A DNA stretch of 64,000 nt. Origin: Chthonomonas sp. Lineage in GTDB: Bacteria > Armatimonadota > Fimbriimonadia > Fimbriimonadales > Fimbriimonadaceae. The position numbers were made by a program, and so were the translations under genes. The notes beneath the pieces were generated by a model. The model ran no database searches, was not told the origin of the DNA, and worked only from the letters and a program-made list of their open reading frames with translations. Every line of letters begins with the position of its first letter. The first letter of the stretch is position 1. Below are positions 1 to 64,000 of the stretch, piece by piece. Location of the stretch: the NCBI GenBank assembly GCA_016788585.1, contig JAEURP010000002.1:62001-126000 (forward strand). Reading direction: 5' to 3'.

Positions 1-246
1 AGTCGCATCCCATCCAAAAGTGCATGGCTTACTCAGTTTGACGTGGACAATTCGCAAAAGGAATCAGAATAAATACTGGGGAGCGACGGTTTATTTTCCG
101 CCTTAACATTCGCTTAATTTGTGCCTAGAAGACACGAAAGTTAGGTGAAAACAGTCAGGATGCAACAGAAACCTGAAAACGATTCAGACCTAACTGGTAC
201 AATTCTCCGTCTTGAACCGCATAGATTTTGCGGAGGTCATCAGGTT

Positions 247-1545
247 ATGAACGTGTTTCGAATTCAGGGAGGATATCCCCTCAATGGCGAAGTGCCAATC
301 GGGGGGAGTAAGAACGCGACACTGGCCATCTTAAGCGCCGTTCTCATGGCGAAGGGTGAGACAGTACTGACCAACTTTCCAAACATCCGAGATGTTGAAG
401 TCAAACTTCAGCTACTTGAGAAGTTTGGCGTGAGGGTGGAGCGAGAGGGGGCCACGGTTCGCATTGATGCGACCCACCTCAACGGCTACGAAGCCGATGA
501 GGAGAGTGTCCGCCCCATTCGCACTTCCTTCTATCTCTTGGGTCCGCTGCTGGCTCGCCAGGGCAAGGCTCGCCTTCCCGCCCCCGGTGGCTGCAAAATT
601 GGCACTCGTCCCGTCGACTTTCACCTCAAGGGCCTCAATCTCATGGGCGCCAACGTGGAACTCAATGGTGGCGTTTATGAAGGCCAAGTAAGCCAACTCC
701 GTGGAGCAACGATCTATCTCGACTTTCCGAGCGCAGGTGCAACTCAGCACTTGATGACCACGGCGGCGCTCGCCGACGGCATTACCGTGATCGAGAATGC
801 GGCTGTAGAGCCAGAAGTTCAAATCCTGGCTCACTTTCTTCAGGCCATCGGCGCCAACATCGAAGGAGCAGGTACGAGCACGATTACGATCCAAGGCGTT
901 CGAGAATTGCGCGGACGCGAATTCCGATTGCCGGAAGATCGCATTCAAGCTGCTACATACTTGATGATGGGAGCTGCAACACGGGGCGATGTCACCGTGA
1001 AGGGCGTATTGCCCGCTTTCCAAACTGCCTTGGTGAGCAAGCTGGTCGAGGCGGGAGCGCATTGCGAAGAAGGTCACGATTGGGTCCGTGTCTGGGCTGA
1101 CCGAAGACTCACAGGCATTCGGGTCAAAACAATGCCCTACCCAGGATTTCCAACCGATATTCAGCAACCAATGGCTGCCCTGTTAGCGGCCGCCGACGGT
1201 CAGAGCGTCATCGAAGAAACAATTTATGAAGCGCGCGTGGGTCACATTAGCGAGCTTAACCGTATGGGTGCGCGAATGCGAATCGAGGGTCGCTCGACCT
1301 TGATCGAGGGAGTTCCTGCTCTGCAGGGCGCGATCGTCGAGGCACCGGATCTTCGTGGTGGGGCAGCGCTCGTGTTAGCTGGACTGGCGGCTGAAGGAGA
1401 GACGATCGTCAAGAACATCTATTGGATCGATCGTGGATATGAGGCTTTGGAAGACAACCTCGCGGCTCTGGGCGGTACCATTGAGCGCGTCTCGCAGGCA
1501 GAGTGGGAAGCATCGCACTCAGCCTATGAGACGAGACTAAATTGA
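247..1545 (+). CDS. murA: UDP-N-acetylglucosamine 1-carboxyvinyltransferase MurA
   Basis: First committed cytoplasmic step of peptidoglycan synthesis: transfers enolpyruvate from PEP to UDP-GlcNAc. The 432-aa protein opens with the family's GGYPLNGEVPIGGSKNA substrate-binding start and has the catalytic cysteine in GGCKIGTRPVDFH at about residue 116, the family position, followed by the usual internally repeated inside-out barrel. The reading frame is open upstream to a GTG at 145, but I chose ATG 247 because homologous sequence starts there and a GGAGG-type ribosome site lies about 9 nt before it. The stop overlaps the TTG start of mreB by 4 nt, so the two are probably co-translated. Confidence 0.95.
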   Translation: MNVFRIQGGYPLNGEVPIGGSKNATLAILSAVLMAKGETVLTNFPNIRDVEVKLQLLEKFGVRVEREGATVRIDATHLNGYEADEESVRPIRTSFYLLGPLLARQGKARLPAPGGCKIGTRPVDFHLKGLNLMGANVELNGGVYEGQVSQLRGATIYLDFPSAGATQHLMTTAALADGITVIENAAVEPEVQILAHFLQAIGANIEGAGTSTITIQGVRELRGREFRLPEDRIQAATYLMMGAATRGDVTVKGVLPAFQTALVSKLVEAGAHCEEGHDWVRVWADRRLTGIRVKTMPYPGFPTDIQQPMAALLAAADGQSVIEETIYEARVGHISELNRMGARMRIEGRSTLIEGVPALQGAIVEAPDLRGGAALVLAGLAAEGETIVKNIYWIDRGYEALEDNLAALGGTIERVSQAEWEASHSAYETRLN

Positions 1546-2555
1546 GACTCGTCCCCGAAATCGGCATCGACCTTGGCACGGCTAATCTGCTCGTCTACCG
1601 GCGAGGCAAAGGCATCGTGCTTAATGAACCTACGGTCGTTGCCATCAGCACGACTAACGGCAAGGTGCTGGCGGTCGGAAATGAAGCCCGCGATATGCTT
1701 GGGCGGACCCCTGGCAACATCAAAGCGATCCGCCCCATGCAAGAAGGCGTTATTGCGGATTACCGTACGACGGTAAAGATGTTTGAGTACTTGCTGGAAA
1801 AGACCTGCGGCTCCCGCCGGTTCTTTAAGCCGATTGTGCTCGTTTGCGTTCCCAGTGGCGTCACTAATGTTGAACGGCGCGCTGCGATTCAAGCGGCGAA
1901 GGCTGCCGGTGCCGGGCAAGCAATGACAATTGAGGAACCAATGGCCGCGGCGATAGGGGCCGGCCTTCCAATCAGTAGTCCGGGCGGCAACATGGTGGTG
2001 GACATTGGTGGAGGAACCACGGATATCGCCGTGATTTCTCTCGGCGGTATCGTGCTCAGCGAGAGCATCCGGGTGGGTGGTAACAAACTCGATGAAGCGA
2101 TCATCCGCCACATTCGAAACACCTACAATCTTCAAATCGGTGAGCCAACAGCCGAAGACGTTAAGGTGAAGATCGGCTCCGCCTTCCCGCTGGAGCAGGA
2201 ATTTCGCATGGAAATTCGGGGTCGCGACCTCGTCGCTGGTTTGCCAAAGACGGTCGAGATCAGCAGCGAAGAGATTCGCGATGCCTTGAGCGATCCGGTA
2301 AGGGAGATTGCAGAAAAGCTCTGTCAAGTTTTGGAAGAAACCCCACCCGAACTCAGTAGTGACATTATTGAAAGGGGGATCGTCCTGACGGGTGGAGGCG
2401 CACTGTTGAAAGGGCTGGATCAGTTGCTGCAAAGCGTTACCGACATTCCGGTGCATGTTGCTGACAACGCAATGAACTGCGTTGCCGTAGGAACTGGCAG
2501 AGCCCTCGAACATCTCGATCAGATTCGAGCGAGCGGAGCCGTAAGCGACATATGA
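1542..2555 (+). CDS. mreB: Rod shape-determining protein MreB
   Basis: Bacterial actin that guides lateral cell-wall synthesis at the inner membrane. The 337-aa protein has the actin-fold ATP motifs in order: phosphate-1 GIDLGTAN at about residue 8, phosphate-2 VDIGGGTTDIAVIS at about 153, and adenosine-binding LTGGGALLKGL at about 282. Length is normal for MreB/Mbl. It starts with TTG inside the end of murA (TTGA overlap), and its own stop overlaps the next start (ATGA), so murA-mreB-downstream gene form one translationally coupled unit. The short form without N-terminal extension could equally be called Mbl. Confidence 0.95.
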   Translation: MRLVPEIGIDLGTANLLVYRRGKGIVLNEPTVVAISTTNGKVLAVGNEARDMLGRTPGNIKAIRPMQEGVIADYRTTVKMFEYLLEKTCGSRRFFKPIVLVCVPSGVTNVERRAAIQAAKAAGAGQAMTIEEPMAAAIGAGLPISSPGGNMVVDIGGGTTDIAVISLGGIVLSESIRVGGNKLDEAIIRHIRNTYNLQIGEPTAEDVKVKIGSAFPLEQEFRMEIRGRDLVAGLPKTVEISSEEIRDALSDPVREIAEKLCQVLEETPPELSSDIIERGIVLTGGGALLKGLDQLLQSVTDIPVHVADNAMNCVAVGTGRALEHLDQIRASGAVSDI

Positions 2556-3040
2556 AGGCCATCTGTGTTTCTTTACTTGTTTTGATGAGTTCGCTGGCGC
2601 CAGCACAAGACACGCCGGTCACCCAGGCTGAAGCCGATGTGGCGATTCGAAAAGTCTACGGACACTTGCGGCAAGTCCTGAATTTGCCCCAGGCAAAATT
2701 CACGCCCAGCCAATCCAAAACTCCGATCACTCGGGATCAACTGGTGAGTAGGCTCTCGGCACTGCACGAGTACATCAGCGAGCGGATCCAACTCAAGGTA
2801 CGGCCAACGAATGCCGACTTGAAAGGTCTCGCGCCCGGTCTATCTGAGCAGCGCCGTCGCGACATCAAGACACTTGTGATGCTGGGCCTAGTTTCCCCCG
2901 AGGGGTTGTTAGTGAAATCGCCTCAGAACCAGTACACGCCGCGCGAACTTGGGACGATCTTAGGAGTCTTTTTAACAAGAGCAATGGACATCACTCACGA
3001 GCTCGATCCGAAGTTCAGCCCAGAATTGATGCCCAATTGA
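2552..3040 (+). CDS. Secreted protein of unknown function, 162 aa
   Basis: I do not recognise a named family. The first 18 residues form a signal peptide ending APA-Q, so the protein is exported. The rest is helical, with a segment TPITRDQLVSRLSALHEYI and a later TPRELGTILGVFLTRAMDI that look loosely like two S-layer-homology-type repeats, though this is weak. It starts at ATG within the mreB stop (4-nt overlap), so it is co-expressed with murA and mreB and may act in the cell envelope. Confidence 0.75.
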   Translation: MKAICVSLLVLMSSLAPAQDTPVTQAEADVAIRKVYGHLRQVLNLPQAKFTPSQSKTPITRDQLVSRLSALHEYISERIQLKVRPTNADLKGLAPGLSEQRRRDIKTLVMLGLVSPEGLLVKSPQNQYTPRELGTILGVFLTRAMDITHELDPKFSPELMPN

Positions 3041-3095
3041 TCGCCTTCGGCATACTATTTGCCCGAAATTCTTGTACAACATAAGTTGCTTTGCC

Positions 3096-5810
3096 ATGCA
3101 TGACCTAACTTTCTCCCGTAAACTTACTGTCCTCGCCGGCCTGCTTGTTGCTGGCGCCGCCAATGCCCAGACATGGCACATTCGCGACATCGCGGAGCCA
3201 TCGGCAAAGAACATGAATCCGGTGATGAAATGGGTTCGTGACTATCAAACTGCGGAGGTCAGCTACGAAGAACTTCGTGCCGCGCTTGCTAATGCTCCGA
3301 AGCAGATCTTTGATACTATCAATCAGCCGGGGGTAGATCTGCTACTTCCAACACCAAATGGCATCCAGCGCTTTACGGTGTGGGAGAATGACTTGCTTAG
3401 CCCTCAGGTCCAGGCGACTGTGCCCGACCTGAGAACATTTAGCGGGCAAGGAATCGACGATCCGAACGCCTCGGTTAGACTCGAGATGGGCTATGGAGGC
3501 TTCCGCGCGATGATAATGGGAACCGATGGGTTCAGCTTCATCGAACCAATGCTGCGCAAGAACAACGGAACTTACTTCTTCTACAGTCGGCGAGATTCTA
3601 TGCGCCAACCGGGTTGGTTTTGCAAAACCGTCGACATGGGAACTTCCATTCCGTTTTTGGATCAGCCGATTGGTGGAACAGGAGATTCGACGAGCCGGAA
3701 CACAGGAACAAACCTCTGGTCGTTCCGCCTAGCTCTGAACTGCAACTTCGAGTACTACCAATTTTTTGGGTCGAGTACAACGAATGCAATCTCGCAGATG
3801 ACTACCTCGGTTAACCGAGTCGATGGCGTGTACCGAAAAGAAATGGCGATTCGGTTAAACCTGGTTTTAGCCAAGGTACACACGAACGCAGCTACATACA
3901 CAAACAACAATGGCAGCGCGATGCTGGGCCAAAATCAGACTCAGTGTGATGCTGACCCGGGCACTGCAAACTATGATATCGGACACGTTTTTAGTACCGG
4001 CGGCGGTGGTGTCGCTGGATTGGGTGTCGTTGGAATCGCTGGCAACAAAGCACGAGGTGTAACGGGGAGCCCAAGCCCAACCGGAGATGCCTTCGACATC
4101 GACTACGTCGCCCACGAGATGGGCCACCAGTTTGGTGGCAATCACTCGTTTAATGGCGTGACAGGAAGTTGCGGCGGCGGGAATCGAAATCGCCCAACGG
4201 CATGGGAGCCGGGCAGCGGTAGCACGATCATGTCCTATGCGGGAATTTGTGGGTCAGAAGACGTTCAATCGAACTCCGACGCGTACTTCCACGTGGGAAG
4301 TATTTCCGAGATTTTGCCGTACCGAGTTGCGTCGCGAGGCGGTGTTTCGACCGCTACCGGCAACATAGTTCCTACCGTTAATGCTGGGTCAGACTTCGCC
4401 ATTCCTCCGAACACGCCGTTCAAGTTGACTATGTCGGCCACTGACGGCAACAGCGATCCAATGACATTCCAATGGGATGAGTTGGATGTTCCTGCCACAG
4501 GTACTGCTAACCAGGGCTCAACGACCGCTACAACGACGAATACGAGTCGACCTCTCTTCCGATCCGATGAACCGGTGACGAATCCAACGCGTTACTTCCC
4601 GAACCAGAGCTTGGTTCTCGCCAATAACTTCACCCATCAGCATGAGTTCGTGCCAAATGTAGCGCGAACTATGAACTTTAGGGCGATTGCGCGAGATAAC
4701 CGCATCGGTGGAGGCGGAACAGCTTGGGATACAGCAGTGATCACGGTGAGTGGCACTTCCACCTTTGCAGTGTCATCTCCCAATACGGCCATCACGTGGA
4801 ATCGCAACAACTTGTTCAACGTGACCTGGAACAATGCGGGCACGACGGCAGCTCCGTTTAACACCGCACAGGTAAGGATCTTGTTGAGTACTAATAGCGG
4901 TGGTAGCTACTTTACGAATCCACCTACGGCAACGCTGCTAACCACTACGGCAAATGACGGATCTGAAATGGTTGCCTTGCCGCTTAGCACACCGGCTGGC
5001 TCTGGTAACCGAATCTTCGTCGAGGCCGTCGGCAATGCTTTCTTCGACGTCTCGAATACGAACTTCACGGTTTCGACGACCAATGCCACTCCGACGCTGG
5101 CGGTAGTAAACAACCAGACAATCAATGAGTTGTCTCTTTGGACCTACTCACTCGTTGGTAACGACACCGATACCGCCCAGACGATTGCTTACAGCCTAGT
5201 GAGCGGCCCGAGCGGTATGTCTGTCAATCCGACAACCGGACAAATCAGTTGGACGCCATCTGAAGCTCAGGGACCCGGCAGCTACCCGGTTACTGTTCGC
5301 GTGAGCGATAATAACCAGCCTACTCCAGCAACCGCGGATCGCAGTTTTACGGTTAATGTTCTTGAGGTTGGAGCAACGGTAACTGGCACGGTCAATTTCA
5401 ACAATTACATTCCGACCGAAGTTGGCAAGCAAGTGTTGGTAGAAATCGGTCCGAATGGCGGTTCAACCACCCTGGAAAGTGGCACGGTGACATTGGGAAG
5501 TGGCAACGCGTTCTCATACAGTTCGAACTTGCCCAATGGCACCTATCGAGTGTACGTGACCCGAAACTACTACTTGCGACGCCGCATTTCGAGCGTTGTT
5601 CTCACATCTGGCAGCATCGTGAACGCAGGCGTGTTTAACCTGATCTGCGGCGACGCCGATAACTCCGGCGAAATCGACGCGACCGACATTGATATCGTCA
5701 TCGCCAATTTTGGTAACTCCACAGACCCAGGTGACATCGATGGTAGTAGCGAAGTAGATGCTTCGGATATCGATCTCGTTGTCGCAAACTTCGGTGCCGT
5801 AGGCGACTAG
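3096..5810 (+). CDS. Secreted reprolysin-like zinc metalloprotease with dockerin-like tail
   Basis: Exported protease of about 904 aa. A signal peptide (to about residue 25, ending NAQ) is followed by a propeptide-like region and an M12B/M72-type catalytic domain with the zinc site HEMGHQFGGNH at about residue 339 and the Met-turn STIMSYAG about 35 residues later. Ig- or cadherin-like beta domains follow (NQTINELSLWTYS to about 740), then a carboxypeptidase-regulatory-like segment, and two dockerin-like calcium loops (GDADNSGEIDATDID and GDIDGSSEVDASDID). A TTG at 3072 is also in frame, but ATG 3096 gives the better signal peptide. The stop overlaps the next gene's GTG by 1 nt. Confidence 0.88.
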   Translation: MHDLTFSRKLTVLAGLLVAGAANAQTWHIRDIAEPSAKNMNPVMKWVRDYQTAEVSYEELRAALANAPKQIFDTINQPGVDLLLPTPNGIQRFTVWENDLLSPQVQATVPDLRTFSGQGIDDPNASVRLEMGYGGFRAMIMGTDGFSFIEPMLRKNNGTYFFYSRRDSMRQPGWFCKTVDMGTSIPFLDQPIGGTGDSTSRNTGTNLWSFRLALNCNFEYYQFFGSSTTNAISQMTTSVNRVDGVYRKEMAIRLNLVLAKVHTNAATYTNNNGSAMLGQNQTQCDADPGTANYDIGHVFSTGGGGVAGLGVVGIAGNKARGVTGSPSPTGDAFDIDYVAHEMGHQFGGNHSFNGVTGSCGGGNRNRPTAWEPGSGSTIMSYAGICGSEDVQSNSDAYFHVGSISEILPYRVASRGGVSTATGNIVPTVNAGSDFAIPPNTPFKLTMSATDGNSDPMTFQWDELDVPATGTANQGSTTATTTNTSRPLFRSDEPVTNPTRYFPNQSLVLANNFTHQHEFVPNVARTMNFRAIARDNRIGGGGTAWDTAVITVSGTSTFAVSSPNTAITWNRNNLFNVTWNNAGTTAAPFNTAQVRILLSTNSGGSYFTNPPTATLLTTTANDGSEMVALPLSTPAGSGNRIFVEAVGNAFFDVSNTNFTVSTTNATPTLAVVNNQTINELSLWTYSLVGNDTDTAQTIAYSLVSGPSGMSVNPTTGQISWTPSEAQGPGSYPVTVRVSDNNQPTPATADRSFTVNVLEVGATVTGTVNFNNYIPTEVGKQVLVEIGPNGGSTTLESGTVTLGSGNAFSYSSNLPNGTYRVYVTRNYYLRRRISSVVLTSGSIVNAGVFNLICGDADNSGEIDATDIDIVIANFGNSTDPGDIDGSSEVDASDIDLVVANFGAVGD

Positions 5811-6916
5811 TGAAGAAAATTGCTCTCGGGTTGGTACTTTTGGTCAGTGTTGCCAGTTTGGCATCTGGGCAGGTACTTCAATCCGAGGGCTTTGAGTCCT
5901 TTGCAATCGGTGAGCTTGACAGCCAGAGTGGTTGGATGGTGTTACCTGGCGGCAATCTGTTCTTTGTAGATCCTGGGATGGCCACCGTGTCGTCTCAGGC
6001 GGCTCACTCGGGGACCCGATCGGTTTGCCTAAGGTCAGACTTGCTGACGACCGGCGAATCCCTGTTCGCTTTCAAGCCTGTTTCTCCGGCGATTGGGACT
6101 TCCAACAATCTCGTGATTTGCGATTTTTGGATGTCCCGAACGGGGGCATCGAATGCCAACTTTGGCGGCGCGAGTTACAGCTCAGCCGGTGACTTTTTGG
6201 CCTCGGTGACCGCGAATGCTGATGCCGGTTGGGTGAGCCTAAGTTGGATGGGAGCCGCGCCTGCCTTCATCACGCCCGGCAATTGGAATCGCGTGACCAT
6301 GGTTCACAACATGTTGTCAAACCAAGTGGTGGCCTTCATGAATGGGGCCCCCTTGGGGCAATTTGCTGGCAACTTTTCTGTCGCCAATTTCAGCGACATC
6401 GACTTCTATGCTGATGGGGAAGGGAGTTCAGTAGCGTTCTTCGACGACTTATCCGTCGAGAAGACCGGGCTTGGCGTTCTGCGTGGCAAGGTGGACCTTG
6501 GCGACTACATGGCCTCGCCGCTTGGCGTGCCCATAACGCTCAAGCTCAAGAATCCGTCCAATGGGGTCGAAGTCCTCAGCATTCCCATCAGTCTTCGAGC
6601 CGATGGGCTCTTTAGCCTCAGCACGGGGTTTAGAGGCACGTACAATATCGAGATCAAGCCTTGGCACTGGACTTCTAAGACTTTCACAAATGTCTCTGTG
6701 ACTGACTTTGGGGCCCACTTTCTTGATTACGCGGCCACCAATGGTGATGCCGACAATTCTGACGAAGTCGATGCCGGCGACATCGATGCTGTAATCTCTG
6801 GCTTTGGAGCCACAGGTTCGCCAAACCAAATCGCGGCTGATCTAGATGGTTCCGGCGAGGTCGACGCAGCAGATATCGATCTCGCTATTTCAAATTTCGG
6901 CGCCGTCGGCGGGTAG
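5810..6916 (+). CDS. Secreted dockerin-tailed protein with lectin/LamG-like N-terminal region
   Basis: Exported 368-aa protein, not recognised by name. It has a signal peptide (MKKIALGLVLLVSVASLASG), a beta-rich region of about 200 residues beginning SEGFESFAIGELDSQSGW that resembles concanavalin-like jelly-roll domains of secreted proteins, a small carboxypeptidase-regulatory-like beta domain (VLRGKVDLGDY), and two terminal calcium loops (GDADNSDEVDAGDID and ADLDGSGEVDAADID). The GTG start overlaps the stop of the metalloprotease gene, so the two are co-translated and may act together outside the cell. The first loop has D where the others have G (NSDEVD). Confidence 0.8.
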   Translation: MKKIALGLVLLVSVASLASGQVLQSEGFESFAIGELDSQSGWMVLPGGNLFFVDPGMATVSSQAAHSGTRSVCLRSDLLTTGESLFAFKPVSPAIGTSNNLVICDFWMSRTGASNANFGGASYSSAGDFLASVTANADAGWVSLSWMGAAPAFITPGNWNRVTMVHNMLSNQVVAFMNGAPLGQFAGNFSVANFSDIDFYADGEGSSVAFFDDLSVEKTGLGVLRGKVDLGDYMASPLGVPITLKLKNPSNGVEVLSIPISLRADGLFSLSTGFRGTYNIEIKPWHWTSKTFTNVSVTDFGAHFLDYAATNGDADNSDEVDAGDIDAVISGFGATGSPNQIAADLDGSGEVDAADIDLAISNFGAVGG

Positions 6917-7088
6917 GTTTTCTCTCTGGAAGGTCCTTCGGTTGGACCATTTCAACCTTCGTACCGTTCCAACTGGGAACCGGGTTGTTAATGTCCTTGT
7001 GGTGGCTTATGGCCTTTCGCACGGCCTGCCGAACCCTTTCATTAACCTCTTCGACATTCTCGAAGTCCAGCTTCTCCGGTTCGCTCAT
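6885..7088 (-). CDS. Small partner (putative antitoxin) of the zeta-like kinase
   Basis: A 67-aa protein with a predicted long helix (NVEEVNERVRQAVRKAISHH) followed by a short PVPSWNGTKVEMVQP strand segment and a very basic end (KPTRRRRRNLK). Short genes of this form commonly adjoin stand-alone zeta-toxin-like ATPases. Its ATG overlaps the stop of the kinase gene (ATGA), so it is translated with it. It runs convergently into the end of the dockerin-tailed gene on plus, overlapping 32 nt. The antitoxin role is inferred from position only. Confidence 0.7.
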   Translation of the reverse strand: MSEPEKLDFENVEEVNERVRQAVRKAISHHKDINNPVPSWNGTKVEMVQPKDLPERKPTRRRRRNLK

Positions 7089-7672
7089 TTAGGGCTCCAT
7101 TGTTGAGCTATCTGTTGATACTTCAAGCTCTGAGGACAATCTTTTACCTCAGTTCCGCGGCCCCAAGCGATGAGCTGTGGGTCCGCAATACTGGAATTAT
7201 CGTACATTTTCCAAGTATCCACAAGTGGTTGATAGGTCGAAAAGAACAAACTGATTCCAGATCGGTATCTTCGCCGAATCGTTTCTTCAGGGACGTCGTG
7301 ACCCCCGGCGCGGACTCTCGCTTTCACGCGCTCAACGGCCAAATCGTCGCTTGGCAAATAGAGAAACAGGAGGTGGCATTCATAGCCGGAGTCCATCAAT
7401 CGCTTTATGCGCGGCGCAAGCTTTTTGGTGGCCAAAGTTGTTTCGACGGCAAAGTCCCTTCGGGCTTCAACTAGCGCATCCAGCCGATGAATCAGTACCC
7501 GACCGGCCCGCAGATCAGCGGTTGTGCTGTGTTCGCCGCTGAGTTCTTGGGCAATCATGTCGGCGTTGATGAAGCTCATTCCCTCGGGCAACAATAGCTC
7601 CGCGCAGGTGCTTTTGCCTGATCCATTTGGACCGGCGATGATTACGGCTTGAGGGGGCTCTGGCGTTGCCAT
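7085..7672 (-). CDS. Zeta-toxin-like P-loop kinase
   Basis: A 195-aa P-loop protein of the zeta-toxin/UNAG-kinase superfamily. It has Walker A AGPNGSGKST at about residue 12, the NADMIAQELSG segment that in zeta toxins carries the catalytic aspartate, ETTLATKK, and an arginine-rich LID region (RVKARVRAGGHDVPEETIRRRYRSG). Family members phosphorylate UDP-GlcNAc or other small molecules; the substrate here is unknown. Its start lies inside the end of ubiA (31-nt overlap) and its end overlaps the small downstream gene, making a ubiA-kinase-partner operon. Confidence 0.85.
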   Translation of the reverse strand: MATPEPPQAVIIAGPNGSGKSTCAELLLPEGMSFINADMIAQELSGEHSTTADLRAGRVLIHRLDALVEARRDFAVETTLATKKLAPRIKRLMDSGYECHLLFLYLPSDDLAVERVKARVRAGGHDVPEETIRRRYRSGISLFFSTYQPLVDTWKMYDNSSIADPQLIAWGRGTEVKDCPQSLKYQQIAQQWSPK

Positions 7673-8511
7673 AGGTCGAGGAGGGCAAATAGAAATACGC
7701 CAATGGAGACGTATCCGTTCAGCGTAAAGAAGGCCATGTTTACCTTGGAAAGGTCATTCGGCTTAACCATGGACTGTTCGTAAGTAAGGAGTCCGGCAGC
7801 AAAAACAGCACCGACGAAGTAGAGCGGTTCAGCAGAAAGGAGGATTCCCGCTCCAATCAGTGAGATCACGGTGATTACGTGGCAACCCCGACTTATCCAA
7901 AGCGCCGCAACCCGCCCAAATCGAGCCGGGATGCTTTGTAGGCCGCGCTCTCGGTCGAACTCGTCATCCTGAAGGGCATAGATGATGTCGAAACCAGCCG
8001 TCCAAAACGTAACGGCAGCAGTCAAGGCCAAAACTGGCGTGCCGATTACTCCCGAGACGCCGATCCAGGCTGCCGTTGGCGCGATCCCCAGGCTGAATCC
8101 CAATACAAAGTGGCAGAGCCATGTAAATCGCTTCGTGAAACTGTATCCCAATGTAAACAGCAAAGCGATGGGACTGAGTGCCACAGCGAGGGGGTTCAGC
8201 ATCGCAGCGGCGGTGACGAAGATCACGATCGACAGAACCAGATAGATCGTTGCCATACTGGGCGCCAAAAGTCCGGCCGGAATTGCGCGCATCGCAGTGC
8301 GAGGGTTTTCGGCATCGATGTGACGGTCCACAATTCGGTTGAAGGCCATGGCCGCGGTCCGGCAACTCACCATGGCCACGACGATTAGGCCAAATTTCTC
8401 CCAACCGGGCCATCCGTTTGCGGCCCACATCATGCCAATCAGGGCAAAGGGAAGAGCAAAGATCGAGTGCTCGATCTTCACCATTTCCAAGAAGATTTTG
8501 AGAGACTTCAT
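7642..8511 (-). CDS. ubiA: UbiA-family 4-hydroxybenzoate polyprenyltransferase
   Basis: Integral membrane prenyltransferase, 289 aa with about 8 or 9 transmembrane helices. The two aspartate-rich active-site motifs are present: NRIVDRHIDAENPRT at about residue 58 and YALQDDEFDRERGLQS at about 178, which bind the prenyl diphosphate through magnesium. It prenylates 4-hydroxybenzoate-like acids in quinone synthesis; in futalosine-pathway bacteria the same family acts as MqnP in menaquinone synthesis. A UbiX homologue is also present in the window (40417-41022), which supports a quinone role. It lies 18 nt downstream of the inositol-phosphatase-like gene. Confidence 0.9.
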   Translation of the reverse strand: MKSLKIFLEMVKIEHSIFALPFALIGMMWAANGWPGWEKFGLIVVAMVSCRTAAMAFNRIVDRHIDAENPRTAMRAIPAGLLAPSMATIYLVLSIVIFVTAAAMLNPLAVALSPIALLFTLGYSFTKRFTWLCHFVLGFSLGIAPTAAWIGVSGVIGTPVLALTAAVTFWTAGFDIIYALQDDEFDRERGLQSIPARFGRVAALWISRGCHVITVISLIGAGILLSAEPLYFVGAVFAAGLLTYEQSMVKPNDLSKVNMAFFTLNGYVSIGVFLFALLDLWQRQSPLKP

Positions 8512-8529
8512 CGGCGTCCCCTCACGGGG

Positions 8530-9279
8530 TCACAACACAAAACCACTGCCCTTTGGCAAAAAGGCCACCGCCTTTGGAAATGGGCGGACGTTCAGTAGGC
8601 CATTGAGCTCTATGGGTGTTCCGTCCGCATACCGCACATCGGCGCCCAACTCACTGGCAATGCACATGGTCGCGAGAGAGTCGTATAGTGCAGCCTTGTC
8701 GCTTAGCATTGCCCGGAAGATGCCCTCGATGAACATCGTTGAATCGGCGACGAATGCCCCTAGATAGCGATGCCTTCCGGGAAGCGGCTTGCTCCCATAG
8801 CGCTCTACGGTGAGGTCGCCGTAGCTGACCAACTCGGTGCTCTCGATGGGGCCCGGGCGTATCGGCGCGAGTGGCTTGCCATTCATGGCCGCCCCGATGC
8901 CTTTGGCTCCAACGTAGATCTTGCCAAGGTCGGGCATGGCGATCACACCCATTTTGGCGATTCCCTCGTGCATGTAGCCAACGGACACGCCCCAGTGGGG
9001 AGAACCGTATCGGTAGTTGGACGTGCCATCAATGGGGTCGAGCGCCCAAAGCCCGTTCTCACCTGGATCGCTGTAGCCCTCCTCTTCACCCCAAACCGTA
9101 CTACCTGGGATCAGTTCTGGTAGTCGCTCTCGGAAGAACCTCTCGATGGCTTTGTCCGCATTCGTGACGATACTTCCGTCTTGCTTCAGCTCTGTTCCGA
9201 AGTTTGCTTTGGCCTCCAGAGCCATTTGAGCCGCTTCCTTCACCCAGGCGACAAGTTGTGGGAGATAGTGAGCAGGCAC
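8530..9279 (-). CDS. Inositol monophosphatase family protein (SuhB/HisN type)
   Basis: A 249-aa magnesium-dependent phosphatase. The metal sites are visible: the EEEGYSDPG segment and WALDPIDGTSNY (family motif DPxDGT). The family dephosphorylates inositol phosphate, histidinol phosphate or related sugars; a histidinol-phosphatase role cannot be excluded. The GTG start at 9279 is preceded 5 nt upstream by CATAAT and no ribosome site, which suggests a leaderless mRNA. It is the first gene of the suhB-like, ubiA, kinase, partner unit. Confidence 0.88.
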   Translation of the reverse strand: MPAHYLPQLVAWVKEAAQMALEAKANFGTELKQDGSIVTNADKAIERFFRERLPELIPGSTVWGEEEGYSDPGENGLWALDPIDGTSNYRYGSPHWGVSVGYMHEGIAKMGVIAMPDLGKIYVGAKGIGAAMNGKPLAPIRPGPIESTELVSYGDLTVERYGSKPLPGRHRYLGAFVADSTMFIEGIFRAMLSDKAALYDSLATMCIASELGADVRYADGTPIELNGLLNVRPFPKAVAFLPKGSGFVL

Positions 9280-9364
9280 GCTCTATTATGTTCCTTATTT
9301 GGGCGCGCTGGCCCCGCCACCCCCTAGCAATCAGCATCAAATATGGTATAACCATCGCACGCTA

Positions 9365-9439
9365 GCGGGCGTAGCTCAGTGGTAGAGCATCTCGTTGCCA
9401 ACGAGAGGGTCGAGGGTTCGAATCTCTTCGCCCGCTCCA
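9365..9439 (+). tRNA. tRNA-Gly (anticodon GCC)
   Basis: 75 nt including an encoded CCA end. Acceptor stem GCGGGCG pairs with CGCCCGC. The D arm contains AGCTCAGTGGTAGAGC, the anticodon stem-loop TCTCG-TTGCCAA-CGAGA reads GCC, and the T loop is GGTTCGAATC. A strong intrinsic terminator follows within 10 nt. Confidence 0.97.
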
Positions 9440-9447
9440 AAAGTTAA

Positions 9448-9475
9448 GGCTCCTCGAGTTTCGAGGAGCCCTTTT
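9448..9475 (+). terminator. Intrinsic terminator after tRNA-Gly
   Basis: A 10-bp perfect GC-rich stem (GGCTCCTCGA / TCGAGGAGCC) with a 3-nt loop GTT, followed by CTTTTC. It ends the tRNA transcript and may also serve the convergent osmC unit. Confidence 0.9.
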
Positions 9476-9490
9476 CATTTCCGCGGCGAG

Positions 9491-9913
9491 CTATACGAGC
9501 TTGGCAGTAAGCGTGATTGGCACATTGAATAGCTTCGAGACCGGGCATCCTAACTTGGTTGCTTGGGCGATTTCTTCAAACTGGGCGCCCTCGATTCCTG
9601 GCACAGAAGCTTCGCAATCCAGGTGAATTCTGGTGATTCCAAAGCCGCCGTCCACCGGCTCCAGAGATACGGTCGAGGTCGTTGCGATCGAACCGGCGGT
9701 ATAACCCGCGCCGCCCAGCCCCGCCGATAGCGCCATGCTGAAGCATCCAGCATGGGCTGCTCCAATCAACTCCTCGGGGTTGCTATTGCCCCCGTTCTCA
9801 AAACGAGACGCGAAGCTATATGCGATGTCTTTTAGAGCTCCAGACTCGGTTGAAACCGTGCCCTTGCCCTCTTTCAATGTTCCATTCCAAACGGCTGATC
9901 CCTTTCGATCCAT
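9491..9913 (-). CDS. osmC: OsmC/Ohr-family peroxiredoxin
   Basis: A 140-aa thiol peroxidase for organic hydroperoxides. Both redox cysteines of the family are present: AAHAGCFSMALS at about residue 55 and TKLGCPVSKLF at about 125. The NSNPEELIGAAHAGC signature and the WNGTLKEGKGTVS N-terminus favour OsmC over Ohr. A TATCCT box lies exactly 6 nt before the ATG, suggesting it is transcribed without a leader from its own promoter, although it follows other minus-strand genes. Confidence 0.92.
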   Translation of the reverse strand: MDRKGSAVWNGTLKEGKGTVSTESGALKDIAYSFASRFENGGNSNPEELIGAAHAGCFSMALSAGLGGAGYTAGSIATTSTVSLEPVDGGFGITRIHLDCEASVPGIEGAQFEEIAQATKLGCPVSKLFNVPITLTAKLV

Positions 9914-9919
9914 TTGGCT

Positions 9920-9925
9920 AGGATA
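9920..9925 (-). promoter_or_regulatory. -10 box (TATCCT) of leaderless osmC
   Basis: TATCCT on the minus strand sits 6 nt before the ATG at 9913, placing the expected transcription start at the start codon. No Shine-Dalgarno sequence is present between them. Confidence 0.5.
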
Positions 9926-9929
9926 CCGG

Positions 9930-10358
9930 CTAGAGAAGGAGGGGCTCGTCGTCGTCGCAGTATCTCACGACCAGATTGGGAGTATTGACCATCTCGCACT
10001 TGGCATAGAATGGGATCGCGTCGTTATGACTGATCGTCATGACCGTGATGTTATCGGTACCGCCTGCTACTTCGATGGCGCGGCTCACCAACTGACGCCC
10101 GATCCCCTGTCCAACATAAGTTCGGTCGACTCCCAAATCGGTGAAGAACAAGAAGTAGGCGAAGTCGGTGATCCCGAAACAGACACCGATCAACTTGGTG
10201 TCGTCGCGCGCAGTGATCACGACATCCAGGTTGGCGAGCATGGTCCGCACACGGTCGGCAAAATCCTTAGCCGCATACTGCTGTCCAAGATCGGTGCGGT
10301 GGAGAAACTCGAAGTACTCAGGAAACTCCACGCGGTCCGAGCTACTGTACTCGATCAC
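9930..10358 (-). CDS. GNAT-family N-acetyltransferase
   Basis: A 142-aa single-domain GNAT. The acetyl-CoA loop is seen as VDRTYVGQGIGRQLVSRAIE (variant of Q/RxxGxG/A) at about residue 78, preceded by the beta4 strand and followed by NDAIPFYAKCEM, the usual last helix and strand. Substrate unknown. GTG start. It lies 2 nt after the beta-propeller/NAGPA gene and 16 nt before osmC on the minus strand. Confidence 0.8.
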   Translation of the reverse strand: MIEYSSSDRVEFPEYFEFLHRTDLGQQYAAKDFADRVRTMLANLDVVITARDDTKLIGVCFGITDFAYFLFFTDLGVDRTYVGQGIGRQLVSRAIEVAGGTDNITVMTISHNDAIPFYAKCEMVNTPNLVVRYCDDDEPLLL

Positions 10359-10360
10359 GT

Positions 10361-11965
10361 CTATTCCACCCTTACAAAGAGAATGTTGGTGAGCGGCCGC
10401 CCTGGTCGAATGAGGACCTTGCCTCGATAGTAAAGCGCACGAGAGGAGCCAGCGTCGAGGTTCATGGCGTATGCGCAGTCAAGAGCCTGCATGACCTTAG
10501 CAAATCCCTGAAAGCTTAGCGGCCCTGTCGCTACCAAAAGGAGCCTTTGGTCAGCGGTAAATCCAACGCCAACCCGCGCCGTTGTGCTGAAAATGGCGGG
10601 GTCGCGAAATCCCTCTCCGCTCGCATCGACGTCGATCTCGCCATTGAGGACCAACGCCGGCCCACAACTTAGGACTGTCTCGAAACCGCTCCAATCCTGA
10701 GTTCGCCCATAAGGAACCCGGCGCATAAAAGGTTCATTGTCTTCCGTAAAGGCCAGCGCCGTGCCCATGTGTCCGCGATAGAGGATATTGCCGCGATCCA
10801 CGATATCGCCGATTGGCCGCAGGCTGCGGGTGTCGAAGAAGGTCCCTGTAATGGCAGCGGTCGCCCCAGAACTGCGGACAAGGGAATCAAAGGAATCTGC
10901 ACCGGTCGGAAACCCGGGTGCCACCTGAACACCTACTTTTACCCGTGGGTTCTTAAGATCAATTTGTATTGTACGAACAGGAGAGCCCAAGACCGTCGTG
11001 GCCGAGAGCCAATCGGCCCTCTTCTTCATAAGCAAGTTGGCTACGGCATCACCGATCGTGGTCGGAGGCTTTTCCAAGCGGGTGCCGGGGCGAGTGCCCC
11101 AGCGCACTTGTCCATCGAGCGTGCCAAGAATCGCTCGGTTGGCGGCAAGGGAAAAGGCATTGGCGTAGCCCCCTCCTAGGCGCGGAGAAGTGAGCTGGAC
11201 GCCAGTGATCAGGTCGTAGACCTCGATTTGGTTCTGGATACCAATGAACGCCGTCGCGCTTCCATCCGGCGCGATGCTCGTGGCGACCGGAGCGGTCATC
11301 TTGGTCCGAAGGGTTGGCAAAACTCTCAAGTCTGAGTCCCATCGAAACACCTGACCCGTCTTGGCCACTGATATTGCCAGGCCACCCTTATGGTCGAACC
11401 CCAGCGCCATGGCTTCGCTCGATGGTTGGGGGACACTGCCCTTACCGCCCCAAGTGCCGCAAGCTAAAACCGTGACTCGCCCGCCCGCGCTGTAAGCGAG
11501 TCGTTGGTTGAGTGGATCAAACGCGACATTTACGACTAGACCCGGATCAAAGCGACGCTCGACTTTCATCGTTGTCGAATCCACGACCAGCAGCCCACCG
11601 GGGCCACCAACCGCGATCCACTTGCCGTCCGGCGAGAACGCGACACTCGAACCAATCCCCAGCGCCCTTACATCTTTACCAGTACTTGCTTCGTACAGGC
11701 GTACGTTTCGCCACGTGCCTCGGGCATTAAAGGCCACCGCCAAGAGCTTGCCATTGGGCGAGACGGTGATCTGCGCCGGGGCCTCATCGAGCTTACGGAC
11801 CCAACGTTGAGTTCGCATCGAGCCATCGAGGCTGCGCAACTGCCCATTCGCATAGCCCGCAAACACGGCTTGACCATCGGAGGCAATCGCCACCGAGGTC
11901 ACCGGCGTTACCGGCTGAGCATGGGCAATTGTGGCGAGTCCAATCAGACTCAAAAATGGGCGCAC
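10361..11965 (-). CDS. Secreted beta-propeller fused to NAGPA/DUF2233 phosphodiester glycosidase domain
   Basis: A 534-aa exported protein. After a signal peptide (ending AHA-Q) come about 270 residues of WD40-like repeats (FSPDGKWIAVGG, IAPDGSATAFIG). The C-terminal 230 residues match the phosphodiester glycosidase family (NAGPA, DUF2233): TGTFFDTRSLRPIGDIV, LSCGPALVLNGEID, TARVGVGFTADQRLLLVAT and AMNLDAGSSRALYYRG. Family members uncover N-acetylglucosamine phosphodiesters or act on wall glycans; the substrate here is unknown. The GTG start has a TACAAT box 6 nt upstream, so it is probably leaderless. Confidence 0.85.
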   Translation of the reverse strand: MRPFLSLIGLATIAHAQPVTPVTSVAIASDGQAVFAGYANGQLRSLDGSMRTQRWVRKLDEAPAQITVSPNGKLLAVAFNARGTWRNVRLYEASTGKDVRALGIGSSVAFSPDGKWIAVGGPGGLLVVDSTTMKVERRFDPGLVVNVAFDPLNQRLAYSAGGRVTVLACGTWGGKGSVPQPSSEAMALGFDHKGGLAISVAKTGQVFRWDSDLRVLPTLRTKMTAPVATSIAPDGSATAFIGIQNQIEVYDLITGVQLTSPRLGGGYANAFSLAANRAILGTLDGQVRWGTRPGTRLEKPPTTIGDAVANLLMKKRADWLSATTVLGSPVRTIQIDLKNPRVKVGVQVAPGFPTGADSFDSLVRSSGATAAITGTFFDTRSLRPIGDIVDRGNILYRGHMGTALAFTEDNEPFMRRVPYGRTQDWSGFETVLSCGPALVLNGEIDVDASGEGFRDPAIFSTTARVGVGFTADQRLLLVATGPLSFQGFAKVMQALDCAYAMNLDAGSSRALYYRGKVLIRPGRPLTNILFVRVE

Positions 11966-11971
11966 TTAAAC

Positions 11972-11977
11972 ATTGTA
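11972..11977 (-). promoter_or_regulatory. -10 box (TACAAT) of leaderless propeller/NAGPA gene
   Basis: TACAAT on the minus strand ends 6 nt before the GTG start at 11965. The gap GTTTAA contains no ribosome site. Confidence 0.55.
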
Positions 11978-11990
11978 CGGTCCAGCTGCC

Positions 11991-13202
11991 TTAAGATTCC
12001 ACGGGAGCGCGATGCCGAAGCGGTGTCGCCGGGAGCCCAAGCGTGTCGGAGCCAGTCGTATTCGTCACCTTGAGAACCCTTTCCAAAATCACCTTAACCG
12101 CGCCACCAATTGGAAACGCGACGAGCATCCCTAAGATTCCAAAGAGCGATCCGCCAGCGGCGACAACAAACATGCTCACAACCGGATTCAACCCAACTGC
12201 CGACCCCACGAGATTTGGGGAAACCAACTGATCCCACACCCATGTGATGATAAAGAGCACTGCTACCAGCGTCAGGGCGAAGGCCCAACTGGATGGAAAG
12301 GTGGCAAACCAGTTGGAATTCTGCCCACTAAGGCCAGCAATCACCAACAATAGAACGTAATTCACCATGCCGCCAATGATTGGAATCAAGTACAACGTTC
12401 CAAACAGCAGAGCCAGAAGCACGGCATATGGGGCGCCCATGAGCGAGAGCGCCAAGGCAACCGTCGTGGTGTAAAGGGCCCAAGAGATCATGATGCCTCG
12501 CAGGTACTTCTGAAAGACGTCGCCAACGTCCTCCAAAATATCCATCGCCTCAGCCCGAATGCTGGGCGGTATCCAATTCGGAAGCGACAGCCTGATCCTG
12601 TCGAAATCCATGAGGAGGAATAGCGCGACCAAGGGGGCGAAGAGGAGTAATAGGAACTGGGCTCCTAATCCGCCCAATGCCCCCAACACCGAGTTGAAGA
12701 ATCCCTGAACGAACTTCGTGATTTCTTGCCGCCTTGGCTCAAGAATCTGTTCGGTGATTTTGGCTTGCGTGGAAGGCAACCCAAGGCGGTCCAAAGTTGG
12801 CCGAACTTGGGCAAGCGTACGATCCAAAGGACTGACAGAGGTACTTGCCTCGATACGATGACGAGGATTCCAGCGCACAAAGTAGTTATTCGCGTATCCC
12901 TGCTGGGCCATTTCTCGTGTCATCGAGCCGATATTGGTCGTAAAGGCATTCAACTGCTTCGCCATAATCGGCACGGTAAAGAACCCGATCGCAGTGATAA
13001 CTCCAAAAAAGGCAATGAAGACCAGGCCGACTGCAGCGCCGCGACCGAGTCCGCGCCTTCTCAACTGCCGGACAACGGGATCGAGCAAGATTGCAACCAA
13101 GGTGCCGACGATAAATGGCAACAGAATGCCGCGCACCAGATAGAGGAAGCCCAACACCAAGGCAACCGTAAGAATCCACAGCGCGATCTTCCAGCCACCC
13201 AT
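11991..13202 (-). CDS. AI-2E family transporter (PerM/YdiK-like)
   Basis: A 403-aa membrane protein with the UPF0118/AI-2E exporter layout: two N-terminal helices (IALWILTVALVLGFLYLVRG), a helix at about 70, a long extracytoplasmic segment (about 95-180), and a C-terminal five-helix block. Family landmarks include PFIVGTLVAILLDPVV near the N-terminus, YLIPIIGGMVNYVLLL and the late SPNLVGSAVGLNPVVSMF. Members export varied small molecules or sodium; the substrate is not evident. It follows the pheT-GNAT pair by 18 nt. Confidence 0.9.
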   Translation of the reverse strand: MGGWKIALWILTVALVLGFLYLVRGILLPFIVGTLVAILLDPVVRQLRRRGLGRGAAVGLVFIAFFGVITAIGFFTVPIMAKQLNAFTTNIGSMTREMAQQGYANNYFVRWNPRHRIEASTSVSPLDRTLAQVRPTLDRLGLPSTQAKITEQILEPRRQEITKFVQGFFNSVLGALGGLGAQFLLLLFAPLVALFLLMDFDRIRLSLPNWIPPSIRAEAMDILEDVGDVFQKYLRGIMISWALYTTTVALALSLMGAPYAVLLALLFGTLYLIPIIGGMVNYVLLLVIAGLSGQNSNWFATFPSSWAFALTLVAVLFIITWVWDQLVSPNLVGSAVGLNPVVSMFVVAAGGSLFGILGMLVAFPIGGAVKVILERVLKVTNTTGSDTLGLPATPLRHRAPVES

Positions 13203-13220
13203 AACATCTACAAGACGGAC

Positions 13221-13952
13221 TTAGTCGTCCCAAGTTTTCGAGGCGCAGCGTTGTTTTGGCGTGAACACGTGCATGACCCCGATTTCCTTGTAACCAAGCT
13301 TGGGATAGAGTTTTCGTCCATCGGTGCTGGCGACCAAGACGCTTTCTCGCACGCCACTGGCTTTGTCGCCCTTCAGAAGGGCCGACATCAGCGCCGATCC
13401 ATAGCCCTTGCCTCGGCGCTCTTTGCGAACATAGAGGTCGGCGACATAGGCATCGTCACCCATCCGCATGCTCTCCACCATGCCAAAGATCAGAGGATCC
13501 GCAAGACCGTAGAACCGCCCATTTTCAACCTTGATCGGCTTCCATCGGTTGTCGCCAATCTTGTCGATCTCCTCTTGGGTCTCGTAGTGAACGACCGCCG
13601 GATCAGACTCAATCGTCGGAATCTCAGCCAAATCATGCGTAAAGATCCACTCTGTCGCCGCCGCGCGATAACCGAGCTTTTTCACTTCGTTCTTGAACGT
13701 AGCCTCGTCCGATTCTGGCCCATGGCAAGCGCAAAGAAAATGCCAGCCCAAATCGTTACGCGAAACACGAGCGACAATATCCTCTGGCGAAAGGTCCGCA
13801 ACAAATACCTCGCTCTTTCGCGGCTCCTTCTTTGGCCCTTTGTCACGCAGAACCCAAAGTCCATCAATATTCCGAACCAAGTAGGGATGGTGACGGCTCT
13901 TGCGAATCGCGAAAGCGTGCGCCGTAATGTCGATCGCCCGTTCGAGAGTCAT
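13221..13952 (-). CDS. GNAT-family N-acetyltransferase, 243 aa
   Basis: The acetyltransferase core is in the C-terminal half: DAYVADLYVRKERRGKGYGSALMSALL gives the beta4 strand and acetyl-CoA loop RRGKGYG, and ASTDGRKLYPKLGYKEIGVMHVF is the terminal strand-helix-strand. The N-terminal half (AFAIRKSRHHPYLVRNIDGLW) is divergent and may be a second degenerate GNAT fold. Substrate unknown. It begins 6 nt after the pheT stop and is surely co-transcribed with it. Confidence 0.82.
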   Translation of the reverse strand: MTLERAIDITAHAFAIRKSRHHPYLVRNIDGLWVLRDKGPKKEPRKSEVFVADLSPEDIVARVSRNDLGWHFLCACHGPESDEATFKNEVKKLGYRAAATEWIFTHDLAEIPTIESDPAVVHYETQEEIDKIGDNRWKPIKVENGRFYGLADPLIFGMVESMRMGDDAYVADLYVRKERRGKGYGSALMSALLKGDKASGVRESVLVASTDGRKLYPKLGYKEIGVMHVFTPKQRCASKTWDD

Positions 13953-13957
13953 GTTCG

Positions 13958-15979
13958 TTAGCGGAGCACGCCGCCAAGGCCCTCGATGGCGCGAATGACA
14001 TTGTCGCGCACGACATTGGCTTCCTCGTCGGTGAAGCTGCCGTCCAGCTTGCGGAGCTGAATGTTCACCGCTAGCGAGTGCTTGCCTGGCTCGATGCCTT
14101 GGCCCTCATAAATGTCAAACAACGACTGCTTCTCCAGCACATCGCCGCTCGCCTCGGTGATCGCCTTTTCGACATCGGCATAGGGGACAGACTTCGAGAT
14201 CACAAAGGCGATGTCTCGCTTGATCGCGGGGTAGCGACTAATCGGCTTCACGTGAAGCTCATCATCTGGGTTCTGGAAGAACACCAGCAGATCAATCTCG
14301 GCCATGTAAGTCTCTTCCGGCAGGCCCAATTGCTCGGCGTAATCGGGGTGAATCTGCCCCGCCGTGCCGACCCAAAGTCGCCCCTGATCCACCATGATTC
14401 CCGCCTGCCTGGTGGGGTGGAACCGGTGGTCAGGCAAGCGCGGCAGCTCGAACGAAATGTCGTCGTGAACGAGGTGCCCCAGCTCGACCAGAATGCCCTT
14501 CAGTGTCCAGAAATCTGCCTGCGGCGCGCCCTTCTGTCCGAAATGCACCTCCTGCATCGCGCCGGTGATCAAGATGCCGAGCTCCGGCGACTCATCCACC
14601 TCATAATCGCCTTTCACAAACACCTTGCCGATCTCAAAAATGTGCAAGTTCCGCCCGCCATTCTTCAATGCCGCTTCAGCCAATCCAGGAAGCAGGGAAC
14701 TGCGCAAGTAAGCCATCTCTGGCGAGTGCGGATTGCGGACGGTCACGCGGCGATCGGGGTTGAAATCCAGGATGCTGACGTCGCGCAGTGAATGACTGAT
14801 CATTTGATCGAGGCCGCAGCGAAGCATTGTCTTCTTCGCCGTATCAATGACCGCATAGAGCCCAAAAGTGCCGCCGCGCGTCGTCGTGCCGATCGGCATC
14901 AGGTCGGGAATCTTTTCGTACCCATGCACGCGCCCGATCTCCTCGATCACGTCTTCCTCAAGCGTCACGTCAGGCCGCCATGAGGGCGGCGTCACCGACA
15001 TCGGCGAGCCCGCGCTCACGGTAAATCCTAGCCGTTCCAGGTAGCCCGTCATCTCGCCGTCCGAGATGTCCATCGCCCAGATCATCCGCGCGCGCTCGGG
15101 TCTGAGTTGCAAGGAAGCCACAACTGGTTCTTTAGCAAAAACATCTTCGATCACACCCGCGCCTGCCGCGCCGGTGATCTCGCGATACAACTCGTCGAAC
15201 CGCTGAATGGCACGAACAACGCCGTTTGGATCAACGCTGCGCTCAAATCGGTAGCTCGCGTCGGTATTCAGTCCAAGCTCCTTGCGCGTCTTGCGCACGC
15301 TCGACCCATCGAAGTGCGCGCTCTCCAAAAGCATCCGCTTCGTGCTCGCGCTGACCTCAGTTTCCAGCCCGCCCATCACGCCCGCCACCGCGACGGGCTT
15401 CTCGGCGTCGCAAATCATCAGGTGGTTCGGCTTCAATTCGTGCTCGTCGCCGTTAAGTGTTGTCAGCTTCTCGCCCGTCTTGGCTTGCCGAACGACGATT
15501 CGCTCGTGATAAAGCTTTTCGAGGTCAAAAGCGTGGAGCGGTTGCCCAAGCTCCAACATCACAAGGTTCGTGAGATCAACGAGTAGGCTGATAGGCCTCT
15601 GCCCAGCCGCCGTCAAGGTGTCTTGCAGCCACTTCGGCGAGGCGCCGTTCTGAACGTCGCTGTAAATTGCACAAGCGTAGCGCGTGCAATTCTCGCTCTG
15701 CAGATCAATCCGCGAGCTCGGCTCGCCCTTCGCGCCGTGCATCGAAGCGATCTTCTCGTAAAGCGCGGTCGGCTTTGAACCGGGGTCTTTCGCAAGCACC
15801 TCGCGGGCCAAACCCAGCGCGCTCAGCCCATCGCCGCGGTTCGCCATGACCTTGATATCGAGCACGTCATTCTCGATCCCCTCAAGCTCAAAGCCCGCCA
15901 TGGTCAACAGATCGCCAATCTCTTCGGAGGAGAGCGGCGTGTCAACAAAGGCACGAAGGAGCGAAGCTGGCAGTTTCAT
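13958..15979 (-). CDS. pheT: Phenylalanyl-tRNA synthetase beta subunit, short form
   Basis: Beta chain of the alpha2-beta2 enzyme that charges tRNA-Phe. Visible domains: B1 start MKLPASLLRAFVDTPLSS, the B3/B4 core (GQPLHAFDLEKL, VAGVMGGLETEVS, DASYRFERSVDP), the B5 DNA-binding-like region (SWRPDVTLEEDVIEEIGRVHGYEKIP), the catalytic-like module, and the C-terminal anticodon-binding FDX-ACB domain (KPISRYPAIKRDIAFVI). At 673 aa it is over 100 residues shorter than the usual 790-800, because the EMAP-type tRNA-binding OB fold between the B1 halves is missing. No pheS adjoins it. A TAGCAT lies 7 nt before the ATG. Confidence 0.94.
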   Translation of the reverse strand: MKLPASLLRAFVDTPLSSEEIGDLLTMAGFELEGIENDVLDIKVMANRGDGLSALGLAREVLAKDPGSKPTALYEKIASMHGAKGEPSSRIDLQSENCTRYACAIYSDVQNGASPKWLQDTLTAAGQRPISLLVDLTNLVMLELGQPLHAFDLEKLYHERIVVRQAKTGEKLTTLNGDEHELKPNHLMICDAEKPVAVAGVMGGLETEVSASTKRMLLESAHFDGSSVRKTRKELGLNTDASYRFERSVDPNGVVRAIQRFDELYREITGAAGAGVIEDVFAKEPVVASLQLRPERARMIWAMDISDGEMTGYLERLGFTVSAGSPMSVTPPSWRPDVTLEEDVIEEIGRVHGYEKIPDLMPIGTTTRGGTFGLYAVIDTAKKTMLRCGLDQMISHSLRDVSILDFNPDRRVTVRNPHSPEMAYLRSSLLPGLAEAALKNGGRNLHIFEIGKVFVKGDYEVDESPELGILITGAMQEVHFGQKGAPQADFWTLKGILVELGHLVHDDISFELPRLPDHRFHPTRQAGIMVDQGRLWVGTAGQIHPDYAEQLGLPEETYMAEIDLLVFFQNPDDELHVKPISRYPAIKRDIAFVISKSVPYADVEKAITEASGDVLEKQSLFDIYEGQGIEPGKHSLAVNIQLRKLDGSFTDEEANVVRDNVIRAIEGLGGVLR

Positions 15980-16019
15980 TGCGGCGATGCTAGATTACCT
16001 TTTGAGGTGCATCTAGGAA

Positions 16020-16092
16020 GGCTAATGGCTAATGGCTAATGGCTAGTGGTACATCATCCTTAGCCATAGACCATAGACCATAGACCATCTGC
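16020..16092. repeat. Two heptamer tandem-repeat arrays
   Basis: Upstream of the CBS-like gene, GGCTAAT is repeated about four times (last copy GGCTAGT) from 16020, and CCATAGA is repeated three to four times from about 16065 to 16089. Read on the minus strand the second array is ATGGTCT, so the two are similar 7-nt units in opposite orientation. A shorter array of the first unit lies at 21155-21172. Confidence 0.85.
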
Positions 16093-16127
16093 CGACCCTT
16101 TGCCCAAAGCAGATACAATCTGAATCG

Positions 16128-17132
16128 ATGCCGGTTCTCGACAATATCCTGCAATGCATCGGCGATACGCCCATGGTCCGGCTGAGCCGCGTCAATCCAT
16201 TTCCCGGTTGCGAGCTACTGGGCAAGGTCGAGTTCTTGAACCCCGGCGGCTCCACCAAAGACCGCATCGCCTACCGAATGGTCGTCGAGGCCGAGAAGGC
16301 AGGGCAGATCAAGCCAGGCGACACGCTGATCGAGGCAACCAGCGGCAACACGGGCATCGGCCTCGCGATGGCGGGCGCGGTGCTGGGTTACAAGGTCATC
16401 ATCGTGATGCCCGAGAAGATGAGCCAAGAGAAACAGCGCACGATGGAGGGCCTCGGCGCGCAGATCATCCGCACCGATACCGCCGCCGCCCACGACAGCC
16501 CCGACAGCAACTTCGGCGTCGCCGAGCGACTGCACAAGGCGATTCCAAACTCACACATCCTTGGCCAATTCGAAAACCCCGCCAATCCCCAAGCGCACTT
16601 TGATGGCACCGCGGTCGAGATCATCGACCAATGCGACGGCCGCCTCGATTACTTCGTCGCCGGCGCCGGCACAGGCGGGACGCTGACCGGCGTGGCGGGG
16701 CGGCTGAAGGCCGCCATTCCGAACTGCCAGATCGTCGGCGCAGACCCGGTGGGCAGTTTGATCGGCGGTGGCGACCTCAACGCCCCTTACCAAGTCGAGG
16801 GCATCGGCTACGACTTCGTACCCGAGACCATGGACATGAGCCTTGTGGATCGTTGGGAGAAGGTGGACGACGCAGAGTCGTTCTATTGGGCCCACCAACT
16901 CATCCGCAAGGAAGGCATGCTCGTCGGCGGCAGCAGCGGCACCGTCCTCGCCGCCGCGATGCGCATCGCCAAGGAATGCACGAATGGCGAGCGTATTTGC
17001 GTCGTTCTCGCAGACAACGTGCGCAATTACATGAGCAAGTTTTTGAGCAATGACTGGCTCGTCGCCAATGGATTCGAGCCTGTGGCGCCGAACAAGTTTG
17101 TCGACTGGGAGGCGATGAAGAGCAGTGTTTGA
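16128..17132 (+). CDS. Cystathionine beta-synthase / cysteine synthase-type PLP enzyme
   Basis: A 334-aa cytoplasmic PLP enzyme of fold type II. The PLP lysine is in NPGGSTKDRIA at about residue 44, and the phosphate-binding loop is AGTGGTLTG. The VEGIGYDFVPETMD and NYMSKFLSNDWL segments are more typical of cystathionine beta-synthase than of CysK, but the C-terminal CBS (Bateman) regulatory pair is absent. It probably makes cystathionine or cysteine from serine or O-acetylserine. TACAAT 8 nt before the ATG and no ribosome site suggest a nearly leaderless transcript. It overlaps the next gene by 8 nt. Confidence 0.9.
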   Translation: MPVLDNILQCIGDTPMVRLSRVNPFPGCELLGKVEFLNPGGSTKDRIAYRMVVEAEKAGQIKPGDTLIEATSGNTGIGLAMAGAVLGYKVIIVMPEKMSQEKQRTMEGLGAQIIRTDTAAAHDSPDSNFGVAERLHKAIPNSHILGQFENPANPQAHFDGTAVEIIDQCDGRLDYFVAGAGTGGTLTGVAGRLKAAIPNCQIVGADPVGSLIGGGDLNAPYQVEGIGYDFVPETMDMSLVDRWEKVDDAESFYWAHQLIRKEGMLVGGSSGTVLAAAMRIAKECTNGERICVVLADNVRNYMSKFLSNDWLVANGFEPVAPNKFVDWEAMKSSV

Positions 17133-18201
17133 CCTGCGCTCACAAGTGGTTAGCAGCGACTCGGAGATCGAGCAGTATAAGCGCTGCTACGAAGAAGTGT
17201 GGCGGCAGGGCAAGCCTTTCGAGCCTGGCGAGATCGATCCGAACGACAGCGCTTTGCGTTACTTGGCGCTCCTGGGCACTGAGGTGGTGGGGAGCTATAA
17301 GGTTCACCGCTACCGAATTACTCGTTTCGGGGATGAACTGGAATGTGCGGGCGTTGCTTCGGTAGGAGTTGTGCCGCACCATCGATCCAGCGGTATCGGG
17401 GCCGAGATGATGCGCCTCTCGTTGCATGAGATGCGCGATCAAGGATTTGCAATCGCCGCACTGTATCCCTTCCGTGGAAAGTACTATCGTCAATTCGGCT
17501 ACGAGTTTTGCGGCTCGCGCTGGCAGATCAAGTGCCCTGTACCTCGCTTACCAAAGTTCACGGCGCAGCTACCGGCAAGGCGCATTGCAGTCGAAGATGT
17601 CGTTCAACTCGACCACTGCTACAAGGATTTCATCAAAGGCTACAACGGCGCAAATGTGCGAACCGAAGACCAATGGCGGCTTCGAATGGGCAAGGGTTCG
17701 CCCCTGATTTACGTAGTCGGAGACCCGATCGAAGCTTACGCTTGGACATCAATGGATGGCGGCTTTTGGGAGGAACTCAATGTGGGCGAAATTGCGTGGT
17801 CGTCGCCAAGGGGTTACGAGAGCATCATGGCCGTTCTGCGAGGGCTGGCAATCAACCGCAGCCATCTGGTCTGGAGCGAACCTACCCAAGGCCCCTACAT
17901 CACGCGCTACCTTGATCAAGGTGCCGACGTCGAGCTACACCGACCGGCAATGTATCGAATTTTGGACGGGTTAAAATGCGGTTTGAACGGGGCCGAGGTC
18001 CAGGATCCCGACATTTCCGAGAACAATCGGATTTTTGGATCGCCGGCTGTCTCTGGCTCCGTTGGGTCGGTAACGCAAGCTTTCTTGGGCGAGCCAAGTG
18101 TCGAGAGCCTGGTCACTTCTGGGGCGCTCTGCGCACAAGACATTGCGGCTGCCAAGGCGGCTTTCCCCAGCAACCCAGTTCTCTGCACGGAGTTCTTCTG
18201 A
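17125..18201 (+). CDS. Eis-like GNAT N-acetyltransferase
   Basis: A 358-aa protein with the Eis-family layout: an N-terminal GNAT domain with ASVGVVPHHRSSGIGAEMM (acetyl-CoA loop HRSSGIG) at about residue 75 and FPF-type segment ALYPFRGKYYRQFGYE, a second degenerate GNAT domain, and a C-terminal sterol-carrier-like part (GLKCGLNGAEVQDPDISENN). Eis relatives acetylate amines, including aminoglycosides; the substrate here is unknown. GTG start inside the end of the preceding gene; the next GTG follows immediately after its stop. Confidence 0.85.
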   Translation: MFDLRSQVVSSDSEIEQYKRCYEEVWRQGKPFEPGEIDPNDSALRYLALLGTEVVGSYKVHRYRITRFGDELECAGVASVGVVPHHRSSGIGAEMMRLSLHEMRDQGFAIAALYPFRGKYYRQFGYEFCGSRWQIKCPVPRLPKFTAQLPARRIAVEDVVQLDHCYKDFIKGYNGANVRTEDQWRLRMGKGSPLIYVVGDPIEAYAWTSMDGGFWEELNVGEIAWSSPRGYESIMAVLRGLAINRSHLVWSEPTQGPYITRYLDQGADVELHRPAMYRILDGLKCGLNGAEVQDPDISENNRIFGSPAVSGSVGSVTQAFLGEPSVESLVTSGALCAQDIAAAKAAFPSNPVLCTEFF

Positions 18202-19080
18202 GTGCGCCTGCTCACCGTTCCGAACTGGTCCTTCGGGCGGGATAAAGACCTCCTTCGGCTCTTCGATGACCTCCTTCAAGGCTGGGGTCTCACGATTCAC
18301 TTCTTGCAAAGCGACGTCGACCACAACCGCACGGTCAGCGCGTTTTCTGGCGAGGCCGAGGTTGTTTTCGAGCGACTAGAACGCCTTTGCGAAGCCGCGT
18401 TTGAGCGTATTGATCTCAACCGCCACATGGGGGTCCATCCGCGAATCGGCGCGCTGGATGTATGCCCGTTTCTACGATTAGATGATGAGGTTTACCCGCT
18501 AAAATTGAAGATAGAAGCGTTTGCGCAACGGCTATCCGATCGCTTCGACCTGCCGATCTATCTCTACGAGAAATCCGAGCAAGGTAAGCACGCTAATGAC
18601 TTGCCAACCCTACGAAAGGGAGGCTTTGGCGGTTTGCTTGGCCAAGAGTTATCGCCAGACTTCGGGCCGAATCATGCCCATAAGTTTCTCGGTGCGACAG
18701 TAATGGGCGAGCGCAACTTCCTCATCGCAATGAACGTGAACTTCCGGTCGGACAACCTCGACTTCGTCCGACGCCTCGCTCGCCAAATGCGTGTCTCACG
18801 CGACGAAGGCGACGCCCGGTTCACCGGTATCCGCGCCCTCGGGCTCCCATTGGTCTCACGTCACATGGTCCAGCTCAGTATGAACCTCACCCAACCCGAC
18901 CTCACCCCTCCGGATGCCGTCGTCGAATGGGCCCTCGCCGCCGCAAGGAAGGCGGGTGTGCAGCACGCTGAGAATGAACTGATCGGCGTAATCCGCGAAA
19001 GCGACTTACCAAGAGCGACCAGGCTGCCGGTTAAGCGAGAGCAAGTCGTAACCTTCTTTCACGCAAAGGACGCTAAGTAA
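18202..19080 (+). CDS. Glutamate formiminotransferase-like protein (FtcD N-terminal type)
   Basis: A 292-aa protein with the formiminotransferase fold: opening LLTVPNWSFGRD, HMGVHPRIGALDVCPF at about residue 75 with the family's conserved histidines, and NVNFRSDNLDFVRRLARQMR in the second subdomain. It would move a formimino group between glutamate and tetrahydrofolate in histidine breakdown; the cyclodeaminase half is absent. GTG start directly after the Eis-like stop. The last residues and stop (FFHAKDAK) are encoded by the left arm of an inverted repeat (19056-19077), so the native end was probably replaced. Confidence 0.88.
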   Translation: MRLLTVPNWSFGRDKDLLRLFDDLLQGWGLTIHFLQSDVDHNRTVSAFSGEAEVVFERLERLCEAAFERIDLNRHMGVHPRIGALDVCPFLRLDDEVYPLKLKIEAFAQRLSDRFDLPIYLYEKSEQGKHANDLPTLRKGGFGGLLGQELSPDFGPNHAHKFLGATVMGERNFLIAMNVNFRSDNLDFVRRLARQMRVSRDEGDARFTGIRALGLPLVSRHMVQLSMNLTQPDLTPPDAVVEWALAAARKAGVQHAENELIGVIRESDLPRATRLPVKREQVVTFFHAKDAK

Positions 19081-19148
19081 CGAAAGATCGCAAAGGCTTT
19101 GAACCACGCTCTTCGGACTCTTGTCTCTTCGCGTTCTTTGCGTGAAAG
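19056..19148. repeat. Inverted repeat, CTTTCACGCAAAG family, copy 1
   Basis: Left arm 19056-19077 and right arm 19127-19148 are reverse complements with 2 mismatches in 22. The left arm lies inside the end of the formiminotransferase gene. Relatives occur at 19620-19716 and 19797-19825, bracketing the GxxExxY gene. Confidence 0.88.
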
Positions 19149-19227
19149 GATTCGAGCTTATAGCCATGAACCACTAGGAACGAGATTACCAAAGACCTTG
19201 GACCACGCCCATTGCGTGAAACTCCGA

Positions 19228-19233
19228 TAGACT
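19228..19233 (+). promoter_or_regulatory. -10 box (TAGACT) before the GxxExxY gene
   Basis: TAGACT ends 6 nt before ATG 19240, the same leaderless geometry seen at other genes here. Confidence 0.4.
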
Positions 19234-19239
19234 AAGCAC

Positions 19240-19616
19240 ATGACCGAGAACCAGATCGCCGAACAGATCGTAGATGCGGCGTTTAAGGTTCACGTTGAAC
19301 TTGGCCCGGGTTGCTCGAGACAGTTTATGAAACTGCATTGGAGCACGAACTCCTCAAGCGAGGATTAAGCGTCGAACGTCAACGAGGAATTGCAGTGGTC
19401 TATGACGGCATCGTGCTTGAAGATGGCTTTCGAGCCGACTTGATCGTCGAAGAAAAGGTGATTGTGGAGATTAAGTCCCTTGATCTGGTGCCGCCCGTCG
19501 CGTACAAAATCCTGTTAACGTATTTGCGGTTTGCAAACATGAGGCTGGGACTGATGATCAACTTCCGAGAACTGAAGATCAAAGACGGGATCAAGCGCGT
19601 TGTAAACGACCTCTGA
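19240..19616 (+). pseudogene. GxxExxY protein gene with a 1-nt frameshift
   Basis: The family reads VHxxLGPGLLExxYExAL at its N-terminus. Here ATG 19240 gives MTENQIAEQIVDAAFKVHVE then LGPG, after which the frame fails; the rest (LLETVYETALEHELLKRGL, later VEIKSLDLVPPVAYKILLTYL) continues in the next frame from 19311. One missing G near 19310 explains it, and restoring it gives 125 aa, the normal length. GxxExxY proteins are small, of unknown function, with a PD-(D/E)XK-like fold. A sequencing error cannot be excluded. The gene is bracketed by inverted repeats. Confidence 0.85.
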
Positions 19617-19619
19617 TTT

Positions 19620-19825
19620 CTTTTCACGCAAAGAACGCTAAGGAGCGAGTGTGCGCAAAGGAATGGCCATGTCTCTTTGCGTTCTCTTGTTTCTCCGCGC
19701 CCCTTTGCGTGAAAAGCAATCAGTGTTTCAGCGCAAAATTGGCTAAGGAGCAAAAGTAGCGCAGAGATTCAAACCACGGACTTGGCGATCTCTTGTCTCT
19801 TAGCGTTCTTAGCGTGAAAAGAGCC
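19620..19825. repeat. CTTTCACGCAAAG-family inverted repeats, copies 2 and 3
   Basis: Left arm 19620-19642 (CTTTTCACGCAAAGAACGCT) and right arm about 19700-19716 (CCCCTTTGCGTGAAAAG) form the second pair. A third right-arm-like copy lies at 19797-19823 (CTCTTAGCGTTCTTAGCGTG). Together with copy 1 they surround the GxxExxY gene. They end just before the deoB promoter. Confidence 0.82.
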
Positions 19826-19832
19826 TAGCCTC

Positions 19833-19838
19833 CATAAT
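19833..19838 (+). promoter_or_regulatory. -10 box (CATAAT) of leaderless deoB
   Basis: CATAAT ends 6 nt before ATG 19845; the gap CACCGA has no ribosome site. The same box and gap occur at 32114. Confidence 0.45.
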
Positions 19839-19844
19839 CACCGA

Positions 19845-20954
19845 ATGCGCCGAGCAATCGTAGTGGTCTTAGATGGATGTGGAGCCGGTGAAGCTCCCGA
19901 CGCGGCTGCGTTCAACGACCTCGAGCATCCCTCAACACTCCTCCACGTCTGGCAGCACGCTGGCAAGATCAACGCGCCAAACCTGATCGGAGCCGGCTAT
20001 TTCTCCGCTGGCCTTGTCGAAGGGCTTAGCCCGGGTATCGACGGATTCGAGGTCCAATACGGCCGCCTTCGCGAGCTCAGCATGGGCAAGGACTCCGTCA
20101 CGGGCCACTGGGAGATGATGGGAATTCACACCAAGGAAGCCTTTCCGACCTACCCCAACGGTTTCCCGATTCCGCTCATCAAAGAGTTTGAAGAGCGCAT
20201 CGAAACCCAAACCCTCGCCAACAAGCCATCAAGCGGCACAACGATCATCGAGGAACTCGGCGAGCTCCACATGGAGACGGGCTTCCCGATCGTCTACACT
20301 AGCGCCGACAGCGTGTTCCAGATTGCTTGCCACGAGAGCGTGGTGCCGATCGAGAAGCTCTACGATTGGTGTCGCATCGCGCGCAGCTTGCTCGTGCCGC
20401 CTGACCACGTCGCCCGCGTGATTGCCCGCCCATTCGAGGGTGAGCCCGGCAACTTCAGACGAACAGAAAGAAGAAAAGACTTCCCGCTGTCGCCGCCCAA
20501 GAACTTGGTGGATGAGATCGGCGATGTGTTCGGCATCGGCGTGGTGCCCGAACTCTTCGATGGCCGAGGCTTCCGCCCAGTAAAGCGAACCCAAAGCAAT
20601 GCCGAGCACGCCGCATTCCTAAAAGAGGCTCTACAAAGCGACGCCCGCTTCATCTTCGCCAACTTCGAGGACTTTGACATGCTCTTCGGCCACCGCAACG
20701 ACCCCTCCGGATTCGCCAAGTGTCTCGAAGAATTCGACTCCACCCTCGCCTGGCTCCTCTCCGAGCTTAGGGACGACGACCTCCTTATCCTCACCGCCGA
20801 CCACGGCAACGACCCGACCGACTCCAGCACCGACCACTCCCGCGAGTATGTCCCGTTGAGCGTGATCAAGAAGGGAAGCGGCGTGACGAACCTAGGCGAT
20901 CAGGACGGGCTGATGGTGGTTGGCGAGTTAGTAAAGGCTTGGCTCAAAAGCTAG
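19845..20954 (+). CDS. deoB: Phosphopentomutase DeoB
   Basis: Interconverts (deoxy)ribose 1-phosphate and 5-phosphate in nucleoside salvage; a cytoplasmic manganese enzyme of the alkaline-phosphatase superfamily. The 369-aa protein begins with the metal-binding VVLDGCGAGEAPDA, has the phosphothreonine-loop region KDSVTGHWEMMG at about residue 85, SADSVFQIACHE at about 150, and the second metal cluster FEDFDMLFGHRND and LTADHGNDP near the end. It stands alone, followed by a palindromic repeat and tRNA-Pro. Confidence 0.93.
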   Translation: MRRAIVVVLDGCGAGEAPDAAAFNDLEHPSTLLHVWQHAGKINAPNLIGAGYFSAGLVEGLSPGIDGFEVQYGRLRELSMGKDSVTGHWEMMGIHTKEAFPTYPNGFPIPLIKEFEERIETQTLANKPSSGTTIIEELGELHMETGFPIVYTSADSVFQIACHESVVPIEKLYDWCRIARSLLVPPDHVARVIARPFEGEPGNFRRTERRKDFPLSPPKNLVDEIGDVFGIGVVPELFDGRGFRPVKRTQSNAEHAAFLKEALQSDARFIFANFEDFDMLFGHRNDPSGFAKCLEEFDSTLAWLLSELRDDDLLILTADHGNDPTDSSTDHSREYVPLSVIKKGSGVTNLGDQDGLMVVGELVKAWLKS

Positions 20955-21035
20955 CTGGACATAGCGGGAGATGGGGGGACGTGGAGGGACTTAGCCATTT
21001 TCCAGCAACTCCCAGCTACTTCCCGCCACACCCAG
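20954..21035. repeat. Palindromic GGGACnTnGAGGGAC repeat, copy 1
   Basis: Begins with GCTGGACATAGCGGGA at the end of deoB, then GGGGGGACGTGGAGGGAC, then an opposite-strand segment TCCAGCAACTCCC-TCCCGCC. It matches the longer copy at 55494-55590. Confidence 0.8.
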
Positions 21036-21045
21036 CAAAGAAAAT

Positions 21046-21122
21046 TGGTCGGGGCAGCGGGATTTGAACCCACGACCTCTTACCCCCCAGATAAGCGCGC
21101 TACCAAGCTGCGCCATGCCCCG
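21046..21122 (-). tRNA. tRNA-Pro (anticodon GGG)
   Basis: 77 nt with encoded CCA. On the minus strand the acceptor CGGGGCA pairs with TGCCCCG, the anticodon stem-loop CTTAT-CTGGGGG-GTAAG reads GGG, and the T loop is GGTTCAAATC. Confidence 0.96.
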
Positions 21123-21293
21123 GACCGAAAGGAAGTGTACCGTACAAGGGGTCGATGGCTAATGGCTAATGGCGCGACCATCATTCGTTAGACAGAGCGG
21201 CTCAGGAGGTCGGTGGTGCTTGCGGCGTGGGCGAGCAACCAACAACAGCAAGCGCTAGGGCTATTGTTTTGATCGCCGTTCGAACCCGATACC
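21123..21293. other. Gap between tRNA-Pro and lysS
   Basis: Contains a short GGCTAAT heptamer array (21155-21172). I see no gene or clear terminator in the remainder. Confidence 0.5.
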
Positions 21294-22841
21294 CTAGCTC
21301 CCTTCCGGCTTCATCAACGGGAACAGGAGCACCTCACGCACCACGTCCGCTCCAGTGAGGAGCATCGCCATTCGATCCAAACCAATGCCGCATCCTCCGC
21401 ACGGAGGCATGCCCGCCTCAAGCGCGTAGATGAACTCCTCGTCCATCGGATGCGCCTCGTCGTCGCCCTTCGCGGCTTCGCGGAGTTGCTGCTCGAAGCG
21501 CTCGCGCTGATCGACCGGATCGTTGATCTCGGAGAACGCATTGCAAACCTCGCGTCCGCGCACGTAACCCTCGAAACGCCGTGTGAATCCAGCCCGATGA
21601 GGATCGTGCTTGGCGAGAGGCGAAGTCTCCAATGGATAACCCACCACAAACGTAGGCTGCTGCAAGGTCGGCTCCACGAACACCTCTAGTAGCTTCTCAA
21701 TCAAGCCACCAAGGTTCCGCTCGCCATCGAGGACGATTTGCTTGCCCGTGATCGGGTTACTCACGCGGCGCTCCTTCACCGCCGACTTCGCGGTTTCGAG
21801 GTCAACGAAGTCAGCGAGTTGTAAACCGGTGTGCCGCTCAATCGCCTCCATCATGTCCACCCGCGCCCAGGGCTTGCCGAAATCAAGCTCGACGCCCGGC
21901 ACGCCGTCATCGTCAATCTCGCCTTCCTTGCCAGCAATTGAAACCACGGTCGTGCCGAAAACCTCCATCGCGACATGCCGGAACATGGACTCAACCGACT
22001 CCATGATGTCCTCCAGGTTCGAGTACGCCTCGTAGTACTCGAGCAGCGTGAACTCGGGATTGTGGCGGTTCGAAACACCCTCATTGCGAAACACTCGCCC
22101 GATCTCATAGACCTTCGGCAGATCGCCGCAAATCAAACGCTTCAAGTAAAGCTCAAGCGAAATGCGTAGCTTGACCTCGGTGTCGTACGCGTTGTAATGC
22201 GTCAGAAACGGCCGCGCCGCTGCGCCTCCGGCTTGGAATTGCAGCATCGGCGTCTCGACTTCGAGATACCCGCGCCCGTCCATGAACCGACGAACCGAAC
22301 TGACGATCTTGCAACGGTTCACCAAGTCACGCCGTGCATCGGGATTCGCGATCAAGTCGAGGTGTCGATGCCGATAGCGCTGTTCCACATCGCTCAAGCC
22401 GTACCACTGCTGCCCGTCCTTCTCTTTGCCGAGCGGCAAGTTCTGCAGGCTCTTGCTCATCGGCACAAAGCTCTTGACATGAATCGACCGCTCGCCGGTC
22501 TTGGTAACAAACGGCTCGCCGATGATGCCGATATGGTCGCCGATATCGAGAAGGTTATAGGCTTCCCAAAGCGTCTCCCCAATGTCGTCCTTTCGGAAGT
22601 AGCCTTGAATCTTTCCGTCGCCGTCGCTGATATGCGCGAACCCGGCTTTGCCCATCAACCGATAGCTATGCACCCGGCCCGCGACCTGCACGTGACCAGA
22701 AAGCGACTCGAATTGGTCGAGCACTTCCTGAGGTGAATGGCTGCGCTCGAACCGCTCGACAGCATACGGATCGAGCCCAAGCTCTCGCAATCGCTCGAGC
22801 TTCTCCAACCTAATCTCTCGCAGAGACTTTTCTTCCGACAT
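21294..22841 (-). CDS. lysS: Lysyl-tRNA synthetase, class II
   Basis: Charges tRNA-Lys. The 515-aa protein has the N-terminal OB-fold anticodon domain (VQVAGRVHSYRLMGKAGFAH at about 50) and class II motifs: motif 1 with FMDGRGYLEVETPML, motif 2 GRVFRNEGVSNRHNPEFT at about 250, and motif 3 GCGIGLDRMAMLL at about 490. Length is normal. A TAATCT box lies 6 nt before the ATG, and it is divergent from the tricorn-like gene 54 nt away. Confidence 0.97.
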   Translation of the reverse strand: MSEEKSLREIRLEKLERLRELGLDPYAVERFERSHSPQEVLDQFESLSGHVQVAGRVHSYRLMGKAGFAHISDGDGKIQGYFRKDDIGETLWEAYNLLDIGDHIGIIGEPFVTKTGERSIHVKSFVPMSKSLQNLPLGKEKDGQQWYGLSDVEQRYRHRHLDLIANPDARRDLVNRCKIVSSVRRFMDGRGYLEVETPMLQFQAGGAAARPFLTHYNAYDTEVKLRISLELYLKRLICGDLPKVYEIGRVFRNEGVSNRHNPEFTLLEYYEAYSNLEDIMESVESMFRHVAMEVFGTTVVSIAGKEGEIDDDGVPGVELDFGKPWARVDMMEAIERHTGLQLADFVDLETAKSAVKERRVSNPITGKQIVLDGERNLGGLIEKLLEVFVEPTLQQPTFVVGYPLETSPLAKHDPHRAGFTRRFEGYVRGREVCNAFSEINDPVDQRERFEQQLREAAKGDDEAHPMDEEFIYALEAGMPPCGGCGIGLDRMAMLLTGADVVREVLLFPLMKPEGS

Positions 22842-22847
22842 TGAGGC

Positions 22848-22853
22848 AGATTA
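22848..22853 (-). promoter_or_regulatory. -10 box (TAATCT) of leaderless lysS
   Basis: TAATCT on the minus strand ends 6 nt before the lysS ATG; the intervening GCCTCA lacks a ribosome site. Confidence 0.55.
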
Positions 22854-22883
22854 TGAACGGAACTAAGAACTTCAATCTAAGAG

Positions 22884-22889
22884 TATTCT
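22884..22889 (+). promoter_or_regulatory. -10 box (TATTCT) of leaderless tricorn-like gene
   Basis: TATTCT ends 6 nt before ATG 22896. The divergent lysS box is only 30 bp away, so the two promoters share a short control region. Confidence 0.55.
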
Positions 22890-22895
22890 CGCACT

Positions 22896-25800
22896 ATGGG
22901 TCGGCTACTTGCGCTGTCTTTCGTTCTCGCTTCGGCTTCTTCATTCGCTCTCCAATCTCGACAACTCACCGGCATCCGAAGCCTAGCGCTCTCGCCGGAT
23001 GGTGAGCAGATTGCCTTCACCTGGCGTGGCGACGTTTGGATCGCCCCGGCCTCGGGTGGCCGCGCGGTTGCCCTGACCACCAACGTCGAAATGGACGACA
23101 ACCCCATTTGGTCCCCTGATAGCCAATGGATCGCATTCGCGTCAAACCGAAACGGCAACTGGGACACCTACATCGCCAATGCCGAAGGCGGCGAAACCAA
23201 GCGCCTCACCTGGTCGAGCTTTAGCGAGATCCCCAATGGCTGGTCGCCCGACGGAACCAAGCTCATCTATCGCGGCTTTTACGAAAAGAGCGACAACGGC
23301 ATCTACACCATCGACGTCGCGACCGGTCGCATGCAAGAGCTTTGGCTCGACAACCGCACCCTCAGCTGGCCGACGTTCAGCGCCGACGGCAAGAGCGTCG
23401 TCTTTGCCCGCAACTACAATTTCCCCTACAACCGCCCTCGCTACGAAGGCAGCGGTGCAGCACAGGTCAACAGCCTCGACCTCGCGACCGGCAAACGCAC
23501 CGAGATACGAGCCAACAGGCTCCAAACCCTTTGGCCTACCCAAGGCAAGAACGGCCTTTACGTCGTCACGAACACCGAAAAGACCCCGGCGACCGACAAC
23601 GTCTTCAAGCCAGCGGTCCGCTACACCGAGAATGTCGCCAAGACGCCCAACGTCTATCGCCTCAACAGCGCGGGTGGGCTCAATCGCTTAACTGAGTTTG
23701 TCGGTGGCTCGGGCGCGCGATTCCTCACCGCCGCCACCAAGGCCGAGCTCGTCGCCTTCGAGCGCGAGGGGAAGGCTTACACGATGGTGCCCGGCCAGTC
23801 GCCGAAGCCGATCAGCCTCACCGCGTTCATCGACGACAAGACAGCCGTCGAAGAGCGCCTCATCCTCAACACCGGCGCTGAGACCATGTCTCTCAGCCCG
23901 AAGGGCGATAAGATCATCTTCAGCGTCCGGCGCGAACTTTGGAGCGTGCCGACCAAGAAAGGGAAGGGCCCCAACGCAGACGACGCCACCCGTCTCACAA
24001 CCTGGGAAGGAACCGACGTTTGGCCCGTTTACACGCCGGATGAGAAGCACGCTTTCTTCGTCAGCGACCGTGAAGGCGCCAATCGCCTTTACCGAATGAA
24101 CCTCGAGACCCAGGAAGCCAAGGCTGTCAGCGCCGCTGGTCACGATGTCCTCAACGTTCAACTCACGCCGGACAAGAAATCGGTTAGCTTCTGGATGGCG
24201 GATGTCAAGGTCGGCGGGCTCTTCACCGTGCCCGTCGAGGGCGGCACCCCGAAGCGCATTCTGGACTTCCCGTGGAACGAAGATTACGCCTTCAGCCCCG
24301 ACATGCGCTACGTGGCCTACATGCGAGAGCTCCCGCAGAGCGGCTTCAACCCTTGGGAAAACGTGCGAAACATCTACGTCCGCGACCTTAAAACCGGCAA
24401 GGACTACAACGTCACCAATCAGAGCCTCAACCACTCCAATCCGTCCTGGTCGTCCGACGGCAAGTACCTCTACTTCCAGAGCATGCGCCAAGGAGCCGGC
24501 CTCTTCGCCCTCCCGCTTCAGGCCGAGTCCGCTCTACCGACCGAACTTGAACTCAAATTCGAGAAGCCCACGACAACTCCGAGCATCGAGTTCAACTTCG
24601 ATCGCCCCGAGGATCGCATTCGCCGCCTCTACGCCGGCAATCCCAGCAACATCGTCTCCGATCCGACAAACGGCGCGCTCTACTTCCTCGTGGCCGGCGA
24701 CGTTTGGACTGTTGGCTACGACGGCGAAGGCGCTCGTCAGCTCACAAGTGGCGGCGGCATCGGCTCGTTCAACCTGAGCCAGGACAGCAACAGCCTCGCC
24801 TTCATCAAATCCGGCGCGCTGACCACGCTAAACCTCAGAGCCCCCACGTTCCCGTCCTCGACCGTCGCCTTCCGCGCCGATTGGACCCGCGACTTGCGCC
24901 TCGAAAGGCGCGCCGCGTTCAAGGAGCTCTGGCGAATCTACAACAATCAGTTCTACGATCCCAATTTCCACGGTCGAAACTGGGCCGAGATCGCCACGCG
25001 TTACGAGCCGCTCCTCGACAGCATCGGCCACCGCAACGAAATGGCGATAGTGCTTAACATGATGATCGGTGAGCTTGAGACAAGCCACGCCGAGGTCAGC
25101 CCCGCCGCCGGAAATCCGCCCAGCCCAAGCAGCGCACACCTCGGTTTCACCTGGGATTACAGCTATGCTGGCCCCGGCCTCCGCGTGAAGAGCGTCGCCA
25201 AGGGCTCGCCTGCCAGCTACACCGCCACGCGAATCAACGCCGGCGACTACATCATGGCGATCAACGGCAAAGACGTCCGCCTCGATCAAGAACTCTGGCG
25301 ACTCCTCGAGGGCCAGACCGGCCGCGAGGTCACGATGACCGTGAACTCGACGCCATCCAAAACAGGTGCCCGCAGCGTGAAGTATCGCGCGATTAGCGAT
25401 GGCGCGTACGACGGCCTCGTTTACCGTGAGCGCATCGAAAAGCAGAGAGCCGAGGTTGATCGTCTCAGCAATGGCAAGGTCGGTTACGTTCACATCGCGG
25501 CGATGGGCGGCGGCAACATGTCCACCTTCAACGCCGAGGTTTGGCAGTACATTCAGGGTAAGGAAAGCCTCATCATTGATGTTCGCGACAACAATGGCGG
25601 CAACATTGCCGACGCATTGCTCGACATTCTTGAGCGCAAGGCGCAGATGATTTACGTGCCCCGCGACGGACAAATCCTGAAGTCGCCCGGAACCATGGTA
25701 GATAGGCCAATTGTGGTCATGTTGAACGAGCGATCGGTCTCGAACGGCGAAATGTTCCCCGCGGCGATGAAGACCCGCGGCCTCGCGACCACCGTAGGCA

Positions 25801-26021
25801 CCGAAACCCCCGGCTACGTAATCTACACGTACGGCGGCGGCTTGGTGGATGGCACCGGAATCCGCCTTCCGAACACCGGCGTCTACCGCGTGGACGGCTC
25901 CCCGCTGGAAAACAATGGCGAGAAGGCCCAAGTGCAGGTTCAACAAACCCCAGAGCAGTACTTCGCCGGCATCGACCCCCAACTCGCCAAGGCGGTCGAG
26001 GTCGCAGTCAAGAAGAAGTAA
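22896..26021 (+). CDS. Secreted tricorn-type protease (beta-propellers, PDZ, S41)
   Basis: A 1041-aa exported peptidase. Signal peptide to about residue 19, then two beta-propeller sections built of SPDG repeats (LSPDGEQIAFTWRGDVW, WSPDSQWIAFASNRNGN; second series from about 330), the tricorn core-1 helical region (FKELWRIYNNQFYDPNFHG at about 675), a PDZ domain (about 750-835), and the S41 catalytic core (KVGYVHIAAMGGGNM, LIIDVRDNNGGN, NERSVSNGEMFPAAM with the nucleophile-region serine at about 950). Tricorn relatives trim peptides; here the signal peptide puts it in the periplasm. It ends 10 nt from the convergent PEP-CTERM gene. Confidence 0.93.
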   Translation: MGRLLALSFVLASASSFALQSRQLTGIRSLALSPDGEQIAFTWRGDVWIAPASGGRAVALTTNVEMDDNPIWSPDSQWIAFASNRNGNWDTYIANAEGGETKRLTWSSFSEIPNGWSPDGTKLIYRGFYEKSDNGIYTIDVATGRMQELWLDNRTLSWPTFSADGKSVVFARNYNFPYNRPRYEGSGAAQVNSLDLATGKRTEIRANRLQTLWPTQGKNGLYVVTNTEKTPATDNVFKPAVRYTENVAKTPNVYRLNSAGGLNRLTEFVGGSGARFLTAATKAELVAFEREGKAYTMVPGQSPKPISLTAFIDDKTAVEERLILNTGAETMSLSPKGDKIIFSVRRELWSVPTKKGKGPNADDATRLTTWEGTDVWPVYTPDEKHAFFVSDREGANRLYRMNLETQEAKAVSAAGHDVLNVQLTPDKKSVSFWMADVKVGGLFTVPVEGGTPKRILDFPWNEDYAFSPDMRYVAYMRELPQSGFNPWENVRNIYVRDLKTGKDYNVTNQSLNHSNPSWSSDGKYLYFQSMRQGAGLFALPLQAESALPTELELKFEKPTTTPSIEFNFDRPEDRIRRLYAGNPSNIVSDPTNGALYFLVAGDVWTVGYDGEGARQLTSGGGIGSFNLSQDSNSLAFIKSGALTTLNLRAPTFPSSTVAFRADWTRDLRLERRAAFKELWRIYNNQFYDPNFHGRNWAEIATRYEPLLDSIGHRNEMAIVLNMMIGELETSHAEVSPAAGNPPSPSSAHLGFTWDYSYAGPGLRVKSVAKGSPASYTATRINAGDYIMAINGKDVRLDQELWRLLEGQTGREVTMTVNSTPSKTGARSVKYRAISDGAYDGLVYRERIEKQRAEVDRLSNGKVGYVHIAAMGGGNMSTFNAEVWQYIQGKESLIIDVRDNNGGNIADALLDILERKAQMIYVPRDGQILKSPGTMVDRPIVVMLNERSVSNGEMFPAAMKTRGLATTVGTETPGYVIYTYGGGLVDGTGIRLPNTGVYRVDGSPLENNGEKAQVQVQQTPEQYFAGIDPQLAKAVEVAVKKK

Positions 26022-26031
26022 GGGCGCGCCC

Positions 26032-27024
26032 TTACTTCTTCTTTCGCTTTCTGATAAGCAGACCGACGCCTGCCGCCAAAGCCGCCATGGTGCCGGGTTC
26101 TGGCGCGGTGATGATCGTCATGCTGCCAAGAGACGTAGTGTAGGGAAGGTCGATAGCTCCCTGACCCATATAGTTGATTCCTGGATCGTAGTAATTTACG
26201 CGATTAACGTAAGAGCCACTGTTGTTGTACACTTCGTGCAAGTAATTTCGGCTGTGGGACCATACGATATCGCCAGTCATCCCCGCACTGCTCCAGGAAC
26301 TCCACCCAACGGGGGTCGCCGCTTGAAAAGGTCCGTTCGCATGGGTCACGGCGGCGTACTGGACATTTCCGGTGATCAGAATACGGTTGCCGGACCGACC
26401 GATGGCTCGGAACCGACTCGCGTCCGAAGATGTACCCAACCCGGTAGCGCCAAGGTAAGTGCCCGAACTCGTGTAACAGAACGTGTAAAAAGTGGAAGTC
26501 CCCGCATTGGTGATCCGGTTGAGCGTGTAGATGTTTCCATCTGATCCCTGCACCGAGTCGAGCGCCCAGTAGGCGCCGCCAAATGGACTCATGTCAGCCA
26601 GTTGCGCGCCCGTCGTTCCGGAATAGATGCGCGAAACCTGTTCGAGGCCACCGCCGACATAACCAGCAATCAAGAAGTTGCCGTTATTTAGCACCTCGAA
26701 GCGCATGGGACCATTGCCATAGAAGGGGTTCACACCGACGCTGAGAGCCCCAAGGTAACGGCCGGTGAACGCGTTGAATCGTCGGATCGTGCCGTCGCCA
26801 TTAAGCGCGGCAACAACCCCATGATTCGTCGGATCGGCGGCAATTTGGGCACCACTGTAGGTTCCTAATTCTCCCGCGCCAAATGAACCCAATTGCACGC
26901 GATTCTCGGGGTCGTACCGCACGATGCGGTTGCCCTCGACAAACATCATCATCTCGAAGCTCGCTTGGGCAGCGCCGCCCACCGAGATCAAAATGCTCAT
27001 TGCTAGTACTTTTAAGTTGCTCAT
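26032..27024 (-). CDS. PEP-CTERM sorted surface protein
   Basis: A 330-aa exported protein. Signal peptide MSNLKVLAMSILISVGGAAQ, then a beta-propeller-like body (IVRYDPENRVQLGSF, GVVAALNGDGTIRRFNAFTG), and a C-terminal sorting signal: PEPGT, a 15-residue membrane stretch, and RKRKKK. Such tails are cut by an exosortase (not in the window). The frame is open up to 27102, but ATG 27024 gives a proper signal peptide. The cargo role is unknown. Confidence 0.85.
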   Translation of the reverse strand: MSNLKVLAMSILISVGGAAQASFEMMMFVEGNRIVRYDPENRVQLGSFGAGELGTYSGAQIAADPTNHGVVAALNGDGTIRRFNAFTGRYLGALSVGVNPFYGNGPMRFEVLNNGNFLIAGYVGGGLEQVSRIYSGTTGAQLADMSPFGGAYWALDSVQGSDGNIYTLNRITNAGTSTFYTFCYTSSGTYLGATGLGTSSDASRFRAIGRSGNRILITGNVQYAAVTHANGPFQAATPVGWSSWSSAGMTGDIVWSHSRNYLHEVYNNSGSYVNRVNYYDPGINYMGQGAIDLPYTTSLGSMTIITAPEPGTMAALAAGVGLLIRKRKKK

Positions 27025-27224
27025 GCTGGTGACTCGAATACCAGTATAAGGCATTTTTGCAGGAAAGGGCACCCATTTAACAGGCCCTAACAAAAAAAGC
27101 ATCGCAGCTAATGAATGGCCAAGGAGTTGTGACAGTATCGTGACGGCCTTGCTTCATTAAGCCCGTAAAGTTACTGGAAGCCCCGATTCATTACTTAGCC
27201 TCAGATAAAATCGGTGGAGTTCCT

Positions 27225-28571
27225 ATGCAGAAATTACTGGCCTTATCCTTACTAATTGGTGTCACCGCCGCCGCGAACGCGGGCTACACCCTCTTTGTCG
27301 CCGAAACGCAATCGGGTTCGCTGGGTGGAAATACCGCGGCCTACGGAGGACTTCAACGATACAACTTCACGATCGCTGGCGGCGCGGCCATGGCGGGAAC
27401 GGGCGTGGCGGCAGCTCAGCTCAGCGATCCCAGTGGCCTCTACTATGCCAACAATAAGCTCTACGTGGCGAACCGGCACGGCAACACATTGGGCCAGGGG
27501 AGCGTGAAGGCGTTCGACTGGGATGGAGCGAATCTTTCGGCCGTAGGTACGACGGTCGCGACCTCGACGAGTTCCAGTTACACCGGCTTCCACGGCCTCA
27601 CCGTTGCCAGCGATGGAAAGGTTTATGTGAGCACGGTGAACGGCGGTTCAAGGCAGTTCACGCCTCCGGGTAGTCCTTTTCCAGATACGGGCGGAACTTC
27701 ATTTTATGCCGCGCGCGAGGCGTGGATTTCCCCCAATGGCGCAGTGTTGATTGAGTCGGGAATCGGCGGTAGCGTCCGGGTTTCAGACGTCTCTGGCAAC
27801 ACGTTCTCGAACTACACCGATTTCGCGATCCCCGGAATCAGTGCTGTCCACCAATTGGCCTATCGAGATGGCGCCCTTTATTGCGCGGGCTTCAACTCTT
27901 GGACCGTGCATCGAATCAACCTCGATGCCAACTACAAGCCGGTGAGCTCGACGCAACTTTTTGGCCTGCAACAGGGAATTGGTGTTGGTTTCAGCCCCGA
28001 CGGCAATGAGATGTACGTCTCCGGCCATACGACGAACCGCATCAACCGTTACGTTGTGGGAGTTGACGGAAATTGGTATGGCAATGGTGTAATTGCGACG
28101 GGTCACAACATGGGCTATGTGGCGGTCATTCCAACCGGCACGCCCCAGCGCATCAGTGGCCGCATCGCGCTTGGCGGACTGGTTGGCACGATCCACAATT
28201 CGCCGATGACAGTAGAAGTTTGGAACGGCCCGACTCTGGTCCAAACCATCAATACAACCGTCGGTGCTGGCAGCACATTCGAAATCAACCCCAGCGAAAC
28301 CTCAGGAAACCGGACCTTGGTGTTTCAGACCCGCGCCGGACTTCGCAAAGCCGTCAACGTGACATTACAACCAACTCCGGTATCTGGCATGGTCGTAAAC
28401 ATGCTGAATGGCGACGTGGACCTTTCTGGCGAAGTGGACGCCGCTGACATTGATCTTGTGATTGCGAACTTCGGCGGGTCGAATACCCAAAGCGACGTCG
28501 ACGGCACCCAAGAGGTCGACGCCGCCGACATTGATCTGGTCATCGCTTACTTCGGGTCTGTCGGTGGCTAA
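27225..28571 (+). CDS. Secreted dockerin-tailed beta-propeller protein
   Basis: A 448-aa exported protein with signal peptide MQKLLALSLLIGVTAAANAG. The body resembles NHL or SMP-30-like propellers (SDPSGLYYANNKLYVANRHG, GFHGLTVASDGKVYVST, GVGFSPDGNEMYVSG), then a small regulatory-like beta domain (RISGRIALGGLVGTIHNSPM) as in neighbouring dockerin proteins, and two terminal calcium loops (GDVDLSGEVDAADID and SDVDGTQEVDAADID). A GGTGGAG ribosome site precedes the ATG, in contrast to the leaderless genes. Function unknown. Confidence 0.85.
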   Translation: MQKLLALSLLIGVTAAANAGYTLFVAETQSGSLGGNTAAYGGLQRYNFTIAGGAAMAGTGVAAAQLSDPSGLYYANNKLYVANRHGNTLGQGSVKAFDWDGANLSAVGTTVATSTSSSYTGFHGLTVASDGKVYVSTVNGGSRQFTPPGSPFPDTGGTSFYAAREAWISPNGAVLIESGIGGSVRVSDVSGNTFSNYTDFAIPGISAVHQLAYRDGALYCAGFNSWTVHRINLDANYKPVSSTQLFGLQQGIGVGFSPDGNEMYVSGHTTNRINRYVVGVDGNWYGNGVIATGHNMGYVAVIPTGTPQRISGRIALGGLVGTIHNSPMTVEVWNGPTLVQTINTTVGAGSTFEINPSETSGNRTLVFQTRAGLRKAVNVTLQPTPVSGMVVNMLNGDVDLSGEVDAADIDLVIANFGGSNTQSDVDGTQEVDAADIDLVIAYFGSVGG

Positions 28572-28599
28572 CGGGCTGGGTGGCCAGGGTGAGCTCCAC

Positions 28600-28852
28600 G
28601 TAGCACCCCTTACGGGGTGGCACTGGTGATGTGGCGCGATCATCTGTCATATGATCGCCGCTTAATGTCGCCATAGCACCAGTGTCTCGAAGGCACCGCA
28701 TTTTGGGGAAGGCGGCGGGCCGATTTGCCGTAGGGAGGAAGGATGTGGTGCCCAGTCACTGGTGTAAGGTCGAAACCAGTTTGCGCAGGAGGCACTCTTG
28801 CCGCGCCCTTTCACCAGTGCCACCCAACCGACTACCCCCGCTCGGGTTGGGT
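28600..28852. repeat. Repeat-rich spacer with CACTGGTG hairpins
   Basis: CACTGGTG occurs at 28621 and 28757 and its complement CACCAGTG at 28677 and 28812, forming nested hairpins; GGTGGCACTGGTGA (28617) pairs with TCACCAGTGCCACC (28811). An inner GCGATCAT/ATGATCGC pair lies near 28640. A separate hairpin ACCCAACC / GGTTGGGT (28822-28852) ends 14 nt before the next start. Confidence 0.75.
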
Positions 28853-28866
28853 AAAGGCGACTTTCG

Positions 28867-30276
28867 TTGTATAGTAATAGTGCATTGTTACGCACAATAT
28901 TTTTCGCGCTAGCAGCTGCTCTTGCGAGCCAAGCGCTAGCACAATGGACCGTCACCGAACTTTCGCCGGGTAGTAACACGACGGGGATGGCACTTGGCGC
29001 AAGTGGTAACCAACAGGCAGGCATCCTATCCTATCCTGGAGCGGTGAAGGCCGTCTTATGGAGTGGCTCCGCCAATTCGTGGGTCGATCTGGGGCCGCCT
29101 GTGGCCTCTGAATCCGGGCTCTCATCGGTCATACCAGGCTTCCAAGGGGGTTACGCGCGAATCAGCGGGGCAGATCACGCGGTCATGTGGACAGGTTGGC
29201 AGGGGAGTTGGGTTGATCTTCACCCGGCTGGGGCAATCCGGTCAAGCGTTACAGCAGTGTCTGCAACGAAGCAAGGCGGCTGGGCCGTCATTGACGGGCT
29301 TTCGATTGCTGGGCTGTGGAGTGGCTCGGCGGTCAGTTGGATACCATTGGCTACCACCAATTCTGCTGTACTGGGTATGGCTGGTGACGAGCAGGTGGGC
29401 TATACGGCGGACGGCGCGTGCTTGTGGCGTGGAAGTAGCGGAAGCCGGGTTGACTTGAATGGCACCGCCTCGTATTCGGTTGCCAATGGTACTGATGGCG
29501 TGACCCAGGTTGGCGGTTATCGGCAAGGCGGGAGTTTGACAATGGCGTGCATGTGGTCGGGAACGGCGGCTACAAGGCAAGGTCTCCATCCCCCCACTGC
29601 ATCGACCTCTGTGGCTCTGGCGGTCGCTGGTGAATGGCAATGCGGATACATGAACACAGATCGCGTCCGTGCGGTGGTATGGCGTGGGCCCTCGGTTCCG
29701 GAGACAGACTTGCACCAGTTCCTTCCGCAGCACTTTATCCGGTCATACGCAACAGGCATAGCCATACACAATGGAATTACTTACGTGACGGGTTATGGAG
29801 AGACGGTCGGCGGCTACCGCCCACTGCTCTGGCGGAACCCGGCCGTACCTACCCATGTTTCTGGGATCATTGGGCTGAATGACGTGGTCTGGAATCCAGC
29901 ATATCCAAGACCGATCACGATTCGAGTCACCCAAAACAACGTTACGCTTGGGACGAGAGTCGTATCGGTCGGGACGACAGGTGCCTTCGGATTCCAGGTG
30001 GGTGGCGCGGGCCAGGCAGTTGTTCTGGTCGACGGGCCCACCCAGTTGACGCGTCGCAAGAATATCTACCTGGATGGAAATCCGATTGACCTGGGGGTTA
30101 TCGTGCTCAATAACGGGGACTGCGACGGTTCCGGGGAAGTTGATGCCGCTGATATTGATGTCGTCATTGCCCAGTTCGGGAGCATGGGCGGTACTGGTGA
30201 CGTGGACTTGAGCGGAGAAGTCGACGCGGCGGATATTGACATCTGCATCGCCAACTTCGGCGCGGTTGGGGATTAG
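28867..30276 (+). CDS. Secreted HAF-repeat protein with dockerin-like tail
   Basis: An exported protein of up to 469 aa. Signal peptide ALLRTIFFALAAALASQALA, then repeated segments such as GASGNQQAGILSYPGAVKAV, VVWRGP and AVLWSGSANSWVDL, typical of the HAF extracellular repeat. A small regulatory-like beta domain follows (THVSGIIGLNDVVWNP) and then two calcium loops (GDCDGSGEVDAADID and GDVDLSGEVDAADID). The start is uncertain: TTG at 28867 or TTG at 28885; the second gives a shorter, cleaner signal peptide and lies 9 nt after TATAGT. Function unknown. Confidence 0.8.
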   Translation: MYSNSALLRTIFFALAAALASQALAQWTVTELSPGSNTTGMALGASGNQQAGILSYPGAVKAVLWSGSANSWVDLGPPVASESGLSSVIPGFQGGYARISGADHAVMWTGWQGSWVDLHPAGAIRSSVTAVSATKQGGWAVIDGLSIAGLWSGSAVSWIPLATTNSAVLGMAGDEQVGYTADGACLWRGSSGSRVDLNGTASYSVANGTDGVTQVGGYRQGGSLTMACMWSGTAATRQGLHPPTASTSVALAVAGEWQCGYMNTDRVRAVVWRGPSVPETDLHQFLPQHFIRSYATGIAIHNGITYVTGYGETVGGYRPLLWRNPAVPTHVSGIIGLNDVVWNPAYPRPITIRVTQNNVTLGTRVVSVGTTGAFGFQVGGAGQAVVLVDGPTQLTRRKNIYLDGNPIDLGVIVLNNGDCDGSGEVDAADIDVVIAQFGSMGGTGDVDLSGEVDAADIDICIANFGAVGD

Positions 30277-30510
30277 GGGATTTCAAGCAACGGAAAAGCC
30301 CTCTCGCGTTGTGCGGAAAGGTTTTTCCTCGGCGCGGGTGCCCACTTCTTGGCCTGGACAAATCTCCCGTCATGTATGGCATTGATAACTGCGCCGCCCA
30401 TCGTGTCATTCATTCCCCGGGTCGCGGTGCCGTGTAGCGGGCCAGTCTGAGCGGGTGTCCAAAAAGGTGCAACTTGATCGTCGTAATCCCCAAGTTTTCC
30501 CGTAAGGTTC
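30277..30510 (+). other. Non-coding stretch before the reverse transcriptase
   Basis: 234 bp without a convincing gene. It has several short GC stems but no clear terminator or promoter. Some defence-type reverse transcriptases use a structured RNA encoded just upstream, so this is where such an RNA would be looked for; I cannot show one from sequence alone. Confidence 0.3.
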
Positions 30511-32061
30511 TTGTTGCCAACATGCCAAACTAGTTACTTGCTTAACTCGGCGGAGATCCTAGACAGATACCACGCACAAGCGCGCGGATGTGGCCTTACT
30601 CACCTCTCAGGTGTGTTCAACCTGATTGGAAATGACATCTCTGCGCTAAAGCTTGTTGAGGCAAAGCGGCAATTTCCGATTATCGTAACGGAGCCAAAGC
30701 ACTCGCGTGGAAAACCGGGGCACCTTAGAAATGCCCGCAGGTGGTTCACTTGGCTTCCATTCGATCTCTCACTTAAGTGGGCAGGCCTCTACGACCTGAT
30801 TTTTGGCGCAGCCGAGGACCACCTCAGGAAGGCATCCCCGACTCTTTTCCATCCAGCGTTCGACGCGCAGGGCAAGCTATTCAAGCCCTTATGGGCCGCA
30901 TACCAGCGCGAGCTGGCATTGAATCTAGCGGGTTACGCTCATTACCTCGTCGCTGACGTTGAGGAGTTTTATGCCAACGTAACACCCCTTACCATTGAGC
31001 AAGCATTCATGCGGGCTCAATGCCTTCCAGTGGTGGCCGAAACCGTGATCGAGGTCCTGAAGCAAATGCCCCATGGGCTTCCGATCGGCCACCCTACCTC
31101 AGAGTTGATAGCCGCAGTTATCCTCTCTGACCTAGCTTGCTGCCTCCAAGATACAGGCTTCACCGCTCGGATGTGGATGGACGACATGCTAATCGGGCTG
31201 GAGTCCAGCGATCACGATCAGGTCGCCAGCGCGTTGATCAACCAAAGCCTCAGCAGAGTCGGACTCCGGCTTAACGAGGCAAAGACGGCCGTATACGAGG
31301 AGCAACTTGGTTGGTTGATTCACATTGGCCCATTCACTGGTGTGGACCCGAGCCGGTTGTGCGCGGAACCTCCCTTGTCATCCTGGTATGAAATTGACCC
31401 TTTTGGAGACCAGCCTGTCCCTGTTACTCACGACTTACGAGGTTTTTTCGAAGCATACAATGCACCAGATGGACTGAGGGCACCGCTAATGGCGCAGGCT
31501 GCTAGCCCGGAGCGAAAGAACATAAGGATGTTAGTTCGTGAGTCGCCGGAGTTTCTCACAGACAAAGCCCGCGGGCGAATCTTCAGTGAGCGATTGTACG
31601 CAGCCTATGACGTGGCGAATTTGAACAGGATCAACGAGTTACTTCGGGCACTAGTAACTAATAGCCTTTCTAAATCACCGATTATTGAGGATCGGCTCTT
31701 TGCCCTTGAAAGGGCCCACCCACGGGTCCAGCGAAAGCTTGGCCTCAGGCTTCACTGGGAGGGACAACTGTCACCACCCTTGGCAACACGAGCATTGTTC
31801 GCGTTGCACCCGGATTCCCAACTCTATCCCGACTTAGTAGTCCGGTCCTGCAGCGAACACGCCTCCTTTGAGGAGAACCTAGCCGCTGCCATTGACGCGG
31901 AGTACGATGAGGGAGAGACGCGCAGATTCAAACGAGCAATGCTGATGCAAAGCGAATGCGGGTCCCTTTGTTGCGAGGTAGCCAAAGTGATCACCGCGAG
32001 CGGCGTGCGATCGAGCGGTGCCGATGATGAAGGCGGGGCAGACGACTCAACAGGATATTAA
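30511..32061 (+). CDS. Orphan reverse transcriptase, Abi/DRT-like
   Basis: A 516-aa RNA-directed DNA polymerase. Palm motifs: A, HYLVADVEEFYANV with Asp149; B, GLPIGHPTSELIA from residue 189; C, RMWMDDMLIG with Asp224-Asp225; D, GLRLNEAKTAVYEE from residue 251. All three catalytic aspartates are intact. The other 190 C-terminal residues are helix-rich and carry no maturase or endonuclease domain that I can see, so it is not a typical group II intron protein. Stand-alone RTs of this build include abortive-infection (AbiA/AbiK) and other defence RTs; the assignment is inferred. The TTG start is uncertain because no ATG is near the N-terminus, so 5' truncation is possible. No partner gene is evident. 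Confidence 0.82.
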   Translation: MLPTCQTSYLLNSAEILDRYHAQARGCGLTHLSGVFNLIGNDISALKLVEAKRQFPIIVTEPKHSRGKPGHLRNARRWFTWLPFDLSLKWAGLYDLIFGAAEDHLRKASPTLFHPAFDAQGKLFKPLWAAYQRELALNLAGYAHYLVADVEEFYANVTPLTIEQAFMRAQCLPVVAETVIEVLKQMPHGLPIGHPTSELIAAVILSDLACCLQDTGFTARMWMDDMLIGLESSDHDQVASALINQSLSRVGLRLNEAKTAVYEEQLGWLIHIGPFTGVDPSRLCAEPPLSSWYEIDPFGDQPVPVTHDLRGFFEAYNAPDGLRAPLMAQAASPERKNIRMLVRESPEFLTDKARGRIFSERLYAAYDVANLNRINELLRALVTNSLSKSPIIEDRLFALERAHPRVQRKLGLRLHWEGQLSPPLATRALFALHPDSQLYPDLVVRSCSEHASFEENLAAAIDAEYDEGETRRFKRAMLMQSECGSLCCEVAKVITASGVRSSGADDEGGADDSTGY

Positions 32062-32113
32062 ACTTCACCGTTTTAACGGAAGGCCAGCATCAGCTAACCT
32101 TCACAAGCTCGCT

Positions 32114-32119
32114 CATAAT
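32114..32119 (+). promoter_or_regulatory. -10 box (CATAAT) before a 66-aa frame
   Basis: CATAAT ends 6 nt before ATG 32126, identical in box and spacing to deoB. Confidence 0.3.
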
Positions 32120-32125
32120 TGACCC

Positions 32126-32326
32126 ATGAACCGCGACTGGGCGCTACGGCTTCTAAACCTGGGAGCCCACTTTGAGTGGCCCGGGTGCTGGAACCACTCC
32201 AGCCCAAGGAGATGCCTCGAAGCCCAGCGGCCTACCGTTGAGGAGAAGTTACGGCTTCAGGGCTTGCTAGACAGTGGTTTGCGGTTGCCTCGGGAACCTA
32301 CGCAAACCCTGCCACACCTGACATGA
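32126..32326 (+). CDS. Possible small protein, 66 aa, after the reverse transcriptase
   Basis: Unrecognised. It is rich in tryptophan and charged residues (MNRDWALRLLNLGAHFEWPG; later PTVEEKLRLQGLLDSGL). The only support is the CATAAT box 6 nt before its ATG and its place 65 nt after the reverse transcriptase stop. It could be a partner, a gene fragment or a chance frame. Confidence 0.3.
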   Translation: MNRDWALRLLNLGAHFEWPGCWNHSSPRRCLEAQRPTVEEKLRLQGLLDSGLRLPREPTQTLPHLT

Positions 32327-32429
32327 CCTTTCTCGGCCCGTCAACGCAAGTGGGCTCCCTGGCAAATGGCGTTTGAAGTCTCAGATTTGGAGTTTGTCGC
32401 ACGCAAGGGCGGCGAGTGCTTTTCTAAGA

Positions 32430-32464
32430 CTCCCCCCTAACCCCCCTCGCAAGCGAGGGGGGAA
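32430..32464. repeat. Half-module of the palindromic coding element, intergenic
   Basis: CTCCCCCCTAACCCCCCTC followed by GCAAGCGAGGGGGG forms a hairpin upstream of the ATP-grasp gene. It is nearly identical to the right half of the insertion in aroC at 52527-52628. The spacer 32327-32429 shows nothing else. Confidence 0.8.
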
Positions 32465-32505
32465 TTTCTTTATGCTCCGGTACAATATCACCTTCCAAGG
32501 AAAAC

Positions 32506-33507
32506 ATGAAGAAAATTGGCGTATTGTTTGGACGTGAGAACACCTTCCCGTGGGCGCTGATCGAGCGCATTAACTCGAAGAAGATTAAGGGCATCGAGGC
32601 GGAGCCGGTTCTTATTGACAAGTGCCAACAGAACCAGCCCAGCGACTATGCCGTCGTGCTCGACCGCATTAGCCAAGACGTGCCTTTCTACCGCGCTTGG
32701 CTGAAGAATGCCGCCCTGAATGGCACCGCCGTTTGCAACAATCCTTTCTGGTGGAGCGCCGACGAGAAGTTCTTCAATAACTGCCTGGCCGAGCAAGTTG
32801 GCGTCGCGGTTCCGAAGACGGTTCTCTTGCCGAGCAACCAGCGTCCGCCGGATACCGAGCAGGACAGCTTTAGGAACCTCGCGCTGCCTTTGGCGTGGGA
32901 AGAGATGTTCGAGTACATCGGCTGGCCCGCGTTCTTTAAGCCCTTCGCAGGAGGCGGCTGGAGGAACGTTTACAAGCTGAACAACATGCACGAGTTCTTC
33001 CACGTTTACAACCAAACGGGGCAGCTCACCATGATGCTGCAGGAGAACATCGACTTCACCGATTACTTCCGCTGCTACTGCCTGGGGGGCGATAACGTGC
33101 ACGTGATGCGCTACGCCCCTCAGGAGCCGCATCACCGCCGGTACGTTCAGGAAGATATTCCGATCGATCCAAAGATGCACAAGCAGGTTGTGGACGGCGT
33201 GATCGCACTGAACCAGGCGCTGGGCTATGACTTCAACACGGTCGAATTCGCGTTCCGCGATGGCGTTCCGTACGCGATTGATTTCTGCAATCCAGCTCCA
33301 GACGCGGACATTTATAGTGTCGGCGAAAAGAACTTCGAGTGGATCATCGAAAACGCGGCTCAAATGCTGATCAAGAAGGCGCAGAACCACGTGGACGGTC
33401 AGATGAACCTGACGTGGGGAACGTTCGTTCAGAACTCCGTCGCGGGGAAAGGCATGGGCGCTGCTAAGAAGGCTCCGGCCAAGAAGAAGGTGCCGGCAAA
33501 GGCTTAA
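32506..33507 (+). CDS. ATP-grasp ligase (RimK-like), first gene of amidoligase operon
   Basis: A 333-aa ATP-grasp protein. N-terminal preATP-grasp fold (MKKIGVLFGRENTFPWALIE), ATP-binding lysine segment WPAFFKPFAGGGWRNVYKL at about residue 145, and magnesium-binding end VEFAFRDGVPYAIDFCNPAPD at about 245 with E and N ligands. It should join a carboxylate to an amine through an acyl phosphate. The last 20 or so residues (AAKKAPAKKKVPAKA) are a histone-H1-like Lys/Ala/Pro tail, unusual for the family. TACAAT at 32482 and an AAGGA ribosome site precede the ATG. Three related genes follow. Confidence 0.87.
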   Translation: MKKIGVLFGRENTFPWALIERINSKKIKGIEAEPVLIDKCQQNQPSDYAVVLDRISQDVPFYRAWLKNAALNGTAVCNNPFWWSADEKFFNNCLAEQVGVAVPKTVLLPSNQRPPDTEQDSFRNLALPLAWEEMFEYIGWPAFFKPFAGGGWRNVYKLNNMHEFFHVYNQTGQLTMMLQENIDFTDYFRCYCLGGDNVHVMRYAPQEPHHRRYVQEDIPIDPKMHKQVVDGVIALNQALGYDFNTVEFAFRDGVPYAIDFCNPAPDADIYSVGEKNFEWIIENAAQMLIKKAQNHVDGQMNLTWGTFVQNSVAGKGMGAAKKAPAKKKVPAKA

Positions 33508-33555
33508 GAGAATCGGTGGCCCAACGAAGCGCCCCCTTCCTGAGGAGAGATTGAC

Positions 33556-34707
33556 ATGGTGGAGAAACTAAGGAAGAAGGGCTTCTTTTCGCTGGGCATC
33601 GAGGAAGAATTCCAGATCGTTGACCCGAACACGCGGGAGCTTCGATCGCACATTGAGGAGGTTCTGGAGCAAGACAACATCGTGCTGCGCGAGAGCGCGC
33701 GGCGCGAGATGCACCAGAGCGTCGTCGAGACCGGCACCGGCATCTGCAAAGACATCCAAGACGCGCGCAAGGAAGTGACGTCCCTGCGAACCGAACTTGC
33801 GAGAGTCGCGGCGTTCAAAGGCATGACCATCGCGGCGGCGGGCACCCACCCGATGAGCCACTGGCACGACCAGGACATCACCGACCACGAACGGTATGAG
33901 GTCTTGGTCGAAGAACTGAAGAATGTTGCGCGCAAAAACTTGATCTTTGGCCTGCACGTGCACGTGGGCTTTCCGGATCGGGAAGCCGCGATTCACGTGA
34001 TCAACGCGGCGAGCTACTTCGTGCCGCACCTCTTGGCCTTAAGTTGCAATTCGCCATTCTGGGTTGGGCAAGACAGCGGCTGGTCGAGCTATCGAGTGAA
34101 GGTGTTCGAGAGCTTCCCACGTACGGGTTTACCACAGCACTTCCATAGCCTCAGCGAATACGAGGACTATGTAAAGCTTCTCGTCAAGCTGAATTGCATT
34201 GACAACCCCAAGAAGATTTGGTGGGATATTCGCCTGCACCCGACCTTCGACACGATCGAGTTCCGCATGTGCGATGTGCAACAGCGCGTCGATGAGACGT
34301 TGGCTTTGACCGCGATGATTCAGGCTCTGGTCGCCAAATTATATAGGTTGCATCAGTCAAACATGACGTTCCGAATCTATCGGCGCATGATGACGGACGA
34401 GAACCGCTTCCGCGCCGCGCGCTATGGAACGGAAGGGAAGTTGATCGACTTTGCGAAGAGAGAGGAAGTGGAGTTCACTTCACTGTTCGAAGAGCTCTAC
34501 GAATTTGTAAAGGACGATGCCGAAGAACTGGGAACTACCGAGGAGCTTAATTATCTGCGCACGATGATTAAGGAAGGCAATGGCGCGATTCGCCAACGCC
34601 GAGCATTCGAGAAAACCAAGACCCTGGAAGGCGTGATCGATAGTATCATCGCAGACACGCATCTTGGGCTTGGCGTGTCCGCGCCAAAGGTGAGCGCGAA
34701 GGCGTGA
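33556..34707 (+). CDS. Carboxylate-amine ligase, glutamate-cysteine ligase 2 (YbdK) family
   Basis: A 383-aa enzyme of the glutamine-synthetase-like GCS2 family. The N-terminal GIEEEFQIVDPNTREL carries the metal-binding glutamates, with FGLHVHVGFPDREAA at about residue 133 and IWWDIRLHPTFDTIEFRMCD at about 217. The family joins glutamate or another acid to an amine, using ATP. AGGAGAG lies before the ATG at 33556. It sits 48 nt after the ATP-grasp gene, and its stop overlaps the amidotransferase GTG by 4 nt. Substrates unknown. Confidence 0.92.
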   Translation: MVEKLRKKGFFSLGIEEEFQIVDPNTRELRSHIEEVLEQDNIVLRESARREMHQSVVETGTGICKDIQDARKEVTSLRTELARVAAFKGMTIAAAGTHPMSHWHDQDITDHERYEVLVEELKNVARKNLIFGLHVHVGFPDREAAIHVINAASYFVPHLLALSCNSPFWVGQDSGWSSYRVKVFESFPRTGLPQHFHSLSEYEDYVKLLVKLNCIDNPKKIWWDIRLHPTFDTIEFRMCDVQQRVDETLALTAMIQALVAKLYRLHQSNMTFRIYRRMMTDENRFRAARYGTEGKLIDFAKREEVEFTSLFEELYEFVKDDAEELGTTEELNYLRTMIKEGNGAIRQRRAFEKTKTLEGVIDSIIADTHLGLGVSAPKVSAKA

Positions 34708-35486
34708 GGCTCGCGATCCTCGATCAGTATTGCGGGCATGTCAATCAGGGCATGCGTTGCATTGAGCAGATCGCGAAAGACGCGGGCCTAGAGATTGACC
34801 ACTACGATGTGCGCGGCAAAAACGAGATTCCAAAGGCCAAGGACTACCGCCTATTCTTGAGCACCGGCGGCCCCGGCGATCCGCACGAGGTCGAGCACAT
34901 GGAATGGGGCAAGCCATGGGGCTGCTTTCTCGAAGAGCTTCTTGAACTGAACAAAGGCGACGAGAAGCGCCACGCGTTTCTGATTTGCCACAGCTATCAA
35001 ATGGCTTGCATTCATTGGGGCCTCGCCGAGGTGACGCAACGCCGGAAGCCAGCCTTTGGGATCTATCCTATGCACAAGACCGAGGCAGGGAAGACCGACC
35101 CTGTTTTGGAGGGCTTGCCAGATCCGTTTTGGGTCATTGATTCTCGTGATTGGCAGGTGGTTCAACCGCATGTGAAGGCGATGGACCGATTTGGCGTGAA
35201 AGCTCTCGCGATCGAACGGGACCGACCCCATGTGAAGCTCCAGCGAGCGGCCATGGCGATCCGGTTTTCGCCAGAAATTGTTGGCACGCAATTCCACCCC
35301 GAAGCTGATGATTCAAGCATGCAAGCTTACATCGATGATCCAAAGATGGTCGAGCAACTCGCTGGGAAGCACGGGCTGGACCGAATCGAAAAGATCAAAG
35401 AAAACCTCGGCGACTTGATGAAGGTGCAATTCACCCGCCAGCATCTTTTGCCAAACTTCCTCAAGGACGCGCTCAACAAAATCTAA
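34704..35486 (+). CDS. Class I glutamine amidotransferase-like protein
   Basis: A 260-aa GATase1 domain. The nucleophile-elbow cysteine is in FLICHSYQMACIHWG at about residue 98, and the His-Glu pair in VGTQFHPEADDSSM at about 197. The STGGPGDPHE loop matches the oxyanion region of GMP-synthase-type amidotransferases. It would either release ammonia from glutamine for its operon partners or hydrolyse a gamma-glutamyl bond. GTG start within the stop of the GCS2 gene; 2 nt separate it from the next gene. Confidence 0.9.
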   Translation: MRLAILDQYCGHVNQGMRCIEQIAKDAGLEIDHYDVRGKNEIPKAKDYRLFLSTGGPGDPHEVEHMEWGKPWGCFLEELLELNKGDEKRHAFLICHSYQMACIHWGLAEVTQRRKPAFGIYPMHKTEAGKTDPVLEGLPDPFWVIDSRDWQVVQPHVKAMDRFGVKALAIERDRPHVKLQRAAMAIRFSPEIVGTQFHPEADDSSMQAYIDDPKMVEQLAGKHGLDRIEKIKENLGDLMKVQFTRQHLLPNFLKDALNKI

Positions 35487-35488
35487 CC

Positions 35489-36655
35489 ATGGACCCGGTT
35501 CTACGCGCGGATTTTAAGCAACGATGGTCGGACGATAAGTACGAACCGCTGGTCGCGGCGGTCAACGATCCGTACAAGTGGAAAGCCGAGTTTCGCATCT
35601 GCGAGACTCCAATATTTTTCACCGAAGAGTGGTCGCGCATTCTTCAAGAAGCCGGCGACCAGATACTGAAGCAAATCCAGACTCCTGAGTTTGAAAAGCA
35701 CGCCCGTACGGCGATCCCTAAGGGCGAGGCAGTGCCGCACCCCAAGCCGCATCCAGCGTTTGTACAGATCGATTTCGCCGTCGCCGAGGAGCACGGGCAA
35801 TTGGTGCCTAAGCTCATCGAACTTCAAGGCTTCGCGAGCATGTTCTGCTACCAAGTCGCGCTCGACCGAGCCTATCGCAAGCTCGACCTCGTACCCGAGA
35901 ACACTTCGCAGTACTGGAGCGGCCTCAATGAAGCAAGCTACCTTGATCACTTGCGCAAGATCGTCATTGGCGACCTCGACAAAGATGATTTGGTGCTTCT
36001 CGAGATAGAACCCGAGAAGCAGCGCACGAAGATTGATTTCGCCTGCACCGAAGAGATGCTCGGCATTCGCACTCTCTGCTTGACCGACCTAAGAAAGGAC
36101 GGCCGAACACTGCGCGATCCCAACGGCAGGCAGATCAAGCGCATCTACAACCGAGTGATTTTTGACGAGCTTGGTCAGAAGAACCTTAACCTTGACTTTC
36201 ACCCAACCGATGACGTGGATGTTGATTGGGTCGCACACCCCAACTGGTTCCACAAGCTTAGCAAGCATACGTTACCTTTCTTGAAAGGCGACGCGATTCC
36301 CGAGTGCCACTTCGTGAGCGATCTCAAGGAGATTCCGAAAGACCTCAAGAACTATGTGCTCAAGCCGCTTTATTCCTTTGCTGGCGCGGGCGTGATTGTG
36401 GACGTTACTAAGAAGGCAATTGAGAGTCTCGAGCACCCCGAGGTCTATCTTCTCCAACGAAAGGTGAAGTACGCCAACTTCATCGAAACCCCCACCGGAC
36501 GGAGCAAGGCCGAAGTGCGCCTGATGTACTTCTGGAACCGCACGCCAATCCTGGCGAACACATTAGTTCGTGTCAGCAGAGGCAACCTAAGCAGCGTGAG
36601 TAAGAACACCGACGACACCTGGATCGGCGCCACAACCGGTTACCATCGAATCTAG
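35489..36655 (+). CDS. Divergent ATP-grasp-like protein, last gene of amidoligase operon
   Basis: A 388-aa protein. The C-terminal half looks ATP-grasp: the lysine and glycine-rich loop KNYVLKPLYSFAGAGVIVDV at about residue 285, then YLLQRKVKYANF, and the metal-binding end AEVRLMYFW...ANTLVRVSRGNLSSVSKN. The N-terminal half (KWKAEFRICETPIFFTEEW, FVQIDFAVAEEHGQLVPKLIELQGF) is unlike common ligases and may bind the amino-acid or peptide substrate. It starts 2 nt after the amidotransferase stop. I infer a second ligation step in the same pathway. Confidence 0.78.
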   Translation: MDPVLRADFKQRWSDDKYEPLVAAVNDPYKWKAEFRICETPIFFTEEWSRILQEAGDQILKQIQTPEFEKHARTAIPKGEAVPHPKPHPAFVQIDFAVAEEHGQLVPKLIELQGFASMFCYQVALDRAYRKLDLVPENTSQYWSGLNEASYLDHLRKIVIGDLDKDDLVLLEIEPEKQRTKIDFACTEEMLGIRTLCLTDLRKDGRTLRDPNGRQIKRIYNRVIFDELGQKNLNLDFHPTDDVDVDWVAHPNWFHKLSKHTLPFLKGDAIPECHFVSDLKEIPKDLKNYVLKPLYSFAGAGVIVDVTKKAIESLEHPEVYLLQRKVKYANFIETPTGRSKAEVRLMYFWNRTPILANTLVRVSRGNLSSVSKNTDDTWIGATTGYHRI

Positions 36656-37114
36656 TTATTGGATTAGTTGTCTGACGTTATCGAGGTTGATTTCCTTCCC
36701 GCAATCCTCGCAGATGAGCTTAATCGTTCGGCGGCTAAAAAAATTCTCCTTTCCGCAGCTCTCGCACTTGATATGATAGGTCGGCAGGATAACTCCGTTT
36801 TCAATGGGGATCATGCGTCCGCAAGACCGGCACATCACGTCCTTCTCGGGCTTCGAAGTGAGGGAATTTTGGAATTGGCAATATGGGCAGCCGAGTTTTT
36901 CGATCGGCACTTGCTTGTTTTGCACAAGTTTGACCACCGCAAACACGACGAGCGCAGTGCCAATCACGACGAGGAGCCAGCCCGCGATAGCCAGCGACCC
37001 ATAGGCGACGAAAACACCGCCTAAGATAAGGCAGATGACGGCAATGACTCCCGCGATTACCGCTTGACTGGTGTTCTGTTCGACAACATCATCGGCGCGA
37101 GTTGGTTGATCCAT
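36656..37114 (-). CDS. Membrane protein with C-terminal zinc ribbons
   Basis: A 152-aa protein with two transmembrane helices (AVIAGVIAVICLILGGVFVA and the following WLLVVIGTALVVFAVVKLV) and a cytoplasmic tail containing four CxxC knuckles: CPYC, CRSC, CESC and CEDC, enough for two zinc ribbons. No catalytic residues. It is 26 nt downstream of the anti-sigma-like gene and probably part of that operon. Its stop abuts the convergent amidoligase operon. Confidence 0.75.
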   Translation of the reverse strand: MDQPTRADDVVEQNTSQAVIAGVIAVICLILGGVFVAYGSLAIAGWLLVVIGTALVVFAVVKLVQNKQVPIEKLGCPYCQFQNSLTSKPEKDVMCRSCGRMIPIENGVILPTYHIKCESCGKENFFSRRTIKLICEDCGKEINLDNVRQLIQ

Positions 37115-37140
37115 GCCTGATCAAGGGACGGTCTCAACTC

Positions 37141-37914
37141 CTACGGAGATTCGGAGACGCCTGGCAGTTCTGTATGCTCGGGCTGCTGTTCTCGCGGTTG
37201 TCGCTCGTGAGATTCGGGCTGCTCCTCGGGCTCTGGCGAGTTCGGATCGGTTGCTGGAACGAGCAGGACGTGGTCATTAGCCTGAGTGAAGGCAGAAAAT
37301 CCGTACCGGCTTCCAAGGTCCTTCAAAACCGCTAGGGCTGGCATCTTGTCATAAAAGGCTTGGACGTCTGGGTTCGGCATGTCAGGAGCAAGCTGCAGGC
37401 GCAACCCAGATTGGCGGCTAATCTCGTCGAGGACGGACATCAAGCTGATCGACTCGGAGGTTAAAGTCACCAACTTCTCGTAAGGAGGAATGGCTCGCGG
37501 CGGCTCCGGCGGAGGAGCGACAACATTCTGATTCGGGTCGTAGCCGGGGTTCAACCGCGGATTGATTGGCTGTTCTGTCCGGTTGGCTACGGGGCGTCCG
37601 GACTGCACCGGCTCTGGTTGCCGAGATGAGACCATCGCGAATCCCGCCCAGGTTGCGGCGGCAATGCTTGCCGCGAGTCCGACCCCGACAATCAGCCGCG
37701 GGCGCGGGCTTGCCAGCTGACGTACTTCTTCTCGTGGGTGGAATTTTCGCGGCTGACCAGTGCCGGGCTTGGCTCCCCGAACCTCGCGGACCAGGTTCAT
37801 CCGCTTGATCATCTCCCCTCGATGTTCCGGATAGCGCTTGATGAACCCGTCGACGGCCTGGTGATCGCCTTCTTCGGCGATAAACCACATGAGCTCGTCA
37901 ATACTGCGCTCCAT
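37141..37914 (-). CDS. Anti-sigma-like membrane protein with STN-type domain
   Basis: A 257-aa protein. An N-terminal helical region of about 50 residues (MERSIDELMWFIAEEGDHQA) resembles small anti-sigma domains; one membrane helix follows at about 75-95 (LIVGVGLAASIAAATWAGFA), then a proline-rich linker and an STN (secretin/TonB short N-terminal) fold at about 145-215 (SISLMSVLDEISRQSGLRL...YGFSAF), and an acidic Glu/Gln tail. It starts in a TGATG overlap with the ECF sigma stop, the typical anti-sigma position. No zinc HxxxCxxC motif, so the anti-sigma role is inferred from context. Confidence 0.75.
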   Translation of the reverse strand: MERSIDELMWFIAEEGDHQAVDGFIKRYPEHRGEMIKRMNLVREVRGAKPGTGQPRKFHPREEVRQLASPRPRLIVGVGLAASIAAATWAGFAMVSSRQPEPVQSGRPVANRTEQPINPRLNPGYDPNQNVVAPPPEPPRAIPPYEKLVTLTSESISLMSVLDEISRQSGLRLQLAPDMPNPDVQAFYDKMPALAVLKDLGSRYGFSAFTQANDHVLLVPATDPNSPEPEEQPESHERQPREQQPEHTELPGVSESP

Positions 37915-38477
37915 CAGTCGGCCACCTCCTCGTAGTAGTGTCGGAATCGCTCTCTAGCACGAAAAAGCCTCGTCTTCGCGGCGTTGGCGCTGATGCCGAG
38001 AGTGTCTCCGATCTCAGTTAGGCTCAGGTCATCCCAGTAGAAGAGGGTGATTGCTGCTCGGTCATCGGGCCCAAGTTTGCTTAGTGCGTAGCTCACGCGC
38101 GGATCAACAGAGTGATCCTCATTCGTAGCGGGCCGATCTGCCGCGACATCGAGCGGCAAATTCAACTTCTGGTTCTTGATGGTCCGGGCCTGCTGGATAC
38201 TCCGATTCACAGCAACCCGGTAGATCCAAGTACTGAACTTGCTCCGCTTATCAAACTTGGTCAGGTTCCGATAGACGAGCGTGAAGATCTCTTGTGTCGC
38301 GTCGGCGGCCTCTTCTGGCTTCAAAAGCACGCCCAAAGCCACGGCGTACACGCGGTCGTAGTACTTAGAATAAAGGATATCAAAGGCCCCGGCCTCGCCT
38401 CCAAGGAAGCGATCAACGAGCCGGATATCCTCATCGAATCCATCCGTTCGCGACTGGTCAAAAGCCGACGACATCAC
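37914..38477 (-). CDS. ECF RNA polymerase sigma factor
   Basis: A 187-aa sigma-70 family ECF protein. Region 2 is YSKYYDRVYAVALGVLLKPEEAADATQEIF, whose DATQEIF stretch contacts core and -10 DNA, followed by FSTWIYRVAVNRSIQQAR; region 4 is LSLTEIGDTLGISANAAKTRLFRARE, a helix-turn-helix for the -35 site. GTG start, with ATG as the next codon. Followed directly by the anti-sigma-like gene, so it is likely held at the membrane. Confidence 0.94.
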   Translation of the reverse strand: MMSSAFDQSRTDGFDEDIRLVDRFLGGEAGAFDILYSKYYDRVYAVALGVLLKPEEAADATQEIFTLVYRNLTKFDKRSKFSTWIYRVAVNRSIQQARTIKNQKLNLPLDVAADRPATNEDHSVDPRVSYALSKLGPDDRAAITLFYWDDLSLTEIGDTLGISANAAKTRLFRARERFRHYYEEVAD

Positions 38478-38571
38478 CGATAAGTTTGACGCGTTATCGG
38501 CTAGGCGGGGTTACCGGGTTCCAGCGCCACTAGGTCCACGAACGTGAGTATTCGCCGTATACTGAGTTTCT

Positions 38572-38964
38572 ATGCCCTGCGAGTTCGCCCTGGCATCAAT
38601 TAAGGTTCCCGCACGAAAGTGGCGGACGCGCGCCGAGTTGCTCGCGATCCTCGCCGAAATCAAGCTCGCCATCGAGGGTCTCGAGCCCGCGTCCCTCGCT
38701 TCGCTCGCGAAGAATCACGGAATCTCGCCGTCCCACCTGCAGCGGCTCTTCATCAGCGTCTACACCGAGTCGCCCGGCGAGATGTCACGCCGGGTTCGCC
38801 TCGAGTCGGCGGCGATTCGACTGAGTCATGGCGAAAGTGCCGAGCAAATCGCCCAAGATCTAGGCTATTCCCAGCCCAGCGCGTTCTCGCGGGCGTTCAA
38901 AGCGCACCACGGCCTCTCGCCGCGCGCTTTTAGCAAGAAATGTCAAGTCGAATCCCCCGAATAG
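38572..38964 (+). CDS. AraC-type DNA-binding protein (HTH domain only)
   Basis: A 130-aa protein consisting mainly of the double helix-turn-helix of the AraC/XylS family: SLASLAKNHGISPSHLQRLF for the first and AEQIAQDLGYSQPSAFSRAF for the second, ending HHGLSPRAFSK as the family does. There is no sensing domain, as in Ada, MarA or SoxS. TATACT lies 8 nt before the ATG. It precedes the VOC gene by 19 nt and may share its transcript. Confidence 0.9.
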   Translation: MPCEFALASIKVPARKWRTRAELLAILAEIKLAIEGLEPASLASLAKNHGISPSHLQRLFISVYTESPGEMSRRVRLESAAIRLSHGESAEQIAQDLGYSQPSAFSRAFKAHHGLSPRAFSKKCQVESPE

Positions 38965-38983
38965 GGCGGATAATGCTTGCCAA

Positions 38984-39334
38984 ATGAACACCGTTTGCCA
39001 CATCGAAATCCAAACCCGCGACCTCGCGGCGGCCCAAGCCTTCTACGCCCAGGTCTTTCCCGGCTGGACCTTCCGCAGCTTCGGCGAGGAGATGGTCGTT
39101 TTCGGCGTCGGGGATGCGCACGTCGGCGGCTTCATGAAGACCGACGCCGTGAAACCCGGCAGCAGCCCGTCGGTCTGGATTCAGGTCGAGGAAATCGAGC
39201 CCGTCCTCGCCCGCGCCACCGCGGCTGGCGGCTCGGTCGCTTGCGAGAAGTACCCAGTTCCTAGCGTGGGCTGGTCGGCCCAATTCAACGACCCCGAAGG
39301 CTCGGTAATCGGAATCGTCCAGTTCGGCGAGTAA
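38984..39334 (+). CDS. VOC-family (glyoxalase/bleomycin-resistance fold) protein
   Basis: A 116-aa single-chain VOC protein with two beta-alpha-beta-beta-beta units: VCHIEIQTRDLAAAQAFYAQ at the start and VWIQVEEIEPVLARATAAGG in the second. Metal ligands fit His5 and Glu near the end (QFNDPEGSVIGIVQ). The sequence is close to uncharacterised lactoylglutathione-lyase-like proteins; the substrate is unknown. Confidence 0.88.
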   Translation: MNTVCHIEIQTRDLAAAQAFYAQVFPGWTFRSFGEEMVVFGVGDAHVGGFMKTDAVKPGSSPSVWIQVEEIEPVLARATAAGGSVACEKYPVPSVGWSAQFNDPEGSVIGIVQFGE

Positions 39335-39374
39335 CGGAGGGTGGACGGCAGCCCGCCACCCGGCGCAGGGAATT

Positions 39375-40322
39375 CTATCCCCGGATTAGCGTCTTCAGCG
39401 CCGTCGTCACCGCGTGATGAGTGAACGCGAATCCTTCCGCTTCGGCCCGCTTCGGCAGCACCCTTTGCCCGTGCAAAAGCAGTTCAGGATCGGGGGCACC
39501 GAGGGCGCCTGCGACGCGTAGCGCGAACTGCGGGACCGGAGGCGACCAAGGCCGCCCGACCATCGCGCGCAGCTCGCGCATCATCGCTTCGTTCGTGACG
39601 GGATTCGGTGCGGTGCCGTTGAAAACTCCCGGCTCGCCGCGCTCCAGCACATGAAGGAACAGCCGCGCGAGGTCGTCCTCGTGAATCCAACTCATGTACT
39701 GCTGCCCGGAGCCCGCGTGCCCGCCCAAAAACGCCTTGGCGAGCTTGATCAGCGTAGGCAGCGCGCCGCCATGCCCCAGCACCACGCCGACTCGCACCTT
39801 GGCCTTCGCGGTGCGTGGCAGGTCGAACGCATCCTGCGCGGCTTCCCATTCGAGGCAGGTCTTCACGAGGAACTCCTCCGAATTTCCAGTCGGCGAATCT
39901 TCATCAAGAATCTCGTCGCCTCGATTACCATAGATCCCAATCGCGCTGGCATTGATCCAGATTCGCGGAGGATGATTGGCATTGGCCAGGGCTTCTCCGA
40001 TCTTCCTGGTTGGACTCACGCGGCTCTCGATAATGTTCGTTTGAGCCATATGAGTCCATTTCTGAGCAATGGTTTCGCCCGAAAGATTGATGATCGCCTC
40101 GGCACCTTCTAAAGAACTCTGCCAATTCTCGCGCCATTGAAGATCAGCATTCTCACCGCGCCCGAGAGCCAGGACCTCATAGCCCTCTTTCATCAGCAAG
40201 ACGCCGATCAGCCGCCCAAGATAACCCGTACCGCCGGCGATGATGACGCGCCGCGCGGCTCCTACGGCGACCGGCCTTTCATGCGGCGTCGTCTGACGTT
40301 TGGGTTCCGGTTGGTTGTTCAC
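39375..40322 (-). CDS. TIGR01777-family NAD-dependent epimerase (YfcH/SulA-like)
   Basis: A 315-aa extended short-chain dehydrogenase-like protein. Rossmann loop RRVIIAGGTGYLGRLIG at about residue 25, INLSGETIAQKW (family's NLaG), INASAIGIYGNRGDEILDE (YG in place of the full YxxxK), GGALPTLIKLAKAFLGGHAG and SWIHEDDLARLF, and the DUF1731 end (LLHGQRVLPKRAEAEGFAF). Function unknown; relatives are linked to division or sugar modification. The N-terminal 25 residues are an extension, with a GTG start beside the palindromic repeat at 40331. Confidence 0.9.
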   Translation of the reverse strand: MNNQPEPKRQTTPHERPVAVGAARRVIIAGGTGYLGRLIGVLLMKEGYEVLALGRGENADLQWRENWQSSLEGAEAIINLSGETIAQKWTHMAQTNIIESRVSPTRKIGEALANANHPPRIWINASAIGIYGNRGDEILDEDSPTGNSEEFLVKTCLEWEAAQDAFDLPRTAKAKVRVGVVLGHGGALPTLIKLAKAFLGGHAGSGQQYMSWIHEDDLARLFLHVLERGEPGVFNGTAPNPVTNEAMMRELRAMVGRPWSPPVPQFALRVAGALGAPDPELLLHGQRVLPKRAEAEGFAFTHHAVTTALKTLIRG

Positions 40323-40330
40323 CTCACCCC

Positions 40331-40431
40331 CGGAGGATAGGCTTTAGCCTGTCGGCGTCCGATAGACTTCAGTCTGTCGCCGCGGTTAGACTGAAGTCTA
40401 ACGGCCATTTGACAGGCTAAAGCCTATCCTC
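40331..40431. repeat. Nested inverted repeat, GGAGGATAGGCTTTAGCCTG family, copy 1
   Basis: Outer arms 40331-40352 and 40410-40431 are perfect 22-bp reverse complements. Inner arms ATAGACTTCAGTCT (about 40361) and AGACTGAAGTCTA (about 40387) form a second stem. The right arm encodes the last codons and stop of the UbiX gene on minus. A related copy is at 54142-54190. Confidence 0.93.
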
Positions 40432-41022
40432 CACTGCCCATTCCTTCACGATGTTCTGCTCAACGCCGAGGCTTTGCAGAACCCGCGCGACCACGGTGTC
40501 GGCCAATTCCTCTAAAGACTGCGGGACGCCGTACCAGGCGGGGCAGGCGGGGATGATCGTCGCGCCGGCTTCGGCCAAAGTGGTGAGATTGCGGAGCATG
40601 ATGAGGTTCATCGGCATCTCGCGGGGAACCATGACGAGCGGGCGTTTCTCCTTCAAGCAGACATCGGCGGACCGCGTGAGGAGGTCGTCGCTGATGCCGT
40701 GCGCGATGCGGCCCGCGGTGCCCATGCTGCACGGAATCACGACCATACCGTCGTGTCGAAAGCTGCCGCTGGCGGGCGGCGTGAAGTAATCGCGGCTGCT
40801 AAGGAGTTCTAGGTTAGGGAAGTCCTCACCCAGCCATTCGCGAGGCGAAAAACCTTCGCGCAGGAGGTTGATTCCGAGCTCGGTAGAGGCGACTTGGAAG
40901 GCCTGATCGCTCATGATCAGCATCACGCGGGACCAAATCTTGCAGGCGCGCATGAGGAAGCGCTGGGCGTAGATCGCGCCGCTCGCGCCCGTGACCCCGA
41001 CGACCAAGTTCCCGCGCTGCAT
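40417..41022 (-). CDS. ubiX: Flavin prenyltransferase UbiX
   Basis: Makes the prenylated FMN cofactor used by UbiD-type decarboxylases. The 201-aa protein has NLVVGVTGASGAIYAQ, the flavin-site PCSMGTAGRIAHGISDDLLTRSADV (serine and dimer contacts) and RPLVMVPREMPMNLIMLRNL. Together with the UbiA homologue it points to aromatic decarboxylation in quinone synthesis; no ubiD lies in the window. TAGAAT 6 nt before the ATG suggests leaderless expression. The last residues (VEDRL) and stop come from the palindromic repeat. Confidence 0.93.
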   Translation of the reverse strand: MQRGNLVVGVTGASGAIYAQRFLMRACKIWSRVMLIMSDQAFQVASTELGINLLREGFSPREWLGEDFPNLELLSSRDYFTPPASGSFRHDGMVVIPCSMGTAGRIAHGISDDLLTRSADVCLKEKRPLVMVPREMPMNLIMLRNLTTLAEAGATIIPACPAWYGVPQSLEELADTVVARVLQSLGVEQNIVKEWAVEDRL

Positions 41023-41028
41023 GCCCCT

Positions 41029-41034
41029 ATTCTA
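41029..41034 (-). promoter_or_regulatory. -10 box (TAGAAT) of leaderless ubiX
   Basis: TAGAAT on minus ends 6 nt before the ubiX ATG; the gap is AGGGGC, which is too close to act as a ribosome site. Confidence 0.55.
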
Positions 41035-41049
41035 GTTCAAAATGGAGCG

Positions 41050-41661
41050 GTGGAACTCTTTGGCCGCACGAATATCCCGGTGCCCCCGGTCTGGTTGTCC
41101 TTGCGAGAGCCAGAATCGCCTTCGCCGGGCTGGGCCGAGGCCCTTTGCGAGGCGGCGGTTTCAGCTAAGACGATCATTGATATCAGCCAGCGCCCCGGCT
41201 TGTTCGGAGGGCTGATCGCTGGCAAGGGTTCTATGGTGATGGCGGTCGGGGGCGGTGACTGCTCCCGCGCCCCGGACGCGGGTTGGGCGAAGAACTTCAT
41301 CGAAGCTAAGCTGGTTTCGGTGCTTAGCTGCCTCCGGCAGGACCATCTGGACTTCTTCTTCTTGGACTACAACGGGCCATGGGAAGAGTGGCAAATCGAC
41401 GGCGCGCTTGAGGCGATGGAAAGCGCTCGGCAAGATGGTTTGATCCGGTTTTCGGGTTTGTCTTCAAGCGGAAACGATTTGGCTACCGCCGCGATGTGGA
41501 ACTTCCACGACGCCTTCGACGCGGTTCTCATGCAGCGAGAGACTTACTTCAGCGAGGTTTCGAAAATCGGGGCCGAAAGGCGATGCGGCATGGTGACCTA
41601 CGATGACGAAATCGACGGCTGGCCGGTTTTGAAGAGAGTTTCGGAGTTAGCATGCGCATAG
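41050..41661 (+). CDS. Degenerate or truncated aldo/keto reductase-like protein
   Basis: A 203-aa protein with weak aldo/keto reductase features: the N-terminal FGRTNIPVPPVWLSL, AVSAKTIIDISQRPG in place of the DTAxxYG catalytic segment (Asp kept, Tyr missing), LRQDHLDFFFLDYNGPW for the DLxxxH strand, and GALEAMESARQDGLIRFSGLSS for the helix and GKIRxxGxS. The normal length is about 300 aa, and the gene ends where a repeat cluster starts, so it may have lost its C-terminus. GTG 41050 is inferred; the open frame before it is antisense to ubiX. It may be inactive. Confidence 0.6.
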   Translation: MELFGRTNIPVPPVWLSLREPESPSPGWAEALCEAAVSAKTIIDISQRPGLFGGLIAGKGSMVMAVGGGDCSRAPDAGWAKNFIEAKLVSVLSCLRQDHLDFFFLDYNGPWEEWQIDGALEAMESARQDGLIRFSGLSSSGNDLATAAMWNFHDAFDAVLMQRETYFSEVSKIGAERRCGMVTYDDEIDGWPVLKRVSELACA

Positions 41662-41825
41662 TCCCCCTCTCTTGCGCCCGCGAGATTTGTAAGCGCTTCA
41701 GATTGTTGTGGCGGAGGAGAGGGGTTAGGGGTGAGGTCAAATCGGGCGACCCCTCTCCTGTTCGAGCTTCTTTCGCTTTCGCTCAAGACTCCTCGAACTT
41801 CCTCTCCCGCAAGGGGAGAGGAGGG
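41662..41825. repeat. Palindromic CCCCTCTCC repeat cluster
   Basis: Contains GTCCCCCTCTCTTG, GGAGGAGAGGGGTTAGGGGT (about 41713) and the hairpin CCTCTCCCGCAAGGGGAGAGG (about 41801). These are the same kind of half-modules as in the coding palindromes. The last GGAGAGGAGG lies 7 nt before the TTG start of the amine oxidase and can act as its ribosome site. Confidence 0.75.
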
Positions 41826-41830
41826 CGCAT

Positions 41831-43210
41831 TTGAAGATCGGGGTCGTCGGAATGGGTGCAGCCGGGCTGCGCACGATGATGCTCCTGCGCGAGGCGGGGC
41901 ACGAAGTTCAAGGTTTCGAGGCGCGCGATCGGGTTGGGGGAAGGCTCAAGACGATACGGACAGAAACCGGATTTTATGAGGCCGGCGGGGAGTGGATCGA
42001 CGCCGATCATCACCGTTTGCTGGCCCTTCTCAAAGAACTTGGGCAGGAGCCGGTGCCGGACAGCCAATATCCCGGCGCGGTTTTCATGGCAGGGAAGCGT
42101 TACACCGAGGACGAGTACGAAGAGCATGCCGAAGCGCTGGAGAAGGTAGAGGAGGAGGCCGATAAGCTGGCGCTCGACCTCGACGAAGTGCCCTGGCACA
42201 ACTCGCTTTACGCGAATTTGGACGGCCAGACGCTGGGCGATTGGCTCGACGCGCAAGCGGGGAAGGCGAGCATCCCGCGGCGGATACTGGAGAGCGTCTA
42301 CCGAAGCGACGAAGGCGACGACACGCACGAGATCGGTCTCCTCGGCTGGCTCTGCGGCCGCCTCGCCGCCCTGGATCGCACCGGCGGTGAGATGAGCAGT
42401 ATGCGTTTCCCGGATGGCGCACAAGGATTCTGCGAGGCCATGGTCGAACGGGCGGGGCCGATCATGTTTGGGGCGGCTCTGCAGCAAGTTACATTTGAGA
42501 ACAACCAGATTGGACTTTTCTTTGGTAAAGAAGAGGTCAGGTGGTTTGACCAAGTCGTCCTTGCTCTCCCCGCAGGATGCCTCCGCGACATCGCTTTCGA
42601 GCCGGGCATCAGCGAAGCGAAGCAGGAAGCGTTCGAAGCCGCGCGGATGAGCCGCACGATTAAGATCGCAATGCACTTCGATGAGAAGTTTTGGGAGGGC
42701 TCGCCCCGCACTTTGACCGACAGCGCGCTGCAGCAGGTTTGGGCGGCTCAATTATCTCCCCTCCCAAGCCTGGGAGGGGCCGGGGGAGGGTTGAACACGG
42801 AAGCCGATCCGCATGCTATCAACCCGCCCCCAACCCCTCCCAATCTTGGGAGGGGAGTTTCACTGCTCGCTTACCTCGGCGGCGAGAGAGCAATCGAACT
42901 CGCCCTCATGGGCGAGGAGGAAGCAGGCAAAGCTCTCCTCGAAGAGCTAGAGCAAATCCATCCCGGAGCAAAAGCCCATTACAAAGGCGCAACCTTGCAC
43001 GATTGGGTGCACGACGACTTCTCACACGGGGGTTTTTTCAGTCTGCCGCCGGGCTATGTTCTGGACCATTACGGGGCTCTGGTACGCTCCGAGAACGGGC
43101 TCCACTTCGCCGGGGACTTTGGCGGCAGCTGGATAGGCACCATCGAGGGCGCGTTGGAGAGCGCCGAGCGGGTGGCGGAGGAAATCAAGCGTGCAGCGAA
43201 CGTTCACTAA
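41831..43210 (+). CDS. FAD-dependent amine oxidase with an in-frame palindromic insertion
   Basis: A 459-aa flavin amine oxidase. The dinucleotide fold MKIGVVGMGAAGLRTMMLLR and GFEARDRVGGRLKTI bind FAD; YEAGGEWIDADHH and the C-terminal LHFAGDFGGSWIGTIEGALES close the site. TTG start with a ribosome site provided by a repeat. Residues 309-342 ([20 protein letters not shown] in the middle) are encoded by a 102-bp palindromic element between QQVWAAQ and LLAYLGGERA, which would otherwise be continuous. Substrate unknown. It overlaps the next gene by 20 nt. Confidence 0.88.
   Translation: MKIGVVGMGAAGLRTMMLLREAGHEVQGFEARDRVGGRLKTIRTETGFYEAGGEWIDADHHRLLALLKELGQEPVPDSQYPGAVFMAGKRYTEDEYEEHAEALEKVEEEADKLALDLDEVPWHNSLYANLDGQTLGDWLDAQAGKASIPRRILESVYRSDEGDDTHEIGLLGWLCGRLAALDRTGGEMSSMRFPDGAQGFCEAMVERAGPIMFGAALQQVTFENNQIGLFFGKEEVRWFDQVVLALPAGCLRDIAFEPGISEAKQEAFEAARMSRTIKIAMHFDEKFWEGSPRTLTDSALQQVWAAQLSPLPSLGGAGGGLNTEADPHAINPPPTPPNLGRGVSLLAYLGGERAIELALMGEEEAGKALLEELEQIHPGAKAHYKGATLHDWVHDDFSHGGFFSLPPGYVLDHYGALVRSENGLHFAGDFGGSWIGTIEGALESAERVAEEIKRAANVH
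42756..42857 (+). repeat. 102-bp coding palindromic element, copy 1 (amine oxidase)
   Basis: Starts CTCCCCTCCCAAGCCTGGGA and ends CAATCTTGGGAGGGGAG. Terminal arms of 24 bp are inverted to each other (2 mismatches) and each is also a hairpin. Exactly 34 codons with no stop. Differs from copy 3 at 7 of 102 positions. Confidence 0.95.
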
Positions 43211-44711
43211 CTTTAAGCTCGAAGGCTTCGAGCATCCGGTCATGCGCGTCGAGGATGGCGTCATCAAGGCGCTCCATGAGGAGGGCCCGGCGCTCGAAGG
43301 CACCGTCGAGGACCTCGGCGGCGCGTTCATCTTGCCCGCGTTCAACGATTGCCATTGCCATATCTTGCCGACCGGCATCGATCTTCGCAACCTCGCGCTG
43401 GATTCTTGCAAATCCCCGCAGGATATTCTCGACGCCGTCCGCGATCGGCTGCCGAAGGTCGAGGGTTGGCTGGTTGCCGTGCACTACGATCAGAACAAAT
43501 GGGACGGCGGCGCGCACATCACGCGCGATCAGCTCGATGCGATTAGCGATTCGGTGCCGATTCTGCTAAAACACACGAACGGCCACGCCAGCGTGGTCAA
43601 TAGTGCAGCTCTAAACGAAGCAGGAGTCACCGAAAACACCGAGGATCCCACCGGCGGCACGTTCGTTCGCGATGCCAGCGGGCGTATGAATGGGCTCCTG
43701 CTCGAAAAGGCCCACGAAAAGGTTTTCACCAAGATTCCCGAGCCGAGCCTGGACGAAATGGTCGACCTCATCCTCCGCGCCAGCGAGGCGATGGCGGCGT
43801 ATGGCATCACCGCGGCCAGCGATATGATGACCGGGCAATTCCATTTGCTCAAGGAGCTTGAGGCCTATCGCATTGCCTCCGAGAAATCGCGCATCCGGTA
43901 CACGCTTTGGCTGCAATGGGGCACCGTTCTCGGCCCGCGCGGGTTCAAACGCAACCAGATTGAAGAGATCGTTCGACGCATGGACCCGCGAAAGTGCAGC
44001 ATCGGCGGGCTCAAAATCTTCTCCGACGGCGCGATTGCCAGCGCGACCGCCGCCATTTACGGCCGCTTCGAAACCGATCCCGATGACGGCCGCACCGAGT
44101 CCGGCAAGCTCATTTATTCCCCCGAAAGGCTCGCCGACATGGTCGTGCAGGCCACGCGAAACGACTATCCGGTCGCGGTGCATGCTATCGGCGACCGCGC
44201 GGTGGACCGCACCCTCGACGCCTTCGAGGCGAGCGGCCAGGCATTCCGCCACCGCCTCGAGCACGCGATGATCCTCAGCGACGCGCAAATCACGCGCATC
44301 GGCCTCGATCGGTGCCAGGTCACCATGCAGCCCGAATTCCTCTCCGCGCTGGGCCACGCCTACAAAAAGCAGCTCGGCGACCGCGCGCCGTTGCTCAAGC
44401 GCGCCCGCAGCGTGTGGGATAAGGGCATCCCGCTCGCCTTCAGCAGCGACCGCCCGATCGTCTCCGGCGACCCCTGGCTGGGCATCCTCGCCGCCAGCGA
44501 CCGTCCGAAGGGCTTCGATCCGAGCGAAAATCTCACCCGCGCCGAGGCCATCAACGCCTACACCCACCGCGCCGCCATCGCCAACCGCGACGGCCAATGG
44601 CTCGGCTGCCTGCGTGAGGGTTTTGTGGCGGATTTCTGTACTTATAAAGAAGACCCGCTAACGGCGAAGAAGCCGAAGGTGAAGAAGACGTACTTTGGTG
44701 GGGAAGGATGA
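43191..44711 (+). CDS. Amidohydrolase, YtcJ-like
   Basis: A 506-aa metal-dependent amidohydrolase. Metal ligands: FNDCHCHILPTG (HxH) at about residue 60, ILLKHTNGHASVVNS at about 130, VAVHAIGDRAVDRTLDAFE at about 330, HRLEHAMIL, and FSSDRPIVSGDPWLGI (final Asp) at about 425. Members remove formyl or amide groups from varied substrates. GTG start, 20 nt inside the amine oxidase gene, so amine oxidase and amidohydrolase may act on the same compound. Stop overlaps the next ATG. Confidence 0.9.
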   Translation: MQRTFTNFKLEGFEHPVMRVEDGVIKALHEEGPALEGTVEDLGGAFILPAFNDCHCHILPTGIDLRNLALDSCKSPQDILDAVRDRLPKVEGWLVAVHYDQNKWDGGAHITRDQLDAISDSVPILLKHTNGHASVVNSAALNEAGVTENTEDPTGGTFVRDASGRMNGLLLEKAHEKVFTKIPEPSLDEMVDLILRASEAMAAYGITAASDMMTGQFHLLKELEAYRIASEKSRIRYTLWLQWGTVLGPRGFKRNQIEEIVRRMDPRKCSIGGLKIFSDGAIASATAAIYGRFETDPDDGRTESGKLIYSPERLADMVVQATRNDYPVAVHAIGDRAVDRTLDAFEASGQAFRHRLEHAMILSDAQITRIGLDRCQVTMQPEFLSALGHAYKKQLGDRAPLLKRARSVWDKGIPLAFSSDRPIVSGDPWLGILAASDRPKGFDPSENLTRAEAINAYTHRAAIANRDGQWLGCLREGFVADFCTYKEDPLTAKKPKVKKTYFGGEG

Positions 44712-45106
44712 AGTATCTGCGGCTGTTCGCGGATACGGGTTTATTGATCAGGCTCAACACGACGGTTTTGCCGCCTGAGGGGAGAAAGGCTCGGCGAATT
44801 TTTCATACTGAACGGGCCACCGGTTTCATGAGCGAGGCCGATAGGAACACCATTAGGCAGATCATCGCAACAGGAAGGGTCCCTATCTTCGGAAAGCTCC
44901 TCTCAACAGGCTTCACCTACATTTGGGTGTTCATGCTCTTGGACATCGCCGCCATTATCTTTGTACCGAACGACTCAACCGCACAGACGATTTGTAGGTA
45001 CGTCTTTTTTCTGCCAATGATTTTGCTTATGGTGCTAAGTGCTTCTCTATCTGGTGCCAACCCCCTAGAGCCGGATGAACTGACCAAGGACGAAGGGTCG
45101 AGTTAG
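44708..45106 (+). CDS. Small membrane protein of unknown function, 132 aa
   Basis: Not recognised. A soluble N-terminal 60 residues (MKYLRLFADTGLLIRLNTTV) precede two transmembrane helices (YIWVFMLLDIAAIIFVP at about 77 and YVFFLPMILLMVLSASLSG at about 99) and an acidic tail. ATGA overlap with the amidohydrolase gene, so it is co-expressed with it. Confidence 0.7.
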   Translation: MKYLRLFADTGLLIRLNTTVLPPEGRKARRIFHTERATGFMSEADRNTIRQIIATGRVPIFGKLLSTGFTYIWVFMLLDIAAIIFVPNDSTAQTICRYVFFLPMILLMVLSASLSGANPLEPDELTKDEGSS

Positions 45107-45110
45107 GGCC

Positions 45111-45449
45111 GCAGCAAGCTGCGTGATGGGCAGACGGGGCCGATCCAAAGCGGCAGCGAGCAGCCCGCACTCCAAAGAGCGCCCCACAATCCAGAGGATT
45201 GAAGATGGTAGCCAGGGTGTCGAAGACCCCTGGTTCGGAATCGTCTCAGCCCCGACTCGGAGAGTCGCAGCTCGAACCCTCTGCGACCCGCTGGGTCGGA
45301 TCGTGCGGTGGGCAATCGTCCAGGGGTCTTCGACACCCTGGCTACCTTCTTCAACCCGTTGGGTTGTTCGCCCGATTCCAACTGCAGCAAGCTGCGTGGT
45401 AGGCAAACGGGGCCGATCCAAAGCGGCAGCGAGCTGCCCGCACTCTAAA
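45111..45449. repeat. Composite repeat: 66-bp direct repeats around a 33-bp inverted repeat
   Basis: Direct copies at 45111-45176 and 45384-45449 (GCAGCAAGCTGCGTG start, GCCCGCACTCnAAA end) flank an inverted pair at 45201-45233 and 45320-45352 that matches at 32 of 33 positions (core CCAGGGTGTCGAAGACCCC). Short hairpins adjoin the arms. It fills most of the 414-bp gene-free space 45107-45520. The outer part of the direct repeat recurs inverted at 48386-48416. Confidence 0.93.
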
Positions 45450-45520
45450 TGGCACCCATACCAGGACTTTAGAAATCGTGACCGGCTCCGCAAGCCCGTA
45501 TTGTAAAATGAGGCAATCCG

Positions 45521-48270
45521 ATGAATCGACTTGTGGAAGTTTTTGCGGCGAGCCTGGCATCCATATGCGTTGCTTTTGGTCGTGCTGGCCAGCCAACCGG
45601 AGACCTGATTGTCGTGCCCAAAACCGAGGAATTTGTGCTCGGCGCCGTGCGACACCATGACTTTAGGGCGATCGGTCGTGGGCTCGGCTCTCGCGTCAAG
45701 GAAGCATATGCGGGCGGAAGAGTTCTGGTCGTTCGCCCTCCTAGTGGGTCAAATTGGCGGCAATACCGCCAGACGCTCTTGGCTACGGGAAGCTACGAAA
45801 GCGTCGAACCAAACACCGTAGCCGAGTTGACGGCGATGCCCGACGACCCATTGTTCAACAACCAATGGCATCTGTTCCAGATTTCGGCCCCTCGAGCATG
45901 GGACTTTGAGACAGGCACGAATTCTCCGATCCTTGCCGTAGTTGATGGTGGGGTCAATCTCACTCATCCTGACCTTGCTCCTAACCTGGTTCCTGGTTTC
46001 AACACGATCTCCGGATTGGCGCAGGCACAGGGTGGAGCAGTCAATGACGTCACGACATCAGGGCATGGCACCCGGACGGCGGGCGTTGCGGCGGCTCGCG
46101 GGAACAATGGCATCGGTGTTTCTGGCGTCGGCTGGGATCTTCGGGTGATGCCGATCCGGGCCACCGACAATGTGAGCGGTGCTACCCCCAGAAGCGAATT
46201 GTTGGAAGGCGTTCAGTGGGCGGTGCAAAATGGCGCGAAAGTCGTCAGCGTTAGCTACACAGAAGTCGAGTATCAAGATGTCGAGGCGATGGGTGCATGG
46301 GCACGAAGTCAAGGTGCTTTGCTCGTGTGGTCAGCCGGTAACTCAAATACGAACTGGGCAAATTTTGACCATGACAACGTGACCGTTGTCGGCGGCACCG
46401 ATCAAACTGACTCACGTTGGAACCCAAGTCCGACCTCTGGTTCCGGCTATGGAAAGGGTGTTGATTGTTTTGCGCCGTGTACGCAGATTTACACCATCAA
46501 CAAGGCCGGCGGCTATGGCAACGCGCCCGCCGGGGTGAGCTTCGCCGTCCCTCAAGTCGCGGCCACCCTTGCGCTAATGATGGGCCGATCTCCGAGCCTT
46601 ACCCCCTCTGAAATTGAAAAGCGAATGCTCCTGCGGTGCGGGAACATGGGGCCCCTTGGCAATGACTTGAACTTTGGTTTTGGCAGACTCAATGCCGGTG
46701 CTGCAGTCGAGTGGCCGATTCGCAAGTACCAGTTGGAACTCCTTCCGACAAGCGCCATTCCCGGGGCGACGAATGTTTGGCCCTATAAGATTATTGACGA
46801 TGGAACAGTTTATGGAGTCGTTTATCGAAATGGTCAGTCGTGTGTAATTGCGAAATGGCTTGACGGCAATCTAGTTAACTGGCAAACGAGTGAGCAAGCT
46901 CTGGGCATCTCATTTACAGATATCGTGATTACCGATGTCAACGAGAATGGAGTTCTTACGGGTTGGGCCTACAATGGCGAGTACTACGGCTTTATTTTGG
47001 GCTCGGGCGGATTGATTGACTTTCTCCACAATCCTTCACTCAATCGAAGCTACATAAATGGCATCAGCAATTCAGGCCATGCCGTTGGCCTCCATATGCT
47101 TGGTTGGGGCAACACTAGAGCTCGATTTCGTGACATTAGCGGTTCTTGGTCGGCTCCATTAGAGTCTCCGCCATACAACATTGGTGGTTCGACGGGGTTC
47201 TACAAGATCGCCGAAGACCATCGAGTAGTTGGTAGTATCGGTAGCCAACCGATTTTCTTTAGAAGTGACCTAGGGATCGAGTATTGCGAGCCCAACGGAT
47301 TTTTGAACGTCGAGGTAATGGAATCCACTGAAGAAGGAGCCTTTGTCGGCTGGTTTGCGCCTGATGCTCCTAGTGCCGATTCCTGGTATATACGTGCCAT
47401 TTTGTACTCAGCCAAGGGAGCGATACTGCGAAACTTCGGTGTTTTTACCTACGCCCCTGGCATAAACGAAAGCTTGGAAGTTGTTGGCGCAGACATCACC
47501 AACACTTCAGCATCGGTAGCTGCAAGAATTTTTGATGGCTACAACCCTGGGTTACTCATCGATAAGTTGGTTCCTCAACCAATACGACAAATCAGATGTT
47601 GCCAACAACGGTGACGACGCTAAATGAATCACCCGACATTAACAATGTCGGGCAACTAATCGTTAGGGGCCGCACGACTCTTAATCAATGGGTTGCCCTT
47701 ACCGCTAACCCTGTCGACACGCCCGGGCTTGCGCTTTCTCTGGGGCAGTTGGGTTCGAGCCCAACCTATGTCGGAAGCATTCCTCCATCTCTCAGCGTTA
47801 CCTTCACCAACGCAGCCGGCATTCCCTATCCGGATGCAACCGTACAACTGAGCTACGCGTCGTCCATTGGCAGGCTGGGCCTAGACCCACCGCCTTCGGT
47901 TACTGGAACGTATCGCCTTTACATGCGATGTAACTCAGCGGCAATTCCAAGCTATTCTGGTACGCCATTCTTGAATCGCCTCTATCCGCCATTGAGTGAA
48001 CCGGCCGTTCCAAGAGACGCGTTCTATCTGCCTTACAGTAGTCCGACAAGTTACAACGGTCAGCCAATCCTTGAGATGTATCCGGGAGATGTGGACAGCT
48101 CAGGCGAAGTGGACGCCGCAGATATCGATGCCGTCATTGCGACGTTTGGAATGGTCTACGGCGATCCTGGGTTTGGGCCAACAGATGTTGACGGTACCGG
48201 TGAAATCGACGCCGCTGATATTGATGTCGTGATTGAGAATTTTGGACTCGTGGGCGATCCAGAACCCTAA
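45521..48270 (+). pseudogene. Subtilisin-like (S8) dockerin-tailed protein, split by a frameshift
   Basis: Two adjacent frames (45521-47614 and one continuing to 48270) together match the 893-aa paralogue at 49316. The first has a signal peptide, the S8 triad in VVDGGVNLTHPDL (Asp about 141), GHGTRTAGV (His about 181) and GVSFAVPQVAA (Ser about 339), then HAF-like repeats. Near 47580 the frame runs to a stop after DKLVPQP, while the alignment with the paralogue (LGQLGSSPTYVGSIPPSLSV) resumes one frame over, ending in two calcium loops (GDVDSSGEVDAADID). One missing base explains it. Either a disrupted gene, a sequencing error, or a two-part product. Confidence 0.88.
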
Positions 48271-48283
48271 GCGGGGCAGGTCT

Positions 48284-48367
48284 ACGCCGTCCCTTCGGGA
48301 CTTTGGGTTCGGGCGGCCCCGTTCCAGGGCTTCGCCCTTCGCTAAGATGCGCCACCCCTTCGGGGTT
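48284..48367 (+). repeat. 84-bp repeat, copy A
   Basis: ACGCCGTCCCTTCGGGACTT to CACCCCTTCGGGGTT. Its reverse-complement partner (copy B, 48819-48902) has the same 84-bp length and about 80 percent identity; the pair flanks a small membrane-protein gene. Confidence 0.9.
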
Positions 48368-48385
48368 TCTGAGGGGGCCGCGGCG

Positions 48386-48416
48386 CTTTGGAGTGCGGGC
48401 AGCTTGCTGCCGCTTT
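48386..48416 (-). repeat. Partial inverted copy of the 45111 direct repeat
   Basis: CTTTGGAGTGCGGGCAGC followed by TTGCTGCCGCTTT is the reverse complement of 45147-45177 apart from 2 or so changes. Confidence 0.85.
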
Positions 48417-48492
48417 AGCGAGCGCCGAGCTTGCTCGAAGCGGGGTTTGGCGGGGGTGAAACTCGGCAAGGTTGCCGCCCGTACCTAAGTTC

Positions 48493-48819
48493 GTGCAGGA
48501 TTCGAACTACCCGCGGCCCAGCGCACCTGGTGACGAGTCCGGGTTGGACTGGTCGTCGGTCGGCGGGGCGGTTCTAGCTTGCCTTATCATCTGCACGGCT
48601 TACGTTTTTTTCCACTGGTGGCCCAGTTGGTTGAAGCAAGCGTTTGAGGCCGCTCCATTGTTTCTCGCGTTACCCCTGATTCCCGCATTCTTGCTGCAGA
48701 GTCGGGCGAGAACCCTTATTCATCGGTTCTTCTTGGTGGGCTTCGGATATTTTGCCGCCTTGTTCTTGCTTATTTGCGCCGGTTATTTCTCGTCCGCGAT
48801 TGGCTTTCCCGCGCGTTGA
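48493..48819 (+). CDS. Small membrane protein A, 108 aa
   Basis: Unrecognised, with three predicted membrane helices (VGGAVLACLIICTAYVFFHW, then FEAAPLFLALPLIPAFLLQS, then FLVGFGYFAALFLLICAGYF). It is paralogous to the next gene: both share SNYPxP at the N-terminus, WPxWL, LPLIPAxxLQS and GxGY. GTG 48493 was chosen because it aligns with the start of the paralogue. The gene is flanked by inverted 84-bp repeats, the second overlapping its stop. Confidence 0.65.
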   Translation: MQDSNYPRPSAPGDESGLDWSSVGGAVLACLIICTAYVFFHWWPSWLKQAFEAAPLFLALPLIPAFLLQSRARTLIHRFFLVGFGYFAALFLLICAGYFSSAIGFPAR

Positions 48820-48902
48820 ACCCCGAAGGGGTGATATATCTTAGCGAAGGACGAAGTCCTGGACACGGGCCGCCCCGTGCGGGAGTCCCGAAGGGACGGC
48901 GT
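48819..48902 (-). repeat. 84-bp repeat, copy B (inverted)
   Basis: AACCCCGAAGGGGTGATATA to AGGGACGGCGT, the reverse complement of copy A. Its first base is the last base of the preceding stop codon. Confidence 0.9.
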
Positions 48903-48928
48903 AACCCGAATCGCGTATTCTGGAAACA

Positions 48929-49243
48929 GTGAAGTCGAACTACCCGATACCAGAGAAACCCGCCAGCGAGCCTTGGTGTGGGCGTCCGGCGATTGGGTGG
49001 GCAATCGTTGCCTTCCTCCTCGTTGGTCTAGCTCTTTGGTATTACGCTTATTGGCCCGCTTGGCTAAGAGAAAGGGATTCCGTTGGATTGACGATGTTCT
49101 TGCCGCCGCTTATTCCTGCATTGGTTTTGCAGTCGACGATGAAAGGCTTTGTCCCGAAGTTCCTGACGGTGTGCCTCGGCTACATCATTTCCGCTGCTGC
49201 GGGTTACTTAGTTATCATCCTATTCTTCTGGGGCTTTATGTAA
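48929..49243 (+). CDS. Small membrane protein B, 104 aa
   Basis: Paralogue of the preceding small membrane protein, with helices IGWAIVAFLLVGLALWYYAY, the SVGLTMFLPPLIPALVLQS stretch and FLTVCLGYIISAAAGYLVII. GTG start (MKSNYPIPEKP). Function unknown. The pair lies between the two subtilisin-like paralogues. Confidence 0.65.
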   Translation: MKSNYPIPEKPASEPWCGRPAIGWAIVAFLLVGLALWYYAYWPAWLRERDSVGLTMFLPPLIPALVLQSTMKGFVPKFLTVCLGYIISAAAGYLVIILFFWGFM

Positions 49244-49315
49244 CTTGGTCTGCCTACCCTAGTATTTTGTGAATTGTTCAGTGACAAGCACCATCGTATA
49301 CTAAGACGTCGGGTC

Positions 49316-51997
49316 ATGAATCGCGCAATCGTTGTATTCGTTAGCCTATTGGGCTTAGTTTCCTTGGGATTTGGCCAAGCTGGTAAGCCGTCGGGCAGTT
49401 TGATAGTTGTTCCAAAGGAAGGGCATGGCGCCGGGCTAAGGTACATCGATCTTAAAGGTGCACGTGTCCTGACCACGATAGCTGGTGGCAGAATCCTCCT
49501 GGTTAAGCCGCCAAACAATGTGCATTGGAGTGACCATCGTCGTAGCCTCCTCGCCAGTGGGCAATTTGCAAGCGTTGAGGCTGACACATGGACAGCGCCG
49601 TGCGCGACCCCAAATGACCCAGAGTTTGGCCTGCAATGGCACCTCGGCCAGATATCTGCTCCGCGAGCTTGGGATTTCGCTCCAAGCGTAAGTAGCGTGG
49701 TGGCCGTGGTCGATGGTGGTGTGGACCTTTCTCACCCGGATCTCGCACCAAACCTTGTGCCCGGATACAACACGCTCACAGAGCTTGCCCAAACTGCGGG
49801 CGGGGTGGTGTCAGATGTTCGAACCAACGGGCACGGCACTCGTATAGCAGGAATCATTGCGGCGAAAGGTAACAATGGAATTGGTGTGGCTGGGGTCGGT
49901 TGGAACCTCAAAGTGATGCCGATTCGCGTCACCGACGACGCCGTCCAAGGTTTTGCATTACGATCCGAGCTGTTGCAAGGCGCACAATGGGCGCTCGACC
50001 ATGGGGCGAAAGTGGTCAGCATCAGCTATACCGGTGTAGAAAATGGCGATGTGCAAACAATGGGTGAGTACGCTGGATCTCTCGGGGCGCACCTCGTCTG
50101 GGCTGCTGGTAACACTAACACGGATTGGTCGGGCTTCGATCACAGTGCCGTTACGGTCGTTGGCGGCACAGGAAATGATGATTCCAGGTGGGTCTCAGGT
50201 ACCACGGTGGGCTCTGGCTACGGTCGAGGCGTCGACATCTATGCCCCCTGTATCCAAATCCGAACTACAAATAAGGGCGGCGGGTACGGGTATGCCCCAG
50301 CGGGAACGAGTTTCGCAGTGCCTCAGGTCGCCGCGGCATTGGCCATTGTTGCTGCCTACAATCCCACTTGGAGCCCATGGAAGGTAGAGCGACGCGTGTT
50401 GATGTCCAGCAGAGACCTTGGTCTCCCAGGGGCCGATCTTGTAAGTGGGTGGGGAAGGCTCAATTTGGGGAAGGCAATCGACTATCCAAACGTTAGGTAT
50501 CAAGTCTCGTTCTTGGAGACGTCACCCGGCACCGTGCAGAGCGCGGCATCGGCCATTAATGACAACGACATCATTTTTGGGTGGTCTGATTCAAACGGTG
50601 GCCAAATGCTTTGGTGGCAAGTCTCTACACTAAAACCCGTCGTGCCAGCAGCTTGGCTTGGAGTCAGCGGCACCCCAGTCCCAACCGAGGCTAACAATGC
50701 CAACTTTGTCGTTGGTTCATCAAACGGCAATCCATGGAAAGGATTTGCCTACCTGGTGGGGGCAGGGCCCTTCGCCCCGCCACCGGCGACGGCTTACACT
50801 AACTCCAAGTATTTGGGATTATCCGAGGCTGGACACATTGCTGGGAGCGATTTCAACGATCAAACAGTCAACAGCGGCTGGGTTCGATTGGACGGAGGCA
50901 ACTTGTTGCTTGAGCCACCAGGTGCTGGAGTTCGGGCCTACGACGTGAATGACCTGGGCCATCACCTTGGAAATATCAGCTGGACTTCATTGCAGCCGAA
51001 CATTTACGTTGGCGGGCAAAGCCCGATTTACTATGCTTCCGATACCTACAGTCGAAATGACCCTCTGAGGCTGACAAATCGCGGCGATATTGTAGGGAAT
51101 GAGTTTGATTTTGAACTTCAGTACCAAAGCCGCCCCTACTTCATGGTCCCACCCTACGCTTCCTACAGTCGAATAATGCTCGCACCGCCATGGCAGTCTG
51201 AGGTCTTGGACATTAATGAACAGGGGTTTGCCGTTGGAAGAAACCACGGACAATCTCAAGCAATTATCTGTGAGCCAGGGTTTGGAGAAATGAGCTTTCT
51301 TCGAGACAAATTAGTGTCTCCTCTGCCAAGCAACATTTTGGCACTCGTTAGTGCCCTTTCCGTGAATAATCGCGGGGTAATTGTTGGCGAAGCGAGGACC
51401 TTTGGGTTTCAATCTGTTCCCTTCAAAGCAGTTCCGGTGACTAGCGCAAACATGCTGGTAAACCTTGGGCAACTTGGTGAGAGCCCAACTTATATTGGTA
51501 GCATCCCTCCTTCTCTGTCTGTGACCTACCTCAACGATTTGGGGCAACCATATACAGGTGGCACAGTATTGCAAACCTATAATGTCTCTGTTGGGAGATT
51601 GGAACTAGTTCCTCCACCTTCCGTTACAGGGCCATACCGTATGTATCTTCGGTGCAGCGGAGCCCTCATTCCCGGTTATCCTGGCCCTCGCTACCTTAAC
51701 AAGCTTTATCCTCCAATGAATGAACCAGCCGCCGGCCCCGACACAGTGTTCTTGCCCTATTCCGGACCGAGCCCGACCGGTGCCGACCCTGCCCTTCTTA
51801 TGTTTGCCGGGGACGTCGACAGCTCAGGTGAAGTAGATGCCGCTGACATTGATGTGATAATTTCGAAGTTCGGTACGGTGGACGGTGGTCCGGGCTGGCA
51901 AGGCGATGTGGACGTCGATGGAACTGGAGAAATCGATGCTGCTGACATCGATTTAGTCATTTCTAATTTCGGGTTGGTAGATGATCCGCTGCCATGA
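49316..51997 (+). CDS. Secreted subtilisin-like (S8) protease with HAF repeats and dockerin-like tail
   Basis: An 893-aa exported protein, intact paralogue of 45521-48270. Signal peptide MNRAIVVFVSLLGLVSLGFG; S8 triad in VVDGGVDLSHPDL (Asp about 132), GHGTRIAGII (His about 172) and AGTSFAVPQVAA (Ser about 331). About 350 residues of HAF-type repeats follow (SAINDNDIIFGWSDSNGG, DINEQGFAVGRNHGQSQAII), then a small beta domain and two calcium loops (GDVDSSGEVDAADID and VDVDGTGEIDAADID). An in-frame start at 49274 would add 14 residues; ATG 49316 matches the paralogue. Confidence 0.9.
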   Translation: MNRAIVVFVSLLGLVSLGFGQAGKPSGSLIVVPKEGHGAGLRYIDLKGARVLTTIAGGRILLVKPPNNVHWSDHRRSLLASGQFASVEADTWTAPCATPNDPEFGLQWHLGQISAPRAWDFAPSVSSVVAVVDGGVDLSHPDLAPNLVPGYNTLTELAQTAGGVVSDVRTNGHGTRIAGIIAAKGNNGIGVAGVGWNLKVMPIRVTDDAVQGFALRSELLQGAQWALDHGAKVVSISYTGVENGDVQTMGEYAGSLGAHLVWAAGNTNTDWSGFDHSAVTVVGGTGNDDSRWVSGTTVGSGYGRGVDIYAPCIQIRTTNKGGGYGYAPAGTSFAVPQVAAALAIVAAYNPTWSPWKVERRVLMSSRDLGLPGADLVSGWGRLNLGKAIDYPNVRYQVSFLETSPGTVQSAASAINDNDIIFGWSDSNGGQMLWWQVSTLKPVVPAAWLGVSGTPVPTEANNANFVVGSSNGNPWKGFAYLVGAGPFAPPPATAYTNSKYLGLSEAGHIAGSDFNDQTVNSGWVRLDGGNLLLEPPGAGVRAYDVNDLGHHLGNISWTSLQPNIYVGGQSPIYYASDTYSRNDPLRLTNRGDIVGNEFDFELQYQSRPYFMVPPYASYSRIMLAPPWQSEVLDINEQGFAVGRNHGQSQAIICEPGFGEMSFLRDKLVSPLPSNILALVSALSVNNRGVIVGEARTFGFQSVPFKAVPVTSANMLVNLGQLGESPTYIGSIPPSLSVTYLNDLGQPYTGGTVLQTYNVSVGRLELVPPPSVTGPYRMYLRCSGALIPGYPGPRYLNKLYPPMNEPAAGPDTVFLPYSGPSPTGADPALLMFAGDVDSSGEVDAADIDVIISKFGTVDGGPGWQGDVDVDGTGEIDAADIDLVISNFGLVDDPLP

Positions 51998-52024
51998 CCC
52001 TTACTTCGAGCCAAAATTAAGTCG

Positions 52025-53290
52025 ATGTCCAGCAGCTTCGGCACTCTGTTCCGCGTGACGACCTTTGGCGAGAGCCATGGGGCGGGGGTCGGCGTGGTGG
52101 TGGATGGCTGCCCGCCGGGGCTGGAGATCTCTTTGGAGGAGATTCAGACCGAGCTCGACCGGCGCCGGCCCGGGCAAAGCGGCATCGTCTCGCAGCGCAA
52201 AGAGAGCGACCGCGTCGAGATTCTGAGCGGGATTTCGCCCGAAGGACTGACCCTCGGCACGCCGATCGCGATGCTGGTGCGCAACGAAGACGCCCGGCCC
52301 GTGGACTATGAGGAAATGCGGCACAAATTCCGCCCCAGCCACGCCGACTTTACGACGCATGTGAAATACGGCGTGCGGGACTGGCGCGGCGGCGGGCGGT
52401 CCTCGGCGCGCGAGACGGTCGGGCGCGTTGCCGCCGGGGTGATTGCCCAGAAGTTGTTGAAGGAGATTTGGGGGGTGGAGGTTGTGGCTTATGTGCAGTC
52501 AGTGCAGGACATTGCGATGCCTGAATCTCCCCTCCCAAGATTGGGAGGGGCTGGGGGAGGGTTGAACACGCCAGCCGATCGGCGCGCCAACGACTCCCCC
52601 CTAACCCCCCTCACAAGTGAGGGGGGGATTGACCGCGCCGCAGTCGAGGCAACCGCTGTGCGCTGCCCCGACCCCGAGGTCGCCGCGCGGATGATCGCGC
52701 GGATCGAAGAAGTAAGAAAGCAAGGCGACACGGTCGGCGGCGTCGTGGCCTGCCAAGTTAGAGGCGTGCCGACGGGATGGGGCGAACCGGTGTTTGACAA
52801 GTTGGAAGCGGATATGGCGAGGGCGGTTATGAGCCTGCCGGCGAGCAAAGGCTTCGAGATTGGGAGCGGGTTCGCTGGGACGTTGCTGAAGGGAAGCGAG
52901 CATAACGACGCGATGCGTAATTCTCCCCTCCCAAGATTGGGAGGGGCCAGGGGCGGGTTGAACACGGAAGCCGATCCGCACGCCATCAACCCTCCCCCAA
53001 CCCCTCCCAATCTTGGGAGGGGAGTAAAGACGACCACCAACAACTCCGGCGGTATCCAGGGAGGCATCAGTAACGGTATGCCGATCACCTTGCGCGTGGC
53101 CTTCAAACCTGTGAGCACAATCATGATGGAGCAGGACACCGTGGACGAGAATTACGAGAACACGACGATCAAAGGGAAGGGGCGGCATGACCCTTGCGTC
53201 CTACCGCGGGCCGTGCCGATGGTCGAGGCCATGGTATCTTTGGTTCTGGCCGACCACGCCTTGCGGCAGCGCGCCTTAATGGGCTCTTAA
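52025..53290 (+). CDS. aroC: Chorismate synthase with two in-frame palindromic insertions
   Basis: Last step of the shikimate pathway: 5-enolpyruvylshikimate-3-phosphate to chorismate, using reduced FMN. Family signatures are present: [62 protein letters not shown] (split here in the family), GGISNGMPI and [18 protein letters not shown]. The 421-aa length exceeds the usual 350-390 because of two 34-codon cassettes at residues 168-201 and 300-333; without them it is 353 aa. Both fall in loops that vary between species (after DIAMPE and after HNDAM). As this is usually an essential enzyme, the product is presumably active. Confidence 0.95.
52527..52628 (+). repeat. 102-bp coding palindromic element, copy 2 (aroC)
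   Basis: Left half CTCCCCTCCCAAGATTGGGA like the other copies; right half CTCCCCCCTAACCCCCCTC plus ACAAGTGAGGGGGG matches instead the intergenic hairpin at 32430-32464. No stop in the gene frame; same frame and orientation as copies 1 and 3. Confidence 0.93.
52923..53024 (+). repeat. 102-bp coding palindromic element, copy 3 (aroC)
   Basis: Terminal arms (CTCCCCTCCCAAGATTGGGA-GGGG and its complement) are a perfect 24-bp inverted repeat. 95 of 102 positions match copy 1 in the amine oxidase. Same reading frame as the other two copies. Confidence 0.95.
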
Positions 53291-53293
53291 CCA

Positions 53294-54139
<846 letters not shown>

Positions 54140-54141
54140 CC

Positions 54142-54190
54142 GGAGGATAGCCTTCAGGCTGTCAAATGGACGTTAGGCTTCAGCCTGACG
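54142..54190. repeat. GGAGGATAGCCTTCAGGCTG-family palindrome, copy 2
   Basis: Two short hairpins: GATAGCCTTCAGGCTGTC (54146-54163) and GTTAGGCTTCAGCCTGAC (54172-54189), related to the nested repeat at 40331-40431. It sits between pstB and the sensor kinase promoter (TACAAT at 54204). Confidence 0.85.
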
Positions 54191-54221
54191 AGATTTGAAC
54201 CGGTACAATGTCCCAGTTCGA

Positions 54222-55487
54222 ATGGACTCAGGTCTCACACCCCTTCTCGACGCCGTTCACCTGGCGACTCGCAAGCTTGCTTCTAGCCGCAAGCTCAACG
54301 ACGTGCTGCCCGAGGTGCTGAGCATCTGCGTCGAAGCAGTGGGAGCAGAAGGGGGCACGATCTATCTGCACAACCGAACAAAGAAGGCCCTCGAGTTCCG
54401 CCACGTCTTGCCCGAAAAGAGCCGCGAAGCCCTGCAATTCAGCGACATTCCCGATAATCAGGGCGTCGCGGGCGCGGCTTTCACCGATCGCAAGACCCAA
54501 CTGACGACTTACGACAACGTGCCGACCAGCGCGACCGCCATCGCCGAAAAGACCGGCATGAGCGTGCGTACGATGATCACCGTGCCGCTGATGCTAGAGG
54601 ACACCGACCCGATCGGCGTCGTGCAACTGGTCAACAAGAGCGGCGGCGATGTGTTCACCGATGACGACCGCACGGTTCTCGAAACGGTCAGCGCCGTCTC
54701 GACTCTCGCCTACCTGAACTGGGAGCTCCTCGACGAACAGACCCGCGCATCGCAACTCCTGGGTATGGGCCGCGTTGCCCACGACATCAAGAATATGGCC
54801 TTTGCGCTGGAGGCGAATCTCACCTTCAGCCACGAGACCATGCAAGAGATCAAGAAGCTGGCGCAGAAGGATGATTGCGACCCCGAGATGGTGCCGCATG
54901 TCGAGACGCTCGACGTAATGATCACCGAGCTACACGAGAGCATCGACCGAATCAAGGACTACACGACCCTGATGAGCGACCTCTCGGCGGGCAAAAAGCT
55001 GGAGCCGAAACTCGTTCTCGCGCCGATGAGCAAGACCATCGAGCGCGCCGCCTCATTCCTCGCGAGCGAAGCGCGAAAGCATGGCCTGGATCTTAAGTAC
55101 GAAATCGAAGTGAGCGCCCCCGATACGCGCCACGATCAGATGTACGTGTTTCGAATCACACAGAACCTGGTTTCAAATGCCGTTAAGGCCGTCGCCGAGA
55201 CCATGGATACGGATCCGGATGTCCACGAGGCCGTCACCGTGCGCTACTCGCACCACGATGACAAGCACGTTCTAGAGGTCGTCGACACCGGCCCCGGTAT
55301 GACCAAGGAGATTGCTGATCGCATCCTCGGCGGTAACGCTCGCTCGGTCTGGAACAAGTCTGCTGGCTCAGGCTGGGGAACCAAGATCGTGCTCGAACTT
55401 GCGCAGACGCATGGCGCGACGGTCGAGATTGATAGCGAATTGGGACGCGGCTCCACTTTCCGCGTGACTTTTCCACATCGGGCTTAG
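54222..55487 (+). CDS. GAF-domain sensor histidine kinase
   Basis: A 421-aa soluble kinase. An N-terminal GAF domain (LNDVLPEVLSICVEAVGAEG to VQLVNKSGGDVFTDDD, about 20-165), a divergent dimerisation/phospho-acceptor helix MGRVAHDIKNMAFALEANL with the likely His at about 187, and a HATPase domain with N box ITQNLVSNAVKAVAE, G1 VVDTGPGMTKEI and G2 GSGWGTKIVLEL. No membrane segment and no adjacent response regulator, so its partner is elsewhere. ATG 54222 lies 12 nt after TACAAT. Confidence 0.9.
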   Translation: MDSGLTPLLDAVHLATRKLASSRKLNDVLPEVLSICVEAVGAEGGTIYLHNRTKKALEFRHVLPEKSREALQFSDIPDNQGVAGAAFTDRKTQLTTYDNVPTSATAIAEKTGMSVRTMITVPLMLEDTDPIGVVQLVNKSGGDVFTDDDRTVLETVSAVSTLAYLNWELLDEQTRASQLLGMGRVAHDIKNMAFALEANLTFSHETMQEIKKLAQKDDCDPEMVPHVETLDVMITELHESIDRIKDYTTLMSDLSAGKKLEPKLVLAPMSKTIERAASFLASEARKHGLDLKYEIEVSAPDTRHDQMYVFRITQNLVSNAVKAVAETMDTDPDVHEAVTVRYSHHDDKHVLEVVDTGPGMTKEIADRILGGNARSVWNKSAGSGWGTKIVLELAQTHGATVEIDSELGRGSTFRVTFPHRA

Positions 55488-55493
55488 CGCCTT

Positions 55494-55590
55494 TGCTGGA
55501 CATTGAGGGATATGGCGGGACGTTGAGGGACGTTGCTTCCAGAAAGCCATTGTCCAGCAATGTCCCTCCAATTCCCTCAATGTCCCGCCT
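55494..55590. repeat. Palindromic GGGACATTGAGGGA repeat, copy 2
   Basis: Reiterated GGGACrTTGAGGGA-like units (55496-55533) face their reverse complement (TCCAGCAATGTCCCTCC and TCCCTCAATGTCCCGCC, 55552-55590). It matches the copy after deoB at 20954-21035. Confidence 0.88.
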
Positions 55591-55868
55591 TCCCCTAGAC
55601 ACACCGTCATACCAGTAGACAAAGATAAACGCACGTATTTATGCCAGTGGTAAACGTCTGCAACAAAATGCAAAAAAACCATCAAAAATGGCCAAAAGTG
55701 GCGGCAAGTCCCATAGTGTTCCCTGATATAGTTGCATTCAGATGATTCGCTAGGTCCATGAAGGACGCGGCGACATTCGCAGGGCGGGGGTCCTGGTTTC
55801 GGGGCCGGTTACTCAAGGATCGAGGAGCCGGCCTCACAAAGCCTTAAGTCCACCCGCGGAGACATATC
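55591..55868 (+). other. Leader region of the dcw cluster
   Basis: 278 bp without a gene. A TATAGT at 55727-55732 is a possible -10 site. A GGCCGG/CCGGCC hairpin lies at 55803-55833, 36 nt before mraZ; it is not followed by a T run. A long leader and ribosome site here contrast with the leaderless genes. MraZ boxes (spaced TGGG repeats) were sought but not convincingly found. Confidence 0.4.
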
Positions 55869-56369
55869 GTGGAAACGCCGAGCCCGCAAGTATTGCAACC
55901 GCTGATCGGCACCGAAGAGGTGACGGTGGATGCAAAGGGACGCGTCCTCGTCTCCAAAAAGAAGCGCGACCGCCTCGGGGCATCGTTCGCCGTAGGAATC
56001 GGCGTGAAGGGCTGCTTCGTTGCCTACACAGCGCCGGCTTGGGAACAGCTTCTCACTCAACTTCAATCAAGCGATGCCATTGACCTCGGCAGCGACACCT
56101 TGCGCGAGATCATGCTCGGCGAAGCCGAAGACGGAATCGAGTTTGATGGGCAGGGCCGCTTCGTGGTGCCGCTCCGATTGCGCCGATTGCTCAAGCTCGA
56201 AGGATCGTCGAGCCTCCTCATCGGCGCGCAAGACAAAGTGGAGCTTTGGCCTGCCGCCGAGTACGAAATCTACAAAGCCGACCGCCGCGCCTACACCGAG
56301 AAGTTCTGGCAAGAGATTTCGGATAACAAGTTTAGAGTTTCAGATAATGTGCTGCGAGGGTTGCCATGA
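55869..56369 (+). CDS. mraZ: Transcriptional regulator MraZ
   Basis: First gene of the dcw cluster; in other bacteria it binds its own promoter and tunes cell-wall and division genes. The 166-aa protein has the two AbrB-like halves: TVDAKGRVLVSKKKRDRLG and EFDGQGRFVVPLRLRRLLKL, the second followed by LIGAQDKVELWPAAEY as in the family. The first half keeps DAKGR but has SKKK where P is usual. GTG start with GGAGA 8 nt upstream. The stop overlaps rsmH. Confidence 0.92.
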   Translation: METPSPQVLQPLIGTEEVTVDAKGRVLVSKKKRDRLGASFAVGIGVKGCFVAYTAPAWEQLLTQLQSSDAIDLGSDTLREIMLGEAEDGIEFDGQGRFVVPLRLRRLLKLEGSSSLLIGAQDKVELWPAAEYEIYKADRRAYTEKFWQEISDNKFRVSDNVLRGLP

Positions 56370-57244
56370 TGGCGGCACTTAGGCACGAGCCGGTGATGCT
56401 GTCGGAAGTTCTCGAGGTCCTTGCGATCCAGCCGGGCGATTTCGCCGTGGACGGAACCCTGGGCCTTGCCGGCCACGCCAAAGAAATGGCCAAGGCTGGA
56501 GCCTCGATTTTGGGCGTGGACTGGGATGAGAGCATGCTCGCCGACGCCAAAAAGGAATTGCCCGGCGCTGAGTTCGCTCATGCGGACTATCGTGAGATTC
56601 CAACCATTCTTGGGGAAAGGAGAGCCGACGCGATTTTGCTCGACCTCGGCCTGAACAGCGCGCAGATCGACGATCCTGAGCGTGGCATTAGCTTCATGCA
56701 AGAAGGCCCGCTTGATATGCGCATGGATCGCAGTCGCGGCGAGTCAGCATCGAGCTTTTTGAACCGAGCCAGCGAAGATCAGATTGAGAAGGTGATTCGC
56801 GAGTATGGCGAAGAGCGCTGGAGCCGTCGGATTGCAAAGGTGATCGTTGAGCGGCGCCGCGAAAACCCGCTTCGAACAACTCAGGACTTAGTGGATTGCG
56901 TGCATGCAGCGGTGCCTGTAGCGGCGCGAGATAAGCGAATTCATCCAGCGACGCGAACCTACCAGGGCGTTCGCATCGCCGTGAACCGCGAACTAGAAGA
57001 TTTAGAAACAGCCCTCATCGAAATCGCAAAGTGCCTCAAGGTAGGCGGCCGAATGGTGGTGCTGAGTTACCACTCGCTCGAAGACCGCGCCGTGAAGCGC
57101 GCCTTTCGCGAACTTGCCCAGGACGGCGAGTTTGAGGATCTGTTTCGAAAGCCGTTGGAGCCGAGCGAAGAAGAAGTCGCCCGCAACCGGCGGGGCCGCA
57201 GCGCGAAGCTTCGTGCAGTGCGGCGCATGGAGGGAAGAAAATGA
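56366..57244 (+). CDS. rsmH: 16S rRNA m4C1402 methyltransferase RsmH
   Basis: Methylates N4 of C1402 in 16S rRNA using SAM. The 292-aa protein starts RHEPVMLSEVLEVLAIQPGD, with the SAM loop DGTLGLAGHAKEMAKAG, then LLDLGLNSAQIDDPERGISFMQEGPLDMRMD, ALRI-like FQGVRIAVNRELEDLETAL and VVLSYHSLEDRAVKRAFR. Length is slightly below the common 300-315. ATG overlaps mraZ stop (ATGA) and its stop overlaps the next start. Confidence 0.96.
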   Translation: MMAALRHEPVMLSEVLEVLAIQPGDFAVDGTLGLAGHAKEMAKAGASILGVDWDESMLADAKKELPGAEFAHADYREIPTILGERRADAILLDLGLNSAQIDDPERGISFMQEGPLDMRMDRSRGESASSFLNRASEDQIEKVIREYGEERWSRRIAKVIVERRRENPLRTTQDLVDCVHAAVPVAARDKRIHPATRTYQGVRIAVNRELEDLETALIEIAKCLKVGGRMVVLSYHSLEDRAVKRAFRELAQDGEFEDLFRKPLEPSEEEVARNRRGRSAKLRAVRRMEGRK

Positions 57245-57651
57245 GTCTCGTCAAGGAACGACCAATCGTTAGGCGTGCGACCGCGCGCCCAGTCCGCACG
57301 ACCCAAACCATCAATCGTGCTCGACCTCGGCCCATTCGCCGACCACGATCGGGGGCCCTCACCAAGAGCATTCTTCTCGTCGGCATGGTGACCCTTGGGT
57401 CCTATGTCGCGAGCAGCGTTTTGGGAAACACGCTTCTTGAAAGCGCTCGCCGAGACCGAATCCGATCAGTGGAGCGCACGAAAGACAGCCGTGAAGACGT
57501 CGCCCGACTTCGCCGCGTCTTGGATAGCATGGTGAGCCTCGATGCAGTCTCTAGATACGCAATGGCCCAAGGAATGGAACTGAGTGGCGCCCCGGTGCCC
57601 CGACCTCAGACTGTCGTCGCACAGATTGGGAACCATGCCCAGGTCCAATGA
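57241..57651 (+). CDS. ftsL: FtsL-like division protein
   Basis: A 136-aa single-pass membrane protein in the position of ftsL between rsmH and ftsI. A basic N-terminal tail (RARPRPIRRPRS), one membrane helix at about 42-60 (SILLVGMVTLGSYVASSVLG) and a short coiled coil (SREDVARLRRVLDSMVSLDA) ending in VSRYAMAQGMEL, which matches the end of FtsL/DivIC proteins. Sequence conservation is low, as usual; the call rests on topology and place. Confidence 0.8.
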   Translation: MSLVKERPIVRRATARPVRTTQTINRARPRPIRRPRSGALTKSILLVGMVTLGSYVASSVLGNTLLESARRDRIRSVERTKDSREDVARLRRVLDSMVSLDAVSRYAMAQGMELSGAPVPRPQTVVAQIGNHAQVQ

Positions 57652-59302
57652 GCGGCGCGGCTTGGGAGCCGTGCTGATTGGGGCTTTTGTTCTTGCCGCT
57701 GGCTCACAAGGCTATAAGCAGGTCGTCGCGAAGGACGATGTAATGGAGCGCGCTCGGGCGACGAATCGCTTCGTCGTAACGCGCACTGAATATGCTCGCC
57801 GCGGCTCGATTCTATCAGCTGACGGCAAGGTTCTAGCCCAAAGCAACGACACCTTCGAGCTCTCGATTAACTATAAGAAGGTGCCAAAGAGCCGGGCATT
57901 CTTTATGGCGATGAGCGAGGCATCGGGTATTCCCGCCATCGAGATGCTCGTTCCAGCCGAGACTGGCGGGACATCGCGAACTTGGCAGTCCCCAATGAGT
58001 GGAGCCCGCGCAGACCGCATTCGAGAGGTGAAGGGCGACTGGCGTGCCGACGGTATCTCGCTCCGCCGGGTCCCTCGCCGCGACTATCCTCTAAGCGACG
58101 TCGCCGATACGCTCGTCGGCTATGCATCGGAGGGCAAGCCCCTGACCGGTCTCGAGGAATCACAGAACTCAATTCTGGCTGGCGAGCCGGGGTCGCTTTC
58201 TGGTCTCGTAGATCGAACAGGTGCTTTCTTGCCGATGCGCATGGAGGGGGAAGCCAGTAAAGCGATTCACGGAAGCGACATCACGCTCACCATAGATAGC
58301 AGTCTGCAAGTGGCCGCAACTGCTGCTGTTCGCAAGGCGGTCGAAAGCAACAATGCCGACCAAGGCGTTGCGATTGCCGTCGATCCTGCTACCGGAGATG
58401 TACTGGCGGCAGCCTCGTGGATAAACGGCCGCGACCGAGCTGCCGAAAATGGCTTTAATCCCATTGTCATGGGCCGATTTGAGCCCGGATCGACATTTAA
58501 GATCCTGACCCTTGCCAAGGCACTTGACGACGGCGTTGTCGGGAACCGGGACGTGGTGCATTGCGCTGGGGTCATCCACGTGGCCAATAAGGACATTAAG
58601 TGCAGCCATGGGGCCCATGGCACCGTGAACAATGAGAAAGCGATTGCCGAGAGTTGCAATATCAGCGCCCTAATTTGGGCACGCAAGATTGGGCGAGACA
58701 ACTTTGTAGACTTTATGAGGAAAGCTGGCCTGTTCGACAAGACAAACCTTGGTTTGCCTGGCGAAATTCCCGGCTATTACAACCCGGAGGACGGCAGCCC
58801 AACCCTGCAGGTCGCCAATATGGGGTTTGGGCAAGCACTGAACCTGACGCCCATTGGCCTAGTTTCGGCGTACGCCGCCCTTGCCAATGACGGTGTTCGT
58901 CTCACGCCGAAGCTGATCGCCAGAGTGGGCAACCGGGCTACACCCCGATCTAAGAGCGCGCAAGTGGTATCGGGCGAGACCGCCGCCCAAATGATGCACT
59001 TGATGGAAGCCACCATTCAAGCAGACTATGGAACGGGGCACCGCTTGCGGATTCCGGGTTACCGATTAGGTGGCAAGACGGGAACGGCCCAAAAGCTGGG
59101 CCGGGGCTGGAATCAAGAGCGTCCCAAGTACGTTTCCAATTTCGTCGGGTACGTTCCTATTGAAAAGCCACGGGCGGTCGTTCTTGTCATGATCGACAAT
59201 CCGAAGGCCGGCGCCTACTACGGCGGTTCGGTCGCCGGGCCTGTCTTCAAGGAGATTGCCCAGGCCGTTATTAAGCGCTACAACATTCCCAAATCAGAAT
59301 GA
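57635..59302 (+). CDS. ftsI: Division-specific peptidoglycan transpeptidase FtsI/PBP2b-type
   Basis: Septal cross-linking enzyme, 555 aa, anchored by one N-terminal membrane helix (LGAVLIGAFVLAAGSQGY). Pedestal domain RGSILSADGKVLAQS; transpeptidase motifs: SxxK in FEPGSTFKILTLAKAL at about residue 286, SxN in AESCNISALIWARK at about 338, and KTG in RLGGKTGTAQKLG at about 477. ATG 57635 was chosen (the frame is open earlier) because it gives the membrane start; it overlaps ftsL by 17 nt. Shorter than many and lacking PASTA repeats. Confidence 0.95.
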   Translation: MPRSNERRGLGAVLIGAFVLAAGSQGYKQVVAKDDVMERARATNRFVVTRTEYARRGSILSADGKVLAQSNDTFELSINYKKVPKSRAFFMAMSEASGIPAIEMLVPAETGGTSRTWQSPMSGARADRIREVKGDWRADGISLRRVPRRDYPLSDVADTLVGYASEGKPLTGLEESQNSILAGEPGSLSGLVDRTGAFLPMRMEGEASKAIHGSDITLTIDSSLQVAATAAVRKAVESNNADQGVAIAVDPATGDVLAAASWINGRDRAAENGFNPIVMGRFEPGSTFKILTLAKALDDGVVGNRDVVHCAGVIHVANKDIKCSHGAHGTVNNEKAIAESCNISALIWARKIGRDNFVDFMRKAGLFDKTNLGLPGEIPGYYNPEDGSPTLQVANMGFGQALNLTPIGLVSAYAALANDGVRLTPKLIARVGNRATPRSKSAQVVSGETAAQMMHLMEATIQADYGTGHRLRIPGYRLGGKTGTAQKLGRGWNQERPKYVSNFVGYVPIEKPRAVVLVMIDNPKAGAYYGGSVAGPVFKEIAQAVIKRYNIPKSE

Positions 59303-60792
59303 TCTCTCTGTCGCATATCCTGAAAATGAGTGAAGTATCGCCGGTACGAGTTGCCGGCGATGCGGCATTTTTGGAGATCGTGTCGGATTCACGCGGCGAC
59401 GTGCGGGGCAAGTGTTTTGTCTGCATGCCCGAAGCCTCGGTGGACACCCATAAGTTCTTGAGCGAAGTCGCTTTGAAGGGCGCGGTGGCCGCCATTGTCT
59501 ACAACGACGAAGGATTCGATAAGGCGGTTGATCTGGGCATGACGGCCGTTCAATTCGACCCAGATTTGATCAGCTTTAACCACTCACTGGGCTTAGTCTG
59601 CCGTGAGCTTTACTCTGACCCCAGTCTCGACATGCGCATCATCGGCATTACGGGCACGAACGGCAAAACAACTTGCGCATGGATGCTCCGCCAAGCGCTG
59701 CGTGGTCTTGGCCGTGAAGCGGCTTATCTGGGCACCTTAGGATATCAGGGCGCCGGGGAACTCGAAGAGCTTCCGAACACCACGCCATTCCCGGCCGACC
59801 TATGGGCCCTGATTCACCGGGCCAGATTAGAAGGCATTAGCGACCTCGTCATGGAAGTCTCGTCGCACGCGCTGCACCAAAATCGGGTGGCTGGGGTGCG
59901 ATTCAACATCGGCGTTTTCACCAACCTCTCGCAGGATCACCTCGACTATCACAAGACCATCGAGGAATATGCGGAGGCGAAGAAGTTGCTCTTCACGGCG
60001 GCTTACGACGATCCATTTGTGGCGGTCATTAATGCCGATGATTTGGTTGGTTCCTACTGGCTCTCGGAATGGGAGCAGTCCAGCATCGCGCCTGGCTATG
60101 TTTCCTATGGATTCGAACGCGGGACGCTGAGAGGGGAAGTGCTCGCTGTCGAGTTCGACCAACTTGCGATCAAGGTCAATGAGCAAGAGGTACTGGTTGG
60201 CGTCGGCGGCTCGTTTAATGCTTCTAATGCCCTGACTGTGTTTGCCACTTTGCATTCAATTGGCGTCGAGCCCAAGGACGCCGCCGAAGCGATGCGCAGC
60301 GTCACGGCGGTCCCTGGTCGGTTTGAAGCAGTCGCCAGTGACTCGGGAGTCGGAGTGATCGTCGACTATGCGCATACGCCAGACGCGCTCGACAAACTCC
60401 TAAGTTCTGCCAAGGAACTCGACCATAAGAAACTCATCTGCGTCTTCGGTTGCGGCGGCGATCGCGACGCTACTAAGCGCCCGCAAATGGCCGAGATCGC
60501 GACGCGATTGGCCGACCGAACGGTTCTCACGAGCGACAATCCACGAACTGAAGACCCTGCCAAGATTCTTCAAGACATCGAGCGCGGCGTGACCGCGGGT
60601 TCAGATTTTGTCGTCGTTCCCGACCGACGAGAGGCAATCGCGCAGGCGATTGCAGAAGCCGAATCCGGCGATCTTGTTGTCATTGCCGGGAAGGGTCACG
60701 AAACTTATCAGATCATCGGCCGAACAAAGACCGACTTCGACGACCGCCAAGTCGCTCGCGAGGCCCTGGCAAAGCGAGGGGTGCCGAAATGA
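59299..60792 (+). CDS. murE: UDP-MurNAc-tripeptide synthetase MurE
   Basis: Adds the third amino acid to UDP-MurNAc-L-Ala-D-Glu in the cytoplasm. The 497-aa protein has ATP loop IIGITGTNGKTTCAWMLR at about residue 113, VMEVSSHALHQNRVAGV at about 188, LSQDHLDYHKTIEEY with the carbamylated-lysine region after it, and GVIVDYAHTPDALDKLL. The substrate motif near the end reads TSDNPRTEDPAKIL, that is DNPR, which favours meso-diaminopimelate. ATGA overlaps join it to ftsI and murF. Confidence 0.96.
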   Translation: MISLSHILKMSEVSPVRVAGDAAFLEIVSDSRGDVRGKCFVCMPEASVDTHKFLSEVALKGAVAAIVYNDEGFDKAVDLGMTAVQFDPDLISFNHSLGLVCRELYSDPSLDMRIIGITGTNGKTTCAWMLRQALRGLGREAAYLGTLGYQGAGELEELPNTTPFPADLWALIHRARLEGISDLVMEVSSHALHQNRVAGVRFNIGVFTNLSQDHLDYHKTIEEYAEAKKLLFTAAYDDPFVAVINADDLVGSYWLSEWEQSSIAPGYVSYGFERGTLRGEVLAVEFDQLAIKVNEQEVLVGVGGSFNASNALTVFATLHSIGVEPKDAAEAMRSVTAVPGRFEAVASDSGVGVIVDYAHTPDALDKLLSSAKELDHKKLICVFGCGGDRDATKRPQMAEIATRLADRTVLTSDNPRTEDPAKILQDIERGVTAGSDFVVVPDRREAIAQAIAEAESGDLVVIAGKGHETYQIIGRTKTDFDDRQVAREALAKRGVPK

Positions 60793-62135
60793 GGCTCAGC
60801 GAGCTGGCCCGCAGAACTGGCGGATCCTTAGTCGGACAAGACCAGGAGTTCACGGGATTCGCGCTCGATAACCGCGAAGCTCACCCTGGATTGGTGTTTG
60901 TGGCGATAAAGGGCAATCGCGTCGATGGACACGACTATGCCGACTCCGCCGCCGCCCTGGGAGCCGTAGCAGCGTTGGTTGAGCGCCCCGTCGGAGGAAC
61001 TCACATTCTCGTGCCGAACGTCGTCGAGGCCCTCGGCAAGCTTGGTCGCTCCTTGCGCGAGGAGTTCAGCGGCCCGGTCGTCGGCATTACCGGCAGCAAT
61101 GGCAAGACTACTGCCAAGGAAATGGTCGCCGCGGCCCTATCGCCGCTCGGACTGGTGCTCAAAAATGTTGGCAATCAGAACAGCGAATTCACCTCGCCAC
61201 TAACCTGGTTTGGCCTGACCCCTGAGCATAAGTCGGCGGTCATCGAGATGGGGATGCGCGGCCTCGATCAGATTAGACACCTTGCCGAGATTTCCAAACC
61301 CAATCTGGGCCTGATCACGATGATCGGCTCCGCCCATATCGAAATGGTCGGCAGTCGCCAAGGCATCGCGGATGCCAAAGCCGAACTGTTCGAATCACTG
61401 CCAAGTGACGGCGTCGCCCACCTTTGGGCCGATGACGAGTTTGCCGGTTATCTCCGATCTAAAGCGCCGTGCCGCGTGCGAACCTTCGGCGCTGGGCCGG
61501 ATGCAGACATGCGATTGGTCGGCTACAAGGCGCTCGGCGTCGATCGCTGCGAAGCCCGACTTTCTCTTGGAAGTTGGAACTCCACCATCGAGTTACCAAC
61601 GGTAGGGCGTCACCAAGCCCTCAACGCAGCCGCGGCCCTCCTCGTCGCCGACTCCGCTAATGTTCCATTAGCCCAAACCGCCGAAGCCTTAACCCAAGTG
61701 CAGCTCCCGGCCATGCGCATGGAGATCGTCCGACAAGGCGGCGCGACGATCATGCTCGACACCTACAACGCCTCGCCCGATTCCATGGTTGCCGCGATTC
61801 GCACGCTCAGCGAGCTGCCTTGCGAGGGCCGTCGCGTCGCGATCATCGGCGAGATGAAAGAGCTGGGCTCCGTAAGCGAACTCGGCCACCGACGCGTTGG
61901 AAGAGAGATTTCCATCAGCCCCATCGACGAACTTGTTCTGTACGGCGAGGAGACCCGCTTCATCGCCGAGGAAGCGAAGCAAGGCGGTTTTGCCGCGAGC
62001 CGCATCAAAGTGGCCACTAGGATTGATGAAGTACGAGCGATTGTCGCGAGTCTCTTCGACGGCGACCTCGCCCTGATTAAGGGTAGCCGAGCGTTGGAGT
62101 TGGAAAGAGCGCTCAACCAGGGGGCCACTAAATGA
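60789..62135 (+). CDS. murF: UDP-MurNAc-pentapeptide synthetase MurF
   Basis: Adds D-Ala-D-Ala to the UDP-MurNAc-tripeptide. The 448-aa ligase has the N-terminal FALDNREAHPGLVFVAIKG region, ATP loop VVGITGSNGKTTAKEMVAAA at about residue 98, QNSEFTSPLTWFGLTPEHKS (family NxN.. region), EMGMRGLDQIRHLAEISKP and MLDTYNASPDSMVAAI. Overlaps both neighbours by 4 nt. Confidence 0.96.
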   Translation: MRLSELARRTGGSLVGQDQEFTGFALDNREAHPGLVFVAIKGNRVDGHDYADSAAALGAVAALVERPVGGTHILVPNVVEALGKLGRSLREEFSGPVVGITGSNGKTTAKEMVAAALSPLGLVLKNVGNQNSEFTSPLTWFGLTPEHKSAVIEMGMRGLDQIRHLAEISKPNLGLITMIGSAHIEMVGSRQGIADAKAELFESLPSDGVAHLWADDEFAGYLRSKAPCRVRTFGAGPDADMRLVGYKALGVDRCEARLSLGSWNSTIELPTVGRHQALNAAAALLVADSANVPLAQTAEALTQVQLPAMRMEIVRQGGATIMLDTYNASPDSMVAAIRTLSELPCEGRRVAIIGEMKELGSVSELGHRRVGREISISPIDELVLYGEETRFIAEEAKQGGFAASRIKVATRIDEVRAIVASLFDGDLALIKGSRALELERALNQGATK

Positions 62136-63052
62136 GCGCGACCGCCCTTCAAACCTTCATGATTTCGTTGCTCGCGGCTGGCATCGCATCACCGTTTGTG
62201 ATGAAATTGCTCGTCTCACTGAAGAGTCGGCAGACCATCCACAAAGACGCTCCCGAAACCCATCAAGCCAAGGCCGGAACGCCAACCATGGGCGGCATCA
62301 TTATCCTCATCGGCGCGGCTGCGGGGATGATCTCAGCCGGCGCTTGGCCCATGCTTATTCTCCTGGTCGGGTTCGGCCTCATCGGATTCATCGACGACTA
62401 CATCGTGCCGCGAATGATGGCGGGGAAGCGTGGCCTGGGCTGGATGCCCAAGCTCGGAATGCAAGTCTTGTTCGGCCTCGCCGCGCTCTGGTCCTTCAAT
62501 TTCGAGCCTTGGGCGACGGCAACAGGCTTGTTCTTCATCCTGTTTTTCACCAACGCCTATAACTTCTCCGATGGGTTAGATGGCCTTGCCGGGCTCCTTG
62601 GCATCTTCATGGCGATGACCCTGTTCATGGTGCTGCCATCGAGCGTGCCCCTCGCCTTGATCGGCGGCTTCATCGTATTCTTGTTCTTCAACGCACCGCC
62701 AGCGAAGGTGTTTATGGGTGATGTCGGTGCGCTCGCAATCGGAGCCGTGTTCGGCTTGCTTTTTTTCCAGGCATCGATCGGAGACAGCATGTCGTTCGTC
62801 AGCTACGTTTCGAGCTCCAGATTCTGGATCATGGCGATCTGGTCGCTGGTGATGATCGCCGAACTCGTCCCCGTACCGCTGCAGATATTCTCGGTTAAGG
62901 TTCTCAAGAAAAAGCTCTTCCCATACACGCCGATACACCACGCTTTCGAGAAGGCAGGCTGGCCGGAAACCCGAGTCACCTTTATGTTCGTCATGGTCCA
63001 ACTCGTCTGCGGCCTAACCGCCGTGCTCATGATAAGGGAACTCGGTCTATGA
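62132..63052 (+). CDS. mraY: Phospho-MurNAc-pentapeptide transferase MraY
   Basis: Integral membrane enzyme that makes lipid I from UDP-MurNAc-pentapeptide and undecaprenyl phosphate. The 306-aa protein has about ten helices and the conserved motifs AGTPTMGGIIIL at about residue 50, GFIDDYIV at about 88, NAYNFSDGLDGLAGLLG (NxxNxxDGxDGLA) at about 139 and FMGDVGALAIGAV at about 194, plus TPIHHAFEKAGWPETRV near the end. Somewhat shorter than the E. coli enzyme (360 aa), like Gram-positive forms. Confidence 0.96.
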   Translation: MSATALQTFMISLLAAGIASPFVMKLLVSLKSRQTIHKDAPETHQAKAGTPTMGGIIILIGAAAGMISAGAWPMLILLVGFGLIGFIDDYIVPRMMAGKRGLGWMPKLGMQVLFGLAALWSFNFEPWATATGLFFILFFTNAYNFSDGLDGLAGLLGIFMAMTLFMVLPSSVPLALIGGFIVFLFFNAPPAKVFMGDVGALAIGAVFGLLFFQASIGDSMSFVSYVSSSRFWIMAIWSLVMIAELVPVPLQIFSVKVLKKKLFPYTPIHHAFEKAGWPETRVTFMFVMVQLVCGLTAVLMIRELGL

Positions 63053-64000
63053 ACGGGCAGCGCATCGCCGTTACCGGCATGGGGCGTAGCGGCATTGCAG
63101 TCGCCCGGGCCGCTGCCAAACGCGGCGCAAAAGTGACACTTTACGACGAAAAGGCCGTCGAAACACCGGAGCAATTCGCCCAAGTCGAAGCCTTGCAGGC
63201 GCATGGCGTCGAAGTCGTCACCAACTGGCACGGTCGTTTCGAGGAGCCAGATTTCGAACTTCTCGTGACCTCGCCCGGCTTCAGCCGAAACCATCCGGCC
63301 TTGCGAGACTGCCTCGCCGCTGGAGTGACCATCTGGAGCGAAATCGAGTTCGCTTATCGAATCAGCAATGCCCCCATTGTCGCCGTGACGGGCACGAACG
63401 GAAAGAGCACGACCGTCGCCATGACGTGGCTCATGGCTAACTCTTGCGCCGACGCGGTTCTGTGCGGCAACATTGCCGGCTCCGGCTATCCAGAACTCAC
63501 GCTTTGCGAAGCTGCCGAAGCCAGCACCGAAGACCAGATTCTCGTCGCCGAAATCAGTAGCTTTCAATTGGAATGGGTGGACGAATTCAGCTCCGCCGTC
63601 GCCGCAATCACGAACCTAGCGTCCGACCACTTAGACCGTCACACAACGGTCGAGGACTACCACCAAGCCAAGCTCCGCCTCTTTGCAAACATGGGCGAGG
63701 ACGACACGGTCGTCGCGAACCAAGATGCTCAAGGATTCACGAAAATCCTCGACGCAATCCCGGCCGGTGTCGAAGTGAACCTCATCGGCAAGAAAGAGGG
63801 AAGCAGTCGCTTTAGCCGCGAGAACCTGCACCTTTCCGGCTTTGGAGACGTTCCAGCAAACGATCTTCCATGGGTCGGCTCGATCAACATGATCAACGCC
63901 GCGATGGCATGGGAATTAGCCAGCGCTGCCCTCGGTGACGACAAAGACCCAACCAAAATGTTCGCCGCGCTCAAGCAGTTCAAGTCGCTTGACAATCGCA
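63049..64000 (+). CDS. murD: UDP-MurNAc-L-Ala-D-Glu ligase MurD (partial, runs off the window)
   Basis: The frame starts with ATG 63049, overlapping the mraY stop (ATGA), and stays open for 317 codons to the window end. It has MNGQRIAVTGMGRSGIAVAR, the UDP-binding Rossmann start, ATP loop IVAVTGTNGKSTTVAMTWLM at about residue 109, VLCGNIAGSGYPEL and LVAEISSFQLEWVDEF, and LASDHLDRHTTVEDYHQAKL at about 190. Adds D-glutamate to UDP-MurNAc-L-alanine. Only the C-terminal third is missing, cut by the window edge. Confidence 0.95.
   Translation, partial: MNGQRIAVTGMGRSGIAVARAAAKRGAKVTLYDEKAVETPEQFAQVEALQAHGVEVVTNWHGRFEEPDFELLVTSPGFSRNHPALRDCLAAGVTIWSEIEFAYRISNAPIVAVTGTNGKSTTVAMTWLMANSCADAVLCGNIAGSGYPELTLCEAAEASTEDQILVAEISSFQLEWVDEFSSAVAAITNLASDHLDRHTTVEDYHQAKLRLFANMGEDDTVVANQDAQGFTKILDAIPAGVEVNLIGKKEGSSRFSRENLHLSGFGDVPANDLPWVGSINMINAAMAWELASAALGDDKDPTKMFAALKQFKSLDNR

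Follow-up and report, generated by a model that had tools for sequence, protein, structure and literature searches.

Four closely packed genes in a genome of the phylum Armatimonadota raise the question of what their enzymes make together. An earlier note had described them as an amidoligase operon with no known product, suggestive of the synthesis of a small peptide, thiol or amide-capped metabolite. The genes lie in the window, by which we mean the whole stretch of 64,000 nucleotides that was analysed. All four are on the + strand: gene A at 32506..33507 (333 aa), gene B at 33556..34707 (383 aa), gene C at 34704..35486 (260 aa, with a GTG start) and gene D at 35489..36655 (388 aa). The spacing is 48 nt between A and B, -4 nt between B and C, where the start of C overlaps the stop of B, and 2 nt between C and D; the reading frames, their positions and these gaps are as first described. 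A GC-rich hairpin lies just upstream of A (32441-32462) and the gene downstream of D is on the opposite strand, so A–D look like one transcription unit.

The family assignments made from the letters alone held up for the first three genes. B is a GCS2 protein (a YbdK-type carboxylate-amine ligase) over its full length, matching PF04107 across residues 13-291 (E=5e-65), NF010039/PRK13515 with 505 bits and the YbdK structures 1r8g/1tt4 at E of about 1e-64. The residues G14, E16, E17 and E18 of its GxExE metal/ATP motif are invariant, and the full-length domain and the motif together place B in the GCS2/YbdK family. What sets it apart from YbdK-type ligases is its co-inheritance with A, D and a further ligase, G6, described below. 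C is a class I glutamine-amidotransferase-like protein, with a match to PF00117 at E=5e-7 (30.0 bits, cut-off 22.8) and a triad of Cys95, His198 and Glu200 that is invariant in 30 homologues. Judged by its sequence, C probably belongs to the class I amidotransferases. It carries a GGPG oxyanion-type motif, and the position two residues after the Cys, which is Gly in most amidotransferases, is Ser in the alignment.

A is a RimK/LysX/ArgX-like ATP-grasp ligase that shares 56-66% identity with homologues from other genera. Its AlphaFold model (pLDDT 84.8) has a RimK-type ATP-grasp fold; the nearest structures are RimK and ArgX (Z 21.3), tied with LysX, which falls within 1 Z unit. In contrast, the match of A to the RimK-family model TIGR00768 in NCBIfam is weak (E=5e-5), with 22.8 bits far under the cut-off of 143.4, and no RpsF- or LysW-like partner gene was noticed in the operons. 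We also considered A as an ATP-grasp of the R2K clade and rejected this, as R2K_2 in Pfam gave 16.5 bits against a cut-off of 26.2.

D matched no Pfam family at E values up to 0.1 and no NCBIfam model, and the suggestion that it is a second, divergent ATP-grasp ligase was borne out by its predicted structure. The AlphaFold model, obtained from 48 sequences (mean pLDDT 94.3), has the circularly permuted ATP-grasp fold of the glutathione and glutathionylspermidine (GSP) synthetases, a fold it shares with eukaryotic-type glutathione/homoglutathione synthetases and with Cp1B. It aligned with YgiC at Z 25.6 (rmsd 3.6, 343 residues aligned), GSP synthetase at Z 25.0, human GSS at Z 23.9 and Cp1B at Z 23.7, and Foldseek matched it to the eukaryotic-type glutathione synthetase 1m0w (E=6e-14). 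The likeness to YgiC/YjfC and the E. coli GSP synthetase covers both the overall fold and the ATP site, where the local alignment of D with YgiC is significant (segment 'VVKPIFSREGANVSI' / 'VLKPLYSFAGAGVIV'). Asp95 and Glu111, the putative metal ligands, are retained in D, as are Lys259 and Lys292 of the ATP site. However, the structural alignments with YgiC and GSP synthetase show about 14% identity, and D departs from the R-x-D...E-x-N signature of these enzymes. Among the 48 sequences, most have Gln or Ala at position 93 (the Arg of R-x-D), with no Arg among those listed, and position 113, where E-x-N has Asn, is Gln in every sequence checked.

As two signature residues are replaced, the chemistry or the substrate of D may differ from that of its structural relatives. 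Among these relatives, peptide-spermidine ligation is the activity reported for YgiC and YjfC, and Cp1B, an enzyme of E-64 biosynthesis, couples epoxysuccinate to an amino acid, showing that the fold makes amides on non-amino-acid acids (PMC12568646). Residues R139 and N165 are required for full activity of Cp1B (PMC12568646), yet they are without direct equivalent in D, and the operon context is also unlike that of Cp1B. Because the corresponding residues are needed in Cp1B, D is, on the evidence of its model, a divergent branch of the glutathione-synthetase fold that should not be named a glutathione or glutathionylspermidine synthetase.

The fold of D, with its match to a eukaryotic-type glutathione synthetase, and the GCS2 membership of B would also suit a glutathione-like low-molecular-weight thiol, for which B would make gamma-Glu-Cys and A or D would complete the molecule. 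We regard this as improbable. No GshB-type domain was found for A or D when the operon proteins were searched against Pfam and NCBIfam, D is without the R-x-D and E-x-N residues, and three ATP-grasp ligases, counting G6, exceed the needs of glutathione. Bacillithiol derivatives, moreover, are given as the most widespread bacterial thiols in the title of one report (PMC6282198). The operon therefore does not correspond to standard glutathione synthesis.

The earlier note had proposed to look for the same gene order in other genomes. A profile search with D through bacterial and archaeal genomes returned at least 575 relatives, and the loci of the best 80 were analysed; all locus counts given here describe this best-80 set of one query and are not frequencies. 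The loci belong to Bacteroidota, Ignavibacteriota, Verrucomicrobiota and candidate division KSB1, and members of at least four bacterial phyla keep these genes together. The order A-B-C-D is found in Bacteroidota and Ignavibacteriota, and 22 of the 80 loci have the order E4-A-B-C-D, E4 being a small alpha/beta hydrolase that usually precedes A. The remaining loci are of the types E4-A-B-D, A-B-M29-D, A-C-D, C-D and D alone. Gaps between adjacent members are mostly <100 nt, and no fusions between member genes occurred in the fetched loci. A second additional gene, G6, was first noticed as a divergent neighbour in flavobacteria and encodes an L-amino-acid-ligase-like ATP-grasp (match to 4wd3, E=8e-26). 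Both additions are present in the genome to which the window belongs, away from the operon and on other contigs: E4 at G000:C19:36048-36755 and G6 at G000:C16:57126-58307. The operon is therefore real, as its order is repeated in tens of genomes of other phyla, which places the arrangement beyond chance; the set of four genes first proposed is too small, since it leaves out E4 and G6.

The same loci bear on where the product is found and on whether it is a free metabolite at all. Across the 80 loci, no transporter or precursor peptide was seen as a conserved neighbour, which agrees with what had been noted for the window, and an intracellular product is plausible. As an alternative to a free metabolite, A and B might modify a protein or a peptide tag in the style of RimK or PafA/Pup. 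The structures nearest to A, namely RimK and LysX/ArgX, act on a protein C-terminus, and GCS2 is related to the Pup ligase (PMC2588565). However, the operons of the 80 loci contain neither a conserved small ORF nor a carrier protein, most of their gaps being under 100 nt, and D and G6 resemble small-molecule ligases. Protein or peptide tagging is thus decidedly improbable, and we favour a small molecule as the product.

The slot occupied by C is the one that varies between lineages. C is present in 44 of the 80 loci and an M29-type aminopeptidase in 8 (PF02073, E=2e-16), where it stands in place of C; the two were never found together, so that exclusion is observed within loci. Nine loci have A and B with neither C nor M29. 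In Verrucomicrobiota the M29 aminopeptidase holds the slot, and in the window's genus it is C, not M29, that adjoins B. Other peptidases also occur in the neighbourhood: in five loci an M42 aminopeptidase gene immediately precedes C, and Flavobacteriaceae loci have M17 aminopeptidases nearby. Since an amidotransferase-like protein is swapped for an aminopeptidase, C may be a hydrolase, a role to which both the replacement by M29 and the absence of shared loci point. This suggests that C is peptidase-like at least as much as it is an ammonia donor, although it could still supply ammonia.

If C were a true ammonia donor, the product could be an osmolyte with an amide cap, similar to NAGGN, and the M29, M42 and M17 peptidases would degrade it. 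Several features of C fit such a role, namely the intact Cys-His-Glu triad, the oxyanion-type motif, the absence of a reported match to PF07722 (gamma-glutamyl hydrolase) in the Pfam scan and the M42 gene that directly precedes C in the five loci. The operon for NAGGN (asnO-ngg-peptidase) likewise places amide ligases beside an amidotransferase and a glutamyl aminopeptidase (PMC8070244). The families are unlike, however: the amidotransferase here is of class I and not of the asparagine-synthase type, and the GNAT/ATP-grasp fusion is absent here. In the NCBIfam search, A–D gave no hit to the NAGGN models TIGR03103/3104/3106, and TIGR03106 scored far below its cut-off against the neighbouring M42 proteins of other genomes. 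With an aminopeptidase in the same slot elsewhere and many loci without C, C does not appear essential, which also speaks against a donor role. We consider the osmolyte reading unlikely, albeit the strongest of the alternatives, and prefer a processing role for C.

Co-inheritance of the genes was examined in an even set of 151 genomes of the window's phylum. D is present in 5 of the 151, which by genus amount to three lineages only. B (at E <1e-130) occurs in the same five genomes and G6 in exactly the same five; A is found in these five plus one with a weaker match, and strong E4 matches are confined to them, with weaker E4 paralogues in four others. In three of the five D-bearing genomes the genes are scattered, for instance with B beside M29, E4 beside G6 and D alone, and one of these three has G6, E4 and A clustered. 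A similar picture emerged from 198 genomes of Bacteroidia, where 28 have D, 29 have A and 27 have the two together; in 6 of these 27 they are not linked. The hypergeometric values for D with A are 1e-8 in the phylum and 8e-30 in Bacteroidia, both of which ignore shared ancestry.

That the genes are merely neighbours by chance, drawn from separate pathways, could find some comfort in their dispersal in three genomes of the phylum. The dispersed genes are nevertheless still present together, and their order is conserved in other phyla, so this reading is already contradicted and we give it next to no credence. That the genes remain co-present even where they are scattered argues strongly for one pathway, to which A, B, D, G6 and E4 probably belong. 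As E4 and G6 are co-inherited with the operon and located elsewhere in the genome, the pathway comprises at least six genes. The two findings that, according to the earlier note, would have spoken against its proposal did not materialize, as the gene order is widely conserved and standard glutathione synthesis, lacking a GshB-type domain and leaving ligases over, does not fit.

In a tree of D computed from selected rows, the window's genus stands apart from fellow members of the phylum and on the side of Bacteroidota/Ignavibacteriota/Opitutaceae, and supported branches force two changes. Simple vertical descent of D within the phylum is contradicted by this tree, and its placement of the window's genus makes transfer into that genus likely. 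A defence or mobile origin was considered separately and set aside: PADLOC gave nothing for A, C or D, and neither D nor A matched a plasmid.

The explanation we favour, with a confidence somewhat above even, is a pathway of at least six genes whose product would be a small pseudopeptide of the gamma-glutamyl type, capped with an amine and processed in a peptidase-like manner. The operon would be the linked part of this pathway, which would work independently of the ribosome and of NRPS and assemble a glutamate-containing pseudopeptide within the cell. Four ATP-dependent amide ligases (A, B, D and G6) and at least one hydrolase would take part in it. The gene identities, folds, catalytic residues, gene order, co-inheritance and the exclusion of C and M29 within loci are observed, and from them we infer a single common product, its substrates and a possible order of steps. 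B would activate the gamma-carboxylate of glutamate and couple it to an amine or an amino acid, and A, aided by G6, would append further amino acid units. D would then finish the compound by linking its carboxylate to an amine. C, acting either as a thiol hydrolase or as an amidotransferase, would trim, recycle or amidate the product, a job that the M29 metallo-aminopeptidase would take over in other lineages, and E4 would serve as an accessory alpha/beta hydrolase. The original proposal of an amidoligase operon for a small metabolite thus stands in part: the operon is conserved and could not be assigned here to a known pathway, but the proposal needs amending in its gene set, which was incomplete, and in C, which may be peptidase-like.

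Amide-ligase clusters that are independent of NRPS are known as a kind, and the genes described here seem to form a variant not yet characterised; open-literature searches found no description of it. The 2009 amidoligase survey by Iyer, Aravind and colleagues reportedly covered operons that link ATP-grasp and GCS2-like ligases with unrelated peptidases, and it may already include the present system.

What would the cell gain from these genes? We give even odds to the reading that the set of A, B, D, G6 and E4, together with either C or M29, yields a small metabolite not yet described, built up from glutamate, an amine and at least one amino acid; it could be a cofactor, a redox compound or an osmolyte. 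Its users would be many free-living Bacteroidota, Ignavibacteriota and Verrucomicrobiota, along with a few members of the window's phylum. D marks the pathway in about one in seven of the sampled Bacteroidia and in members of several other phyla, which would make its product a common metabolite, apparently one without a name. The pathway would give functions to proteins that now have no family or only a generic ligase name, and with D the glutathione-synthetase fold would gain a divergent branch.

The operon is closely preceded by a stand-alone reverse transcriptase ORF of 516 aa on the same strand (window 30511-32061, +). Against the PADLOC models, this ORF matched Drt8 best (E=2e-15), with numerous further DRT/retron RT models ranking under it, and it could be a defence-type reverse transcriptase. 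Between this gene and the operon lie two terminator-like hairpins (window 32392-32462), one of which has a nine-pair stem and ends 43 bp 5' of gene A, the RimK/LysX/ArgX-like ATP-grasp ligase; the hairpins are possibly a dispersed repeat. Further upstream, window 26032-30276 encodes three proteins of secreted appearance: the product of 26032-27102 (-) has a PEP-CTERM-like end, and those of 27225-28571 and 28867-30276 (both +) carry dockerin-like repeats 'GDVDLSGEVDAADID' at the end.

E4, the alpha/beta hydrolase co-inherited with the operon, may be non-catalytic in some lineages, because in the sequence alignment its presumed nucleophile serine is replaced in the homologues L056:4161-4886 and L067:4143-4865. 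The unlinked E4 of the window's genome has as its convergent neighbour a gene for an M55 D-aminopeptidase-like protein, as judged by eye (L137:8774-9619), which was not seen beside E4 in the sister genome.

The operon also varies at loci of other genomes. In a Spartobacteria genome (L017:1463-3901), B, the GCS2 ligase, is duplicated in tandem and followed by a pair of M29, the aminopeptidase occupying the C slot in other lineages, and D, the glutathione-synthetase-fold ATP-grasp ligase. At the Dyadobacter loci L049, L053 and L070, a class III aminotransferase-like gene (family c13; assigned by eye) stands immediately 3' of D, which may point to an amine substrate.
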